Below, in pieces: positions 1 to 38,646 of a stretch of 38,646 bases of DNA. How positions within the stretch are numbered: the first letter of the stretch is position 1; each line of letters opens with the position of its first letter. Both the position numbers and the translations under genes were made by a program. Below the pieces are notes generated by a model that was given only the letters and a program-made list of their open reading frames with translations, was not told where the DNA came from and did not search any database. The DNA is from a virus: the IMG/VR virus record IMGVR_UViG_3300025324_000006, positions 1-38,646 of that record; one strand, 5' to 3'.

Positions 1-99
1 CCGTCGTGGCGCTGGCCTCCATGGCGCCTTGGTCGAACGTGAAGGACTGCGTGGCCGCGTCCCCTGGGTCAATGGGCCCAAGCGTGCCACTGTCGCCAC
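1..99. repeat. Left copy of the 99-bp terminal direct repeat
   Basis: Bases 1-99 are identical to bases 38548-38646. An exact overlap at both ends of a contig is what an assembler leaves when a molecule is circular or circularly permuted. The repeat lies inside one open reading frame that continues in frame across the junction, which argues against a real terminal repeat with regulatory function. Confidence 0.95.
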
Positions 100-2089
100 C
101 GAGGCTCTCGTAGACTGGGGCATTGGCTTCGACTGGTTTGGTGAGGCCCTGGAAGGGAAGCGTCCGAATCGTCAAGAGGACCCGCTCCACGTCCACGCCA
201 TCCGGGATGACGATGCTCGTGCGACCATAGTGAGTGGCGTCGCAATTGATTCCCGGCCCGCCAGCGGCCTTACTGCCAGCGGACAGGATGGCGGCCTTCT
301 TATCGAACTTGTCTCGCGCCGCGTTGCCGGCGAGCGTTGAGACAGGATTGTTGAGGTGGTGGCCGAAGGAGACTTTCCAGGTGTGGCCAGTCGTGCCGCT
401 CCACTCGACGCCGACACTCGTGACTTGGATGCGCGTATTGACCGCCAAGACGGCGTCATTGAGGATGACGCTGTCGCCGACCACGAATGGCCGAGCCCCG
501 AACGGGATGAACCTGGTCGAATAGTAGTCCCTCGGCACCAGGCGGTCCCGCATGTACGCGCGCGCGCGACGCCGCAAGTCCGACCGGCTTTTGCTGCCCT
601 GGTCACGGAAGACGTGGGCACGCGGGGCCTGCCCATAAGTTGCTCCATCGCTTGGGTCAAGGGCACTGGAATAGAGGCCGCCGCTCGTGAACTCCACGCG
701 GTCCGTGATGACGAATTGGTTCGCGCCCGTGCCGCCGCCCTCCGCAATGACTTGGTAGCAAAGGTCTTCCCCAAACTCCTCGTGGTCGAGGACCGTGATG
801 GAGTCGTCATCCAGACTGAACTCGTCCGTGAGGTCGGCGCCGCGCCGGTGCGCGAAATGCAAGACCTGGTCGACGTCGACCCAGAGGTCCCAGTGTGGGC
901 TCGGGTTCGTGGCGGCGAGCGTGATAGTCGTTTGCCGGACCCGTTCTAGGGCATCTGCGCGGTTGAGGCCCTCGAAGTCGTCGTCCACCCATACCTTGTC
1001 TAGCGTGAGGGCGACTGGATCCGTGTACGTTGCCACGGTGGCTCCGGCGAGGCCAGTGTCAAGCGATGCGAGGGCGCAGGAGAGCCGGAAATTGTAGATG
1101 CGCGTCGTCTCGTCCAATGCGACGCCGGCGACGAAGAACCTGAGCGCAACGCTGTTGCCGGCGGGGGCTCCAATGAAGGGGTGGTTGGTTGCGACCCACG
1201 CGACGAGGCCGGACCCGTTATAGTCGGGGATTCTGGTGAGCGGGACGCTTTGCCAAGTGGGTGAAGCGTCGCGGGCGTTCCGCGTGATGTCCAAGAGTGG
1301 CGCGGACGCCATGCCGCTCGTTGGCTCCTCCTTGCCGATGATGATGATGCTGGCATCCGTCACGTTCCCCATGGGTGTGACGTTCGGGTCGCCAGATTCA
1401 AGCGGAATGGTCCTTATCTTGTGCGTCTGCGTGATGTACCCGAGGGGCCCCTTCAATCTCTGCAGACTGGGAACTTCTACGGGCTGCGAATCGACGCCAG
1501 TGTCGTACTTGTCGCTGGCTGTGCGGACCTGCGAGCCCGGCGTGCCCAACAAGTCGGAGACGCGGAAGATTCGGTCATCACTGAACCGGTGCATGAACAC
1601 GAACCGCTTGCCAGCCAAGCCATTGATGGCGTCGCTGAGTGGCACGCCGTTGGCTGCGATTTGGTTGCCGTCCACGTCCAACGTGTTCCCGAACGGGGAC
1701 CTGAAGATTGACCAATCCCACGGATTGACCTTGACTGTGTCGCGGTCCGTGACGGACTTGCCCGTTTCACTGAAGGCGTAGGGGTCGCATGGCGTCGCGC
1801 GCAGCAAGTGGTAGCCCAAGTCCTCCATCCTGCCCTCCAGGAAGAAACCCTCCACGCCCCTCGTGCGTTTGCGGCTCTTGACGATGCCAACGAACTCCTT
1901 CACGCCATCCTCGTACACCTCGCAGACGCGGCCAATCGGGACGAGGGCCTGATACGTGCCGTCGTAGTCCGCGACCTTGAACTTGCCCTCGGGCCCCCGG
2001 TTGATTTCCTGGCTGGGCTCCGAGTAGCCGCCCTCCTCCGTCGGCAGGAACGTATTCGTTCCCAGTTCCTTCACTTGAATGACTGTCAC
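1..2089 (-). CDS. Tail hub / baseplate minor tail protein, N-terminal part (continues at the right end of the window)
   Basis: Reading leftward from a GTG at 2089, the frame stays open to base 1 and continues in frame from 38547 to a TGA at 37889 once the circle is closed, giving 915 residues. The GTG overlaps the tape measure stop (GTGA), so translation is coupled. The N-terminal 100 residues contain a stretch of the type V.EVYEDGVKEFVGIVKSRKR, which resembles the hub domain of siphovirus minor tail proteins (gp27/ReqiPepy6 Gp37-like) placed directly after the tape measure gene. The remainder is a long beta-rich protein without motifs I can name. By position it should cap the tail tip and carry the fibre proteins encoded downstream. 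The family call rests on gene order and the N-terminal pattern. Confidence 0.8.
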   Translation of the reverse strand, partial: MTVIQVKELGTNTFLPTEEGGYSEPSQEINRGPEGKFKVADYDGTYQALVPIGRVCEVYEDGVKEFVGIVKSRKRTRGVEGFFLEGRMEDLGYHLLRATPCDPYAFSETGKSVTDRDTVKVNPWDWSIFRSPFGNTLDVDGNQIAANGVPLSDAINGLAGKRFVFMHRFSDDRIFRVSDLLGTPGSQVRTASDKYDTGVDSQPVEVPSLQRLKGPLGYITQTHKIRTIPLESGDPNVTPMGNVTDASIIIIGKEEPTSGMASAPLLDITRNARDASPTWQSVPLTRIPDYNGSGLVAWVATNHPFIGAPAGNSVALRFFVAGVALDETTRIYNFRLSCALASLDTGLAGATVATYTDPVALTLDKVWVDDDFEGLNRADALERVRQTTITLAATNPSPHWDLWVDVDQVLHFAHRRGADLTDEFSLDDDSITVLDHEEFGEDLCYQVIAEGGGTGANQFVITDRVEFTSGGLYSSALDPSDGATYGQAPRAHVFRDQGSKSRSDLRRRARAYMRDRLVPRDYYSTRFIPFGARPFVVGDSVILNDAVLAVNTRIQVTSVGVEWSGTTGHTWKVSFGHHLNNPVSTLAGNAARDKFDKKAAILSAGSKAAGGPGINCDATHYGRTSIVIPDGVDVERVLLTIRTLPFQGLTKPVEANAPVYESLGGDSGTLGPIDPGDAATQSFTFDQGAMEASATT

Positions 2090-4248
2090 GCGGCGGCGCT
2101 CCTGAAAATGTCGCTCAACTCGCGGCGGAGCGCCTCCCCGATGCTCTTTATATCCAGGCCACCGCCGACGCCCGGCGCCACAACGAGTTGAATTGCACCC
2201 TCGCTGAACACGACGCTCGTCTGATTGACACTCTGCGTCGCGGGTACGACTGGACTGGGAGGTTGGCTGGCGGCCGTGGCGGCTGCACCAACGCCGGCGC
2301 TGGCAGTCTGCACCACGGTGGCCGTGGCTTGCATGTTCACTTGCGCGGCATCCTTGGCCGCCTGAATTGGTTCATTGATGGCGTCCTCCATGCCCGCCAC
2401 GCCTTCTCGCAGGCCGGCGACGATGTTCTCCCCATAGTCGGCGAAGACCTTGCTTGGGCTGAACAAGCCGAAGCCGCTCGTGAAGAAGTCCTTCACGCCG
2501 TCGATGGCGTCCCCAATCCAGCCCGTCACGTTGTCCCAAGCGGACTTGAGGCCTTTCCAGAAGCCGTCCACGATGTTTTTGCCGATGTCTACGAACCACG
2601 AAACGACGCCTAAGAAGATGCCTTTGATGTCCTCCCACAGGCCAGGGAAGAAGTCGGCCACGGCGTTCCAGGCCACCATGAAGACTTGGATGGGAGCGAG
2701 CAGGATGGTCAGGATGAAGTCCCATGCGGCAGAGAAGACCGCCTTGACGCCTTCCCAGAGGCTGACGAAGAAGTCAGCGAGGCCCTGCCAGATGCCTTGG
2801 AACACGCCGACAATCCAGTCGGCTACTATCTTCATGCCGCCCAGGATTTCGTCCCAGAACGCTATGACGATGATGATGGCCGCCACGAGGGCTGCGATGG
2901 CGACGATGATGATTCCGATTGGGTTGGCCGTCAAGGCGATGTTCAGGAGCCACTGGATGGCGGTCCACGCGATGGTGGCGGCCTTCACGATGGCCGTAAT
3001 TGCGACGTAAGCCTTGGTGGCCAAATTGACGGCAATGATGGCCGCTGCCAGGAAACCAAACGTCACGAGAAGGGCGGTGGCGACTTCCTCGTTTTGGCCC
3101 AACCAATCCACCACTGGGCCAATGACGCCGATGAGCGCCTCGAAGGCCGGAAGCAGAGCGGCCCCGATGCTGATGCCGAGGTCATTGACTCGTTGCTGGA
3201 GTTTCTCAAACTTGACGGCAGCCGTCTCGTTAGCGATGGCTGCATTGTTGGTGAGCGCCGTGGCATTGGCTGCCTCATTCGTCGCCGTCTGCAGGGCCAG
3301 ACCGAACTTGTCTGCCCCCTCCGCCGCTCGCAGGAGCGTGTCGCGAGTCAAGTTGTCTGCGAGGCCCAAGGCGTCGAGGGCATTGATGGTCGTGGTCGAG
3401 TCACCCTGGATGCCCCGCAAACCCACGAGGAAAGCCTGCACGGCGCCGGCAGCGTCCTCCTTGAAGCCCTTCGCGAAGGCTGCACTCGACATGCCCGCGA
3501 TTTGCGCGAAACCCTCCAATTCCTTACCACCCTTAGCGATGGCGCCCGACATGTTCACGAGGAGCCCCTTGAACGCCGAGGCACCCCGACCGGCGTCGAT
3601 GCCGAGCGCATTCAACGCACCAGCCATGGCGAGCGTCCCGACCTTTCCAATTCCTGCCGCCTTCGTCGTCGCATCCAGGCTGGCCGCGATGGCTAAGAGG
3701 TTCTCCTCTTGACCACCCAACTTATCCGAGAGCGCGACAGCGACGCTCGTAAGTTCCCGCACGGCGCCGGGCGCCACTTGCGCCTGCCGCACGTAGCCCT
3801 CCAACGCCGTCGTCGCCTCCTCCAGACTAGCGCCAGTGGCTCGGGCGAAGTCCGTGACGGTTTGCGTGAAGTCCTTCGCGGCCTGAGCATTGAACCCCAA
3901 TTCACCAGCCGCAGACGCTACCGACGAGAGAGCGGTCGCGGCAAAGCCCGTATCCTTCGCCATCTCACGCAACTCACCCCTCAACCGGGCCAAGGCCTCC
4001 TCAGAGTCGTTCACGTTCTGGACGACGCCAGCGAAGGCCTTCTCGAAGTCCATGGCCGAGTGAATGGCGAGGCCACCAATCGCGACGACGGCCGCCCCCA
4101 CCACGAGCGCCGCCTTGTTGGCTGCCTTCAAGCCAGACTCCAGGCTCTTGCCCATGCTTTGAATCTGCTTCTCGCTGTCGCCCAACGCGGCCTTCAGGTC
4201 GCTGTTGTCGCCAACGATGCGGACGAGCAGTTCCTCGATGACGCCCAC
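2086..4248 (-). CDS. Tape measure protein
   Basis: A 720-residue protein that sets tail length and is packed inside the tail tube. The first 40 residues look like the VRI.GD.S.L..ALG..E typical of tape measure N-termini, followed by a hydrophobic segment near residues 47-65, long alanine-rich helices, and a strongly hydrophobic block around residues 365-480 with several membrane-like segments. Trp- and Phe-rich repeats follow (W..I..FF..LW), then FSPSKVFADYGENIVAGLREG, a C-terminal motif common in this family. The start is GTG at 4248, three bases after the preceding stop. Position between the chaperone pair and the tail hub fits. At about 1.5 angstrom per residue the tail would be roughly 100 nm long (inference). 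Confidence 0.95.
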   Translation of the reverse strand: MGVIEELLVRIVGDNSDLKAALGDSEKQIQSMGKSLESGLKAANKAALVVGAAVVAIGGLAIHSAMDFEKAFAGVVQNVNDSEEALARLRGELREMAKDTGFAATALSSVASAAGELGFNAQAAKDFTQTVTDFARATGASLEEATTALEGYVRQAQVAPGAVRELTSVAVALSDKLGGQEENLLAIAASLDATTKAAGIGKVGTLAMAGALNALGIDAGRGASAFKGLLVNMSGAIAKGGKELEGFAQIAGMSSAAFAKGFKEDAAGAVQAFLVGLRGIQGDSTTTINALDALGLADNLTRDTLLRAAEGADKFGLALQTATNEAANATALTNNAAIANETAAVKFEKLQQRVNDLGISIGAALLPAFEALIGVIGPVVDWLGQNEEVATALLVTFGFLAAAIIAVNLATKAYVAITAIVKAATIAWTAIQWLLNIALTANPIGIIIVAIAALVAAIIIVIAFWDEILGGMKIVADWIVGVFQGIWQGLADFFVSLWEGVKAVFSAAWDFILTILLAPIQVFMVAWNAVADFFPGLWEDIKGIFLGVVSWFVDIGKNIVDGFWKGLKSAWDNVTGWIGDAIDGVKDFFTSGFGLFSPSKVFADYGENIVAGLREGVAGMEDAINEPIQAAKDAAQVNMQATATVVQTASAGVGAAATAASQPPSPVVPATQSVNQTSVVFSEGAIQLVVAPGVGGGLDIKSIGEALRRELSDIFRSAAA

Positions 4249-4249
4249 G

Positions 4250-4468
4250 CTAGGCTCCGGGGCCAGGCAGCGTCCTGGCTCGCGCCAGGACTGCCGCCTT
4301 TCTGTCCCGCTCCCTAGAAGTTAGGCGGCGCTTGTAGTCCTTGCCTTGTCGCTTCGCCAAGGCATTCGAGACGGCCTGCAACTCCTCCCACGGCGTCCCC
4401 CAAACGACGTGAGTGCTCCAGCCGGTCGTGGCGGCGTAGGACGCCACGGCGCCCTGTATGGCCTCCAC
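4250..4468 (-). CDS. Tail assembly chaperone, frameshift extension (gpT-like part of gpGT)
   Basis: This 72-codon frame lies between the first chaperone frame and the tape measure gene, as the T part of lambda gpGT does. It has a GTG at 4468 overlapping the upstream TAG (TAGTG), so reinitiation is possible. The frame is also open upstream to about 4508, and a slippery heptamer at 4483-4489 would place ribosomes in it by -1 slippage, adding 77 residues. It is rich in basic residues near the end (KRRLTSRERDRKA). Its product would bind the tape measure protein and recruit tail tube subunits during tail assembly. The frameshift reading is inferred from family precedent and sequence. Confidence 0.75.
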   Translation of the reverse strand: MEAIQGAVASYAATTGWSTHVVWGTPWEELQAVSNALAKRQGKDYKRRLTSRERDRKAAVLARARTLPGPGA

Positions 4469-4860
4469 TAGGTCGGAGTCACCAAAGGGCGGGCAGCCCC
4501 ATTCTTGTCAGCGTCGTCAGGTTGCAGGACACCCAACATGTCGGTGAAGGCCCGGAGGGACAACCGCTGCATCACGGCATCCATCCCGAGAGCCTTGACG
4601 CGCTCATCGACTTGCACGAGCGCCCAATACATGAGCGCCTGACCCTGCGCCAGGGTTGCCTCCTCCTTGGCGGCCTCAATGATGACTTGCACCATGAGGG
4701 GCGTCAGCGGGTTGGGTGATTTGGCGGCCTCGAAGAGCGCCTCCTTCAAGACCATGGTCTTGTGTGCGGCACTCGCCCGCGCGCCGTGCGGCGTTACGCG
4801 GTCGCGGCCGAAGTCGAAGGGCTTGCCATCATTCATCCACGGAAACGTGTAGGTCTGCAT
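4468..4860 (-). CDS. Tail assembly chaperone, upstream frame (gpG-like)
   Basis: A 130-residue protein located between the tail tube gene and the tape measure gene, the invariant place of gpG-type chaperones in long-tailed phages. It is mostly helical, with a central stretch ALFEAAKSPNPLTPLMVQVI and a C-terminal half that could fold as a helical bundle. It has no catalytic motifs. The start ATG at 4860 is preceded by a purine-rich GGAGGGAGG ribosome binding site. The last codons contain a CCCTTTG heptamer for -1 frameshifting, so the gene should yield a short form of 130 residues and a fused form of about 203 residues. Assignment is from gene order, length and the slippery site. Confidence 0.85.
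   Translation of the reverse strand: MQTYTFPWMNDGKPFDFGRDRVTPHGARASAAHKTMVLKEALFEAAKSPNPLTPLMVQVIIEAAKEEATLAQGQALMYWALVQVDERVKALGMDAVMQRLSLRAFTDMLGVLQPDDADKNGAARPLVTPT
4483..4489 (-). promoter_or_regulatory. Candidate -1 programmed ribosomal frameshift site (C CCT TTG)
   Basis: On the minus strand the zero-frame codons CGC CCT TTG contain the heptamer C CCT TTG, which is of the canonical X XXY YYZ form. Slippage by -1 re-pairs on CCC TTT and reads on through GGT GAC TCC GAC into the downstream chaperone frame without a stop, fusing 126 upstream residues to 77 downstream ones. It lies 13-19 bases before the zero-frame TAG. This is the standard layout for lambda G/GT-type genes. Confidence 0.8.
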
Positions 4861-4889
4861 GTCGTAGGGCCTCCCTCCTCGACGCCCTG

Positions 4890-5792
4890 CTACACCGTGC
4901 CGGGTGTCAGGGTCGTCGCCGTGAACGGCTGGCCACCCATGAGGAGGTCAGTGTCGACTGCGACTTCGGCGTCGATGGAGGGGAAGTAGACGCCGCCCAG
5001 CGTCAATTTTGGGCTGCCGGCGATACCGAAGGGGATGATGATTTCATGGCTTGCGCCGGCCACGACTTTGTCCCATTGGGTCTTGAAGCCGGCGTCCATG
5101 CTGATGTCGCAGGAGCCCTTGATGGTACGGGGCCCACTGACGCTCACGTCCACCTTCGGGTCCTTGTTGCCGGTGTTGCGGTGGACCTTGACGCCGTGTT
5201 CCACCGTCAAGTCCAGGGACCCCAAGAGGACAGCCCACGCGGCGCCGTCGAGCGTGATGGCGCCATCACTGAATAGGGCAATGGTCTGGCCGGAGAAGGC
5301 CGTGGCGTCCTCGCGGCTGCCCGTCCCGATGCCGGGGTCCGTCGTCACTGGGGCTGCCCAGAGGCCGCCCTCGAAGGAGATGGTGAGCATGTAGGCGTTG
5401 TCGACGTCGCCCTTCAAGTTGACCGAGTTGGGCTTCCAGCCCCTGCCCCGGAAGTAGACGACGTTGCCTGCACCGGCTGACTTGTTGGGGATGATTTCCA
5501 GGGTGTAGGGGCGGACGGTCCCGTCCGTCTCGCGCGTGAAGAAGTCCCACAAGCGGTCCCAGTCGTAGGCGTGGAACTCGACTTCTACTTTGTAGGCGTT
5601 CTGGAGGGCGTAGTATTCGTGGACGTCGATGCTGCCGACGTCGCGCGATTCCTTCTGGTTGCGGTCGAGGCCCCACTTGATGTTCTGGACTTCGGGTGAG
5701 AAAAGCAGCAAGGCGGGATTGGTGGGCGTGGTGCCCGGCGTCGTCTCCTCAACGAAGCGGATGACTGCATCGTGGCCAGGCGTGGTCGGCAT
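4890..5792 (-). CDS. Major tail tube protein
   Basis: A 300-residue, beta-rich protein immediately before the chaperone pair and tape measure gene, where siphoviruses encode the tube subunit. The N-terminus (GHDAVIRFVEETTPGTTP) matches the common tail tube opening in which a short strand is followed by E-T-T-P-G-T. Later segments such as VDVSVSGPRTIKGSCDISMDAG look like paired strands of the tube fold. It polymerises into hexameric rings around the tape measure protein. The ATG at 5792 follows a CGGAGACGCC spacer. Length is within the usual range for two-domain tube proteins. Confidence 0.85.
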   Translation of the reverse strand: MPTTPGHDAVIRFVEETTPGTTPTNPALLLFSPEVQNIKWGLDRNQKESRDVGSIDVHEYYALQNAYKVEVEFHAYDWDRLWDFFTRETDGTVRPYTLEIIPNKSAGAGNVVYFRGRGWKPNSVNLKGDVDNAYMLTISFEGGLWAAPVTTDPGIGTGSREDATAFSGQTIALFSDGAITLDGAAWAVLLGSLDLTVEHGVKVHRNTGNKDPKVDVSVSGPRTIKGSCDISMDAGFKTQWDKVVAGASHEIIIPFGIAGSPKLTLGGVYFPSIDAEVAVDTDLLMGGQPFTATTLTPGTV

Positions 5793-5855
5793 CAGGCGTC
5801 TCCGGGCTAAAGACCATCAGGGGCCATTTGAGGCTGACGGATTTGTGTCAGGCGG

Positions 5856-8171
5856 CTAAGAGTCCTCCAGGTAGCCAACGAGGATGACATCCACGACGGG
5901 CGCCCCCGTGACGGCGTCAAAGAACACGTTCACCGTGAAGGGGATGGGTTCCTGGTAGGCGCTGAAATCGTTGCTGGTTTCGTTGACGCCGCCGAGGCCG
6001 CCTATTGATTCATTGATGAGGAACACGGACTGCACGGTGCCCGCTGCGCCTCCATCGCGGAGCCGACACTTCATGGATGTCGTTGTGCTCGTGTTCTCGC
6101 CACCCCACTCAATGCTCGTGACGTAGAATATCTTCCCGGCCGGGACTGTGTAGAGGGTCGCGTCTGCGGTGAGGTCGAGGCCCACCACGGTGTTAGGGGT
6201 GCGGCCCAAGACTTGACTAATGCGGAGGCCAGGCGAGATTAGCAGGGACCCCCGGCCAATGTCATCCGACATGGCTTGTACTTGCGTCGTGGACAACTCT
6301 GTGCGCAGGTCGAAGGCAGTCTGCGCCGTGCCGCCATTGACGTACCGCACTCGGAACTGCTCACCCGCGTTTGCGGGGACGAGGAAGCGCCTGCCATTCC
6401 CGACCATTGCCGCCGTGTACGTAAACAAGAACTCTTGGTTGATGGTGGCGAACTTGTCGTTGCTGAACTCGATTTTAAGGCCGTTCGTGGCGCTGGGACT
6501 GCTTGCGTTCACGATGACGTACACTGAGACAAAGCCCGTGCCATCATACCCAGGTCCCGTCTGCAATGGGTCGCGGCCAGAACCTATTCCTGGCGTGATA
6601 ACGGGCGCGAACGTCGCCGCAACACCGAGGGGAGTCTGCGTCGAGAACTCGGGGACGCTCCCTGGTGTGCGCTGGTCTGCGTAGTCGGCGTCTGGTTGTC
6701 GCCCCGTCCCTATATTCTTTACGAGTGCGGCAGGGAAGGAGCCATCAATGGGGGCCGCCGCTGGGAACATGAAGAGGCCCTGCTGACCGTAGCGCATTAG
6801 CGTGTGGAGCACGAAGACAGTTGGCGCTGCACTACGGTTCTGGAGCGCAATGCGGAAATACTTCGAGCCCTGCGGCGGGTCCGTGAAGGCGCCCGCACCA
6901 CCGAACGCCGTCGTCTCTATGCGTGATATGTTCACGCCGTCCGTGCTCCAGATTGCATAGCCTTGACCCAGGCCACTATGGAAGGCATCGAGGCTGAACG
7001 CCGCGAAGTCCTTCACTGGAGTCCAGAGTGGCGCAATCCAAGTATCAGCGGGTGCCGGTGGAGGTGGTGCTCCAAAGTAGGCACTGAGCGCGTTTTCATC
7101 GATGAATGGGGTGCCAAGGTATGCGGCGAGGGGAGCCGCTGCCACACTGTTGTTAGCGTCAGGCACGGCTTGGAACCCGACGCGGAGGTCCTCGTTTTCT
7201 GTGGCACGAATGTTCACCGATTGCCCATTTGCCTTGAACGCCTTCCCGAACGCGAAGATATTCGAGAAGGCAGCCTCCTCCTCCTCGAAGATGTGTCCTG
7301 CGGGGACCACGAAATCCGGTTCGGCCTGGAACGCGAACTGCGACGTGAGGACCACAAAGCCTGCCCCGAGGGGGGCATCCGGCTCGAACTGCGCCCGAAA
7401 GTATGCCCCGACGTTCAGGAGTTTGCGGAACCGGATTGTGCTGAAGTCACTGCTATGTAGCGCGATGCTGATGGGCCAAGTTAGGCCATCCTCTCCGAAC
7501 TCGAACGTGTAGGTGCCCGCGATGACTTGGCCTGGGCTGATGCAGTTGAGGAAGACTCCGATGACGCCACGCGACCTCGTGGGGGATGCCGTGCCGACCC
7601 AGGGTGCTCCGGGGGACGCGTCGGCGGCTTGGATGAACTTGCTGTTGTTCGCATCGACCTGTTGCGCCTTGAGGACGATGGCCTCCTGCTCGGTGGAAAG
7701 GACGACGGGGGCCGACGCTAGGCTGGCCTTCTGTCCGAGCGTGTTCAGTCGGGCCTCCAGGCTCACGTTGAGGGCTGCCAGGGTTGCGTCGGTGGCCTTG
7801 CCGGCGGCGGCGGCAGCGGCTTCCCCTGCCTGCGCCGGCGAGCCGAGGGCCGTGATGATGGCAGCCTGCCCGCCCGTCGTGGCAGGGCTGGCCGGGATGT
7901 TGTCGGTGCCGGACCTGACGGCCTGGAGAGTGGCTTCCGTGGCCAAATCGGTCGTGGCAGATGCGGCTTCCCCTGCCTGCGCCGGCGAGCCTAGCGTGGA
8001 CGCGACCGCATCCACGGCGCCCTTGACGACTTCGTCAACGACGGGCCAGGCTTCCGCTCCGCCAGCGTTCGGAGCACCTTGGTCTACGACACCGATGGTC
8101 GGCGCAGGACCAGGCGCATCGACGCTCGTGACGTAGAGCGGTTTGTCTGGGCTGCGTCCCTCGTTAGCCAT
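5856..8171 (-). CDS. Large virion protein, probably a tail fibre or decoration protein
   Basis: This 771-residue protein is encoded between the tail completion gene and the tail tube gene. The first 160 residues are Ala/Gly-rich with two copies of LGSPAQAGEAA and helical stretches, like the shaft of a fibre. The rest is rich in beta strands and contains repeated modules with GY.GTGF.S.Y.I.NASSP and similar turns. A third segment with DATLYTVPAGKIFYVTSI resembles small beta-sandwich modules of phage fibres. I do not recognise a named family. Its place in the middle of the tail genes suggests it is mounted on the tail or neck. Its start overlaps the previous gene by 8 bp. Confidence 0.6.
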   Translation of the reverse strand: MANEGRSPDKPLYVTSVDAPGPAPTIGVVDQGAPNAGGAEAWPVVDEVVKGAVDAVASTLGSPAQAGEAASATTDLATEATLQAVRSGTDNIPASPATTGGQAAIITALGSPAQAGEAAAAAAGKATDATLAALNVSLEARLNTLGQKASLASAPVVLSTEQEAIVLKAQQVDANNSKFIQAADASPGAPWVGTASPTRSRGVIGVFLNCISPGQVIAGTYTFEFGEDGLTWPISIALHSSDFSTIRFRKLLNVGAYFRAQFEPDAPLGAGFVVLTSQFAFQAEPDFVVPAGHIFEEEEAAFSNIFAFGKAFKANGQSVNIRATENEDLRVGFQAVPDANNSVAAAPLAAYLGTPFIDENALSAYFGAPPPPAPADTWIAPLWTPVKDFAAFSLDAFHSGLGQGYAIWSTDGVNISRIETTAFGGAGAFTDPPQGSKYFRIALQNRSAAPTVFVLHTLMRYGQQGLFMFPAAAPIDGSFPAALVKNIGTGRQPDADYADQRTPGSVPEFSTQTPLGVAATFAPVITPGIGSGRDPLQTGPGYDGTGFVSVYVIVNASSPSATNGLKIEFSNDKFATINQEFLFTYTAAMVGNGRRFLVPANAGEQFRVRYVNGGTAQTAFDLRTELSTTQVQAMSDDIGRGSLLISPGLRISQVLGRTPNTVVGLDLTADATLYTVPAGKIFYVTSIEWGGENTSTTTSMKCRLRDGGAAGTVQSVFLINESIGGLGGVNETSNDFSAYQEPIPFTVNVFFDAVTGAPVVDVILVGYLEDS

Positions 8172-8661
8172 AGAGTTCGTGTCCCTCCGCGCGCACCGTC
8201 ACGATGGCCAGGTGCTTGATGGTGCCCGTCTGGCCGCCCATCAGTTCGTCGCCGTCTCGGACGTCGATGACGGTGACGAACGTGGCCGGCGACGTGGTGC
8301 GCTTGTTGGCGCGCACGATGGCCTTGACCGCGTTGACGACGGCCGCCCGGAAGGCGTCCGGGCCAGTGATGTCGGCGCCGTCTTGCCACCAGAGCATGAT
8401 GTCGAGGACCTGGCGGTTCTTGGCTGCGTCACCGCCGACGTTCGCCTCCTCCGTCGGGTTGGCGATGGCACGGATGGAGATGACGCTGTCGGGCGCCGTG
8501 CCGGCGGAGACGCGCGCGGAATCGTTCTGGATGGCGGCCCAGCGGCGGTCGTCCCAATGCCTGCCCCATGGGATGTACTGGAAGCGCTGTTTGCGGCCTC
8601 CAGCGTTCGTGGTCACCCCGTCGATGAGGGCACCGAGGGATGGGCGCACGTCGAGCGTCAT
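8164..8661 (-). CDS. Putative tail terminator / tail completion protein
   Basis: A 165-residue protein between the head-tail connector and the fibre and tail tube genes. The pattern (short N-terminal helix, then WGR.WDDRRWAAIQNDSARV...VISIRAIANPTEEAN, DIMLWW.DGAD, and a C-terminal strand HLAIVTVRAEGHELYG) resembles gpU-type or lambda-like tail terminators, which are small alpha/beta proteins that cap the tail tube and join it to the head. No motif proves this, so the call rests on length, fold impression and position. Start ATG 8661 follows the connector stop by only 3 bp. Confidence 0.5.
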   Translation of the reverse strand: MTLDVRPSLGALIDGVTTNAGGRKQRFQYIPWGRHWDDRRWAAIQNDSARVSAGTAPDSVISIRAIANPTEEANVGGDAAKNRQVLDIMLWWQDGADITGPDAFRAAVVNAVKAIVRANKRTTSPATFVTVIDVRDGDELMGGQTGTIKHLAIVTVRAEGHELYG

Positions 8662-8664
8662 GCC

Positions 8665-9369
8665 TCACCACGCGTAGTCGCTGCCGTAGTCTGGCATGCC
8701 CGTCCTGACGCTGGCGGCCTTGCTGCCTGAGCGACGCAAGTGCCGGACCTCTCGTTGATACATGCTCCACCACCTCGTTCGTTCTAGGGCTTCCTGGGGC
8801 ACGTCAGCGCGGGAATTTTGGGGATTTGAGAGGACAACCTTGCCCGGCCCACGGACGCGGGAGTCCAGCAGGGCGGCGGCGTAGAGTTCCACGCAGGCCT
8901 TGAAGCGGTCCTTCGTGACGGCTGCCAGGACCAGCCACCCGCTGAACAGGACCCTGTCAACGCTGGTAGTGGTGGGGGCCGCTGAGAGGACGACTTGGCC
9001 ATGCAGAGGGTCCGTGGAGGCAACCGTGGCGGGCGTGTAGACGGCTGGCGCGCCCGTAGATGGGGCACGGAGGTGGATGCGCACATCATCCTTCTCGTTG
9101 CCCGAGTTGCTGGCGTTCAAAAGGACGCGGCCGTGCATCCTGGGCGGCAACTCGAAGCGCGTGTTCGTGCCGTCGATGGGGCCCCAGAGGGCGACGTCCT
9201 TGATGCGCTCGCTCAGTTCGTGGGTCACGAACGTCTGCGCGCGCGCGATGATGGCCATGACGTCGGCGTCGCTGGCGTCGCGGGTCTGGTCGTAGCCCGT
9301 GAGCGCCCGCACCTCGGCGGGCGTCGTGGCTGGCGTGAGCGTCCACGTGACGAAGGACTCACCTGCCAT
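8665..9369 (-). CDS. Head-tail connector protein (gp6/gp15-like)
   Basis: A 234-residue protein. The N-terminus (LTPATTPAEVRALTGYDQTRDASDADVMAIIARAQTFVTHEL) matches head-completion adaptors, in which a short helical domain with E.R.LTG..... SD......I..A......L sits under the portal. The middle part is beta-rich (FSGWLVLAAVTKDRFKACVELYAAALL). It should form the ring between portal and tail. ATG 9369 is preceded within 25 bp by a TATA-like GTATAC, suggesting that a new transcript starts here, downstream of the HNH insertion. The plus-strand HNH gene separates it from the capsid gene. Confidence 0.7.
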   Translation of the reverse strand: MAGESFVTWTLTPATTPAEVRALTGYDQTRDASDADVMAIIARAQTFVTHELSERIKDVALWGPIDGTNTRFELPPRMHGRVLLNASNSGNEKDDVRIHLRAPSTGAPAVYTPATVASTDPLHGQVVLSAAPTTTSVDRVLFSGWLVLAAVTKDRFKACVELYAAALLDSRVRGPGKVVLSNPQNSRADVPQEALERTRWWSMYQREVRHLRRSGSKAASVRTGMPDYGSDYAW

Positions 9370-9375
9370 CTAGTG

Positions 9376-9432
9376 CGGACAGGTATACTCGCGGCAAAAA
9401 CCTTGGCTGTTTGTTCAGCGAGTTATTATGGA
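9376..9432. promoter_or_regulatory. Divergent promoter candidates around the HNH insertion
   Basis: This 79-bp gap between the connector ATG (9369) and the HNH start (9449) is AT-richer than its surroundings. On the minus strand GAGTATACC (about 9382-9390) lies 15-20 bp before the connector ATG. On the plus strand GAGTTATTATGG (about 9419-9430) lies about 20 bp before the HNH start. Each could be a TATA box or -10 element. There is no direct evidence of activity. Confidence 0.4.
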
Positions 9433-9448
9433 CCGATGGCCTGCCTAG

Positions 9449-9910
9449 TTGGTGGATGCCAAGACGCTAGCCCGATTCGAGGAAAAGGTCAAGCGACAAC
9501 CCAATGGATGTTGGCTTTGGACTGGCGCCAAGAGCGGAGGGTACGGGGCTCTCAAAACGGGCAGCAGAGTGGATAAAACCGCGAAACCAAGCAAGGCTCA
9601 TAGCCTTTCGTTCGAGCATTTCATTGGAGGGATTCCAGACGGCCTCGAACTCGACCATCTATGTCGGAATCGAGCCTGCGTCAATCCCTACCATCTTGAA
9701 GCGGTGACCCACGCTGAGAACATCCGGCGCGGTGATTGGGCCAAACGGTCAGGCATCGCAGAAGAGAACGCCAAGAAAAACGCCTGCCCAAAGGGCCATG
9801 AATACGACTATTTCTGGAACAGAGAAAGAGGATGTCGCACTTGTCGCAGGATGTTCAGTCGTGAAGCAAAGAGGAGAAAGAGGGAAAAGGGACGGAGAAG
9901 TGCCGCCTAA
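9449..9910 (+). CDS. HNH homing endonuclease, the only plus-strand gene
   Basis: A 153-residue HNH nuclease. Motifs in order: CWLWTGAKSGGYGAL (residues 21-35), AHSLSFEHFIGGIPDGLELDHLCRNRACVNPYHLE (50-84) with catalytic DH at 69-70, zinc-ligand-like Cys72 and Cys77, and Asn79/His82. A C-terminal CPKGHEYDYFW...GCRTCRR zinc ribbon follows, and the end is strongly basic. The start is TTG 9449 or GTG 9452; no ribosome binding site is visible. It is inserted tail-to-tail against the capsid gene (stops abut at 9910/9911) and is AT-richer than its neighbours, which suggests a mobile free-standing homing endonuclease. It is a clear paralog of the minus-strand HNH at 25052-25516. Confidence 0.9.
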   Translation: MVDAKTLARFEEKVKRQPNGCWLWTGAKSGGYGALKTGSRVDKTAKPSKAHSLSFEHFIGGIPDGLELDHLCRNRACVNPYHLEAVTHAENIRRGDWAKRSGIAEENAKKNACPKGHEYDYFWNRERGCRTCRRMFSREAKRRKREKGRRSAA

Positions 9911-10786
9911 CTAAGGTGCATTCCGAACATGCCCGATGGCTTCGAGGTCCAGGGCGGCCGTGCCGTACCGAATCCAGGTCACCAACTTGACTTGGTCGCT
10001 CTCGGCCTTCGAGACGGCATCGATGGTCGTGTCCGGGCGGCGGCCCCAGGCCTCCCCGATGGCGCGGCGGGCGTCGATGACGACGGCCTGCACCATGCCG
10101 GCGGTGGCGGCGTTCGCGTTTGCCAGCGGCGTCACGATGACCTCCATGCCGGCGACGGCGAGCACCTGTCCGGCCTGGACGTTGATGCTCTCGAACTTGA
10201 TGCCCTCGTCCGTGTCCTTCAAGAGTTGGGCTTCCTGGTCGGGGCCCATGATGACGTGGCTGGGCTTGACCTTGGCCTTGCGCATCTCGGCACGGACGTC
10301 CACGATTTTGTCGTACAGGTCCGACAAGTTGCCGGCCGCGGCCAGGTTCACCGTGCTGCCCGCCGCCGCGCCAATCAGGGCAGCGTACACGAGTGCGTCG
10401 ACCTTCTCGGCGAGGCCTTCCGCCATGTTGGCGATGAAGTCCGCCTCCGAGAAGATGGTCTGGTCCTCGAAGACCTCCGTGGGGACGAGGTCGTAGTCGC
10501 CGTACTTGGCGAGCGTGATGGGGTACGTCCCAGTGACGTGGTCCGTCGCAGAGAGGGCGACGCCTTCCGCGATGGGGCCCTGCGCCGTGCGGGGCGACAT
10601 GAACGGCACTTGCACGACGCTGCCGGCCGAGGCCGTGAGGTCCTCGCGGACAGCCGAGATGATGCCGGCCAATTGGCGTGCAGCGTAGAGCGCCTCGATG
10701 ACTCGGGCGCTGTAGACGTCCTCGGGGATGAGGTCGGTGACATCCGCAGTCTGGGTCAGACCGAGGACTTGGTGGGGGTGAGCCAT
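9911..10786 (-). CDS. Major capsid protein (HK97 fold)
   Basis: A 291-residue capsid subunit. Features typical of short HK97-fold capsids: an N-terminal helix (DVYSARVIEALYAARQLAGII), an E-loop-like segment with VQVPFMSPRTAQGPIAEGVALSATDHVTGTYPITLAKYGDYDLVPTEVFEDQT, a spine helix with FIANMAEGLAEKVDALVYAALI, and the P- and A-domain strands VIMGPDQEAQLL and VAVAGMEVIVTPLANAN. It follows the protease/scaffold gene, as expected. ATG 10786 has the best ribosome binding site in the window (AAGGAGGA at 10797-10804), consistent with high expression. Confidence 0.9.
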   Translation of the reverse strand: MAHPHQVLGLTQTADVTDLIPEDVYSARVIEALYAARQLAGIISAVREDLTASAGSVVQVPFMSPRTAQGPIAEGVALSATDHVTGTYPITLAKYGDYDLVPTEVFEDQTIFSEADFIANMAEGLAEKVDALVYAALIGAAAGSTVNLAAAGNLSDLYDKIVDVRAEMRKAKVKPSHVIMGPDQEAQLLKDTDEGIKFESINVQAGQVLAVAGMEVIVTPLANANAATAGMVQAVVIDARRAIGEAWGRRPDTTIDAVSKAESDQVKLVTWIRYGTAALDLEAIGHVRNAP

Positions 10787-10796
10787 GGTGTTCTTT

Positions 10797-10804
10797 TCCT
10801 CCTT
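10797..10804 (-). promoter_or_regulatory. Strong Shine-Dalgarno site for the major capsid gene
   Basis: The minus strand reads AAGGAGGA followed by AAAGAACACC and the capsid ATG. This near-perfect anti-16S match is much stronger than the sites of most other genes here, which fits the high protein yield needed for capsid. It confirms the ATG at 10786 as the start. Confidence 0.8.
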
Positions 10805-10834
10805 GAGTGGTTGGTCCGAGAGCAGCCGTGAGGC

Positions 10835-11998
10835 TTACTCGGCCGCCTCCAGTGGGGCGAGGATGCGGTCGGTGTTGCGCTGCAACGCCGCCGGCACCTT
10901 GCTCTTGTCGGGAGCCGCGAGGCCCAGCGACTTGTAGCGTTGGGCGAGGGCGGCCTTGCGGGCCTCCGCGTCCTTGCCGCTCACGGTCGTCGTGCGCTGC
11001 CCGGTGGGGCCGCGCGTGACGGCGGCGGTGTGGCGGCCCAGGCCGAGGCCTGGGGTCACGTCAGCGGCGGCGGGGGCCTTGGGGGCCGCCTTGAACGCCT
11101 TGAGCGCCACGAGCATCTCCGCCTTGCTCGGCTTCTCACCGAGGAGGGCCTTGACGTCGGTTCCCTTGGGGGCGGCGGCCTCGACGGCCTCCTGGAGGGC
11201 TTCCAGGTCCGCCTTCTCGAACTCGGCGACCTGCGCAGTCAAGGCGGTTGCCTTGGCTGCTTCGGCCGCGAGAGCGGTGGCGTGTTCCGTGGTCTGCTTC
11301 AGGGCGTTTGCCTCCAGGGCCGTCACTTTGGCCTGGAGCGACGCCACAAGTTCCTTTTGGTCGCACATGGGGGTCATCTCCTTTGCGTCAATGCCCTGGA
11401 GGGCAAGGACTTGGAAGCCTGCCGTCAAGGCGGCGAGGCCGATGCCACATCCGGCGCTATCGGAACAGGCGCCGTTGGGCAGGATGGCGCAGCCGGTGAG
11501 GACTGCATCCACGACGCGGAAGTCCCAGAGGGCTTTCTCCTCCGGCGTCGCGGCGGGGGCGAGGACGACGGCGTCGAGTTCGACGCTGACGTTGGGGACG
11601 AGGCCGGCGGCTTGGCGGGCCTCGATGAATCCGATGGCGTCCGTGTAGCGTGGGCGCTTCTGTTGGAGCACGAGGTTCGCGCGCAGGCGGACGCCCTCGT
11701 CGTCCATGCGGAGTTGCGTGAGGATGCCGACCTCATCGAGGACAGTTTTCTTGTGCTCCAAGTTGACGGGCTTGCCCTCGCCGCCGGGCGCCATCCGCAC
11801 GAGGACTTCGCGGGGGAAGAAGATGCGTTCGCCATCCGGGTTGCCGATGCCAGGCTGGAACACGCCCTCTCGCAGGATGACGGCATCGAATTGGCGGTCG
11901 CCACCGATTTCGTCCGGCACGAACGTCAACGCGATGGCGCGGATGGAGAGCCGACGCTGAGTAGTCGCCTCGGCGGCAGGCTGGGCCTGTGCATCCAT
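10835..11998 (-). CDS. Prohead maturation protease fused to scaffold domain
   Basis: A 387-residue protein. Residues 35-150 have the S78-type prohead protease pattern: a substrate strand, then VNLEHKK (His82) followed by VG, and NVSVELDAVVL with Ser138 in the place of the nucleophile. Residues 205-300 are a coiled coil rich in Ala, Glu and Lys, and the C-terminal third is low-complexity and basic, as in delta-domain or scaffold proteins. It would guide capsid assembly and then cut the scaffold. ATG 11998 was chosen because upstream sequence is the antisense shadow of other genes and family homology begins near this residue. Cys-rich SACS-like turns near residues 165-180 are unusual. Confidence 0.8.
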   Translation of the reverse strand: MDAQAQPAAEATTQRRLSIRAIALTFVPDEIGGDRQFDAVILREGVFQPGIGNPDGERIFFPREVLVRMAPGGEGKPVNLEHKKTVLDEVGILTQLRMDDEGVRLRANLVLQQKRPRYTDAIGFIEARQAAGLVPNVSVELDAVVLAPAATPEEKALWDFRVVDAVLTGCAILPNGACSDSAGCGIGLAALTAGFQVLALQGIDAKEMTPMCDQKELVASLQAKVTALEANALKQTTEHATALAAEAAKATALTAQVAEFEKADLEALQEAVEAAAPKGTDVKALLGEKPSKAEMLVALKAFKAAPKAPAAADVTPGLGLGRHTAAVTRGPTGQRTTTVSGKDAEARKAALAQRYKSLGLAAPDKSKVPAALQRNTDRILAPLEAAE

Positions 11999-12029
11999 CC
12001 CTAACTGAAGAAAGGTGGTGGTTGCTATT

Positions 12030-12437
12030 TCACTTCTTCGAGACGACGCGCCGCATGATGTCGGCCGCCTTGCCCGTGACTTCATGGAATGCGGGCCGCA
12101 GGAATGGCTGGGCCGGGACACCGCCTGGCTCGGCGCTGTGCCTGTACCACGGCGGCGTCGGGCCGGGGTCTGTGCGTTGGCCTGTCTGCATGGTGCCGAA
12201 CTCCTGAAAGGCAGCATACTCGACATTGGTCTTGACGAAGGCGCCTTCCCTGTCCTCGCCGGCCTCGATGCTGCCGCGTAACCGGCCCTCATCCACGGGG
12301 GCCTTGGGTTTCGCTCGGCGCTCCATCTCGAAGGCGATTTCGAGGGCTCCGGCGCGGACGTTCTTGTCGTTGTAGGGGTTGGCCTTCATGAGGTCCCCGA
12401 CTTTGCGCGTGATGGTGGCGCCCAGGCGAAGCGCCAC
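12030..12437 (-). CDS. HK97 gp10-like head-tail joining protein
   Basis: A 135-residue protein of the HK97 gp10 family. It has the characteristic segments A.EIAFEMERRAKPKAPVDEGRLRGSI (residues 31-57), NVEYAAFQEFGTMQ (70-83) and PAQPFLRPAFHE (107-118). The family joins head and tail or completes the tail tube. The GTG at 12437 follows the stop of a small zinc protein by 3 bp. It is unusual that this gene lies before the protease and capsid genes. In most siphoviruses it lies after the capsid, next to the tail terminator. Confidence 0.85.
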   Translation of the reverse strand: MALRLGATITRKVGDLMKANPYNDKNVRAGALEIAFEMERRAKPKAPVDEGRLRGSIEAGEDREGAFVKTNVEYAAFQEFGTMQTGQRTDPGPTPPWYRHSAEPGGVPAQPFLRPAFHEVTGKAADIMRRVVSKK

Positions 12438-12440
12438 GAG

Positions 12441-12560
12441 TTACTCCAGTTCCATGTGCGGCCGGAACTCGAAGGCGCCATGGATGATGCAGGTGCCAGT
12501 ATTCGGCTCTGCGCCAGGCACAAGCGTCTTGCCACACACCGGACAGGCCAAGGGTTCCAT
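12441..12560 (-). CDS. Small zinc-ribbon protein, 39 residues
   Basis: A short frame between the Mu F-like gene and the gp10-like gene. It encodes MEPLACPVCGKTLVPGAEPN and then a CIIHGAFEF segment. The CPVC and later Cys-x-x-His could bind one zinc ion as a ribbon. ATG 12560 lies inside a compact operon, and the stop is 3 bp before the next GTG. Similar tiny zinc proteins are often found in phage head operons. No specific function can be given. The main doubt is the small size. Confidence 0.55.
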   Translation of the reverse strand: MEPLACPVCGKTLVPGAEPNTGTCIIHGAFEFRPHMELE

Positions 12561-12585
12561 GCAGCGACATGCTGGTTCATCTGCC

Positions 12586-13368
12586 TTAACGGTTCGCTTC
12601 CCGGACCAAGGCGACGAGTCGGTCTCGGCCCCTATTCCACCCTCCTTCGAGGGCGGAGGCGTGCGCGTCCTCCTCCCCAATGAGGCCGGAGATGGAGTGG
12701 ATGGGCACGGCCAGGCCGAGGGTTTCAGCGAAGGCGTCGCCCTTCTCAGCATCCTCGGGGACCTCGCCGTCCTTGACTGGCGTGAGGCGCGTGACTGGTG
12801 CGATGGCGCAGCGGCAGCCGGGGTCCCACGGTGGCGCCAACTTGCCGGCTGCTGCGCCGCGCGTGAAGGGCGTGTCGAGTAGGGCGACCTCGCCGTGGGC
12901 TGCGAGGTGCTCGGGGCGGACGCGGTCGTCCAGCGTGGCGATGGCTTCTCTGCCGCGCACGACTCCGCTCTTGCGCCATCCCTGGTAACGACCCCAAGAG
13001 GCGGCACGGTTCGTCTCCGTCCTGGCGATGGTGTGGACGGTGGCGACGCGGCCTTCCAGCACGGCGTCGAGGCGCTTGGTGATGTCAGCCACGCCTTCAC
13101 CGGAGCGGACGCCGTCGAGGAGTTCCTGCTGGACGAGGATGCTGGTCTTGGCCGTCAATGACCGAATGCTCCTGAACTCGAACTCCCGGATGAACGCCTG
13201 CGCACGCGGGTCGTAGAGGTCGTTGATGCGCAACTCGGCCTCCGCCTTCCCGGCCCCCAAGCGGAAGCCGCGCGCGCTGAAGCGTCGCGCGATGGCGATG
13301 AGGTCCGCTTGGATGACTGCCCAGGCCTCCAATTGGAAGCGGTCTGGCGGGGGCACGATGCGCGCCAC
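12586..13368 (-). CDS. Phage Mu F-like minor head protein
   Basis: A 260-residue protein of the Mu gpF/SPP1 gp7 family, packaged in small numbers in the head next to the portal. The defining C-terminal domain is visible: TIARTETNRAASWGRYQGWR (113-132), LDDRVRPEHLAAHGEV (146-161) and PPWDPGCRCAIAPV (179-192), where Cys and His residues may bind metal. The N-terminal half is helical. Residues after 200 form an acidic tail. It follows the portal gene as usual. ATG 13368 follows the preceding stop at 13372. Confidence 0.9.
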   Translation of the reverse strand: MARIVPPPDRFQLEAWAVIQADLIAIARRFSARGFRLGAGKAEAELRINDLYDPRAQAFIREFEFRSIRSLTAKTSILVQQELLDGVRSGEGVADITKRLDAVLEGRVATVHTIARTETNRAASWGRYQGWRKSGVVRGREAIATLDDRVRPEHLAAHGEVALLDTPFTRGAAAGKLAPPWDPGCRCAIAPVTRLTPVKDGEVPEDAEKGDAFAETLGLAVPIHSISGLIGEEDAHASALEGGWNRGRDRLVALVREANR

Positions 13369-13371
13369 GCT

Positions 13372-13530
13372 TCACGCACGGCGGCGAAGGGTTTGAAGGC
13401 GCCGGAGCAGCCACGGCTCCAAGTCCCAATGCGTCCACTCCTCGTAGGCGATGCGGCCCTTGCGCGCGGGGCCACCGACGATGCTGCCCGGTGGCCACTC
13501 GACGTCGACGTCAACTGGCAGGTGGCGCAC
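13372..13530 (-). CDS. Small protein of unknown function between portal and Mu F-like genes
   Basis: The frame between the portal stop and the Mu F-like start encodes about 52 residues from a GTG at 13530: VRHLPVDVDVEWPPGSIVGG, then a Trp-rich segment YEEWTHWDLEPWLLRRLQTL and a basic end. It overlaps the last 20 bp of the portal gene. An AAGGCCAGCAAG ribosome binding site precedes the GTG. The longer upstream extension of this frame is the shadow of the portal C-terminus. I do not recognise a family. The dense Trp content and tight packing support it being a real gene. Confidence 0.5.
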   Translation of the reverse strand: MRHLPVDVDVEWPPGSIVGGPARKGRIAYEEWTHWDLEPWLLRRLQTLRRRA

Positions 13531-14950
13531 CTTGCTGGCCTTGGCCTGGTGTGCCTTGTCCAGGCGCTGGGCGCGCGACGGCGCCGGGGACTCGGCCGTC
13601 GGGGCCTTCCTGGACGGGCGGCATGAGCATCTCCGGTTCCTCCTCGAAGTCGTCCTCTCCAACCTCCAAGCCGGCCAGGCGGGCGGCGGCCTCCCGCGTG
13701 AAGCCGCCGTTCCGGAACAACGTGAACGCCGTGCCAGCATCGCGTGCGGCGAGGGCCATGGAGGTCTTGCTCATGGGTTGCTCTGCCCACTTGATGTCGA
13801 ACTCCTCCTCTGATTGCAGGATGAGGGCCGAGACGATGCGCGTGAAGAAGGGCTCCAGGATGATGATGCGGGCCTGGTGTTGGTCTGAGCGGTAGTCCTC
13901 CAGGTTCGTCTCGCTGCCCGTGACGGCGCCGGCTTGGGCGCCTTCCAGCATCATGACGGGGATGCCGATGCCCGCCGCTTCCGACGACTTCCAGCCATCG
14001 TAGTAGTGCGACGGGTCGAGCGTGACGGGGTTGAGTTGCTGGAAGGTTGTGCGCTCGTCCGTGACGTAGCCCCTGACGAAGTCGGGGTCGTTGACCATCT
14101 CGGTCGTCTCCTCGATTTCTCCGGCGTGTGCGTCCTTGACGGTGGCGTGGACCTTCGGCTGGCCCGCATTGTAGACGACCTCCCCTGAGCCTTGGTCGCC
14201 CTTCACCTTCGCCATCGCGGCGTGGTAGACGACCTCGACGGTGCTCTTGGCGTGGCGGTAGCCGGGGAACCGGAAGAAGAAGAAGTGGTGGTAGCGGTCT
14301 GGGTGCAGCACAACGCTGCCTGTGCCGAGGTTCTCCTGGACGAGGTAGGGCACCACGCCCGACTCCTCCACGACCTCCTGGAAGGAGATGGTGACGGGGT
14401 CGATGACGTGGACGGCGACGGGCATGCTGCCGGGCTTGACGGGTTGGTCACTTGGCTGGTTGTCGTCCCACTCGATTTCCACGAGGCCGTCCCCGTGCAG
14501 GTGCGCCGCCATGAGGGCGTCCCGCACGAGCGACATGGTGCGCGTCTTGCGCAGCCACGCCTGCACGAGGTCGTCGTTGTCGTGCTTGTCCTTCGAGCCG
14601 GGCTTGACGACGGTGAAGCCGTGCTTGACGAGGTCGCCGGTCTGCTTCAATGTGCCGCGCCATAGCCAGGGCTCTTGGCCGAAGAGGCCTTCGCGGATGG
14701 CGTAGGAGAGGCGATTGGTGCGGGCTGCGCGTAGGCCGGGGCGGCGTGCGGCTTCGGTGAGGCGCTTGAGGCTGACGCTCCTGGTGTCCTTGCCGGCGAA
14801 CTCGGTGCCGCGCTGGACGTCCGACGGCTGGGCCTCCTGCATGTGGAGAGCAAGTCCGGCGGCCCTGAAAAGGCGCTCGGGTTGAAGCCGGGTCGCCCCC
14901 AAGGGGGTGAACGATGGGGATGCGTGCGCTGCCCGGCCAGCGGGAGCCAC
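13511..14950 (-). CDS. Portal protein
   Basis: Up to 479 residues. It forms the dodecameric DNA channel at one vertex of the head. Features fitting portal proteins: an N-terminal RLSYAIREGLFGQEPWLWRG segment, a clip/stem region near HVIDPVTISFQEVV, PDRYHHFFFFRFPGYRH, and a C-terminal crown-like block (GIPVMMLEGAQAGAVTGSETNLEDYRSDQHQARIIILEPF) ending in a low-complexity Gln/Gly/Pro tail. The frame opens with GTG 14950, one codon after a small upstream stop. ATG 14842 (443 residues) is an alternative start, and the first 36 residues look unlike coding sequence. Position between terminase and the Mu F-like protein supports the call. Confidence 0.85.
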   Translation of the reverse strand: MAPAGRAAHASPSFTPLGATRLQPERLFRAAGLALHMQEAQPSDVQRGTEFAGKDTRSVSLKRLTEAARRPGLRAARTNRLSYAIREGLFGQEPWLWRGTLKQTGDLVKHGFTVVKPGSKDKHDNDDLVQAWLRKTRTMSLVRDALMAAHLHGDGLVEIEWDDNQPSDQPVKPGSMPVAVHVIDPVTISFQEVVEESGVVPYLVQENLGTGSVVLHPDRYHHFFFFRFPGYRHAKSTVEVVYHAAMAKVKGDQGSGEVVYNAGQPKVHATVKDAHAGEIEETTEMVNDPDFVRGYVTDERTTFQQLNPVTLDPSHYYDGWKSSEAAGIGIPVMMLEGAQAGAVTGSETNLEDYRSDQHQARIIILEPFFTRIVSALILQSEEEFDIKWAEQPMSKTSMALAARDAGTAFTLFRNGGFTREAAARLAGLEVGEDDFEEEPEMLMPPVQEGPDGRVPGAVARPAPGQGTPGQGQQGAPPAS

Positions 14951-14953
14951 CCG

Positions 14954-15103
14954 CTACGAATCACACACCGGCGGCGACGCGGGGGGCTCCGGCCCGTCGC
15001 CGAGTATCGGATTCTGGCGGGGCACTTGAGAGCGTCGGTTCAAGTCAATTTGTTTGTGGCGTGGCGGCTGGGTTGCTGCCGTGACGGGGATGCGGCCGAG
15101 CAT
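14954..15103 (-). CDS. Small protein, 49 residues, unknown
   Basis: A short frame starting at ATG 15103, three bases after the TGA of the previous small frame (TGACATG), and ending in TAG just before the portal GTG. It is basic and Pro-rich (PPRHKQIDLNRRSQVPRQNP). The chained stop/start spacing, repeated at the neighbouring small frame, suggests translated micro-proteins. A family cannot be named, and part of this segment could instead be untranslated leader of the portal gene. Confidence 0.35.
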   Translation of the reverse strand: MLGRIPVTAATQPPRHKQIDLNRRSQVPRQNPILGDGPEPPASPPVCDS

Positions 15104-15104
15104 G

Positions 15105-15203
15105 TCACTCGGCCTCGCAGTCGGGGGCGTGGTTGCTCCAGGTCTGGAGGCCATCGACGGGGTGATGGCGGGAGCCGGATGAGCAGGTCGCGGTGCTGGC
15201 CAT
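15105..15203 (-). CDS. Small protein, 32 residues, unknown
   Basis: A 32-residue frame with ATG 15203 one base after the TGA of the 153-residue gene (TGACATG), ending one base before the next ATG in the same way. The peptide contains Ser, His and Asp and two Cys but no motif. It is supported only by the spacing pattern. It may be an artefact of GC-rich sequence. Confidence 0.3.
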   Translation of the reverse strand: MASTATCSSGSRHHPVDGLQTWSNHAPDCEAE

Positions 15204-15204
15204 G

Positions 15205-15666
15205 TCAGGCCCCCACGCGCACGGCCTTCCAGCCGACGAGGGCCTTGGCCCTGGCGGCCGCGCCGGCCTTGGTGTAGCGGGTCGCGCGGGCGATGTCCTG
15301 GCAGAACTTGGGGGCGTCGTATGAACGGCCGACCGGGCCATCGGTTGCGACGACGTAGTCCTTGGCGACGATGACCTCGATGGCGTGCTCGTCGTGGGGC
15401 GAGAGGCGGACGGCCTTGGCGTTGCGGTCGTGGCGGTCGGCGACGACCTGGATGCCGAAGGACACCTTGCCGTAGTGGCGCCCGCCGCTCATGCGGTAGG
15501 TGTCGCGCATGGCGTTCTGGTGGACGCCACAGATGGGGTAGGCGACGCCTGCGTTGTAGATGAGGACCTTGGCCGTGAAGCGGCAGACGTGGAGGTTGTG
15601 CATCCCTGGGATGCGGCCGTTAGGGCTGCTGGCGATGGCGTGGCACTTGGAGGGGGTAGCGGTCAT
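15205..15666 (-). CDS. Conserved-looking accessory protein of unknown function, own promoter
   Basis: A 153-residue protein with Cys and His in the first half (CRFTAKVLIYNAGVAYPICGVHQNAM), then strands and a basic C-terminus. The Cys/His spacing (C..H........C.......C..H) may hold a metal ion. It is preceded by one of the shared AT-box/GGCGTGGC leaders at 15682-15710, so it probably heads its own transcript inside the structural region, running into the portal gene. I do not recognise the family. It could be a regulator or an early protein placed among late genes. Confidence 0.7.
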   Translation of the reverse strand: MTATPSKCHAIASSPNGRIPGMHNLHVCRFTAKVLIYNAGVAYPICGVHQNAMRDTYRMSGGRHYGKVSFGIQVVADRHDRNAKAVRLSPHDEHAIEVIVAKDYVVATDGPVGRSYDAPKFCQDIARATRYTKAGAAARAKALVGWKAVRVGA

Positions 15667-15681
15667 GTGTGTGTCCTCAAC

Positions 15682-15710
15682 CCCCCTATTGGCGTGGCAA
15701 GTATATTAAC
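15682..15710 (-). promoter_or_regulatory. Promoter/leader element, copy A (AT box plus GCCACGCC)
   Basis: On the minus strand GTTAATATAC (15701-15710) is followed by TTGCCACGCC and AATAGGGGGG, then GAGGACACACAC and the ATG at 15666. A 23-bp stretch (15682-15704) is identical to 30749-30771 before another gene. The AT box can be a TATA box or a -10 element. GAGG serves as ribosome binding site. Confidence 0.65.
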
Positions 15711-15734
15711 TTACCCCGGCCAGGGTTGGCCCAC

Positions 15735-15980
15735 CTACGGCCCAGGAGGCGTCGGCGTCAAGTCATGCTCGACCTCAACCGTCTGCCCCGTGCTGCTGGC
15801 AAACACCAACCGCGCCTGGACGTCATAGCCCAAGTCCGAGATGGCCTGGAGAAGCGTGATGAGGTCCGAGTCCTGACCATCCAGGTCCTCCTCCACCGGG
15901 TTCGTGGGCGGGATGTCCGCGCTGGGCTGGGCCTTGACGGTGAGTTGCCAGTTGGGCATGACTGGAGCCATGAACTGCAC
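15735..15980 (-). CDS. Small acidic protein, 81 residues, unknown
   Basis: An 81-residue frame just after the large terminase gene, starting at ATG 15980 and ending before the promoter at 15710. The sequence is acidic (VEEDLDGQDSDLITLLQAISDLGYDVQARLVF) and looks like an alpha/beta mini-domain, with a strand at the end (TVEVEHDLTPTPP). Its position close to terminase suggests a packaging accessory or unrelated cargo gene. The fold of alternating helix and strand is plausible for a real protein. No family is recognised. Confidence 0.55.
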   Translation of the reverse strand: MQFMAPVMPNWQLTVKAQPSADIPPTNPVEEDLDGQDSDLITLLQAISDLGYDVQARLVFASSTGQTVEVEHDLTPTPPGP

Positions 15981-15998
15981 GCGCTTAGGCGTTCCGAT

Positions 15999-17456
15999 TC
16001 AGCCGAGCCGGAGCGGGTCACGGCGGGGGATGCTCTTGCTCCTCTGGCTCGGGTCAGCCTCCCCATACGCCAGGAGCGCCGTGGCGTCGCCATGGTCGGG
16101 CGACTGGCCCTGCTGCTTGCCGCCCCTGACCTCGCAGGCGGTCTTGTCGCCGCGCAGGAACCAGCGCCACTTAGGCAAGTCCGACAGGAGCGCCTGGGGC
16201 GCATCGTAGAGTTCGATGCGCTCCTCCTCGAACGCCAAGCGCAGGTTCCAGAGCATCTCGCTCGCAGCGTTGGCGAACCGCGCCGACCTTGGGGACCTGC
16301 CGCCCTTGAAGCCAAGGACCGGGTGGCCCTTCTCCCGCAAGCGGTCCACGACGCCCTTGCCGACCCCGTTCTCGTCCACGCTGACAGGCACGTTGCCGTC
16401 GCGCAGTTCCTCGTGGATGAGGTTGGCCGTGGCCATCGTGTCGGCGAACTTCCAAGCCTGCCAGCGCGTCACCTTGAGGCGTCGGCCCGGCCCCTTCCAG
16501 CCGTGCGCCAAGACGGTCTTGTCCATGCCGCCCTCCGCGATGTCGGCGCCGGCCTCCTTCCGCCACGCCTCCTCCTCGCCGGCGGGGGGGCGCCAGCCGC
16601 CCTTGCGCATCGAGCGCACCACCCACGACCACGGGATGAGTTGGTCCTCCGCCTGGTCGGGGAACACCGAGTCGTAAAGGACCTGAAACATGGTGGGCGC
16701 GAGTTCGCGCCGCTGCGTTTCCACCCACGCCACCGTGAGCCGGCCCTCCTTGATGGCTTGGTCGAGCGAGATGTCGATGCCGCGCCACGACGGGTCCGAG
16801 GAGTGGTCGGCCGCCGTGTTGTCGCGGTGCCACGGGTTGAACAGTTCGTAGACCTCCGAGTCGGGCGCGTCGCCGGCCATGCGCGAAATCTTGGCGTCAG
16901 CCTCGCGCGTGATGAGGCACGCCTCGTCCTTGACCGTGATGAAGGCGCCTTGGCCCATGGCGCGGTCGCTGTCGCCATGCGCGGAAATGACGGCGAGTTC
17001 CTTGCCGTCCGTGAACGTGAACTTGCGCTTGCTCCGCTCCTTCTTGATGGCCTCGATGTCCCTGCCGCCGGGGACATCCAATTTGTCGGCGAGGAGGGGC
17101 TGGCGGACGATGTTGCGGGCGACGCGGTCGCGGAAGATGCTGGCCTGCGTCTCCCGTGGCCCAATAACCTTGCACGTCAAGGGTCGCGGGTCGATGAGGA
17201 ACCGCACGCAGAGGCCATTAGCGAACGCCTCCGTCTTGCCGTAGCGCGTCGGGGCCTTGCACCAGGCGCGGGGGCCGATGCCGGTGATGGGCATGGTGTC
17301 CATGGGGAACGCGATGGCCTTGGCGATTTCCTCTTGGCCGGGCGTGAGGTCTTGGCCGAATAGGCCGTGGACGAGGGCGCCGACGTCCTCGTCCTCGATG
17401 AGGCGGTGCGTCCAGTCGTGGTCGAGGACCTCTGGCTTGGCGAGCAAGGGATTCAC
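15999..17456 (-). CDS. Terminase large subunit
   Basis: A 485-residue packaging motor with ATPase and nuclease domains. Walker A-like CKAPTRYGKTE lies at residues 66-76 and Walker B AFITVKDEA at 171-179 with the catalytic Glu. The RNase H-like nuclease part has DIAEGGMDKTV (305-315), VSVDENGVGKGVVDRL (358-373) and a late DHGDATALL aspartate. It cuts concatemeric DNA and drives it into the head through the portal. The start is GTG 17456, which overlaps the stop of a small upstream gene (GTGA). Upstream in-frame sequence is antisense noise. It is separated from the small terminase by spike-like and small genes. Confidence 0.93.
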   Translation of the reverse strand: MNPLLAKPEVLDHDWTHRLIEDEDVGALVHGLFGQDLTPGQEEIAKAIAFPMDTMPITGIGPRAWCKAPTRYGKTEAFANGLCVRFLIDPRPLTCKVIGPRETQASIFRDRVARNIVRQPLLADKLDVPGGRDIEAIKKERSKRKFTFTDGKELAVISAHGDSDRAMGQGAFITVKDEACLITREADAKISRMAGDAPDSEVYELFNPWHRDNTAADHSSDPSWRGIDISLDQAIKEGRLTVAWVETQRRELAPTMFQVLYDSVFPDQAEDQLIPWSWVVRSMRKGGWRPPAGEEEAWRKEAGADIAEGGMDKTVLAHGWKGPGRRLKVTRWQAWKFADTMATANLIHEELRDGNVPVSVDENGVGKGVVDRLREKGHPVLGFKGGRSPRSARFANAASEMLWNLRLAFEEERIELYDAPQALLSDLPKWRWFLRGDKTACEVRGGKQQGQSPDHGDATALLAYGEADPSQRSKSIPRRDPLRLG

Positions 17457-17587
17457 CGCATGGCCGCACGAGCAACGAGGACCTTGCTCCGCACGGCGTC
17501 GATGATGAAGTCGTCGGGGTCGAGCCAAGGCATTGCCTGGCAGATTCTCTCGACTTCGACGCGCAGCGCCACAGGCAGCATGGTCAT
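17453..17587 (-). CDS. Ribbon-helix-helix-like micro-protein, 44 residues
   Basis: This frame starts at ATG 17587 (MTMLPVALRVEVERICQAMP) and continues WLDPDDFIIDAVRSKVLVAR. That pattern (short strand with alternating hydrophobics, helix, turn, helix with AVR) matches a CopG/Arc-type ribbon-helix-helix fold. Its TGA overlaps the terminase GTG. Ribbon-helix-helix proteins bind DNA as dimers, so this could be a regulator or a DNA-recognition partner for packaging. It is similar in layout to the 45-residue protein at 30001-30138. Confidence 0.6.
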   Translation of the reverse strand: MTMLPVALRVEVERICQAMPWLDPDDFIIDAVRSKVLVARAAMR

Positions 17588-17590
17588 GCT

Positions 17591-17839
17591 TTACATCTCC
17601 TGGATGACCTGGGCCGCCGGCTCCTCGCCCGCAGGCGTGGCTTTGGGTGGGTCGCAGTTGGCGAGGCCCATGTCGCTCCCCACTCCATTCGGGTCGCCGA
17701 TGTAGGCGTTGACCCAATTGATGCCCGAGCCGCCAGCGACGAGGGCCGCATGGAACGCGCGGATGGCGTCCAGGACGGCCTGGTCGGCCACGAGGTCGCC
17801 GTCGTTCGTGCGTCCCGAGATGTTCAGCGCCCACCGCAT
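17591..17839 (-). CDS. Small protein, 82 residues, unknown
   Basis: An 82-residue frame between the beta-helix gene and the ribbon-helix-helix gene. The sequence begins MRWALNISGRTNDGDLVADQ and continues with a helix AVLDAIRAFHAALVAGG, then Asn/Gly/Pro-rich loops. It has no transmembrane segment or known motif. The TAA stop precedes the next ATG by 3 bp, supporting translation coupling. Confidence 0.55.
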   Translation of the reverse strand: MRWALNISGRTNDGDLVADQAVLDAIRAFHAALVAGGSGINWVNAYIGDPNGVGSDMGLANCDPPKATPAGEEPAAQVIQEM

Positions 17840-17877
17840 AGCCGAGGCACCGCGTCGGGCGTCTTGGAGTTACTGCT

Positions 17878-18810
17878 CTACGACGGCTGACCCGTCGACA
17901 AGCCGGCCGGGTGATGAACGCCCAACCAGGCCAAGTTGGCCGACACCAGGGACTGGCCAGGGTTCGCCCCGACATCCTCGGCGACCGGGACGTAGCCGCC
18001 CATGACGCGGCCGTTGTTGTTGGCATGGCCGTTGAGCAGGACGTAGTTGACCGGGTGGTCGCTGTCCTCGTTCGGGCCGAACATGTGGCCCAACAGGCGC
18101 AGGTCGCGGAACGTGAGGTCAGCGCCGCCGCCAGAGCCGACGGCCTCGGCGAAGTGGGCCGTCTTGATGTTGTGGCTCTCGCAGCGGAGGAAGCGGTGCT
18201 GGCCGCTGGCTCCCCGGTCGGTGCCCTGGAGCACGACGGCCTTGTCCGCGTAGGCCAGTTCGCAGTCCTCGAAGCGGGCGAAGTCGCCCTTGCCCTTGGA
18301 GTCGGCGTCAATCTCGGCGACGGTGCCGGGGCCGATGAGGAGCGCGGTGCCCGTCTCCATGCCGACGGTGTCCTGGGCGGCTTCCAACTTGGCGCGGGCG
18401 GCGGTGAAGCGGCGGCCGGTCACGGTGAGGGCCGTGCCGGTGCCGGTGGCTGCGACGCCGATGGCGTCCAGGCTGACGTCGTCGGCGTGGACGATGAGGC
18501 CGTCCGAGTCCTCGTCTTGGGGGGCGATGCTGACGCTGCCCATGGGGCCGGCGGCGTGCATCTCCAGTCCGCGCAGGTTGCGCGTGATGGTGAGGACCTC
18601 GTCGTAGTCGCCTGGCGCGATGTGGATGGCGTCGGCGCCCATGGCGTCGTCGGCGCTGATGGCCAGGTCGAGGGCGTCCTCGATGGTCTTGCCTGCGTTC
18701 TCCCAGGACAAGCCGTTCGCGGGCAGCGCCGTGGAGCCGGTCTTGACGAGGAGGTTGCGGCCCGGTCGGAGTGGTTGGAGGTTGCGGCTGCGCTGCTCGG
18801 GGGTGGCCAT
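17878..18810 (-). CDS. Right-handed beta-helix protein, likely tail spike or virion-attached adhesin
   Basis: A 310-residue protein with a repeating pattern of short strands and turns typical of pectate-lyase-like beta helices: ADAIHIAPGDYDEVLTI, LRGLEMHAAGPMGSVSI, DGLIVHADDVSLDAIGV, KAVVLQGTDRG, ADLTFRDLRLLGHMFG, VNYVLLNGHANNNGRVMGG. The N-terminus (NLLVKTGSTALPANGLSWENAGKTIEDALDLA) matches the start of many such proteins (a G-W-A-K-T-I-Q-A-A type motif). It would bind surface glycans or other receptors. ATG 18810 was chosen. The same frame continues upstream through the hexanucleotide array to a GTG at 19101, which would add a Val-Arg repeat. Location between the terminase subunits is unusual for a spike. 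Confidence 0.7.
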   Translation of the reverse strand: MATPEQRSRNLQPLRPGRNLLVKTGSTALPANGLSWENAGKTIEDALDLAISADDAMGADAIHIAPGDYDEVLTITRNLRGLEMHAAGPMGSVSIAPQDEDSDGLIVHADDVSLDAIGVAATGTGTALTVTGRRFTAARAKLEAAQDTVGMETGTALLIGPGTVAEIDADSKGKGDFARFEDCELAYADKAVVLQGTDRGASGQHRFLRCESHNIKTAHFAEAVGSGGGADLTFRDLRLLGHMFGPNEDSDHPVNYVLLNGHANNNGRVMGGYVPVAEDVGANPGQSLVSANLAWLGVHHPAGLSTGQPS

Positions 18811-18866
18811 GGTGACGCCTCGATGTGACGAGCCGGCGGGTCGGCTTAAGCGCGTCGTATTGCTTA

Positions 18867-19088
18867 GGACCCGGACCTGGACCAGGACCCGGACCTGGAC
18901 CTGGACCAGGACACGGACCCGGACACGGACCTGGACACGGACCTGGACCCGGACCTGGACCAGGACACGGACCCGGACACGGACCTGGACACGGACCTGG
19001 ACACGGACCTGGACACGGACCTGGACACGGACCTGGACCCGGACCTGGACACGGACCTGGACCAGGACACGGACCCGGACACGGACCC
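18867..19088. repeat. Hexanucleotide array: 37 uninterrupted copies of GGACNN
   Basis: Thirty-seven consecutive six-base units of the form GGACNN, with NN being CT (13 copies), AC (12), CC (8) or CA (4), and no indels. A four-unit block (CA, AC, CC, AC) recurs three times, at units 7-10, 16-19 and 33-36. CT and AC alternate in units 20-28. The array lies between the stop of the 122-residue gene (19147) and the ATG of the beta-helix gene (18810). Several frames are open across it (Gly-Pro/His on plus; Val-Arg/Gln/Leu, Pro-Gly/Cys and Ser-x on minus). The 336-bp gap otherwise holds only short flanks without genes or clear promoter. Confidence 0.95.
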
Positions 19089-19146
19089 GTAGATTCCCCA
19101 CACCGCGCGTTCATTGGCAGCGGCGAGCAAGGTGGCGTTCGCCATG

Positions 19147-19515
19147 CTACACCTTGCACTCGCAGCAGTCCACGATGGCGCCGCGCGCCACGATGACGCG
19201 GCCCATCGGCTCGATGACGGTGGCCTTGCCGGACTTGAGGAAGGCGGCGAGGTCGCCCGTGTCGAACACGGTGCTCGCGCCTTCGAGGACGAGTTCCTGG
19301 GTGCCGACGAGGGCCAACTTGCCGACGAGGTGATAGGTGGCTTGGCGGATGTAGACGCCCTTGCCGATGAGGGCGACGTAGGGGTCGGCTCCGTAGAGGG
19401 CCTCTGACGGCGTCGCAGCGGACGGGGTGCCGCCGATGCCTGAGATGAGGGCATTGAGTTCGTTCTTCTGCTTGATGATGGCCTGGATGGCGGCCTGGGC
19501 GTCTTTCAGTTCCAT
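19147..19515 (-). CDS. Small protein, 122 residues, with own leader; unknown function
   Basis: The frame starts at ATG 19515 with a helix (MELKDAQAAIQAIIKQKNEL), then VALIGKGVYIRQATYHLVGKLALVGTQELVLEGASTVFDTGDLAAFLKSGKATVIEPMGRVIVARGAIVDCC. The second half is rich in short strands, like small beta-rich virion or SH3-like proteins, and ends in CCECKV. It heads a transcript with the shared hairpin leader (19517-19570). The next gene downstream, across the hexamer array, is the beta-helix gene. I do not recognise a family. Confidence 0.75.
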   Translation of the reverse strand: MELKDAQAAIQAIIKQKNELNALISGIGGTPSAATPSEALYGADPYVALIGKGVYIRQATYHLVGKLALVGTQELVLEGASTVFDTGDLAAFLKSGKATVIEPMGRVIVARGAIVDCCECKV

Positions 19516-19516
19516 G

Positions 19517-19570
19517 GTGTGTCTCTTGCCCGTTGCTGGGCAAGACCGTGTTAGGCGTGGCATATATTTA
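19517..19570 (-). promoter_or_regulatory. Promoter/leader element, copy B, with hairpin
   Basis: On the minus strand TAAATATAT (19562-19570) is followed by GCCACGCC, TAACACGG, a hairpin TCTTGCCC-AGCAAC-GGGCAAGA (19524-19545) and ACACACC before the ATG at 19515. Bases 19517-19555 (39 bp) are identical to 27206-27244 before another gene. The two loci should share transcription and translation control. Confidence 0.75.
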
Positions 19571-19573
19571 GAG

Positions 19574-20266
19574 TTAAGCCGAGGATGGCACCGGCTCGAC
19601 CACTGGAGGAGTGGCGTCATGGCTCGGTGCATCCGTCCCCTCCGGTGAGGCCTGTGAGCGTCGGCGCAGCCGCTCGGCGTAAGCGGAGCGCAGGTCGTCC
19701 ACGATGACGCCATGGCTGACGTGGACGTGGTCCGTCTCGACGCCACGCGCCAGGCGTTCCAGTTCGGCGGCCGACTTGAAGGCGGGCATGACCTCCTTGA
19801 TGAGGACGGCCCACGCCATCGGCGAGAGGTCCTGGAGTTCATCCAGGCTCCGGCCGCTCTGCTTCTCCAATGCCTCGAAGATAGGGCGCAGCCCCGCTTG
19901 AACCGTCATGGCGTCGCGGGCCTGGCGCTCGGCCATCTTGACCACTTCGGCCTCCTGCGCGGCTCGGCGCTTGTTGTCGAGGTGGCGGTCCCACTCGACG
20001 GTGCGGCGAACCCACGACCAGGTGCTCGACCATTCCTCCAGCACGCGGTCATAGCCCGCGACTTTGCCGAGCGCCTCCCGCGTCGCCTCCAGGGTGCGGG
20101 CGGTGCCGGCGTCCCGGTAGGTCTTAAAGGCTTCCCAGGCGACGTCGCTTTCGCCGTCTTGACGGTAGAAGATTGGACTGATGAGGGGTTTGCGGTCCAC
20201 TGGAAGTCCATGGGTGTATAGGTGGTTTGGGCTTATGTAGTTGCCACGAGCGGCGTTTTGCTCCAT
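19574..20266 (-). CDS. Terminase small subunit (probable)
   Basis: About 230 residues. The sequence reads DVAWEAFKTYRDAGTARTLE, VAGYDRVLEEWSSTWSWVRR and TVEWDRHLDNKRRAAQEAEVVKM. This matches small terminases in which a DNA-binding helix-turn-helix (YRD.G..RTLE....LG) is followed by W...W.WV.R...WD..LD. A helical oligomerisation region and an acidic Pro-rich tail (SQASPEGTDAPSHDATPP) follow. It binds viral DNA and hands it to the large subunit. ATG 20266 overlaps the end of the DHH gene by 34 bp. A later GTG is possible. Confidence 0.75.
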   Translation of the reverse strand: MEQNAARGNYISPNHLYTHGLPVDRKPLISPIFYRQDGESDVAWEAFKTYRDAGTARTLEATREALGKVAGYDRVLEEWSSTWSWVRRTVEWDRHLDNKRRAAQEAEVVKMAERQARDAMTVQAGLRPIFEALEKQSGRSLDELQDLSPMAWAVLIKEVMPAFKSAAELERLARGVETDHVHVSHGVIVDDLRSAYAERLRRRSQASPEGTDAPSHDATPPVVEPVPSSA

Positions 20267-21096
20267 GGGAGTTGGTCGACGTTGGCGCCCGAAGCGTTCC
20301 GGTGGCCACCCCCGCCGAAGGTCTTGGCGATGCTTGAGCAGTCCAGGTCGCCGACGGTGCGGAACGACAACGCCCACTTGCCCGTCGCAGACATGTAGTA
20401 GGTGATGCCCAAGGCAGGGCGCCCCTGGTCGGCGTTCTTCTTCGCCAACACGTTCGCCACGTCGGAGCACAGGAAGAAGGGCACGTTGCTCGCCCAACAG
20501 ACCGTCCCATCGGGCAGGGTGACCTCATGTGCGAACTCGACGCTCTGCGCGACTTGGATGGTCTTGAAGCGCGAGATGGCCACGCCCTCCGCGAGCAAGG
20601 AGCCGGGGTCAGCCAGGGCGAGAAGGCCCGTGACCTCGACGGTCGAAGGGAACGACCGGACGGCCTCCATGAGGTGCTTGGTGTCGCGCAGGGCGAACCG
20701 CCAGAGGTCGTTGTCCTCGACCGTGTTGACGAGCCACGGACGGGCCTGGCCGACGTGGAAGTGGTCCCACGCGATGCCGGCGCCAGAGCGGTTCATGTCG
20801 AACACGACCATCAGGTTCGGAGCCTCCAAGCCCGCGAGGTCGGCTTGCGCGGTCTTGTGGTGGTCGAGGACCGTGACCGTGCGCGCCTCGGCAAGCATCT
20901 TGTCGAGGTCGGCGCGGACAGGGCAGATGTCCACGAACACGACGTCGCGGCCTTGGAGGTCGGCGAGAGGGAATGGCTTGCCGTGCATGGCGGGCCGCAG
21001 TTCGGCGTCGGGGTGGGCCTGGACGACGGCCCAGGCGGCAGTCATTCCGTCGTTGCATGGCGTGTGGTGGATGACCACGAGGGGGGTGTCTGGCAT
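20233..21096 (-). CDS. DHH/DHHA1-family phosphoesterase
   Basis: A 287-residue member of the DHH superfamily, which hydrolyses oligonucleotides or cyclic dinucleotides with two Mn ions. Motifs: HHTPCNDGMTAAW (10-22) as motif I, VFVDICPV (53-60) as motif II, LDHHKTAQ (77-84) as the DHH motif, SGAGIAW and NTVEDNDLW as motif IV region, and a C-terminal FGGGGHRNASG that is diagnostic of the DHHA1 RNA-binding domain. It could degrade nanoRNA or a signalling nucleotide such as c-di-AMP or a CBASS-type messenger, which is inference. ATG 21096 has AGGTCACACC before it and a GCAA-loop hairpin at 21107-21120. Confidence 0.9.
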   Translation of the reverse strand: MPDTPLVVIHHTPCNDGMTAAWAVVQAHPDAELRPAMHGKPFPLADLQGRDVVFVDICPVRADLDKMLAEARTVTVLDHHKTAQADLAGLEAPNLMVVFDMNRSGAGIAWDHFHVGQARPWLVNTVEDNDLWRFALRDTKHLMEAVRSFPSTVEVTGLLALADPGSLLAEGVAISRFKTIQVAQSVEFAHEVTLPDGTVCWASNVPFFLCSDVANVLAKKNADQGRPALGITYYMSATGKWALSFRTVGDLDCSSIAKTFGGGGHRNASGANVDQLPWSKTPLVATT

Positions 21097-21106
21097 GGTG
21101 TGACCT

Positions 21107-21120
21107 TCCCCTTGCGGGGA
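21107..21120 (-). promoter_or_regulatory. Leader hairpin TCCCC-GCAA-GGGGA before the DHH gene
   Basis: A perfect 5-bp stem closed by a GCAA (GNRA) tetraloop lies 10 bp before the DHH ATG and immediately after a tRNA-like segment. The same loop occurs in hairpins before the genes starting at 19515, 27202 and 30377, also followed by a CACACC motif. It may affect mRNA stability or serve as a protein-binding site. Confidence 0.6.
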
Positions 21121-21189
21121 GTGCCAGGCCGAGAGTCGAACTCGGACCATCCCCTCATGGCGGAGGACGAACCAGCCGTGGTCCTGGCG
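21121..21189 (-). other. tRNA-like element, possibly degenerate tRNA-Met(CAT)
   Basis: On the minus strand this 69-base segment has a tRNA-like layout. It has a 6-bp acceptor stem (GCCAGG/CCTGGC), a short D-like stem ACG/CGT with a GG-containing loop, an anticodon-like arm CCTCC-GCCATGA-GGGGA with CAT at the anticodon place, and a perfect T arm CCGAG-TTCGACT-CTCGG. Faults: a C instead of T before the anticodon, a mismatch in the anticodon stem, a first acceptor pair that does not match, and no encoded CCA. It may be a decayed tRNA gene, a tRNA mimic or a processing signal for the DHH mRNA. Confidence 0.45.
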
Positions 21190-21273
21190 TTTGGCCGCGC
21201 GGCGGCGCGGAGCCGACGGGCGGGGGAAGGAGGGGAGGAAGGGGGTGCAGGGGGAAACCTGGGAACCAGGGGG

Positions 21274-21435
21274 TCAACCGGCGAGAGCCTTCTCGTTGCG
21301 CTTCTCCGCGTCCGCCTCACAGACGTCGCCCTCGGGGCCGCTGAACGCGCAAGCGCCACAGACCGGCTTCTTGCAGTCCAGGCACGGCGTCGTCGGCAGG
21401 TCGGACTCGCCGCAGGTCACGCACTTCTCCGGCAT
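21274..21435 (-). CDS. Zinc-finger micro-protein, 53 residues
   Basis: The frame encodes MPEKCVTCGESDLPTTPCLD followed by CKKPVCGACAFSGPEGDVCE and a charged end. Cys spacing (C..C.........C..C....C..C) fits a B-box- or RING-like cross-brace holding two zincs. ATG 21435 is 2 bp after the preceding TGA (TGACGATG), so it is coupled. It ends before a pyrimidine-rich (minus strand) stretch at about 21210-21270 and the tRNA-like element. Its partner is unknown. Confidence 0.7.
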   Translation of the reverse strand: MPEKCVTCGESDLPTTPCLDCKKPVCGACAFSGPEGDVCEADAEKRNEKALAG

Positions 21436-21437
21436 CG

Positions 21438-22382
21438 TCACACCTCGCAGGTCGTCTCGCCGTCCTCTGGGTCGGCATCATAGTCCGGGTCGTTGTGCTC
21501 ATCGAACCAGTCCACGAACCGCTTGTAGAGGTCGGGGTTCTTCTCGGCGATGGCCTTGAGGTGCGGGCTACCGTCGGGGAGGACTTCGAGGTCGTCGTCC
21601 TCGCCTTCGGCGACGCGGATGCCGCTGGCCTCGCAGAGTTCCCGCAGGAGGTCTTGCCCGACTTTCTCGCCCTCCTTGCCCTCGCCGACGCCGGAGTGCA
21701 TGTCGTTCCAGATGTCCGGCCACCAGTCGTCGGGGCCGATGCCGTCAGCCTGGAAGCCGCAGGTCGTGGAGCAAACCAGTTGGCTCCGGCGCTCGTTCGC
21801 CTGCTTGATGGCGTCCTCGACCTGATGGTGCGCGAAGCACTTGTCGATGACCTTGTCGCAGCCATCGCGCCGGCAGCGGAGTTTGAAGCCCCAGAGGCCG
21901 TCGTCGCGGATGGCGACGCCTGCCGTGACCATCCGGGCGTGGACGTCAGTGGAGACGCTCGGGACGGCGAGGCGGCCTTCCCGCCATGCCTGGAGGGTGG
22001 CGCGGATGTGGTCCTCTGCGCCGGTCGGCTCGTCCACGACGGACGGTTTCTCGGCGTCGTCGCGCAGGACGCGGCGCTGGCGGCGGTTGTAGTGGACCTC
22101 GATGCGCGCCGGCTCCCACTCGTTGTTCGGCTGGCACACGATGGCATCGTAGACGCCCTTGCCATCCTTTAGGAAGGCCGCGAGGCGGGCGATGGGGCGC
22201 CGGTCCCTTGCGTCCGTCTGGCCCGGCGCGGCCTTCATGCGCCAGGCTTCCCAGCGTTCGAGGCGGACGTCGGCTTCCTCGCTGACGTGGCCGCCGTCGA
22301 CGGCGTCGTGCTCGTTGCGGGTGCGTGTCTCTTTGAACGAGAGCGATGCCGCCCAGGTTCGGTCGTCGGGTTGCATGTTCAC
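21438..22382 (-). CDS. Accessory protein with Cys/His cluster, 314 residues; unknown
   Basis: The protein starts at GTG 22382, overlapping the previous stop (GTGA). The N-terminal 130 residues are hydrophilic, with a VYDAIVCQPNNEWEPARIEVHYNRRQRRV strand pair. The centre contains LRCRRDGCDKVIDKCFAHHQVEDAIKQANERRSQLVCSTTC, where C.....C....C..HH and C...C could form a zinc site. The C-terminal third is strongly acidic (GEDDDLEVLPD, DPDYDADPEDGETTC). No named family is recognised. A DNA mimic or host-takeover protein is possible because of the acidity, but that is speculation. Confidence 0.65.
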   Translation of the reverse strand: MNMQPDDRTWAASLSFKETRTRNEHDAVDGGHVSEEADVRLERWEAWRMKAAPGQTDARDRRPIARLAAFLKDGKGVYDAIVCQPNNEWEPARIEVHYNRRQRRVLRDDAEKPSVVDEPTGAEDHIRATLQAWREGRLAVPSVSTDVHARMVTAGVAIRDDGLWGFKLRCRRDGCDKVIDKCFAHHQVEDAIKQANERRSQLVCSTTCGFQADGIGPDDWWPDIWNDMHSGVGEGKEGEKVGQDLLRELCEASGIRVAEGEDDDLEVLPDGSPHLKAIAEKNPDLYKRFVDWFDEHNDPDYDADPEDGETTCEV

Positions 22383-22807
22383 GCGCTCCGGTCAGTTCTG
22401 GATGCTGATGCCGTCGCCGTGCTGGACGTTGTCGGCCTTACCGCGATGCCAGCAGCGACCGGCGGGGTGTGGAGCAGGCTGACCGGGTAGGACTTGACGG
22501 TGCCCTTGCCGACTTGGACGTGGAGGGCAAGGTCAAAGCCGACGCGGATGGGCACGCGCTCCTCATGGTCGAGCACCTTGGCGACGACGACGTCGCCGCC
22601 GTGGTTGTTGAGGGCCTCCTGGGCGTCGATGATGAGGCGCTCGTAGGCCCGCGCGAGGGCGCCCAGGCGTGAGCCGGGGACGCGGAGTTCAGCACGGACC
22701 TTCTCGGTGAAGGCGCGGTCCTTCGCGGCGAGGACCTTGATGCGAGGTTCGGGCTTGGCCTTCTCGGCGGCCGGGGCTGGCGTGGCTGGTTCTGGGTCGG
22801 GCGTCAT
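22379..22807 (-). CDS. Accessory protein, 142 residues; unknown
   Basis: ATG 22807 overlaps the preceding stop (ATGA) and the TGA overlaps the next GTG. The N-terminus is Pro/Ala/Glu-rich and disordered. The central part (DRAFTEKVRAELRVPGSRLGALARAYERLIIDAQEALNN) is a long helix, and the following VRVGFDLALHVQVGKGTVKSYPVSLLHTP has strands. The helix and DNA-facing Arg residues would suit a nucleic-acid-binding protein, but no family can be named. A short CACACC motif precedes the ATG. Confidence 0.6.
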   Translation of the reverse strand: MTPDPEPATPAPAAEKAKPEPRIKVLAAKDRAFTEKVRAELRVPGSRLGALARAYERLIIDAQEALNNHGGDVVVAKVLDHEERVPIRVGFDLALHVQVGKGTVKSYPVSLLHTPPVAAGIAVRPTTSSTATASASRTDRSA

Positions 22808-23076
22808 GGTGTGTTCACCGTTGGGGTCTGGCCTTTCGGCTGGACGGGGATGCCGTTGCGGCGGCGGACAGCCTGGATGATGGCGTCGCCGGGGTTCTGG
22901 CGGAGGAGACACTCGAAGGTGTCGGCGCGGTAGTGGCTGGGGCTGAACTCATGGATGCTCTCGGAGCCGCAGGATGCGCATGGGTGGCCGGCGTGGCCGC
23001 TTAGGAGTCGTGGCGGTGGGCCGCCGCGCATGGCCATGCCCGGCATGTCGCGCGCCCAGAGGTGCTCGTCGCTCAC
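22804..23076 (-). CDS. Small Cys-containing protein, 90 residues; unknown
   Basis: GTG 23076 overlaps the previous stop (GTGA) and the TGA overlaps the following ATG. The middle holds GHAGHPCASCGSESIHEFSPSHYRADTFECLL, with C..C and His residues that could bind zinc. The end is basic with a QAVRRRNGIPVQPKGQ segment. Translation coupling to both neighbours supports a real gene. Function is unknown. Confidence 0.55.
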   Translation of the reverse strand: MSDEHLWARDMPGMAMRGGPPPRLLSGHAGHPCASCGSESIHEFSPSHYRADTFECLLRQNPGDAIIQAVRRRNGIPVQPKGQTPTVNTP

Positions 23077-23351
23077 GTTGCACCTCGTTCAATCGCAGCC
23101 GGTTCTGATTGAACGTCGTTCATGCTCGGGAAGGCGAGATAGAAGGCGACCGACTCGGCCTCGACCTCGCGGACCAGGCGGCGAGCGGCGACATCCTCAC
23201 GGTGCGCTCGACGGATGGCTTCCCATTCCGCCATGCGGCGCGTCTCGGCGCCCTTCTCCGGCTTGGGGCCATGAACGATGCAGCGGTCGCCGGCCTTGAC
23301 CGGACGCCAGCAGCCGCGCTCTGAGCACGCCTGGATGCCTTGCCGCGTCAT
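23073..23351 (-). CDS. Small protein with Cys motif, 92 residues; unknown
   Basis: ATG 23351 overlaps the ASCH-like gene's stop and the TGA overlaps the next GTG. The N-terminus is MTRQGIQACSERGCWRPVKA followed by GDRCIVHG: three Cys and a His spaced like a small zinc knuckle often seen at the start of phage micro-proteins (C....C......C..H). A long charged helix follows (EWEAIRRAHREDVAARRLVREVEAESVAF). Function is unknown. DNA binding is plausible. Confidence 0.6.
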   Translation of the reverse strand: MTRQGIQACSERGCWRPVKAGDRCIVHGPKPEKGAETRRMAEWEAIRRAHREDVAARRLVREVEAESVAFYLAFPSMNDVQSEPAAIERGAT

Positions 23352-23980
23352 GGCAGCACCCGTTGGAACTTTATGGCCCAGACCTCGGGGTCGTTGTCCC
23401 AAGCGTAGAGTGTGCCACCGTGGATGCTGTCCCAGAGCGAAGCGAACGCCTCGACTGCCGTGAAGTGACAGGTCGCATGATATCCACCTTGGCGGGGCGG
23501 AGCACCGATGAAGTAGCCCTTCGCCTCTAGCGGCGCTCCGGCTGGCCGTCTGCCTGGGTCCAGAATGACGTCCTCGCCGAAGGGGTAGAACTCAACTCCT
23601 TCAGCCATGGCCTCCTCCTCAGTGATGGACTGGAGGGGCTCGACGTTGACGTTCGTGACCTCAAGGGTGATGCGGGCGTCGACGCGGCGGAGGTGGATGC
23701 CGGGCTTCCACTTGTCAGCCGCAGGGTTGGAGGCGTCGGCGCGGAACAGGACGCCGTCCTCCGGGCGTATAGGGGCAGGGCGCCAGGCTTCGCGGACCCA
23801 GAGACGGTCGCCGACGACGCCGTAAGGGCACGGCTTCCCGCCGACGGTCGGACCCGTCGCTTCGAGGCGGATGGCGCTCTTGCCGTCGTCTGCCTTGACC
23901 GGCCGGCGGGTCTGGCTTTTCCTGTCGTCAAGAATCGCCCGGACCAACCTGTCTTTGAAGAGAATGCCCCGCTCCCTCAT
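23348..23980 (-). CDS. ASCH/PUA-like domain phage protein
   Basis: A 210-residue protein. It begins MRERGILFKDRLVRAILDDRKSQTRRP, then GDRLWVREAW (residues 57-66), RVDARITLEVTNVNVEPLQSITEEEAMAEGVE and ends with F.SLWDSIHG.....WDNDPEVWAIKF. This is the pattern of the phage ASCH-like family (ILF......I..G.K..TRR..., YGxxGDRLWVRE, VW.I.F). ASCH domains are PUA-related beta barrels thought to bind RNA or modified nucleotides. Phage copies are widespread but without a proven role. ATGA overlaps exist on both sides. Confidence 0.85.
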   Translation of the reverse strand: MRERGILFKDRLVRAILDDRKSQTRRPVKADDGKSAIRLEATGPTVGGKPCPYGVVGDRLWVREAWRPAPIRPEDGVLFRADASNPAADKWKPGIHLRRVDARITLEVTNVNVEPLQSITEEEAMAEGVEFYPFGEDVILDPGRRPAGAPLEAKGYFIGAPPRQGGYHATCHFTAVEAFASLWDSIHGGTLYAWDNDPEVWAIKFQRVLP

Positions 23981-24276
23981 GTGTGGCCTTCCTGGAAGGG
24001 TTCGAGCGGCGGCGGGAGCACCTCATAGGTGGCATCGAAGATTTCGGATTTGCATGGGTAGAACTCGCCTTTCACGCCACGTAGGATGTAGTCGCCGGCG
24101 TTGCCGACCATCTCGCCTTCGAGGGTGGCGATGACGATGAACCACTCGTGGTTCGTGGCGCGGCCTTGGGCTTTGCCGTCGCTCCAGTCGTGGATGTCGC
24201 GGGCGCTGTCCTTGGTGCCGTCGAAGCGCATGGCCTCGATGACGACGGGTTTCTTGCGTGCGCGCAGGACGGTCAT
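23977..24276 (-). CDS. Conserved phage protein with GDYILRGVKGEFYPCK motif
   Basis: A 99-residue protein. The opening LRARKKPVVIEAMRFDG and the later WFIVIATLEGEMVGNAGDYILRGVKGEFYPCKSEIFDATYEVL match a small family common in phages of many GC-rich bacteria, in which a beta barrel carries a conserved PGD.IIRG..GEFYPCKP. Its function is not known. ATG 24276 overlaps the SEC-C gene's stop (ATGA). Its presence is mild evidence for exchange with bacteriophages. Confidence 0.85.
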   Translation of the reverse strand: MTVLRARKKPVVIEAMRFDGTKDSARDIHDWSDGKAQGRATNHEWFIVIATLEGEMVGNAGDYILRGVKGEFYPCKSEIFDATYEVLPPPLEPFQEGHT

Positions 24277-25052
24277 GCTGGCGTGGCCTCCGGGTGGCAG
24301 GGTAGAGCGTGCCCGCAGTTCGAGCAGTTGCCACCCGTCTCCATGAAGGAGACGAACTCCCTGGAGCCGCATGGCGGGGCGACGTTCGGCTGGCGGCAGG
24401 TCGGGCATGGCGTCTCTGGCGCAGGAGGCACGAAGGAGCAACCTGGGCACGGCCTCCAAGGGTCGCCGCAGAGGCACTCGCAGAAGTCGATTTCCTTCTC
24501 GCCGTTGCAATGCTGGCCGAGCACGCAGGGGGCGCAGCACTTGGTCGGCGGCTCGGGGGCTGTCGTGAAGCCGATGCCGTTGGCCTCATCGAACGTCCGG
24601 CCGTCGCACTTGGCCGTCGTCCACCCGCAACACGGGCAGACCGGGCCGGAGAAGGTCGTCTCCTCCGCGCAGGTGTGCTCGGCGTGCTTCTGGCACGGCA
24701 GCGTCCCAGCCTCGGTCTGCTTGGCCTGGGTGGCGAGCGCGGCGCGGTGGCGCGAGAGCAACTTGCCGAGGACGTCGCGCTGATTGTCGCGCAGACAATC
24801 GACGCACACGACGCCGAGGACGACGTCGCCCGTCGCGTCATGCTTGAGCGGGATGACGAGAGGCTTGTCCTGGTCGCAGCCGTCGCACTTGCCGGCCTCG
24901 ACGCGGCGGACGTTCGGCTGGAGGCCTCCTGGATGACACCGTTTCTGTTTGGCCATGGAACCACATTCACACGGTTCGTTCCTGCCGGGTTTTTTTAGGA
25001 CGCGATACTGACCGCGTTCATTCGTCGGATGGAGAAGGCTTGGGCGGCGCAT
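24273..25052 (-). CDS. SEC-C motif protein with many zinc-binding Cys pairs
   Basis: A 259-residue protein from ATG 25052, which overlaps the HNH stop (TGATG). Residues 20-40 are KKPGRNEPCECGSMAKQKRC and H: the SEC-C zinc motif (P.RN.PC.CGS......C[CH]). A later ATG at 24956 would cut this motif in half, so I chose the upstream start. It continues with CDGCDQDKPL, VVCVDCL, CPCCGWTTAKC, CCAPCVLGQHC, FCECLCGDPWRPCPGC, PCPTCRQPN and CSNCGHALPC, at least six further Cys pairs. SEC-C motifs occur in SecA and many small proteins and mediate protein binding. A chain of zinc ribbons like this suggests a scaffold for nucleic acid or protein contacts. Confidence 0.75.
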   Translation of the reverse strand: MRRPSLLHPTNERGQYRVLKKPGRNEPCECGSMAKQKRCHPGGLQPNVRRVEAGKCDGCDQDKPLVIPLKHDATGDVVLGVVCVDCLRDNQRDVLGKLLSRHRAALATQAKQTEAGTLPCQKHAEHTCAEETTFSGPVCPCCGWTTAKCDGRTFDEANGIGFTTAPEPPTKCCAPCVLGQHCNGEKEIDFCECLCGDPWRPCPGCSFVPPAPETPCPTCRQPNVAPPCGSREFVSFMETGGNCSNCGHALPCHPEATPA

Positions 25053-25516
25053 CAAGCCACGCCCCGCAAGGCATTCCATTTCGCATTGTTCGCGTCGCGG
25101 CAGGCCCGGCATCGCCGGTGTCCGTGCGCGTTGGTGATGATGTTTCCCGGAGCGAATGGATGGCCGTTGATGCAACTGGTCTTGGAGCGGTGCTTGAATA
25201 CCACAGTAGTCTCTCCGCGAAATGTATTCGTGAATGGCGTGACCACTTCTAAGTGGTCGGGATTCACGCACCGGCGCACGCGACAGAGATGGTCGATGAC
25301 CATCCCCGGCGGTATGGCGCCTTTGGCGATGGAATAGGCGTAGCGGTGGGCCTTCTGTGCTGGGCGGCCGTCGGGCATGAGACGGTTGATATTGCCGTAG
25401 CCTTCCGGCGAAGTTGCGCCGGTCCAGAGCCAGCAGGTCTTGGTTTTCTCGGCCAAAGCCCAGAACCGAGCGGCAAAGCGCCGTTCTTTTTCTTCTTGTT
25501 GCAGGGGCTTGGTCAT
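25052..25516 (-). CDS. HNH homing endonuclease, paralog of the plus-strand HNH
   Basis: A 154-residue HNH nuclease. CWLWTGATSPEGYGNI (28-43), AHRYAYSIAKGAIPPGMVIDHLCRVRRCVNPDHLEVVT (57-93) with catalytic DH at 75-76, Asn/His of CVNPDHL, and a C-terminal NGHPFAPGNII...HRRCRACR zinc ribbon. The order and spacing match the protein at 9449-9910, so these are copies of one mobile family. ATG 25516 overlaps the small upstream gene (ATGA). The gene disrupts a chain of small accessory genes and ends at the SEC-C start, which suggests insertion between genes. Confidence 0.88.
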   Translation of the reverse strand: MTKPLQQEEKERRFAARFWALAEKTKTCWLWTGATSPEGYGNINRLMPDGRPAQKAHRYAYSIAKGAIPPGMVIDHLCRVRRCVNPDHLEVVTPFTNTFRGETTVVFKHRSKTSCINGHPFAPGNIITNAHGHRRCRACRDANNAKWNALRGVA

Positions 25517-25653
25517 TGCTGGACCTTCTTCTGTTGCTCTTCCTGTGCTATCTTGAGGCCGACGAGCATCCTGTTTACCTTCTTGCATCCGGGACATCGA
25601 ATGGTGATGCTGGTTTTGTTCCATGTCTCGGCGGTTGGCTTGTGGTGCCCCAT
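25513..25653 (-). CDS. Zinc-ribbon-like micro-protein, 46 residues
   Basis: The frame from ATG 25653 encodes MGHHKPTAETWNKTSITIRC followed by PGCKKVNRMLVGLKIAQEE and Gln/Lys residues. RCPGC plus the N-terminal HH could bind one zinc. An in-frame TAA lies just upstream, so the start is fixed near here. Its TGA overlaps the HNH ATG. It is probably nucleic-acid-binding from the basic helix, but no family is named. Confidence 0.6.
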   Translation of the reverse strand: MGHHKPTAETWNKTSITIRCPGCKKVNRMLVGLKIAQEEQQKKVQQ

Positions 25654-25693
25654 CAGAAACGGGGAGCGTTCCAGACCTTAAGGCGCTTTCGGG

Positions 25694-25768
25694 GGAGCAG
25701 AGCGGCGGGGTGAGACACACTCTCTGTTTGCAGTCGTCCGCCATGGCCGGCGGGTGCCGCTCTGCTCC
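25694..25768. repeat. Inverted repeat, 13-bp arms (GGAGCAGAGCGGC), 49-bp spacer
   Basis: GGAGCAGAGCGGC at 25694-25706 is the exact reverse complement of GCCGCTCTGCTCC at 25756-25768. The arms lie in the 135-bp gap between the DUF6011-like gene and the 46-residue gene, next to a second hairpin (CCCGGC...GCCGGG at about 25771-25787). The structure could end or attenuate the upstream transcript or be an operator. It could also be an end of a mobile unit that carried the HNH gene. Confidence 0.6.
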
Positions 25769-25788
25769 TTGCCCGGCGCCTGCCGGGC

Positions 25789-25935
25789 CTATGCGTCGAG
25801 GACCTGCTGCGCCGGCTGATGGACGACCGTGCCGACGGCTTTGCGCGCGCACGTCTTTGCCATCCCGGCCTGGATGCTGGCCGGGTTGCGAAGGATGCGG
25901 CGACAGCGTCGGCAGATGCGCGACGGCTCGCTCAT
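25789..25935 (-). CDS. DUF6011-like zinc micro-protein, 48 residues
   Basis: The frame from ATG 25935 encodes MSEPSRICRRCRRILRNPAS followed by IQAGMAKTCARKAV. It matches the DUF6011 pattern (C..CGR.L..P.S...G.G..CA.K) of small phage and bacterial proteins with two Cys pairs that bind zinc. It follows the TopoVI-like gene by 7 bp. Known members are usually fused or adjacent to phage DNA enzymes, but the role is unknown. Confidence 0.75.
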   Translation of the reverse strand: MSEPSRICRRCRRILRNPASIQAGMAKTCARKAVGTVVHQPAQQVLDA

Positions 25936-25942
25936 GTCGAGC

Positions 25943-26878
25943 CTACTCCTCGCTGCCGTCGTCGTCCTCGTCGGTGTCGTCGCCGGCGATGTCGTCCGCA
26001 TCCTCGCCCGTCAACTCCGCGACGGCACGACGGAGCGCCTGCTTGTCCTTCTTCTCCTGCGCCTTGACGACCTCCATGGCGTCGAGGTCCACGACGGCCT
26101 TGATGGCGACGCGGATGAGGCGCTGGAGTTCCTCGGGGGGGATGGCGTCCACCTCCCACGAGTGCGGGCCGTGCTTCTCGATGTAGGCCGCCGCGCGCGA
26201 GTCCGTCAACTTCGCCGGGTTGGGCGGCGGGTCGTATTCCTGGACCTGGGGCGTGGTGAGGGCGACCTTGCGGACGTCCACCTCGACGCCGAACGTGGAG
26301 AGGCGGTCGCGGATGTCACGCACCATGTCCTCCCCGCTGGGGTCGTGGTCGCCCAGGTAGAGCAAGACGGGGGACTGGCCGTTCTCCTCGCCTTCGAGGA
26401 ACCGCTTGCTCGCCTCATACATCGCCGACTGCGACGAGTAGCCCTTGTTGACCATGATGGTGACGTGGAACTCGCGGCCGAGCGGGGCGAGCACGCCGGC
26501 CAGGGCGTCCTTCTCGACCCAGAGTTCGACGTAGTTGTCCTGGCCTTCCCAGCGGGGGAGGCGGTAGGAGGAGATGGCGGTCTCGGCGAGTTCCTTGAGG
26601 CCGGTGAACTCGCTCTGGCGTTTGGGGACGCGGACGCGGTCCTCGATGGCCGACCAGTCTAGGAGGCCTGCGAGGCGTGCGTCGCTGACGAGCGAGCCGA
26701 GGTTCTTGTAGGACTTCTCGGAGTTGACGATGGTGTTGGTCGTGACCAACTGGTAGTAGAGTTGGCGCAGCGTCAGGCGGAGGCCATTGGCCTGGTAGCG
26801 CGTGATGATGGCCGCGCACTTCTTCACGAGCACGAGGCTCGACCCCCGGAAGTTCTTGTGGACGAAGGCTTCGCGCAT
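25943..26878 (-). CDS. Spo11/TopoVI-A-like TOPRIM protein
   Basis: A 311-residue protein. N-terminal LRLTLRQLYYQLVTTNTI (33-50) resembles the 5Y-CAP winged helix of TopoVI-A/Spo11, with Tyr41/Tyr42 in place of the catalytic tyrosine. YKNLGSLVSDARLAGLLDWSAIEDR (57-81) is shared with phage TOPRIM proteins. The TOPRIM fold shows VELWVEKDALAGVL (117-130, Glu122), the strand VLLYLGDHDPSGEDM (171-185, Asp177 and Asp179) and a following helix. It ends in an acidic tail (EDADDIAGDDTDEDDD). It lacks the B subunit ATPase, so a DNA nick or cleavage role without strand passage is possible. Similar stand-alone proteins exist in phages without known function. ATG 26878 follows the upstream stop directly. 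Confidence 0.8.
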   Translation of the reverse strand: MREAFVHKNFRGSSLVLVKKCAAIITRYQANGLRLTLRQLYYQLVTTNTIVNSEKSYKNLGSLVSDARLAGLLDWSAIEDRVRVPKRQSEFTGLKELAETAISSYRLPRWEGQDNYVELWVEKDALAGVLAPLGREFHVTIMVNKGYSSQSAMYEASKRFLEGEENGQSPVLLYLGDHDPSGEDMVRDIRDRLSTFGVEVDVRKVALTTPQVQEYDPPPNPAKLTDSRAAAYIEKHGPHSWEVDAIPPEELQRLIRVAIKAVVDLDAMEVVKAQEKKDKQALRRAVAELTGEDADDIAGDDTDEDDDGSEE

Positions 26879-27202
26879 CTAGGCAACCACCGGGGGGGGG
26901 GGCGGCCTTGGTCTTGCGGAGGTCCTCGATGGCGCGCTGCTCATCGGCGGTGAGCCAGGCGACGCGAGTGTGCGTGGCTTGCTCCTTGGCGGCGATGCGG
27001 CGGCGGCCCTCGTCGTGGTTGAGGAACAGGTTGACTTCGCCGACGTTGGGGACGGCGACGGTCTTAGGAAGTCGGGGTATTCGGTGACCTTGCCGTCGCT
27101 GGCGTCCCACTCGGCGGGGGCGACTTGGTGGACGTTCGTGGTGATGTTGGTGCCGAGGCGCAGGAGCGCCAGGTAGGCCAGTTCGTCGGGGTTCGCGTTC
27201 AT
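26879..27202 (-). pseudogene. Small accessory gene with two apparent compensating frameshifts
   Basis: From ATG 27202 the frame encodes MNANPDELAYLALLRLGTNI and continues TTNVHQVAPAEWDASDGKVTEYPDF, then turns into noise. The sensible continuation is in the -1 frame (PKTVAVPNVGEVNLFLNHDE..., RVAWLTADEQRAIEDLRKTKAAPPP) from about 27067 down to a run of 11 G (C on the minus strand) at 26892-26902. Through that run a second shift returns to the first frame, which ends PPVVA and TAG at 26879. Two one-base indels, or one indel plus a mis-called homopolymer, restore a protein of about 107 residues. No canonical slippery heptamer is present at 27067. It has the leader copy C and the next gene follows directly. 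Confidence 0.6.
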
Positions 27203-27205
27203 GGT

Positions 27206-27262
27206 GTGTGTCTCTTGCCCGTTGCTGGGCAAGACCGTGTTAGGTGTGGCTTATAGATATAC
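27206..27262 (-). promoter_or_regulatory. Promoter/leader element, copy C, with hairpin
   Basis: On the minus strand GTATATCTATAA (27251-27262) is followed by GCCACACC, TAACACGG, the hairpin TCTTGCCC-AGCAAC-GGGCAAGA (27213-27234) and ACACACACC before ATG 27202. Bases 27206-27244 equal 19517-19555 exactly. The AT box overlaps the end of the preceding gene (stop at 27240), so this promoter is internal to the gene run. Confidence 0.75.
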
Positions 27263-27545
27263 TGTGGCCGGGGAGGGCGGCCTCGTAGATGCCCGCCCCA
27301 TGCGTGCTCGACTGGACCCGACGGACCAGGCCACGCTTCTCCAACCGACGCAGGGCAGCGGCCGTGAACAGGTCGTAGAGCGGCCGGCGACCGAACGCGA
27401 TGAGCATGGCCGGCGTGGGGTGACGCGCGCCGTCTACGCTCGAGAACACCCAGACACCGTCCCGGTAGTCCGCACGGACGCGGCGCTGGGGCATGGCGAG
27501 AAGGGCGCGGTGGGCGCGCTGCTCGGCGAGCGTCATGCCGGACAT
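27240..27545 (-). CDS. Small probable winged-helix DNA-binding protein, 101 residues
   Basis: The frame (ATG 27545 or 27536) has a helix TLAEQRAHRALLAMPQRRV, then RPLYDLFTAAALRRLEKRGLVRRVQSSTHGAGIYEAAL. The LRRLEKRGLVRRV segment is typical of the recognition helix and wing of winged-helix proteins that read small operators. The last 20 codons overlap the promoter of the next transcript, so the gene could be autoregulatory for that promoter (inference). Its first codons overlap the upstream 89-residue gene by 13 bp. Confidence 0.6.
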   Translation of the reverse strand: MSGMTLAEQRAHRALLAMPQRRVRADYRDGVWVFSSVDGARHPTPAMLIAFGRRPLYDLFTAAALRRLEKRGLVRRVQSSTHGAGIYEAALPGHSISISHT

Positions 27546-27802
27546 GCCAGGATGACCTCCTTGATGGCCGCGTCGCCCAGCAGGCAGCAGACGTGGCGGC
27601 GAAGGGTGGCCTTAGCCGCCTCCAGCGTCTCCTCATGCGTGAGGCCAGCCTTGACGTGCCGCTTCAACCAGCCAGCAAGGAGGGCGCTCTGCGCGACGTC
27701 GTGGCCTTCCAGCAGGGCGTGATGGATGGGGCACCAGACGGATGACAGGTGGCCGACCATGATGAGGTGGCCGTGGACCTTGACGGGGACGCGGCCAGTC
27801 AT
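27533..27802 (-). CDS. Small Cys/His protein, 89 residues; unknown
   Basis: ATG 27802 overlaps the DUF5131 stop (ATGA). The sequence has VHGHLIMVGHLSSVWCPIHHALLEGHD, then a helical block HEETLEAAKATLRRHVCCLLGDAAIKEVILACPA. The C..HH and CC residues could hold metal. The helical second half with ATLRRHV could bind nucleic acid. No family is recognised. The start is supported by the overlap pattern. Confidence 0.55.
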   Translation of the reverse strand: MTGRVPVKVHGHLIMVGHLSSVWCPIHHALLEGHDVAQSALLAGWLKRHVKAGLTHEETLEAAKATLRRHVCCLLGDAAIKEVILACPA

Positions 27803-28636
27803 GTCCTGCCTCCGGGGAACTGGCGGATGAACAGGTCGCGCGGGATGCTCTCCGCGTGCCCACCCTTCCGGTCGCCAGGCGCGGCAGCGATGGCGCCGAC
27901 CTGCTTGAAGAACACGGCCACATCGTTCTGGAGGCACTCGTCGGCCACGTCGCGCGCCCAGGCGAGGTCCATGGGCCGCGCGCTGCCTCCGCTCTCGCCG
28001 CCAATGATGACCCAAGTGATGCGCCCGAGGCCGCCGCAGGCCGCGCAGCCCCCCTTGTCGCCGCACTCCCCGCACTCCCCGAGGACGGCGCCGGCGTCCG
28101 TGGCGCTCAACTCGACGGGGCCGAGCAGCGGTTCGCAGGACAAGAACCGGACCTTGGCCGGGATGCTGGCGAGGATGGGGATGCGCAGGTCGGCGGAGCG
28201 TTGGCCCTCGACGGACGCGCCGAGCCACACGTTCGGCCAGCCATCGCCCCACTCGGCAGGGAGGCTCTGCTTGATGCGCTCGGGGCGCTTGGTGAGCAGC
28301 AGCCAGTCGAGGTTGGGCGTGAGGCGGATGAGCGTCCAGAGGTCCTCCAGGGCGCCAGCCGGGGCCTCGGCATCGAACACGTCGGCCAGGCTGGCGCAGA
28401 ACACGCGGTCACGTCGGCCGGCGGCCTTGGCCTTGGCGTTCCACTTCAGCGGCTCATTCCAGTTGGAGTCGCTCGTGCGCTTGCGCGGGGCGCCGGGACC
28501 CCAGACTTGCAGGCCCATCCGGCCGGTCACAAGCGTCTCGGCGTAGCAGTTCGCGCAGCCTGCGCTGACCTTGGTGCATCCCATCCAGGGATTGAAAGGT
28601 GTGGTCGGTCCATTCGATGCCGGTAGTTTCACCCAT
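27799..28636 (-). CDS. DUF5131 (phage Gp37/Gp68) family protein, with a frameshift near codon 14
   Basis: The long frame (277 residues) has FNPWMGCTKVSAGCANCYAE near its start, a Cys cluster shared by DUF5131 proteins and reminiscent of radical SAM iron-sulfur sites, then LLLTKRPERI, WLGASVEGQRSADLRIPILASIPAKVRFLSCEPLLGP and WVIIGGESG. The family usually starts MGE...IEWTDHTFNPW.GC. Here MGETTGIEWTDHTF (from ATG 28636) is in another frame and shifts at TTTC (around 28595) to reach FNPWMGC. Reading one T less in the TTT restores the family sequence. Either a one-base error, a true mutation or +1 slippage of tRNA-Phe (TTT to TTC) is possible. A GTG at 28632 can start the long frame without the shift. 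The N-terminus also overlaps the upstream endonuclease VII stop. Confidence 0.8.
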
Positions 28637-28638
28637 GG
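28600..28638. repeat. 39-bp imperfect direct repeat, DUF5131 start (copy 1)
   Basis: Bases 28600-28638 match 29075-29113 at 36 of 39 positions. Both copies span the CC-ATG-GG start and the first 11 or so codons. This copy begins the DUF5131 gene. The other begins the endonuclease VII gene. It looks like target duplication or copying at insertion of the nuclease gene. Confidence 0.9.
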
Positions 28639-29111
28639 ACTTCACCTCCCATCTCAAGGTAGGTGGTCGCTTTGCGGAGCAGGTCGGGATTGTCGAGGAA
28701 CTGACCGAGGCCAACGTTGCAGCGCGAGCACAGGTAGCCTCGGACCTTGCCGTTCGCGTGGTCGTGGTCGATGTGCATGGCTTGCGTCCGCCCACAGATG
28801 GCGCACGGGGCACATCGACTCTCGCGCACGGTGGCTTTCGAGACGCCATAGCGGCTCGCCGTCGAAGCGTGGCTCATGCACTCCTTGCAACGGGACGCAC
28901 GGCGGTCCCATCGCGTGTTATCGACTGTGAAGACAGCCTCTAGTTTCCACGTTCGGCACTCCCAGCACCAGCGCCGTCCTGCGTCCCGTCGCGCAGCCCA
29001 ATCCTGGAGCGAAAGCCCGGTCTTCGTGGCGGCGGACTTCAGGGCGCCGAGCCGGCGGCCAGTCCTCGTCTTAATGTGGTGGGTCCATTCTATGCCGGTA
29101 GTTTCTCCCAT
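28629..29111 (-). CDS. Recombination endonuclease VII family HNH nuclease with captured N-terminus
   Basis: A 160-residue protein. The C-terminal half has CAPCAICGRTQAMHIDHDH (100-118), GKVRGYLCSRCNVGLGQFLDNPDLLRKATTYLE (121-153): the T4 endonuclease VII pattern with DHDH and two Cys pairs that bind zinc. It resolves branched DNA in T4, and many phage relatives are free-standing homing endonucleases. The first 10 residues, MGETTGIEWT, repeat the start of the DUF5131 protein, although nothing else in this protein is DUF5131-like. A zinc pair CWEC...CKEC (49-78) precedes the nuclease. Its TGA overlaps the DUF5131 ATG. It probably inserted at the DUF5131 start. Confidence 0.85.
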   Translation of the reverse strand: MGETTGIEWTHHIKTRTGRRLGALKSAATKTGLSLQDWAARRDAGRRWCWECRTWKLEAVFTVDNTRWDRRASRCKECMSHASTASRYGVSKATVRESRCAPCAICGRTQAMHIDHDHANGKVRGYLCSRCNVGLGQFLDNPDLLRKATTYLEMGGEVHG

Positions 29112-29113
29112 GG
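29075..29113. repeat. 39-bp imperfect direct repeat, endonuclease VII start (copy 2)
   Basis: This copy starts the endonuclease VII gene and differs from the one at 28600-28638 at 3 of 39 positions. The two copies lie in the same orientation 475 bp apart and bracket the endonuclease gene, which fits insertion between duplicated ends. Confidence 0.9.
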
Positions 29114-29115
29114 TG

Positions 29116-29712
29116 TCAGTTCTCCTTGTCGTCGATTCTGGTCAAGGCGACGGAGAGGTCCACCATGAGTTCCATGGGGACGACGACGTTGCCGTCGATG
29201 GGTTTGCCGGCGGCGTAGACGGCGCGGGCGGCTTTGATGATGCGGGCCTTGCGGTCGCTCCTGCTCGGCGCCATGATGGGCTCCAGGAAGCCCTCCAGCC
29301 ACGCCTGCGCGTTCTCGGTGGCCTCGTAGGGGTGCGCGTTGCGCCCGGTGATGCCGCAGGCTCGTGTCTTGCCGTAGCGGATGAGTCCTGCGCGGCGGAG
29401 GTGGTTCTGGACGCTTGCGATGGCGTGGTAGTCCAGGCACTCGCTGGGCTTCACGTTGAGGGGCAGCCAGGCAGCGAGTTCCCTGCCCGTCGCAGGCTCA
29501 CTTTGAGCCATGACGGCACGCAAGAGGACCTTGCCCCGGCTCTCCATCTTGCCGCTGGCGACGTCATCATGGTAGGATTCCAGACTCGTCGAGCGAGGAC
29601 CCCCCCGTACCATTTCCGATGGAACTCGGGACTTGCCCTTTGGGGACTCGTCGCTTTCGCTCCTCGTTTTTACCATTGGACTCGTCATGCTCTGCGTGGT
29701 CATGGCTGGCAC
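29116..29712 (-). CDS. Putative winged-helix protein, 198 residues
   Basis: The frame opens at GTG 29712 or ATG 29703. The first 60 residues are Ser/Lys-rich and disordered. The centre GKVLLRAVMAQSEPATGRELAAWL and HAIASVQNHLRRAGLIRYGKTRACGITGRNAHPYEATENAQAWLEG forms helix-turn-helix plus wing, as in phage regulators or replication-initiation-like proteins. The C-terminus (ARIIKAARAVYAAGKPIDGNVVVPMELM) is helical. It is a candidate DNA-binding regulator at the head of the nuclease genes. AATACGTGCC just before the start partly resembles the shared leader element. Confidence 0.6.
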   Translation of the reverse strand: MPAMTTQSMTSPMVKTRSESDESPKGKSRVPSEMVRGGPRSTSLESYHDDVASGKMESRGKVLLRAVMAQSEPATGRELAAWLPLNVKPSECLDYHAIASVQNHLRRAGLIRYGKTRACGITGRNAHPYEATENAQAWLEGFLEPIMAPSRSDRKARIIKAARAVYAAGKPIDGNVVVPMELMVDLSVALTRIDDKEN

Positions 29713-29761
29713 GTATTTGAAACATTCTGCGTTTCACTTCTGAAGAAGAAATGCAAACAAG

Positions 29762-30004
29762 TCACCCATCACTGATATGAGTTCCATCGGCAGGAAGGGG
29801 GTCTGGGTCATCGAGCGTCCGCTCTCCTTGCCTGGGAGCCTTCGGACGCAGGTAGGGAAGGACCAGCAGCACCGGGCAACCCTCCCCATGGCCCGTGACC
29901 GGCTTGGCGGGGGAGCAGAACTCACAGAAGAAGCGCGCGCCGTCGCGTTCCACGAGGCGGTCGACGGCGGCCTCGGCGAAGGCGACGAGGTCGTCCCTCG
30001 TCAT
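29762..30004 (-). CDS. Small acidic protein, 80 residues; unknown
   Basis: ATG 30004 overlaps the stop of the ribbon-helix-helix gene (ATGA). The sequence has a helix DDLVAFAEAAVDRLVERDG, FCEFCSPAKPVTGHGEGCPV with C..C and C, and an acidic end DPDPLPADGTHISDG. The C..C...H..C arrangement may bind zinc. Nothing else is recognisable. The 50 bp after its stop hold an AT-rich stretch and the start of the next gene. Confidence 0.6.
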   Translation of the reverse strand: MTRDDLVAFAEAAVDRLVERDGARFFCEFCSPAKPVTGHGEGCPVLLVLPYLRPKAPRQGERTLDDPDPLPADGTHISDG

Positions 30005-30138
30005 GGCCTCTCCAATAGCAGCCGCAGGGCATGGCGCACGAGGTCGCCACGGTCGAGGAACATGTGGGCCTCGATGAGGGCGTCCATTTGTTGTACTAGG
30101 TTGCGTGGCAGGGTCAGCCTCAGCAGGTCGCCAGTCAT
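30001..30138 (-). CDS. Ribbon-helix-helix (CopG-like) DNA-binding micro-protein, 45 residues
   Basis: The frame encodes MTGDLLRLTLPRNLVQQMDA then LIEAHMFLDRGDLVRHALRL and LLERP. Residues 4-11 form the alternating strand (LLRLTLP), followed by a helix, the turn FLDRGD and a second helix (LVRHALRLLLE): a complete ribbon-helix-helix domain. Such dimers repress promoters by inserting the strand into the major groove. It is ATGA-coupled on both sides. A candidate repressor for the shared leader elements (inference). Confidence 0.75.
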   Translation of the reverse strand: MTGDLLRLTLPRNLVQQMDALIEAHMFLDRGDLVRHALRLLLERP

Positions 30139-30377
30139 GTGCCACACTCGTAGGCGGCCTGCGCGTTCTCGGCTCTGGCCTCGTCACACGGGTCACACCG
30201 GCAGTCGTCCGAGCAGTCCTCCGGGTCCCTGCCGCACGACTCACACTCGGGCGCGTCCGGCGAGTTGGGGCAGTTCCCGTCGTGGCGGCACCCAATGGGG
30301 CAGGCATTGAGGTCCCGTTCGAGGCGGGCTTCGCGGGCAGCGTCCCGGATGGCCTCGGTCGTGTTGGTGTGCTGCAT
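30135..30377 (-). CDS. Cys-rich zinc protein, 80 residues, with hairpin leader
   Basis: ATG 30377 is preceded by the hairpin at 30390-30403 and ACACACC. After a helical start (TEAIRDAAREARLERDLNA) it has CPIGCRHDGNCPNSPDAPEC, ESCGRDPEDCSDDCRCDPCDEA, with nine Cys plus His, enough for two or three zinc sites. The acid-rich linker is unusual for a DNA-binding protein. Its stop overlaps the ribbon-helix-helix ATG. Function is unknown. A protein-interaction role is possible. Confidence 0.65.
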   Translation of the reverse strand: MQHTNTTEAIRDAAREARLERDLNACPIGCRHDGNCPNSPDAPECESCGRDPEDCSDDCRCDPCDEARAENAQAAYECGT

Positions 30378-30389
30378 GGTGTGTCTCGT

Positions 30390-30403
30390 TGCCCTTGCGG
30401 GCA
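30390..30403 (-). promoter_or_regulatory. Leader hairpin TGCCC-GCAA-GGGCA
   Basis: A 5-bp stem with GCAA tetraloop in the 5' region of the Cys-rich gene, followed by ACGAGACACACC and the ATG. The stem sequence differs from the one at 21107-21120 but loop and spacing match, which suggests selection for the structure rather than the sequence. No AT box precedes it directly. A GCCGGC repeat lies upstream. Confidence 0.55.
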
Positions 30404-30444
30404 GGACGTAGAGCCGGCGACGAGCCGGCCATGGGCCGCCGCCC

Positions 30445-30732
30445 CTACGCCAGGACCAGCGCGCGCAGGCGCGACCCATAGGCCGCGAAGTAGAGCGCCG
30501 CGAACTCGGGGCCATCGTTGTCCGGGTAGCCCATCGCCAGGACCGCCTCGTTCCAGTCGCGGGGCGTGCGGCCCTGGAACTGGAAGCCGTTGGCGTCGCA
30601 GAAGGCGGCGATGCGGCTGGGGCACGGTTCGGTGTGGCCGTAGGTCGAGGGGCCGAAGAAGTGGGCGGAGCCGTGGCGGTTCTGTCCGACGGGGCGGCCG
30701 TGGTTGCAGGCGGGGAGGGAAGCGAGGTTCAT
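30445..30732 (-). CDS. Small protein, 95 residues, with own leader; unknown
   Basis: ATG 30732 follows leader copy D. The sequence begins MNLASLPACNHGRPVGQNRH, then FGPSTYGHTEPCPSRIAAFCDANGFQFQGRTPRDWNEAVLAMGYPDNDGPEFAALYFAAYGSRLRALVLA. Two or three Cys with His in the N-terminal half could bind metal. The C-terminal half is helical. I recognise no family. It starts a transcript that includes the small Cys-rich and ribbon-helix-helix genes. Confidence 0.6.
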   Translation of the reverse strand: MNLASLPACNHGRPVGQNRHGSAHFFGPSTYGHTEPCPSRIAAFCDANGFQFQGRTPRDWNEAVLAMGYPDNDGPEFAALYFAAYGSRLRALVLA

Positions 30733-30748
30733 GGCGTGTGTCTCCAAA

Positions 30749-30776
30749 CCCCCTATTGGCGTGGCAAGTATCTCTA
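30749..30776 (-). promoter_or_regulatory. Promoter/leader element, copy D
   Basis: On the minus strand CTAGAGATAC is followed by TTGCCACGCC, AATAGGGGGT, TTGGAGACACACGCC and ATG 30732. Bases 30749-30771 (23 bp) equal 15682-15704. The AT box lies at the very end of the upstream gene (stop at 30774). Confidence 0.65.
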
Positions 30777-31019
30777 GTTGCCGCGCTGCGCTGGGGCTAC
30801 CGTATAAAGGATGTTTGGCCTCCCCCGGCCACTGACGCTCGGACGCTTGCCTACCACGACCAACCGCCCCCGCAGGCGGTCCCGCATCGTGTTCTCCTGC
30901 CCCGGCGTGATGAGGCCCTCGTTGATGAGGTCCTTGAAGGACGCCGGAGGATAAGACCTGAACCGTTTTATGACCGTGCGCTCGATGGCGTCCACATCGG
31001 AGAGATTGCGCTTGGTCAT
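30774..31019 (-). CDS. Small protein, possible winged helix, 81 residues
   Basis: ATG 31019 overlaps the previous stop (ATGA). The sequence has DVDAIERTVIKRFRSYPPASFKDLINEGLITPGQENTMRDRLRGRLVVVGKRPSVSGRGRPNILYTV. The pattern of helix, helix, and a final GR.NILYTV strand resembles a small winged-helix module in which the wing ends with an aromatic strand. It may regulate the next promoter (copy D) into which its stop runs. No named family. Confidence 0.5.
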   Translation of the reverse strand: MTKRNLSDVDAIERTVIKRFRSYPPASFKDLINEGLITPGQENTMRDRLRGRLVVVGKRPSVSGRGRPNILYTVAPAQRGN

Positions 31020-31495
31020 GGCACGACTCCGCCGTTGTCCGGCATCAGCGAGTCAGGCAACCAGCCCTCGGCGCGGCTGACGTTCATGTCAATCGTCAAC
31101 GGCATCTCTGGAGTGGCGACGAACTGGTAGGCGTGGCCGCACCCGACGCCATCAGCCAGGTGATAGGACCGGACAAGTCGGTCACCATCGCGCAGGTCGA
31201 AGCCGATGACGTGCGAGCGCTTCATGGTGCGCACCTCGCGCCGAGCCTCGTCGCGCGCCTGCTCCAGCGCGGCCCCAGCAGCAACGAGTTCCTTTTCCCG
31301 CTGGGCGACCTGGTCGAAGGTTGCCCGGACAAGGCGCCGCCCACTGGTGACCTCCAGCACCACGGCCGCGAAGGCCACGGGGGAAACGTTGTGCGCGTAG
31401 AGGATGACGTGCAGGCCCGTCGTGCAGGCTGGTTTTGGCGTCACAAGCGGAGGGGTAGTCGGTGGCGCCTCCCTGTAGAGGATGCTGAACTTCAT
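31016..31495 (-). CDS. Accessory protein, 159 residues; unknown
   Basis: ATG 31495 follows the nuclease stop by one base (TGACATG). The N-terminus has a beta-rich block (MKFSILYREAP, TGLHVILYAHNVSPVAFAAVVLEVTSGRRLVRATFDQVAQREKEL), then a long helix with Arg/Glu (AGAALEQARDEARREVRTMKRSHVIGFDL) and DGVGCGHAYQFVATPEMPLTIDMN. It follows the PD-(D/E)XK nuclease and may act with it. I cannot assign a family. Confidence 0.6.
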   Translation of the reverse strand: MKFSILYREAPPTTPPLVTPKPACTTGLHVILYAHNVSPVAFAAVVLEVTSGRRLVRATFDQVAQREKELVAAGAALEQARDEARREVRTMKRSHVIGFDLRDGDRLVRSYHLADGVGCGHAYQFVATPEMPLTIDMNVSRAEGWLPDSLMPDNGGVVP

Positions 31496-31496
31496 G

Positions 31497-32666
31497 TCAC
31501 ACCGCCGGGATGCCGGCCTTGGCGAGCGCCTCGGCCTCTGCGAACGTCGCGGTCGTGATGAGGACCTTCTCGGCCTTCGGCTTCTTGGGGCCACCGTAGA
31601 CGCGCAGGCTCACGCTGTCCTCGACGGTGAAGTGCCGGATGCCACCCTTGGTCGCTTGCAGGACGACGCGGTAGGGCGAGCCGTCATCGCACGGAACCGT
31701 CGCCTCCTCGACGCCCTTGACGCGCAGGTAAGTCTCCAAGGCCGCCTTGGCCGCGTCGTGCGCCTCCCCCGCCTGCTTCTTCGCCGCCGCCAGGACGCGC
31801 TCCTCCGCGACCATCTGGACGAACTCGGTGTCCGACAGGACCGGGATGGCGCCCTTGAGGTCGAACTCCCCCAGGCCCTTCCCCTTCACGGCGTCCCACT
31901 CGACGGTGCCGACGTCCGGGTCCTTGGCCTGGATGCCACGCACGACGACGGCCGCCTTCTCCAAGCGACCCTGGAGGGCCTTGGCGAGGAAGCCGCGGTC
32001 CACGGGGAACGCCTGCTCGCGCTTCTCCGCCACGAAGGGCTGGATGCAGACGACGACCTGCGCAGGCTCCAAGCGGTCGGGGAGCGCCCAGGTGCGGCGG
32101 CGCGGGTCCTCCTCGTCCAGCCACTCGGCCGGCGCGAGGACGCGGACGCCGGCGTCGTGCATCTGGACGAGCATGGCGAGGTAGAGAAGGCCCTGGCGGT
32201 AGTAGACCTCGACCTTCGCGTCGCCCGGCTCGAACATGGGCGCCTTGTTCTCGAACACGGCGGCGTAGTGGACCGCCTCGCTGTTTGTCGGGGTCCACCG
32301 CCACGCGGCGGCGTCCTCGCGGTGGATGCCGATGCCGTCGGGGTGGCCGTCGAGCGTCCACGAGCGGGGGTCGTCCTCGGCGCGCTTGGTGCCGGGGATG
32401 GCGACCACGAGGGTCGGCTCCTGGCACCGGATGGCGGCGAGGTTGATGGCGGCCTTGGCGTTGCCGTCCTCGCCGTAGTGGGCCTCGCGGGGGTCGCGCG
32501 GCTCGTCGCGCAGGACCTCCTCGATGAGGTCGCGGGCGGTGCGCTGGATGAGACGGCTGGCTGAGATGAAGCGGCCCCGGAGCATGGAGGGGTGGGCGTT
32601 GCCGCCGACCTTGCGGTCGCGCACGAGGGCGAGGCTGGCGTAGAGGACCTGGGTGGGTGTAGGCAT
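31497..32666 (-). CDS. PD-(D/E)XK superfamily nuclease (RecB/YqaJ-like)
   Basis: A 389-residue protein. The core shows LDGHPDGIGI (residues 105-114, Asp110), AVFENKAPM (136-144, Glu139-x-Lys141) and YYRQGLLYLAMLVQ (155-168, Gln158): the conserved Asp, Glu-x-Lys and Gln of the RecB/lambda-exonuclease-like fold. It would digest DNA ends for recombination or concatemer handling. N-terminal 50 residues are helical (FISASRLIQRTARDLIEEVL). The C-terminus has a long helix and a beta block. ATG 32666 is preceded by AGAGG and a weak leader copy. GTG 32672 is an alternative start. Confidence 0.8.
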   Translation of the reverse strand: MPTPTQVLYASLALVRDRKVGGNAHPSMLRGRFISASRLIQRTARDLIEEVLRDEPRDPREAHYGEDGNAKAAINLAAIRCQEPTLVVAIPGTKRAEDDPRSWTLDGHPDGIGIHREDAAAWRWTPTNSEAVHYAAVFENKAPMFEPGDAKVEVYYRQGLLYLAMLVQMHDAGVRVLAPAEWLDEEDPRRRTWALPDRLEPAQVVVCIQPFVAEKREQAFPVDRGFLAKALQGRLEKAAVVVRGIQAKDPDVGTVEWDAVKGKGLGEFDLKGAIPVLSDTEFVQMVAEERVLAAAKKQAGEAHDAAKAALETYLRVKGVEEATVPCDDGSPYRVVLQATKGGIRHFTVEDSVSLRVYGGPKKPKAEKVLITTATFAEAEALAKAGIPAV

Positions 32667-32684
32667 GGGCACCTCTGGTTAGGT

Positions 32685-32698
32685 GGCGTGTCTATTAG
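32685..32698 (-). promoter_or_regulatory. Promoter/leader element, weaker copy F
   Basis: On the minus strand CTAATAGACACGCC (32685-32698) shares the GGCGTG core (one mismatch to GGCGTGGC) next to an AT-rich box, followed by ACCTAACCAGAGGTGCCC and the nuclease ATG. It sits in a 47-bp gap. Match to the other copies is partial. Confidence 0.45.
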
Positions 32699-32713
32699 AA
32701 GCCTTTCCACGCC

Positions 32714-32956
32714 TCAACGGGTGAAGGCAGCCTCGACGTCCACGAGCGTCTCCTTGACGGCCTTGACCATCCCCGGCAACTGCAAGAGGTCCGAGAGGAC
32801 GAAGCCCAACTTATCCTCTGGGATGGCGCGGAAGGCGTCCACCGCGAGCGGCCCGAGCGCGCCCTGGTCAAGGTCGAGCGCGACGCGCACCCGGCCACGC
32901 TCGATGGCTGCGCCGACGCTGACCTCTTGGGCCTGGACGACGAGGTTGGCGCTCAT
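32714..32956 (-). CDS. Small protein, 80 residues, unknown
   Basis: ATG 32956 overlaps the upstream stop. Sequence: NLVVQAQEVSVGAAIERGRVRVALDLDQGALGPLAVDAFRAIPEDKLGFVLSDLLQLPGMVKAVKETLVDVEAAF. It has strand, helix, strand and helix blocks with regular hydrophobics, like a small alpha/beta or annealing-associated protein. It precedes the nuclease gene, so it might take part in recombination (inference). No family is recognised. Confidence 0.6.
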   Translation of the reverse strand: MSANLVVQAQEVSVGAAIERGRVRVALDLDQGALGPLAVDAFRAIPEDKLGFVLSDLLQLPGMVKAVKETLVDVEAAFTR

Positions 32957-33342
32957 GCCGGAGCCCCCTTGGCAGAGAGGCGGGCCTTGAGTTCCTGGGT
33001 GAGGTCGTAGGCTTCCGCGCGCGTGCGCGGGGGATTGGCTTGGATGCCGATGCCGTGGTGAGCGCAGCGTTCCATGATGGTCTGGAGTTCCCGGCGTTGC
33101 TCTCCGGTGGGCCGCTCGTTCGAGTTCTCGGCCTTGGCCGCTTTGACGGCTTGCTCGGGCACCCCGCTCACCCAGGCGAGCGCGAGGCCAGCGCGGACGT
33201 CCTGCTTGAGGGCGCGCATGGCAGAGGCCAGGTCCTCGCCCGGCTCCAACTCGCCCGTCAACTGGACCTCCCACATGTCGCTCCCGAACTTCGGAACGCC
33301 TCGCTTCTCGGCTCCCTTGAGGGAGATGGTGTGGATGCGCAT
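32953..33342 (-). CDS. Accessory protein, 129 residues, with a DUF3072-like end
   Basis: ATG 33342 begins MRIHTISLKGAEKRGVPKFG then DMWEVQLTGELEPGEDLASAMRALKQDVRAGLALAWVSG. The last 50 residues (RPTGEQRRELQTIMERCAHHGIGIQANPPRTRAEAYDLTQELKARLS) resemble the DUF3072/UBA-like module (T..Q...L..L........LT.AEA...I..L), often appended to phage nucleases and regulators. It is ATGA-coupled to the next gene and lies upstream of the nuclease. A recombination partner is plausible but unproven. Confidence 0.6.
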   Translation of the reverse strand: MRIHTISLKGAEKRGVPKFGSDMWEVQLTGELEPGEDLASAMRALKQDVRAGLALAWVSGVPEQAVKAAKAENSNERPTGEQRRELQTIMERCAHHGIGIQANPPRTRAEAYDLTQELKARLSAKGAPA

Positions 33343-33344
33343 GG

Positions 33345-33572
33345 CTACGCCTCGATAGTGACCGTCGAGTGCGTGGCGACGAGGGCAAGGATGTTCATGC
33401 CGGCGGACGTGGGGATGCGTCCGACGTCACGGCAAACCTCGCATGGCGGGGCATACTCGGAGGCCTTGGTGCCACCGCATTCGGGGCATGGTCTTTCCAT
33501 GGGGATGCAGTCGCCGTTGGGCAGGTCAAGTTTGCTCCATGGGCGGTTAGCGTTGAGTTGTCTGCCGGGCAT
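33345..33572 (-). CDS. Zinc-ribbon protein, 75 residues, with own leader
   Basis: ATG 33572 follows leader copy E. After a basic start it has PCPECGGTKASEYAPPCEVCRDVGRIP, where CPEC and CEVC make a ribbon like the DnaJ-type CxxCGG module. The C-terminus (GMNILALVATHSTVTIEA) is a strand. It heads the transcript of the recombination genes. Role unknown, but it could be a nucleic-acid-binding regulator. Confidence 0.65.
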   Translation of the reverse strand: MPGRQLNANRPWSKLDLPNGDCIPMERPCPECGGTKASEYAPPCEVCRDVGRIPTSAGMNILALVATHSTVTIEA

Positions 33573-33586
33573 GGCAAACCCTAGAA

Positions 33587-33609
33587 GGCGTGGCAAAGTC
33601 TTATACTTA
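33587..33609 (-). promoter_or_regulatory. Promoter/leader element, copy E
   Basis: On the minus strand TAAGTATAAG (33600-33609) is followed by ACTTTGCCACGCC (GCCACGCC at 33587-33594), TTCTAGGGTTTGCC and ATG 33572. It occupies the short gap between the membrane-protein cluster and the recombination genes and likely begins their transcript. Confidence 0.65.
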
Positions 33610-33631
33610 CCGGGGAGGCTGGTGAATGTGG

Positions 33632-33937
33632 CTACGCCTGCGACCGGATGGAGTAGCCGCCAGCCGCTCCCCCCAGCAGAGCCACGCCATCGACCGGGCC
33701 CATGCCGGGGACGAAGCCGAAGGATGCCCCGACTGCGACAATCACAATCGCAACCGCCACGAGCATCGGCCCAAAGCGTTGCAATGGAATCACGCGGCGG
33801 CCGGCATCATCATGTGCCGCGACGCTGAGCGCACGAAGCAGAGGCTGAGTCACGCTACTGGAAGGAACCCCCTTGGTCTTAGGGTTATCGCTTTCCATGG
33901 TGGCGCTTGTGGGGGTGCCCGTACTTGATTCGGTCAT
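33632..33937 (-). CDS. Small membrane protein, 101 residues, possible holin or egress factor
   Basis: ATG 33937 begins a Ser/Thr-rich hydrophilic N-terminus of about 50 residues. A transmembrane helix follows at about residues 56-76 (FGPMLVAVAIVIVAVGASFG), then a short Gly/Ala hydrophobic turn (82-94) and RSQA. It lies next to a second membrane protein, as lysis or egress genes do, but no motif of a holin is certain. It overlaps the neighbouring gene by about 50 bp in another frame. Confidence 0.6.
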   Translation of the reverse strand: MTESSTGTPTSATMESDNPKTKGVPSSSVTQPLLRALSVAAHDDAGRRVIPLQRFGPMLVAVAIVIVAVGASFGFVPGMGPVDGVALLGGAAGGYSIRSQA

Positions 33938-34211
33938 CTTGCCGGCGACGCCAGGCATCCAGCCAAACGTCCAGGAACCCGAAGAACTTCAGGATGACAA
34001 GTCCCCCCGCTACGACGCCGAGGATGGCTGCGGCAATTACCGGGATTACGAAATCGCCGGCTGGCGTCTCCACGATTGGGTCCGGCGGCTTCGGGGTAGA
34101 GCATTGCGGGAGGTCCGGGCGCACCTCGCAGGGGTCCATTTGGGCGTGGGTGCTTAACGCGACGGCAAGGATGAAGCCGGCTGCGAGAATGAGTAATCGC
34201 ACTCCGGACAT
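33885..34211 (-). CDS. Secreted/anchored membrane protein, 108 residues
   Basis: ATG 34211 starts a signal-like sequence MSGVRLLILAAGFILAVALS with cleavage plausible after THA (residue 23). A Pro-rich outer segment with two Cys (28, 37) follows, then a transmembrane helix at about 54-77 (FVIPVIAAAILGVVAGGLVI) and a strongly basic C-terminus (DAWRRRQDDRIKYGHPHKRHHGKR). The layout suits a small membrane anchor with a cytoplasmic tail. It may pair with the protein at 33632 for exit. The function is not known. Confidence 0.65.
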   Translation of the reverse strand: MSGVRLLILAAGFILAVALSTHAQMDPCEVRPDLPQCSTPKPPDPIVETPAGDFVIPVIAAAILGVVAGGLVILKFFGFLDVWLDAWRRRQDDRIKYGHPHKRHHGKR

Positions 34212-34288
34212 ACGGCGTGGACGGCGCCGTACCGCTTGGTTGTTGCGTTGCAGCGCGGACACTTCAGGAGCACGACTGGTTGTTTCAT
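34154..34288 (-). CDS. Zinc-ribbon micro-protein, 44 residues
   Basis: The frame encodes MKQPVVLLKCPRCNATTKRY and continues GAVHAVCPECDYSFSQ. CPRC and CPEC at spacing 17 form a standard zinc ribbon of the kind seen in TFB, TFS and many small archaeal and phage proteins. ATG 34288 overlaps the stop of the 221-residue gene, and its end overlaps the start of the secreted protein gene in another frame. Three overlapping frames here are all plausible. Confidence 0.65.
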   Translation of the reverse strand: MKQPVVLLKCPRCNATTKRYGAVHAVCPECDYSFSQPASSLPSR

Positions 34289-34950
34289 GCCCAAGTGAAG
34301 ACTGAGCGGTACTCGATGCTGAGGGGGACGGCGGTGTTGATGGTGAACTCCGTGAAGTCGCCATCCGTCGAGGAGAGGCGAGAATACATCGGCGTCCCGC
34401 CTGACAAATTGGCGGCCACGCGAATCTCAATTTCCTTGACCAAGAGGGCCGCTATGGCGCCGGCATTCCAGGTGCAAGTGAGTTTGGCTCGGAATACTCC
34501 GCTGGATGGATTGTCGCTGGTGGCAGAATTACTGTTGGGTGCGGTTGCGCTGGGCGTCACGAGCGCCGTCGTCGCGACGCCCGTGCTCCCGGCGCCCGTG
34601 CCCACGCGCATGGACGAAAAATTAGTTTGAGCGACCAGGCCTTGGGTCACATCCCTGTAATACTGGTAAACCTGTCCGACAATCTTGTTGCGGGCGATGA
34701 AGTGGAACTTCCCACACCCACACGGTTTGGTCCGGTTGGGGCGGAACCGCGTCGGCGCCGCCACGCGAACCGAGCACTTACCGGGCGCGTCCTGTTTGAC
34801 TTCAGCCTCCCCCCACATCTTGACTTCCTCGCGGCCCTGCTTGTGCCGCGTGATGGGCTCGAACTTGCCCGGCTTGCCCTTCACGGGCCGCAGCAACGGG
34901 CCGTTCGTGATTGTGAGGCTCTCGGTGGGGCGGACGCTTTCACTAAACAT
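34285..34950 (-). CDS. Accessory virion protein, 221 residues, related to the protein at 37277
   Basis: N-terminal 90 residues are polar with a GKCSVR...CGCGKFHF strand pair. The C-terminal part shares a pattern with the gene at 37277-37657: RVGTGAGSTGVATTALVT... , FRAKLTCTWNAGAIAALLVKEIEIRVA, TINTAVPLSIEYRSVF. This fold is common in phage accessory structural proteins. It starts at ATG 34950, eight bases inside the preceding gene. Likely a tail-tip or fibre-associated part (inference). Confidence 0.6.
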   Translation of the reverse strand: MFSESVRPTESLTITNGPLLRPVKGKPGKFEPITRHKQGREEVKMWGEAEVKQDAPGKCSVRVAAPTRFRPNRTKPCGCGKFHFIARNKIVGQVYQYYRDVTQGLVAQTNFSSMRVGTGAGSTGVATTALVTPSATAPNSNSATSDNPSSGVFRAKLTCTWNAGAIAALLVKEIEIRVAANLSGGTPMYSRLSSTDGDFTEFTINTAVPLSIEYRSVFTWA

Positions 34951-35158
34951 TGGTGATGACCAACTCCTCTGATGGGGCTAGGCTTTCCTCAAGGGCTTGA
35001 CCATCGTTGGCAATATCGTGGTCCTCCCCTACGGCGAAGTCCTCCACGCCAGCCATGAGGCTCATGCCCGTCACGAGTTCTTCGCTGACGCTGAAGTCCT
35101 CATCAACTTGGAGTAACGCGCCCTGACTGATGGCGCCGTTCTCACACAGGGTCCCCAT
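34943..35158 (-). CDS. Small acidic protein, 71 residues, with SEE.VITN ending
   Basis: ATG 35158 begins MGTLCENGAISQGALLQVDE then DFSVSEELVTGMSLMAGVEDFAVGEDHDIANDGQALEESLAPSEELVITNV. The acidic SEEL.. segment occurs twice, and the C-terminus is shared with the preceding gene (EE...SEEHVITNT). Such short repeats could be assembly tags on tail fibre parts. The stop overlaps the next ATG. Confidence 0.65.
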   Translation of the reverse strand: MGTLCENGAISQGALLQVDEDFSVSEELVTGMSLMAGVEDFAVGEDHDIANDGQALEESLAPSEELVITNV

Positions 35159-35159
35159 C

Positions 35160-35789
35160 CTAGGTGTTCGTGATGACGTGCTCCTCTGAAATACCATCCG
35201 ATGCTGATTCCTCCAACGTATCTGACTCCCCCAGGAGGAGGACTTCCGTGAGGCCCTCAAAGTCGTCCAAGAGCGTCATGGCAGTCCCCTGGTCAAAGAG
35301 GAGGACCTCCACAGGGAACTCAACGCACCCCCCATCAATGGGAATGACTTGCCCCGTGATGTCGTTGGCGCCCCCCTCCGTGTCGTCCGGCGCGGGCTCC
35401 AGGGCTACGACGTCCAGGGCGACGGCGCCAACGCCTTCCCCGTACACGATGCCGATGCCTAGCGTCGTCAAAGAAATAGTCTTCGAGGCCGCATTGAAGT
35501 ACAATTCGTTGGGCGCATCCGGCGCCTGGAGCGTCCACGTCGCCACCCTCAGACTGGCCCTCACAGTGTGCAGTCTCGTAGCCCTAGCGGTAGCCGGACC
35601 GATGAAGCGAAACCTGAACGCGTACACGGGCAAATCACGGCCCACGACGTGCTTGCGCGCCAAGGCATGCAAGCGAGCCACTTGCTGCACGCGCACGGCC
35701 TGGTCGGCCTTCATCGTCAAGGGCTCAACGATGACCTTGACCGTCGCGGTGTCGAGGTCGCTGCCGGAGACGCGCCAGGAATCCGTCAT
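35160..35789 (-). CDS. Tail accessory protein, 209 residues, paralog of the fibre C-terminus
   Basis: Residues 3-135 (SWRVSGSDLDTATVKVIVEP..., FRFRFIGPATARAT, TLQAPDAPNELYFNAASKTI) match the last 135 residues of the next upstream protein. It is a beta-sandwich-like module that is probably the distal end of a fibre. Residues 140-209 are an added acidic region ending EESASDGISEEHVITNT, shared with the small protein at 34943. ATG 35789 overlaps the upstream stop (ATGA). Tandem duplication with new C-termini would let the virus carry alternative tips. Confidence 0.75.
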   Translation of the reverse strand: MTDSWRVSGSDLDTATVKVIVEPLTMKADQAVRVQQVARLHALARKHVVGRDLPVYAFRFRFIGPATARATRLHTVRASLRVATWTLQAPDAPNELYFNAASKTISLTTLGIGIVYGEGVGAVALDVVALEPAPDDTEGGANDITGQVIPIDGGCVEFPVEVLLFDQGTAMTLLDDFEGLTEVLLLGESDTLEESASDGISEEHVITNT

Positions 35790-37267
35790 TCGACCTCAGT
35801 CGCATTGATGGCCACGCCGACCTCCCCGACGCCGTAGGAGTACTCAGTGCTGGCGCTGTCGAAGGACAACGTGAGGGTCTTGCTGGCGTCGTTGAAGTAC
35901 AATTCGTTGGGGGCATCTGGGGCCTGGAGCGTGATTGGGTCCACTGATAGGAAGGCGTCCTTGAGGGCCTTGAGCGCAGTGTACCGGGCGGGGGCGGGGC
36001 CGATGAAGCGGAACTTGATGCTCCACTTCGTCAAATCCTCCCCGAGCCCGTGTTGGATTGGTAAGCCGTGGAGGCGGTTCGCGGTTTGCTTGCGTACGCT
36101 CTTGCCGGCGGTGGGGCCGGGCTCCACGATGACCTTCACCGTGTCCGTGTCAAGGTCGATGCCGTCTAGGCGCCAGGACCCATTGGAGATTGTCTCCACG
36201 TTGTCCATGGTTGGCGTGCCCGTCGCGGCGGCGATGAGGCTCTTGAAGATGCGCTTGATGATGCCCGCGATGCCGGTGGCGACGGCCATAATGGACTTCG
36301 CGAGGGCCTTCCCGATTGTCGCCGTGCCCGTGGCTACGGCAGTCAGTGGCTTCTGCACCTGCTTTAGGAGGGAGGCTGTGCCGGTAGCGACGGCTGACAG
36401 CGTGCGCGTGATGACGCTAAGCAACGCCAGGGTGGCCGTCCCAGTCGCGACCGCTGAGGCCGCCATGCCAACCTGCTTCACCATGGAAGCAACGCCAGCC
36501 CCCATGGCGGATAGTACCCGAGAAAAGATGAGGCCCTCCGCCATGAATGCCGTCACGACCGCCGTGGCGGCCATCACCCTGAACAGGCTAGATGCCCTGG
36601 CCATGGTTGCCACACCTGACCCCGTCACTGTCAGTGGGCGTTGGAAGGCTTGCTGGTACTCGATGATGACGTAACCGTTTGCGCCCTGCCCGAGCGCGCC
36701 GCTTACGCCTGCGCCACGCCCCCCACCGCCGCCGCCACGAACGGACCCGTTGTTCCCTGGCTCCCCGATGCCGCCGCCATTGCCACCGTTGCCGCCACCC
36801 GTTGCGGTCCCAGTGCCGCCGGTTGGGGTCGAGCCGTTTCCGCCAGCGCCACCCGTACCAGCCCCACCACCGCCGCCGCCAGCAACCCCCGACACACCAG
36901 TACCGCCAGTGCCGCCATTCCTGCCCCCTGAGCCGGCTCCACCCGCCCCTCCCGCCCCACTGGCTGTGATAGCGGCGATGCCTCCATTCGATAGGCCAGC
37001 CACGGTGGCGCCGTTCTGGACCCAAGAGTTTCCTCCATTCTCGTCTGGCGTGTCGCCGCCGAGGCCAACGTGAACGTCCCAGACTTGACCCTCAGATGCC
37101 GCCTGGGTCGCGACGGCACACCCGCCACCGCCACCACCGCCCCCTCCAGTGGTGAGGGAGGCACTACCTATGCCGCCGCCTGCGATAGTAGTGACGTTGA
37201 ACGACGTGACGCCTTCCGGGACAGTCCAAGTGCCGTCCGCCGTGAACGTCACGACGTGAAGCGTCAC
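35786..37267 (-). CDS. Glycine-rich tail adhesin with tandem 18-residue repeats
   Basis: A 493-residue protein. Residues 1-45 (VVTFTADGTWTVPEGVTSFNVTTIAGGGIG) match the start of phage glycine-rich domains. Residues 30-200 are Gly-rich (about half Gly), like the polyglycine layers of T4 gp38-type adhesins that contact the receptor. Residues 210-354 hold about eight degenerate 18-20-residue repeats with the consensus AVATGTA...K...KSL. The last 135 residues form a beta domain shared with the next gene. It is the best receptor-binding candidate and would be mounted at the tail tip after the hub. ATG 37267 follows the upstream stop by 9 bp. Confidence 0.8.
   Translation of the reverse strand: MTLHVVTFTADGTWTVPEGVTSFNVTTIAGGGIGSASLTTGGGGGGGGGCAVATQAASEGQVWDVHVGLGGDTPDENGGNSWVQNGATVAGLSNGGIAAITASGAGGAGGAGSGGRNGGTGGTGVSGVAGGGGGGAGTGGAGGNGSTPTGGTGTATGGGNGGNGGGIGEPGNNGSVRGGGGGGRGAGVSGALGQGANGYVIIEYQQAFQRPLTVTGSGVATMARASSLFRVMAATAVVTAFMAEGLIFSRVLSAMGAGVASMVKQVGMAASAVATGTATLALLSVITRTLSAVATGTASLLKQVQKPLTAVATGTATIGKALAKSIMAVATGIAGIIKRIFKSLIAAATGTPTMDNVETISNGSWRLDGIDLDTDTVKVIVEPGPTAGKSVRKQTANRLHGLPIQHGLGEDLTKWSIKFRFIGPAPARYTALKALKDAFLSVDPITLQAPDAPNELYFNDASKTLTLSFDSASTEYSYGVGEVGVAINATEVE
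36206..36640 (-). repeat. Coding repeats: about eight units of 18-20 residues in the adhesin
   Basis: Residues 210-354 of the adhesin repeat a pattern such as RTLSAVATGTASLLKQVQ, KPLTAVATGTATIGKALA and KSIMAVATGIAGIIKRIF. The later units are exactly 18 residues, so the DNA has a 54-bp period. Repeats of this sort form extended helices or spirals in fibre shafts, and change in copy number would alter fibre length. Confidence 0.75.
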
Positions 37268-37276
37268 GGTTTCACC

Positions 37277-37657
37277 TCACGACTGCTGCAACTTAATCGT
37301 GTACTGGATGCTGTCATCCGCCAGGAGCGGGAGGCCCGCGTGGTCCCCATGAATGATGAGGTCCCCAGCACTGGCGGCGTCGAAGAGGCCGGCATTCGTG
37401 ATGGTCTGCGATGATAGACTCGTGAGGGTGCCGACGGCCTGGAACGTGTCATCCGTGACGCTCGTCGTGACGCGGGATAGCGTCGCCGTCGCTCGCGTCT
37501 CGGCGGCCTCAGTGAAGAGCGTCGTATCAGTCACGGCGGCGGTGCCGGCGCCAGTGCCCCACCCAATCCGGTCCGGGCTAGTTGCTTCGGCGCCAGACAT
37601 CTTGCCGGCGACCCATGCCTTGCCTGCATTCGTGTAAACGGTTGCGATGAGAATCAC
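37277..37657 (-). CDS. Accessory virion protein, 126 residues, paralog of the protein at 34285
   Basis: GTG 37657 overlaps the upstream stop (GTGA). The longer upstream extension of the frame is not needed. Sequence: VYTNAGKAWVAGKMSG then WGTGAGTAAVTDTTLFTEAAETRATATLSRVTTSVTDDTFQAVGTLTSLSSQTITNAGLFDAASAGDLIIHGDH..., a beta-rich fold of the phage type with a conserved GTG.G motif and an ITNAGLFD strand. It sits between the tail hub and the adhesin, so it probably links the fibre to the tail tip. It shares its fold with the protein at 34285. Confidence 0.7.
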   Translation of the reverse strand: MILIATVYTNAGKAWVAGKMSGAEATSPDRIGWGTGAGTAAVTDTTLFTEAAETRATATLSRVTTSVTDDTFQAVGTLTSLSSQTITNAGLFDAASAGDLIIHGDHAGLPLLADDSIQYTIKLQQS

Positions 37658-37848
37658 CTCAAGTTGTTTCGGATTCGTTGCTGCTTTCTTCGTGCCAGGA
37701 TTGGGAACTGCACGAACCTGTACCACCAGGCACGGGGCGCCCACCACTTGCGGTCGATGCGGCCAACGTTCCTGGTCTTACCGTCCGGGCCGCGCACCTC
37801 AGCGTAGAGGGCGCTCTTGGGGCGCGTCGTGGCGGTCACGCTGGGCAC
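37654..37848 (-). CDS. Small basic protein, 64 residues, unknown
   Basis: Frame from GTG 37848 (GTG CCC AGC GTG ACC) to TGA 37654, which overlaps the next GTG. The sequence has TRPKSALYAEVRGPDGKTRNVGRIDRKWWAPRAWWYRFVQFPILARRKQQRIRNNL: two strands with an aromatic-rich segment and a basic end. It lies just after the tail hub and may be a small tail component. No family recognised. Start could be the second GTG, 9 bp in. Confidence 0.55.
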   Translation of the reverse strand: MPSVTATTRPKSALYAEVRGPDGKTRNVGRIDRKWWAPRAWWYRFVQFPILARRKQQRIRNNLR

Positions 37849-37888
37849 GCTTCAAGCACCCCGATGCGGGGTCTTATGGCTTTGCTTT
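37849..37888 (-). promoter_or_regulatory. Hairpin and TATA-like element between tail hub and next gene
   Basis: On the minus strand AGCCATAAGACC is followed by ACCCCG-CAT-CGGGGT (37858-37872, 6-bp stem), then the GTG start at 37848. The hairpin could end the tail-hub transcript or attenuate it, and the AT box could start the next one. There is no T tract, so intrinsic bacterial termination is not clear. Confidence 0.45.
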
Positions 37889-38646
37889 TCACCCATTGGC
37901 CTCGGCGGCCTTGATGCGTGTGGAGATGGCGCACGTCGCGAGGCCCTGGTCATTGTCTGGCCCGACGATGCCGATGGCCATGAACTCATGCTCCCCCTCA
38001 GCGATGCGGCCGTCCGCTTGTCGGCGCAGGTATGGCGTCACGTCTAGGGTGCGCGTGACTGGGCCGGCGATGTTCCCTATGGTTTCTGGGTGCTGGTCCG
38101 TGGTGAATTGCGTGGGCTGCCCAGCCGGGTCTAGGATGGGGTCTAGGGCGAAGCGGAGTTGCGCCAAGACAGGGTCGCCGTCTCCGTCGCCGTCGTCCCC
38201 GTCGAATTGATAGATGCCGAACTTCTGGCGGTGCGTGTGGGGCGCGACACGGGCGGCATCGTAACTCACAAAGAAGGAGCGGGCTCCGCTTTCGTCGTCA
38301 TCAACGCGGACCTCAATGTCCACGCCATCACACGCGGAGCCGGCCAGTTGCGCAATGGCGGCAGCCGGAATGAAGATGCCCCGCACGTAGGCACTCACGT
38401 CGAGGTCGAACTCGGCTTGGAACGTCGTTACGCCCTCCGCGACGAGGGTCCCTGGGCCGCCGTTGCGCAGGAGCAGGCGGACCTCGTAGTGGGGTGCCTC
38501 AGCCGTGTCGGTGCAAGCGACGAAGACGCGGAGGAAGAAGCCGTCATCCGTCGTGGCGCTGGCCTCCATGGCGCCTTGGTCGAACGTGAAGGACTGCGTG
38601 GCCGCGTCCCCTGGGTCAATGGGCCCAAGCGTGCCACTGTCGCCAC
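37889..38646 (-). CDS. Tail hub / baseplate protein, C-terminal part (continues from base 1)
   Basis: This is the end of the 915-residue protein that starts at 2089. The segment within this stretch includes MEASATTDDGFFLRVFVACT, DSAVR-like strands, VRVDDDESGARSFFVSYDAARV, an acidic turn DGDDGDGDGD, and ends ISTRIKAAEANG. The acidic DGDDGDGDGD run could bind calcium ions (inference). The region after residue 700 has beta-sandwich strands, as in tail-tip domains that carry fibres. The TGA at 37889 precedes the hairpin at 37858-37872. Confidence 0.8.
   Translation of the reverse strand, partial: GDSGTLGPIDPGDAATQSFTFDQGAMEASATTDDGFFLRVFVACTDTAEAPHYEVRLLLRNGGPGTLVAEGVTTFQAEFDLDVSAYVRGIFIPAAAIAQLAGSACDGVDIEVRVDDDESGARSFFVSYDAARVAPHTHRQKFGIYQFDGDDGDGDGDPVLAQLRFALDPILDPAGQPTQFTTDQHPETIGNIAGPVTRTLDVTPYLRRQADGRIAEGEHEFMAIGIVGPDNDQGLATCAISTRIKAAEANG
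38548..38646. repeat. Right copy of the 99-bp terminal direct repeat
   Basis: Exact copy of 1-99, in the same orientation. See the left copy: this marks closure of the circle at about 38,547 bp. The repeat should be counted once in the genome. Confidence 0.95.

Follow-up and report, generated by a model that had tools for sequence, protein, structure and literature searches.

A phage hexanucleotide array read as the body of a small X-Ser protein gene, and its pairing with the gene for a predicted Sm/LSm-fold protein

What is a perfectly spaced run of hexanucleotides doing among the terminase genes of a phage, and does it act as a DNA site, as an extension of a neighbouring gene or as a gene of its own? 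The window, by which we mean the whole stretch of 38,646 nucleotides analysed here, is a tailed-phage contig whose minus strand carries genes for the terminase, portal, head and tail. TRF detected a single tandem array in it, 222 bp long and formed by 37 GGACNN units with zero indels (last two bases CT in 13 units, AC in 12, CC in eight and CA in four), in which the block CA-AC-CC-AC is present three times; our recount agrees with the initial annotation on the length, the number and kinds of units and the recurrence of this block. Elsewhere in the window, no other run of at least four GGACNN or GTCCNN units was found.

The array and its reading frame in the window

The reading frames given for the array in the initial annotation are correct, but the list omitted the third minus frame, NNG-TCC, which is the one used according to the relatives described below. 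In this frame the unit reads as an alternation of a variable residue X with Ser, (Gly/Val/Arg/Trp-Ser)37, with Arg at 13, Val at 12, Gly at eight and Trp at four of the X positions; the 12 Val residues are unusual in comparison with the relatives. The ORF, which we designate XS, has a leader of 19 residues followed by the 37 X-Ser dipeptides, and a TAA lies directly at the array end. Its ATG begins one base beyond the stop codon of the gene upstream, P0003, and 4 nt from where that stop codon begins (Table 1). A promoter scan found none. Judged from the sequence and from the relatives, the array almost certainly codes, in the X-Ser frame, for the main part of a small protein.

As previously noted, the array precedes a beta-helix-like ORF, but the gene on its other side, P0003, was the more informative neighbour. 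Further upstream is a DHH/DHHA1 phosphoesterase-like gene; the DHH/DHHA1 family includes nanoRNases, of possible relevance to RNA handling. Far from the array, the product of a gene at 35786-37267 (minus strand) contains a glycine-rich domain (Pfam Gly_rich_2, E 6e-9).

Table 1. Features of the window around the array (positions in the window; all on the minus strand)
Feature	Position	Strand	Basis
P0003, predicted Sm/LSm-fold protein gene, 122 aa, first of the pair	19147..19515	-	profile relatives, AlphaFold, PDB matches, Arg-Gly
Junction TAG-C-ATG: Sm-gene stop 19149-19147, one base, A of the XS start	19145..19149	-	sequence
Putative XS gene, 93 aa: ATG 19145-19143, TAA 18866-18864	18864..19145	-	sequence, ORF list, 151/153 relatives
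XS leader MANATLLAAANERAVWGIY, family-2-like by charge and position	19089..19145	-	leader comparison
Hexanucleotide array, 37 units, probable coding body of XS	18867..19088	-	TRF and unit count
Beta-helix-like ORF, downstream, outside the pair	17878..18810	-	no family match
Small terminase subunit, upstream neighbour, outside the pair	19574..20266	-	phrog_6299, E 5e-17
DHH/DHHA1 phosphoesterase-like protein, two genes upstream of the Sm gene	20233..21150	-	DHHA1, E 2e-6

XS genes next to genes for predicted Sm/LSm-fold proteins

Scanning IMG/VR with the degenerate unit GGACMN gave 61 array stretches. The heterogeneous arrays at loci L009, L012, L050, L052, L056 and L058 each directly follow a small gene of one family, to which P0003 also belongs, and in these loci an ATG at or near the stop codon of the small gene opens the X-Ser frame. 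The arrays at L041 and L015/L024 are also heterogeneous, yet have no visible gene of this family. Homogeneous GGACNN arrays from the same scan were set aside as ordinary low-complexity repeats. At L056, the small gene upstream of the array looks frameshifted mid-gene, by sequencing error or decay. A profile built from four of the small proteins gave 129 relatives in viral contigs, and one built from P0003 and the proteins of L012 and L056 gave 215; the family as a whole counts over 300 relatives from uncultured phages and divides into two subfamilies (hereafter family 1 and family 2) that are related to each other (hhalign probability 97, E 1e-10).

Structure prediction suggests what these proteins may be. 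AlphaFold models were obtained with a pLDDT of 93.2 for family 1 and of 88.3 for P0003, and the short N-terminal helix and strongly bent five-strand barrel by which the Sm fold is recognised are present in the models. The lists of PDB matches for both models are headed by archaeal, yeast and human Sm/LSm proteins, with a Foldseek probability of 1.00 against SmAP1, LSm and Sm chains and, for the family 1 model, a VIA Z of about 10; nearly all of the 50 best PDB matches of the P0003 model are Sm/LSm proteins or complexes containing an LSm-fold subunit. A PDB sequence search with both subfamily profiles gave nothing convincing, and the assignment rests on fold comparison; no convincing PHROG or Pfam family was found for the relatives, and the family had no match in NCBIfam at its cut-off. 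From the models, P0003 and its relatives are predicted to be Sm/LSm-fold proteins. RNA binding is not assured, since the uridine-pocket Asn of the Sm1 motif seems absent (at this column, placed by eye, family 2 has Leu/Ile and family 1 has Val) and since family 1 lacks the Arg-Gly of the Sm2 motif; in P0003 this is R111-G112, and it is conserved in 85% of family 2. Hfq is likewise without the uridine-pocket Asn.

The association between the two genes was examined from both sides. Our comparison set consisted of the best 80 loci per subfamily, L074 and the window, and in 153 of these the sequence continued for 80 nt or more beyond the Sm gene. An X-Ser ORF follows in 151 of the 153, of which 149 were scored and the remaining two (L138 and L173) have visible arrays cut by the contig end; the only relatives with no XS gene, L198 and L227, belong to one subgroup. 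Starting from the arrays, scans with the patterns NGGTCG and NGGTCT gave at least 120 matches each, and 200 loci were examined. A Sm gene was found within 1.5 kb upstream and on the same strand in 123 of them, and directly downstream in about eight; 34 loci were cut by contig ends and 12 had no X-Ser frame recognised by a regular expression. About 85% of the evaluable arrays among these 200 loci adjoin a Sm gene. The pairing is not absolute, given L198 and L227 on the one side and some arrays with no nearby Sm gene on the other, but the two genes probably form a cassette.

The junction between the genes is tight. Among the best 80 loci per subfamily, the start codon of XS overlaps the Sm stop codon as ATGA in 56, and in 34 others the distance from the first base of the stop to the ATG is 2-4 nt, as in the window. 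From these stop/start overlaps we expect, with good confidence, that XS is co-translated with the Sm gene. The leaders of XS in family 1 are basic (mean net charge +4.0), and those in family 2 are MNAAILRxG[FY][DE]-like (mean net charge +0.3), a type that the leader in the window fits only loosely. The type of leader follows the Sm subfamily, which hints that the leader may be in contact with the Sm protein. The deposited record MW202825.1 (L074) carries an Illumina-adapter-like stretch, AGATCGGAAGAGCGTCGTGTAGGGAAAGAGTGT, about 0.4 kb after the Sm gene and directly after two XS-like segments, which is likely contamination or misassembly.

These loci also bear on two readings that we regard, taken together, as having next to no probability: that the array is a variable N-terminal extension of the beta-helix spike, as had been suggested with phase variation in mind, or that it is an assembly artefact. 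In the window, the Val-Arg/Gln/Leu frame does run without a stop from a GTG at 19101 through to the beta-helix ORF. However, the arrays of the relatives follow the Sm-like gene, the genes downstream of them differ widely and the X-Ser frame usually stops near the array end, for which reasons the extension was rejected; phase variation was rejected because gain or loss of 6-bp units leaves the frame unchanged. As for an artefact, short-read assembly of repeats is error-prone and the contigs of many relatives end inside their arrays, but about 150 contigs (the best 80 per subfamily, L074 and the window) share the arrangement.

The pair was found in hundreds of uncultured phage contigs and, as far as we searched, has no prior description or family name; in the open-access literature neither family was found described, nor was their pairing, though preprints and subscription papers may contain a description. 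Relatives are present in two of 50,697 deposited phage records, both assembled from Manatee Spring; P0003 itself gave no match to these records. Plasmid records gave no match in a search with family 2, and the pair was absent from all of the roughly 940 genomes sampled across three bacterial phyla (positive control, 5/5). A scan of the contigs of host genomes for the DNA array gave matches in four organisms, mutually unrelated. The large terminase subunit of the window (TerL, P0001) had no relatives in viral contigs and weak matches to phage records; because the search of viral contigs was empty, no close whole-phage relative was available for comparison. The pair lies between the terminase subunits in the window and in other genome regions in the relatives. 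No conserved third partner gene was found, with no cluster of neighbours in more than eight loci. ORFs that by eye resemble methyltransferase, YqaJ and RecT/ERF genes are found beside the pair in some loci, suggesting an early-gene setting in some phages.

Composition and turnover of the repeats

If the array is coding, its relatives should reveal at which level it is constrained. In the 149 scored arrays of the comparison set, the dominant Ser codon is TCG in 70, TCT in 33, AGC in 26, TCA in 17, TCC in two and AGT in one, with a mean purity within arrays of 0.96. The TCN and AGY classes of Ser codons are unconnected by any single base change, and on the trees of the Sm proteins at least eight switches between them are found in one subfamily and at least 14 in the other (at least 22 in total). 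The X positions are dominated by Gly (1312), Arg (1204) and Trp (1087), which together account for 88% of the units, and all three residues are present in 139 of the 149 arrays. Of 144 cases, 131 have a start codon no more than about 25 codons upstream in the X-Ser frame, versus 22 and 53 in the other two frames, and the median distance from the array to the stop codon is two codons in the X-Ser frame versus 16 and 15 in the others. The frame-specific constraint that had been proposed as a mark of coding is thus present in the relatives, in the NNG-TCC frame rather than in the frames initially listed. A Gly-Pro/Cys-Pro frame, with Pro varying synonymously, was also considered; the changes of Ser codon in the relatives give other residues there, and the X-Ser frame agrees better with the start and stop codons.

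A replication, packaging or protein-binding site at the DNA or RNA level, another of the initial suggestions, could account for the perfect 6-bp spacing, for the position of the array between the terminase subunits in the window and for the somewhat better folding of its minus-strand RNA in comparison with shuffled sequences (z -3.0). It was rejected because the relatives, in other genome regions, change the DNA unit wholly and keep the X-Ser protein pattern; every frame-specific test, moreover, favours the X-Ser frame, and we consider a non-coding element extremely improbable.

Within an array, Gly is usually encoded by GGG, Trp by TGG and Arg by either AGG or CGG; most X codons are NGG. A second reading, in which the product is irrelevant and the NGG arrays slow ribosomes or cause peptidyl-tRNA drop-off, tuning expression, draws on this usage and on the suppressive effect reported for 5′ NGG codons through such drop-off (PMC12204400). 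A trap of this kind could dispense with any of the four NGG codons, yet in all of the 132 arrays with exactly three NGG codons (best 80 loci per subfamily) the absent one is AGG or CGG, never GGG or TGG. That the missing codon is always one for Arg fits selection for Arg, Gly and Trp; selection for a DNA motif, or for NGG codons as such, would not predict it. In addition, Ser is retained through the switches of codon class, the leaders show conservation and duplication involves entire XS genes, which makes the trap very unlikely. The preference for NGG would follow from Trp having TGG as its single codon, from which a change of the first base alone gives Arg or Gly. Taken as a whole, the codon patterns point to selection acting on the protein, for Arg, Gly and Trp alternating with Ser.

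The repeats themselves turn over rapidly. Sm genes that are 94-100% identical between phages are followed by arrays that nevertheless differ in length and order (as in L085/L086, with 18 versus 10 units, L137/L144 and L112/L128), and arrays are nearly homogeneous within one phage. These observations bear out the early view of the array as recently expanded or actively maintained. Errors of short-read assembly may contribute to the differences but cannot produce the whole pattern. XS genes also multiply: three are found in tandem at L412, one precedes the Sm gene at L277, and in the most extreme expansion observed (L357, 5218-8955 in reverse-complement coordinates) a run of eight XS genes comes after the Sm gene and, beyond two other ORFs, a further six; of these 14, nearly all have [MV]ITKR or something close to it as leader, and the majority overlap the neighbouring gene by 4 nt. 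Duplication thus occurs at the level of the gene, with leader-plus-repeat units duplicated whole.

Possible roles of the pair and comparison with known systems

How might the two products act? We propose that the first gene would provide a Sm/LSm-fold protein and the second, starting at or next to its stop codon, a leader with an (X-Ser)n tail. The repeats would grow and shrink by slippage or recombination and be homogenised in each phage, selection keeping the protein pattern. XS would be disordered, positively charged and multivalent, with Arg and Trp as stickers and Gly and Ser as spacers, and, with the Sm protein, may act on RNA or another nucleic acid, gathering or shielding it in an RNP assembly or condensate during infection. 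This mode of action is the weakest step of the explanation, and we hold it tentatively, as somewhat short of probable. The fuller idea that the phages possess their own minimal RNP-assembly system, in which the Sm protein and a co-translated, hypervariable (Arg/Gly/Trp-Ser)n protein build a nucleic-acid-rich condensate, is possible but rather doubtful; such a system would be a prokaryotic-virus analogue of the Sm core with RS/RGG tails, sometimes with more than 10 XS copies in tandem.

The main rival to a partnership with the Sm protein is that XS, as a multivalent and disordered protein rich in Arg and Trp, is a bait in counter-defence or host takeover, titrating a host protein with nucleic-acid- or Trp-binding pockets in an arms race to which the Sm protein is accessory. 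The fast turnover of arrays beside a conserved neighbour gene, the presence of up to 14 XS paralogues in a single phage and the small size of the genes, in apparent early regions at the loci with the neighbours named above, are all compatible with a bait. However, PADLOC models matched neither the tested Sm relatives nor the XS protein of the window, the order of the repeats seems free, pointing to bulk composition rather than to specific recognition, and the near-constant pairing with a Sm-fold gene points to a joint task. We therefore consider a host-directed bait unlikely and retain a joint action with the Sm protein as the working explanation.

Whichever applies, XS is a clear and testable example of selection on an amino-acid grammar in a virus of prokaryotes, its sequence turning over freely and its composition being kept. 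It also extends the connection between the Sm fold and low-complexity partners beyond eukaryotes. A phage array of simple sequence can, as here, be a gene and not a site; such arrays also break metagenome assemblies, many contigs ending within them, which is a warning for their study. L198 and L227, with a Sm gene and no XS, are useful natural controls.

Compared with contingency loci, XS shares short tandem repeats of quickly changing number, but its unit spans two codons and never shifts the frame, and the units are mixed (R/G/W) and not identical. With Sm/LSm proteins, archaeal SmAPs and bacterial Hfq, the P0003 family shares the same Sm fold by model comparison, and family 2 retains the Sm2 Arg-Gly; it differs in having no family match at the sequence level, in the apparent loss of the uridine-pocket Asn, and in being phage-encoded, with a low-complexity partner gene in place of a tail of its own. 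The structure of one phage-type Sm-like protein, of putative cyanophage origin, has been solved (PDB 3BY7). Eukaryotic SR and other low-complexity proteins associate with Sm-fold proteins in the spliceosome, and some form condensates. Like the SR and the RGG/aromatic proteins, XS combines Arg and aromatic residues with Gly and Ser as spacers, but the X-Ser alternation is strict, Trp is used rather than Tyr or Phe, and XS is a separate small protein. A definition of SR proteins by an RRM plus an RS domain does not cover XS, which consists of leader and X-Ser repeats, with no RRM or other folded domain, and in which Arg makes up about one-third of X. The resemblance is one of possible working, with no claim of membership or homology.
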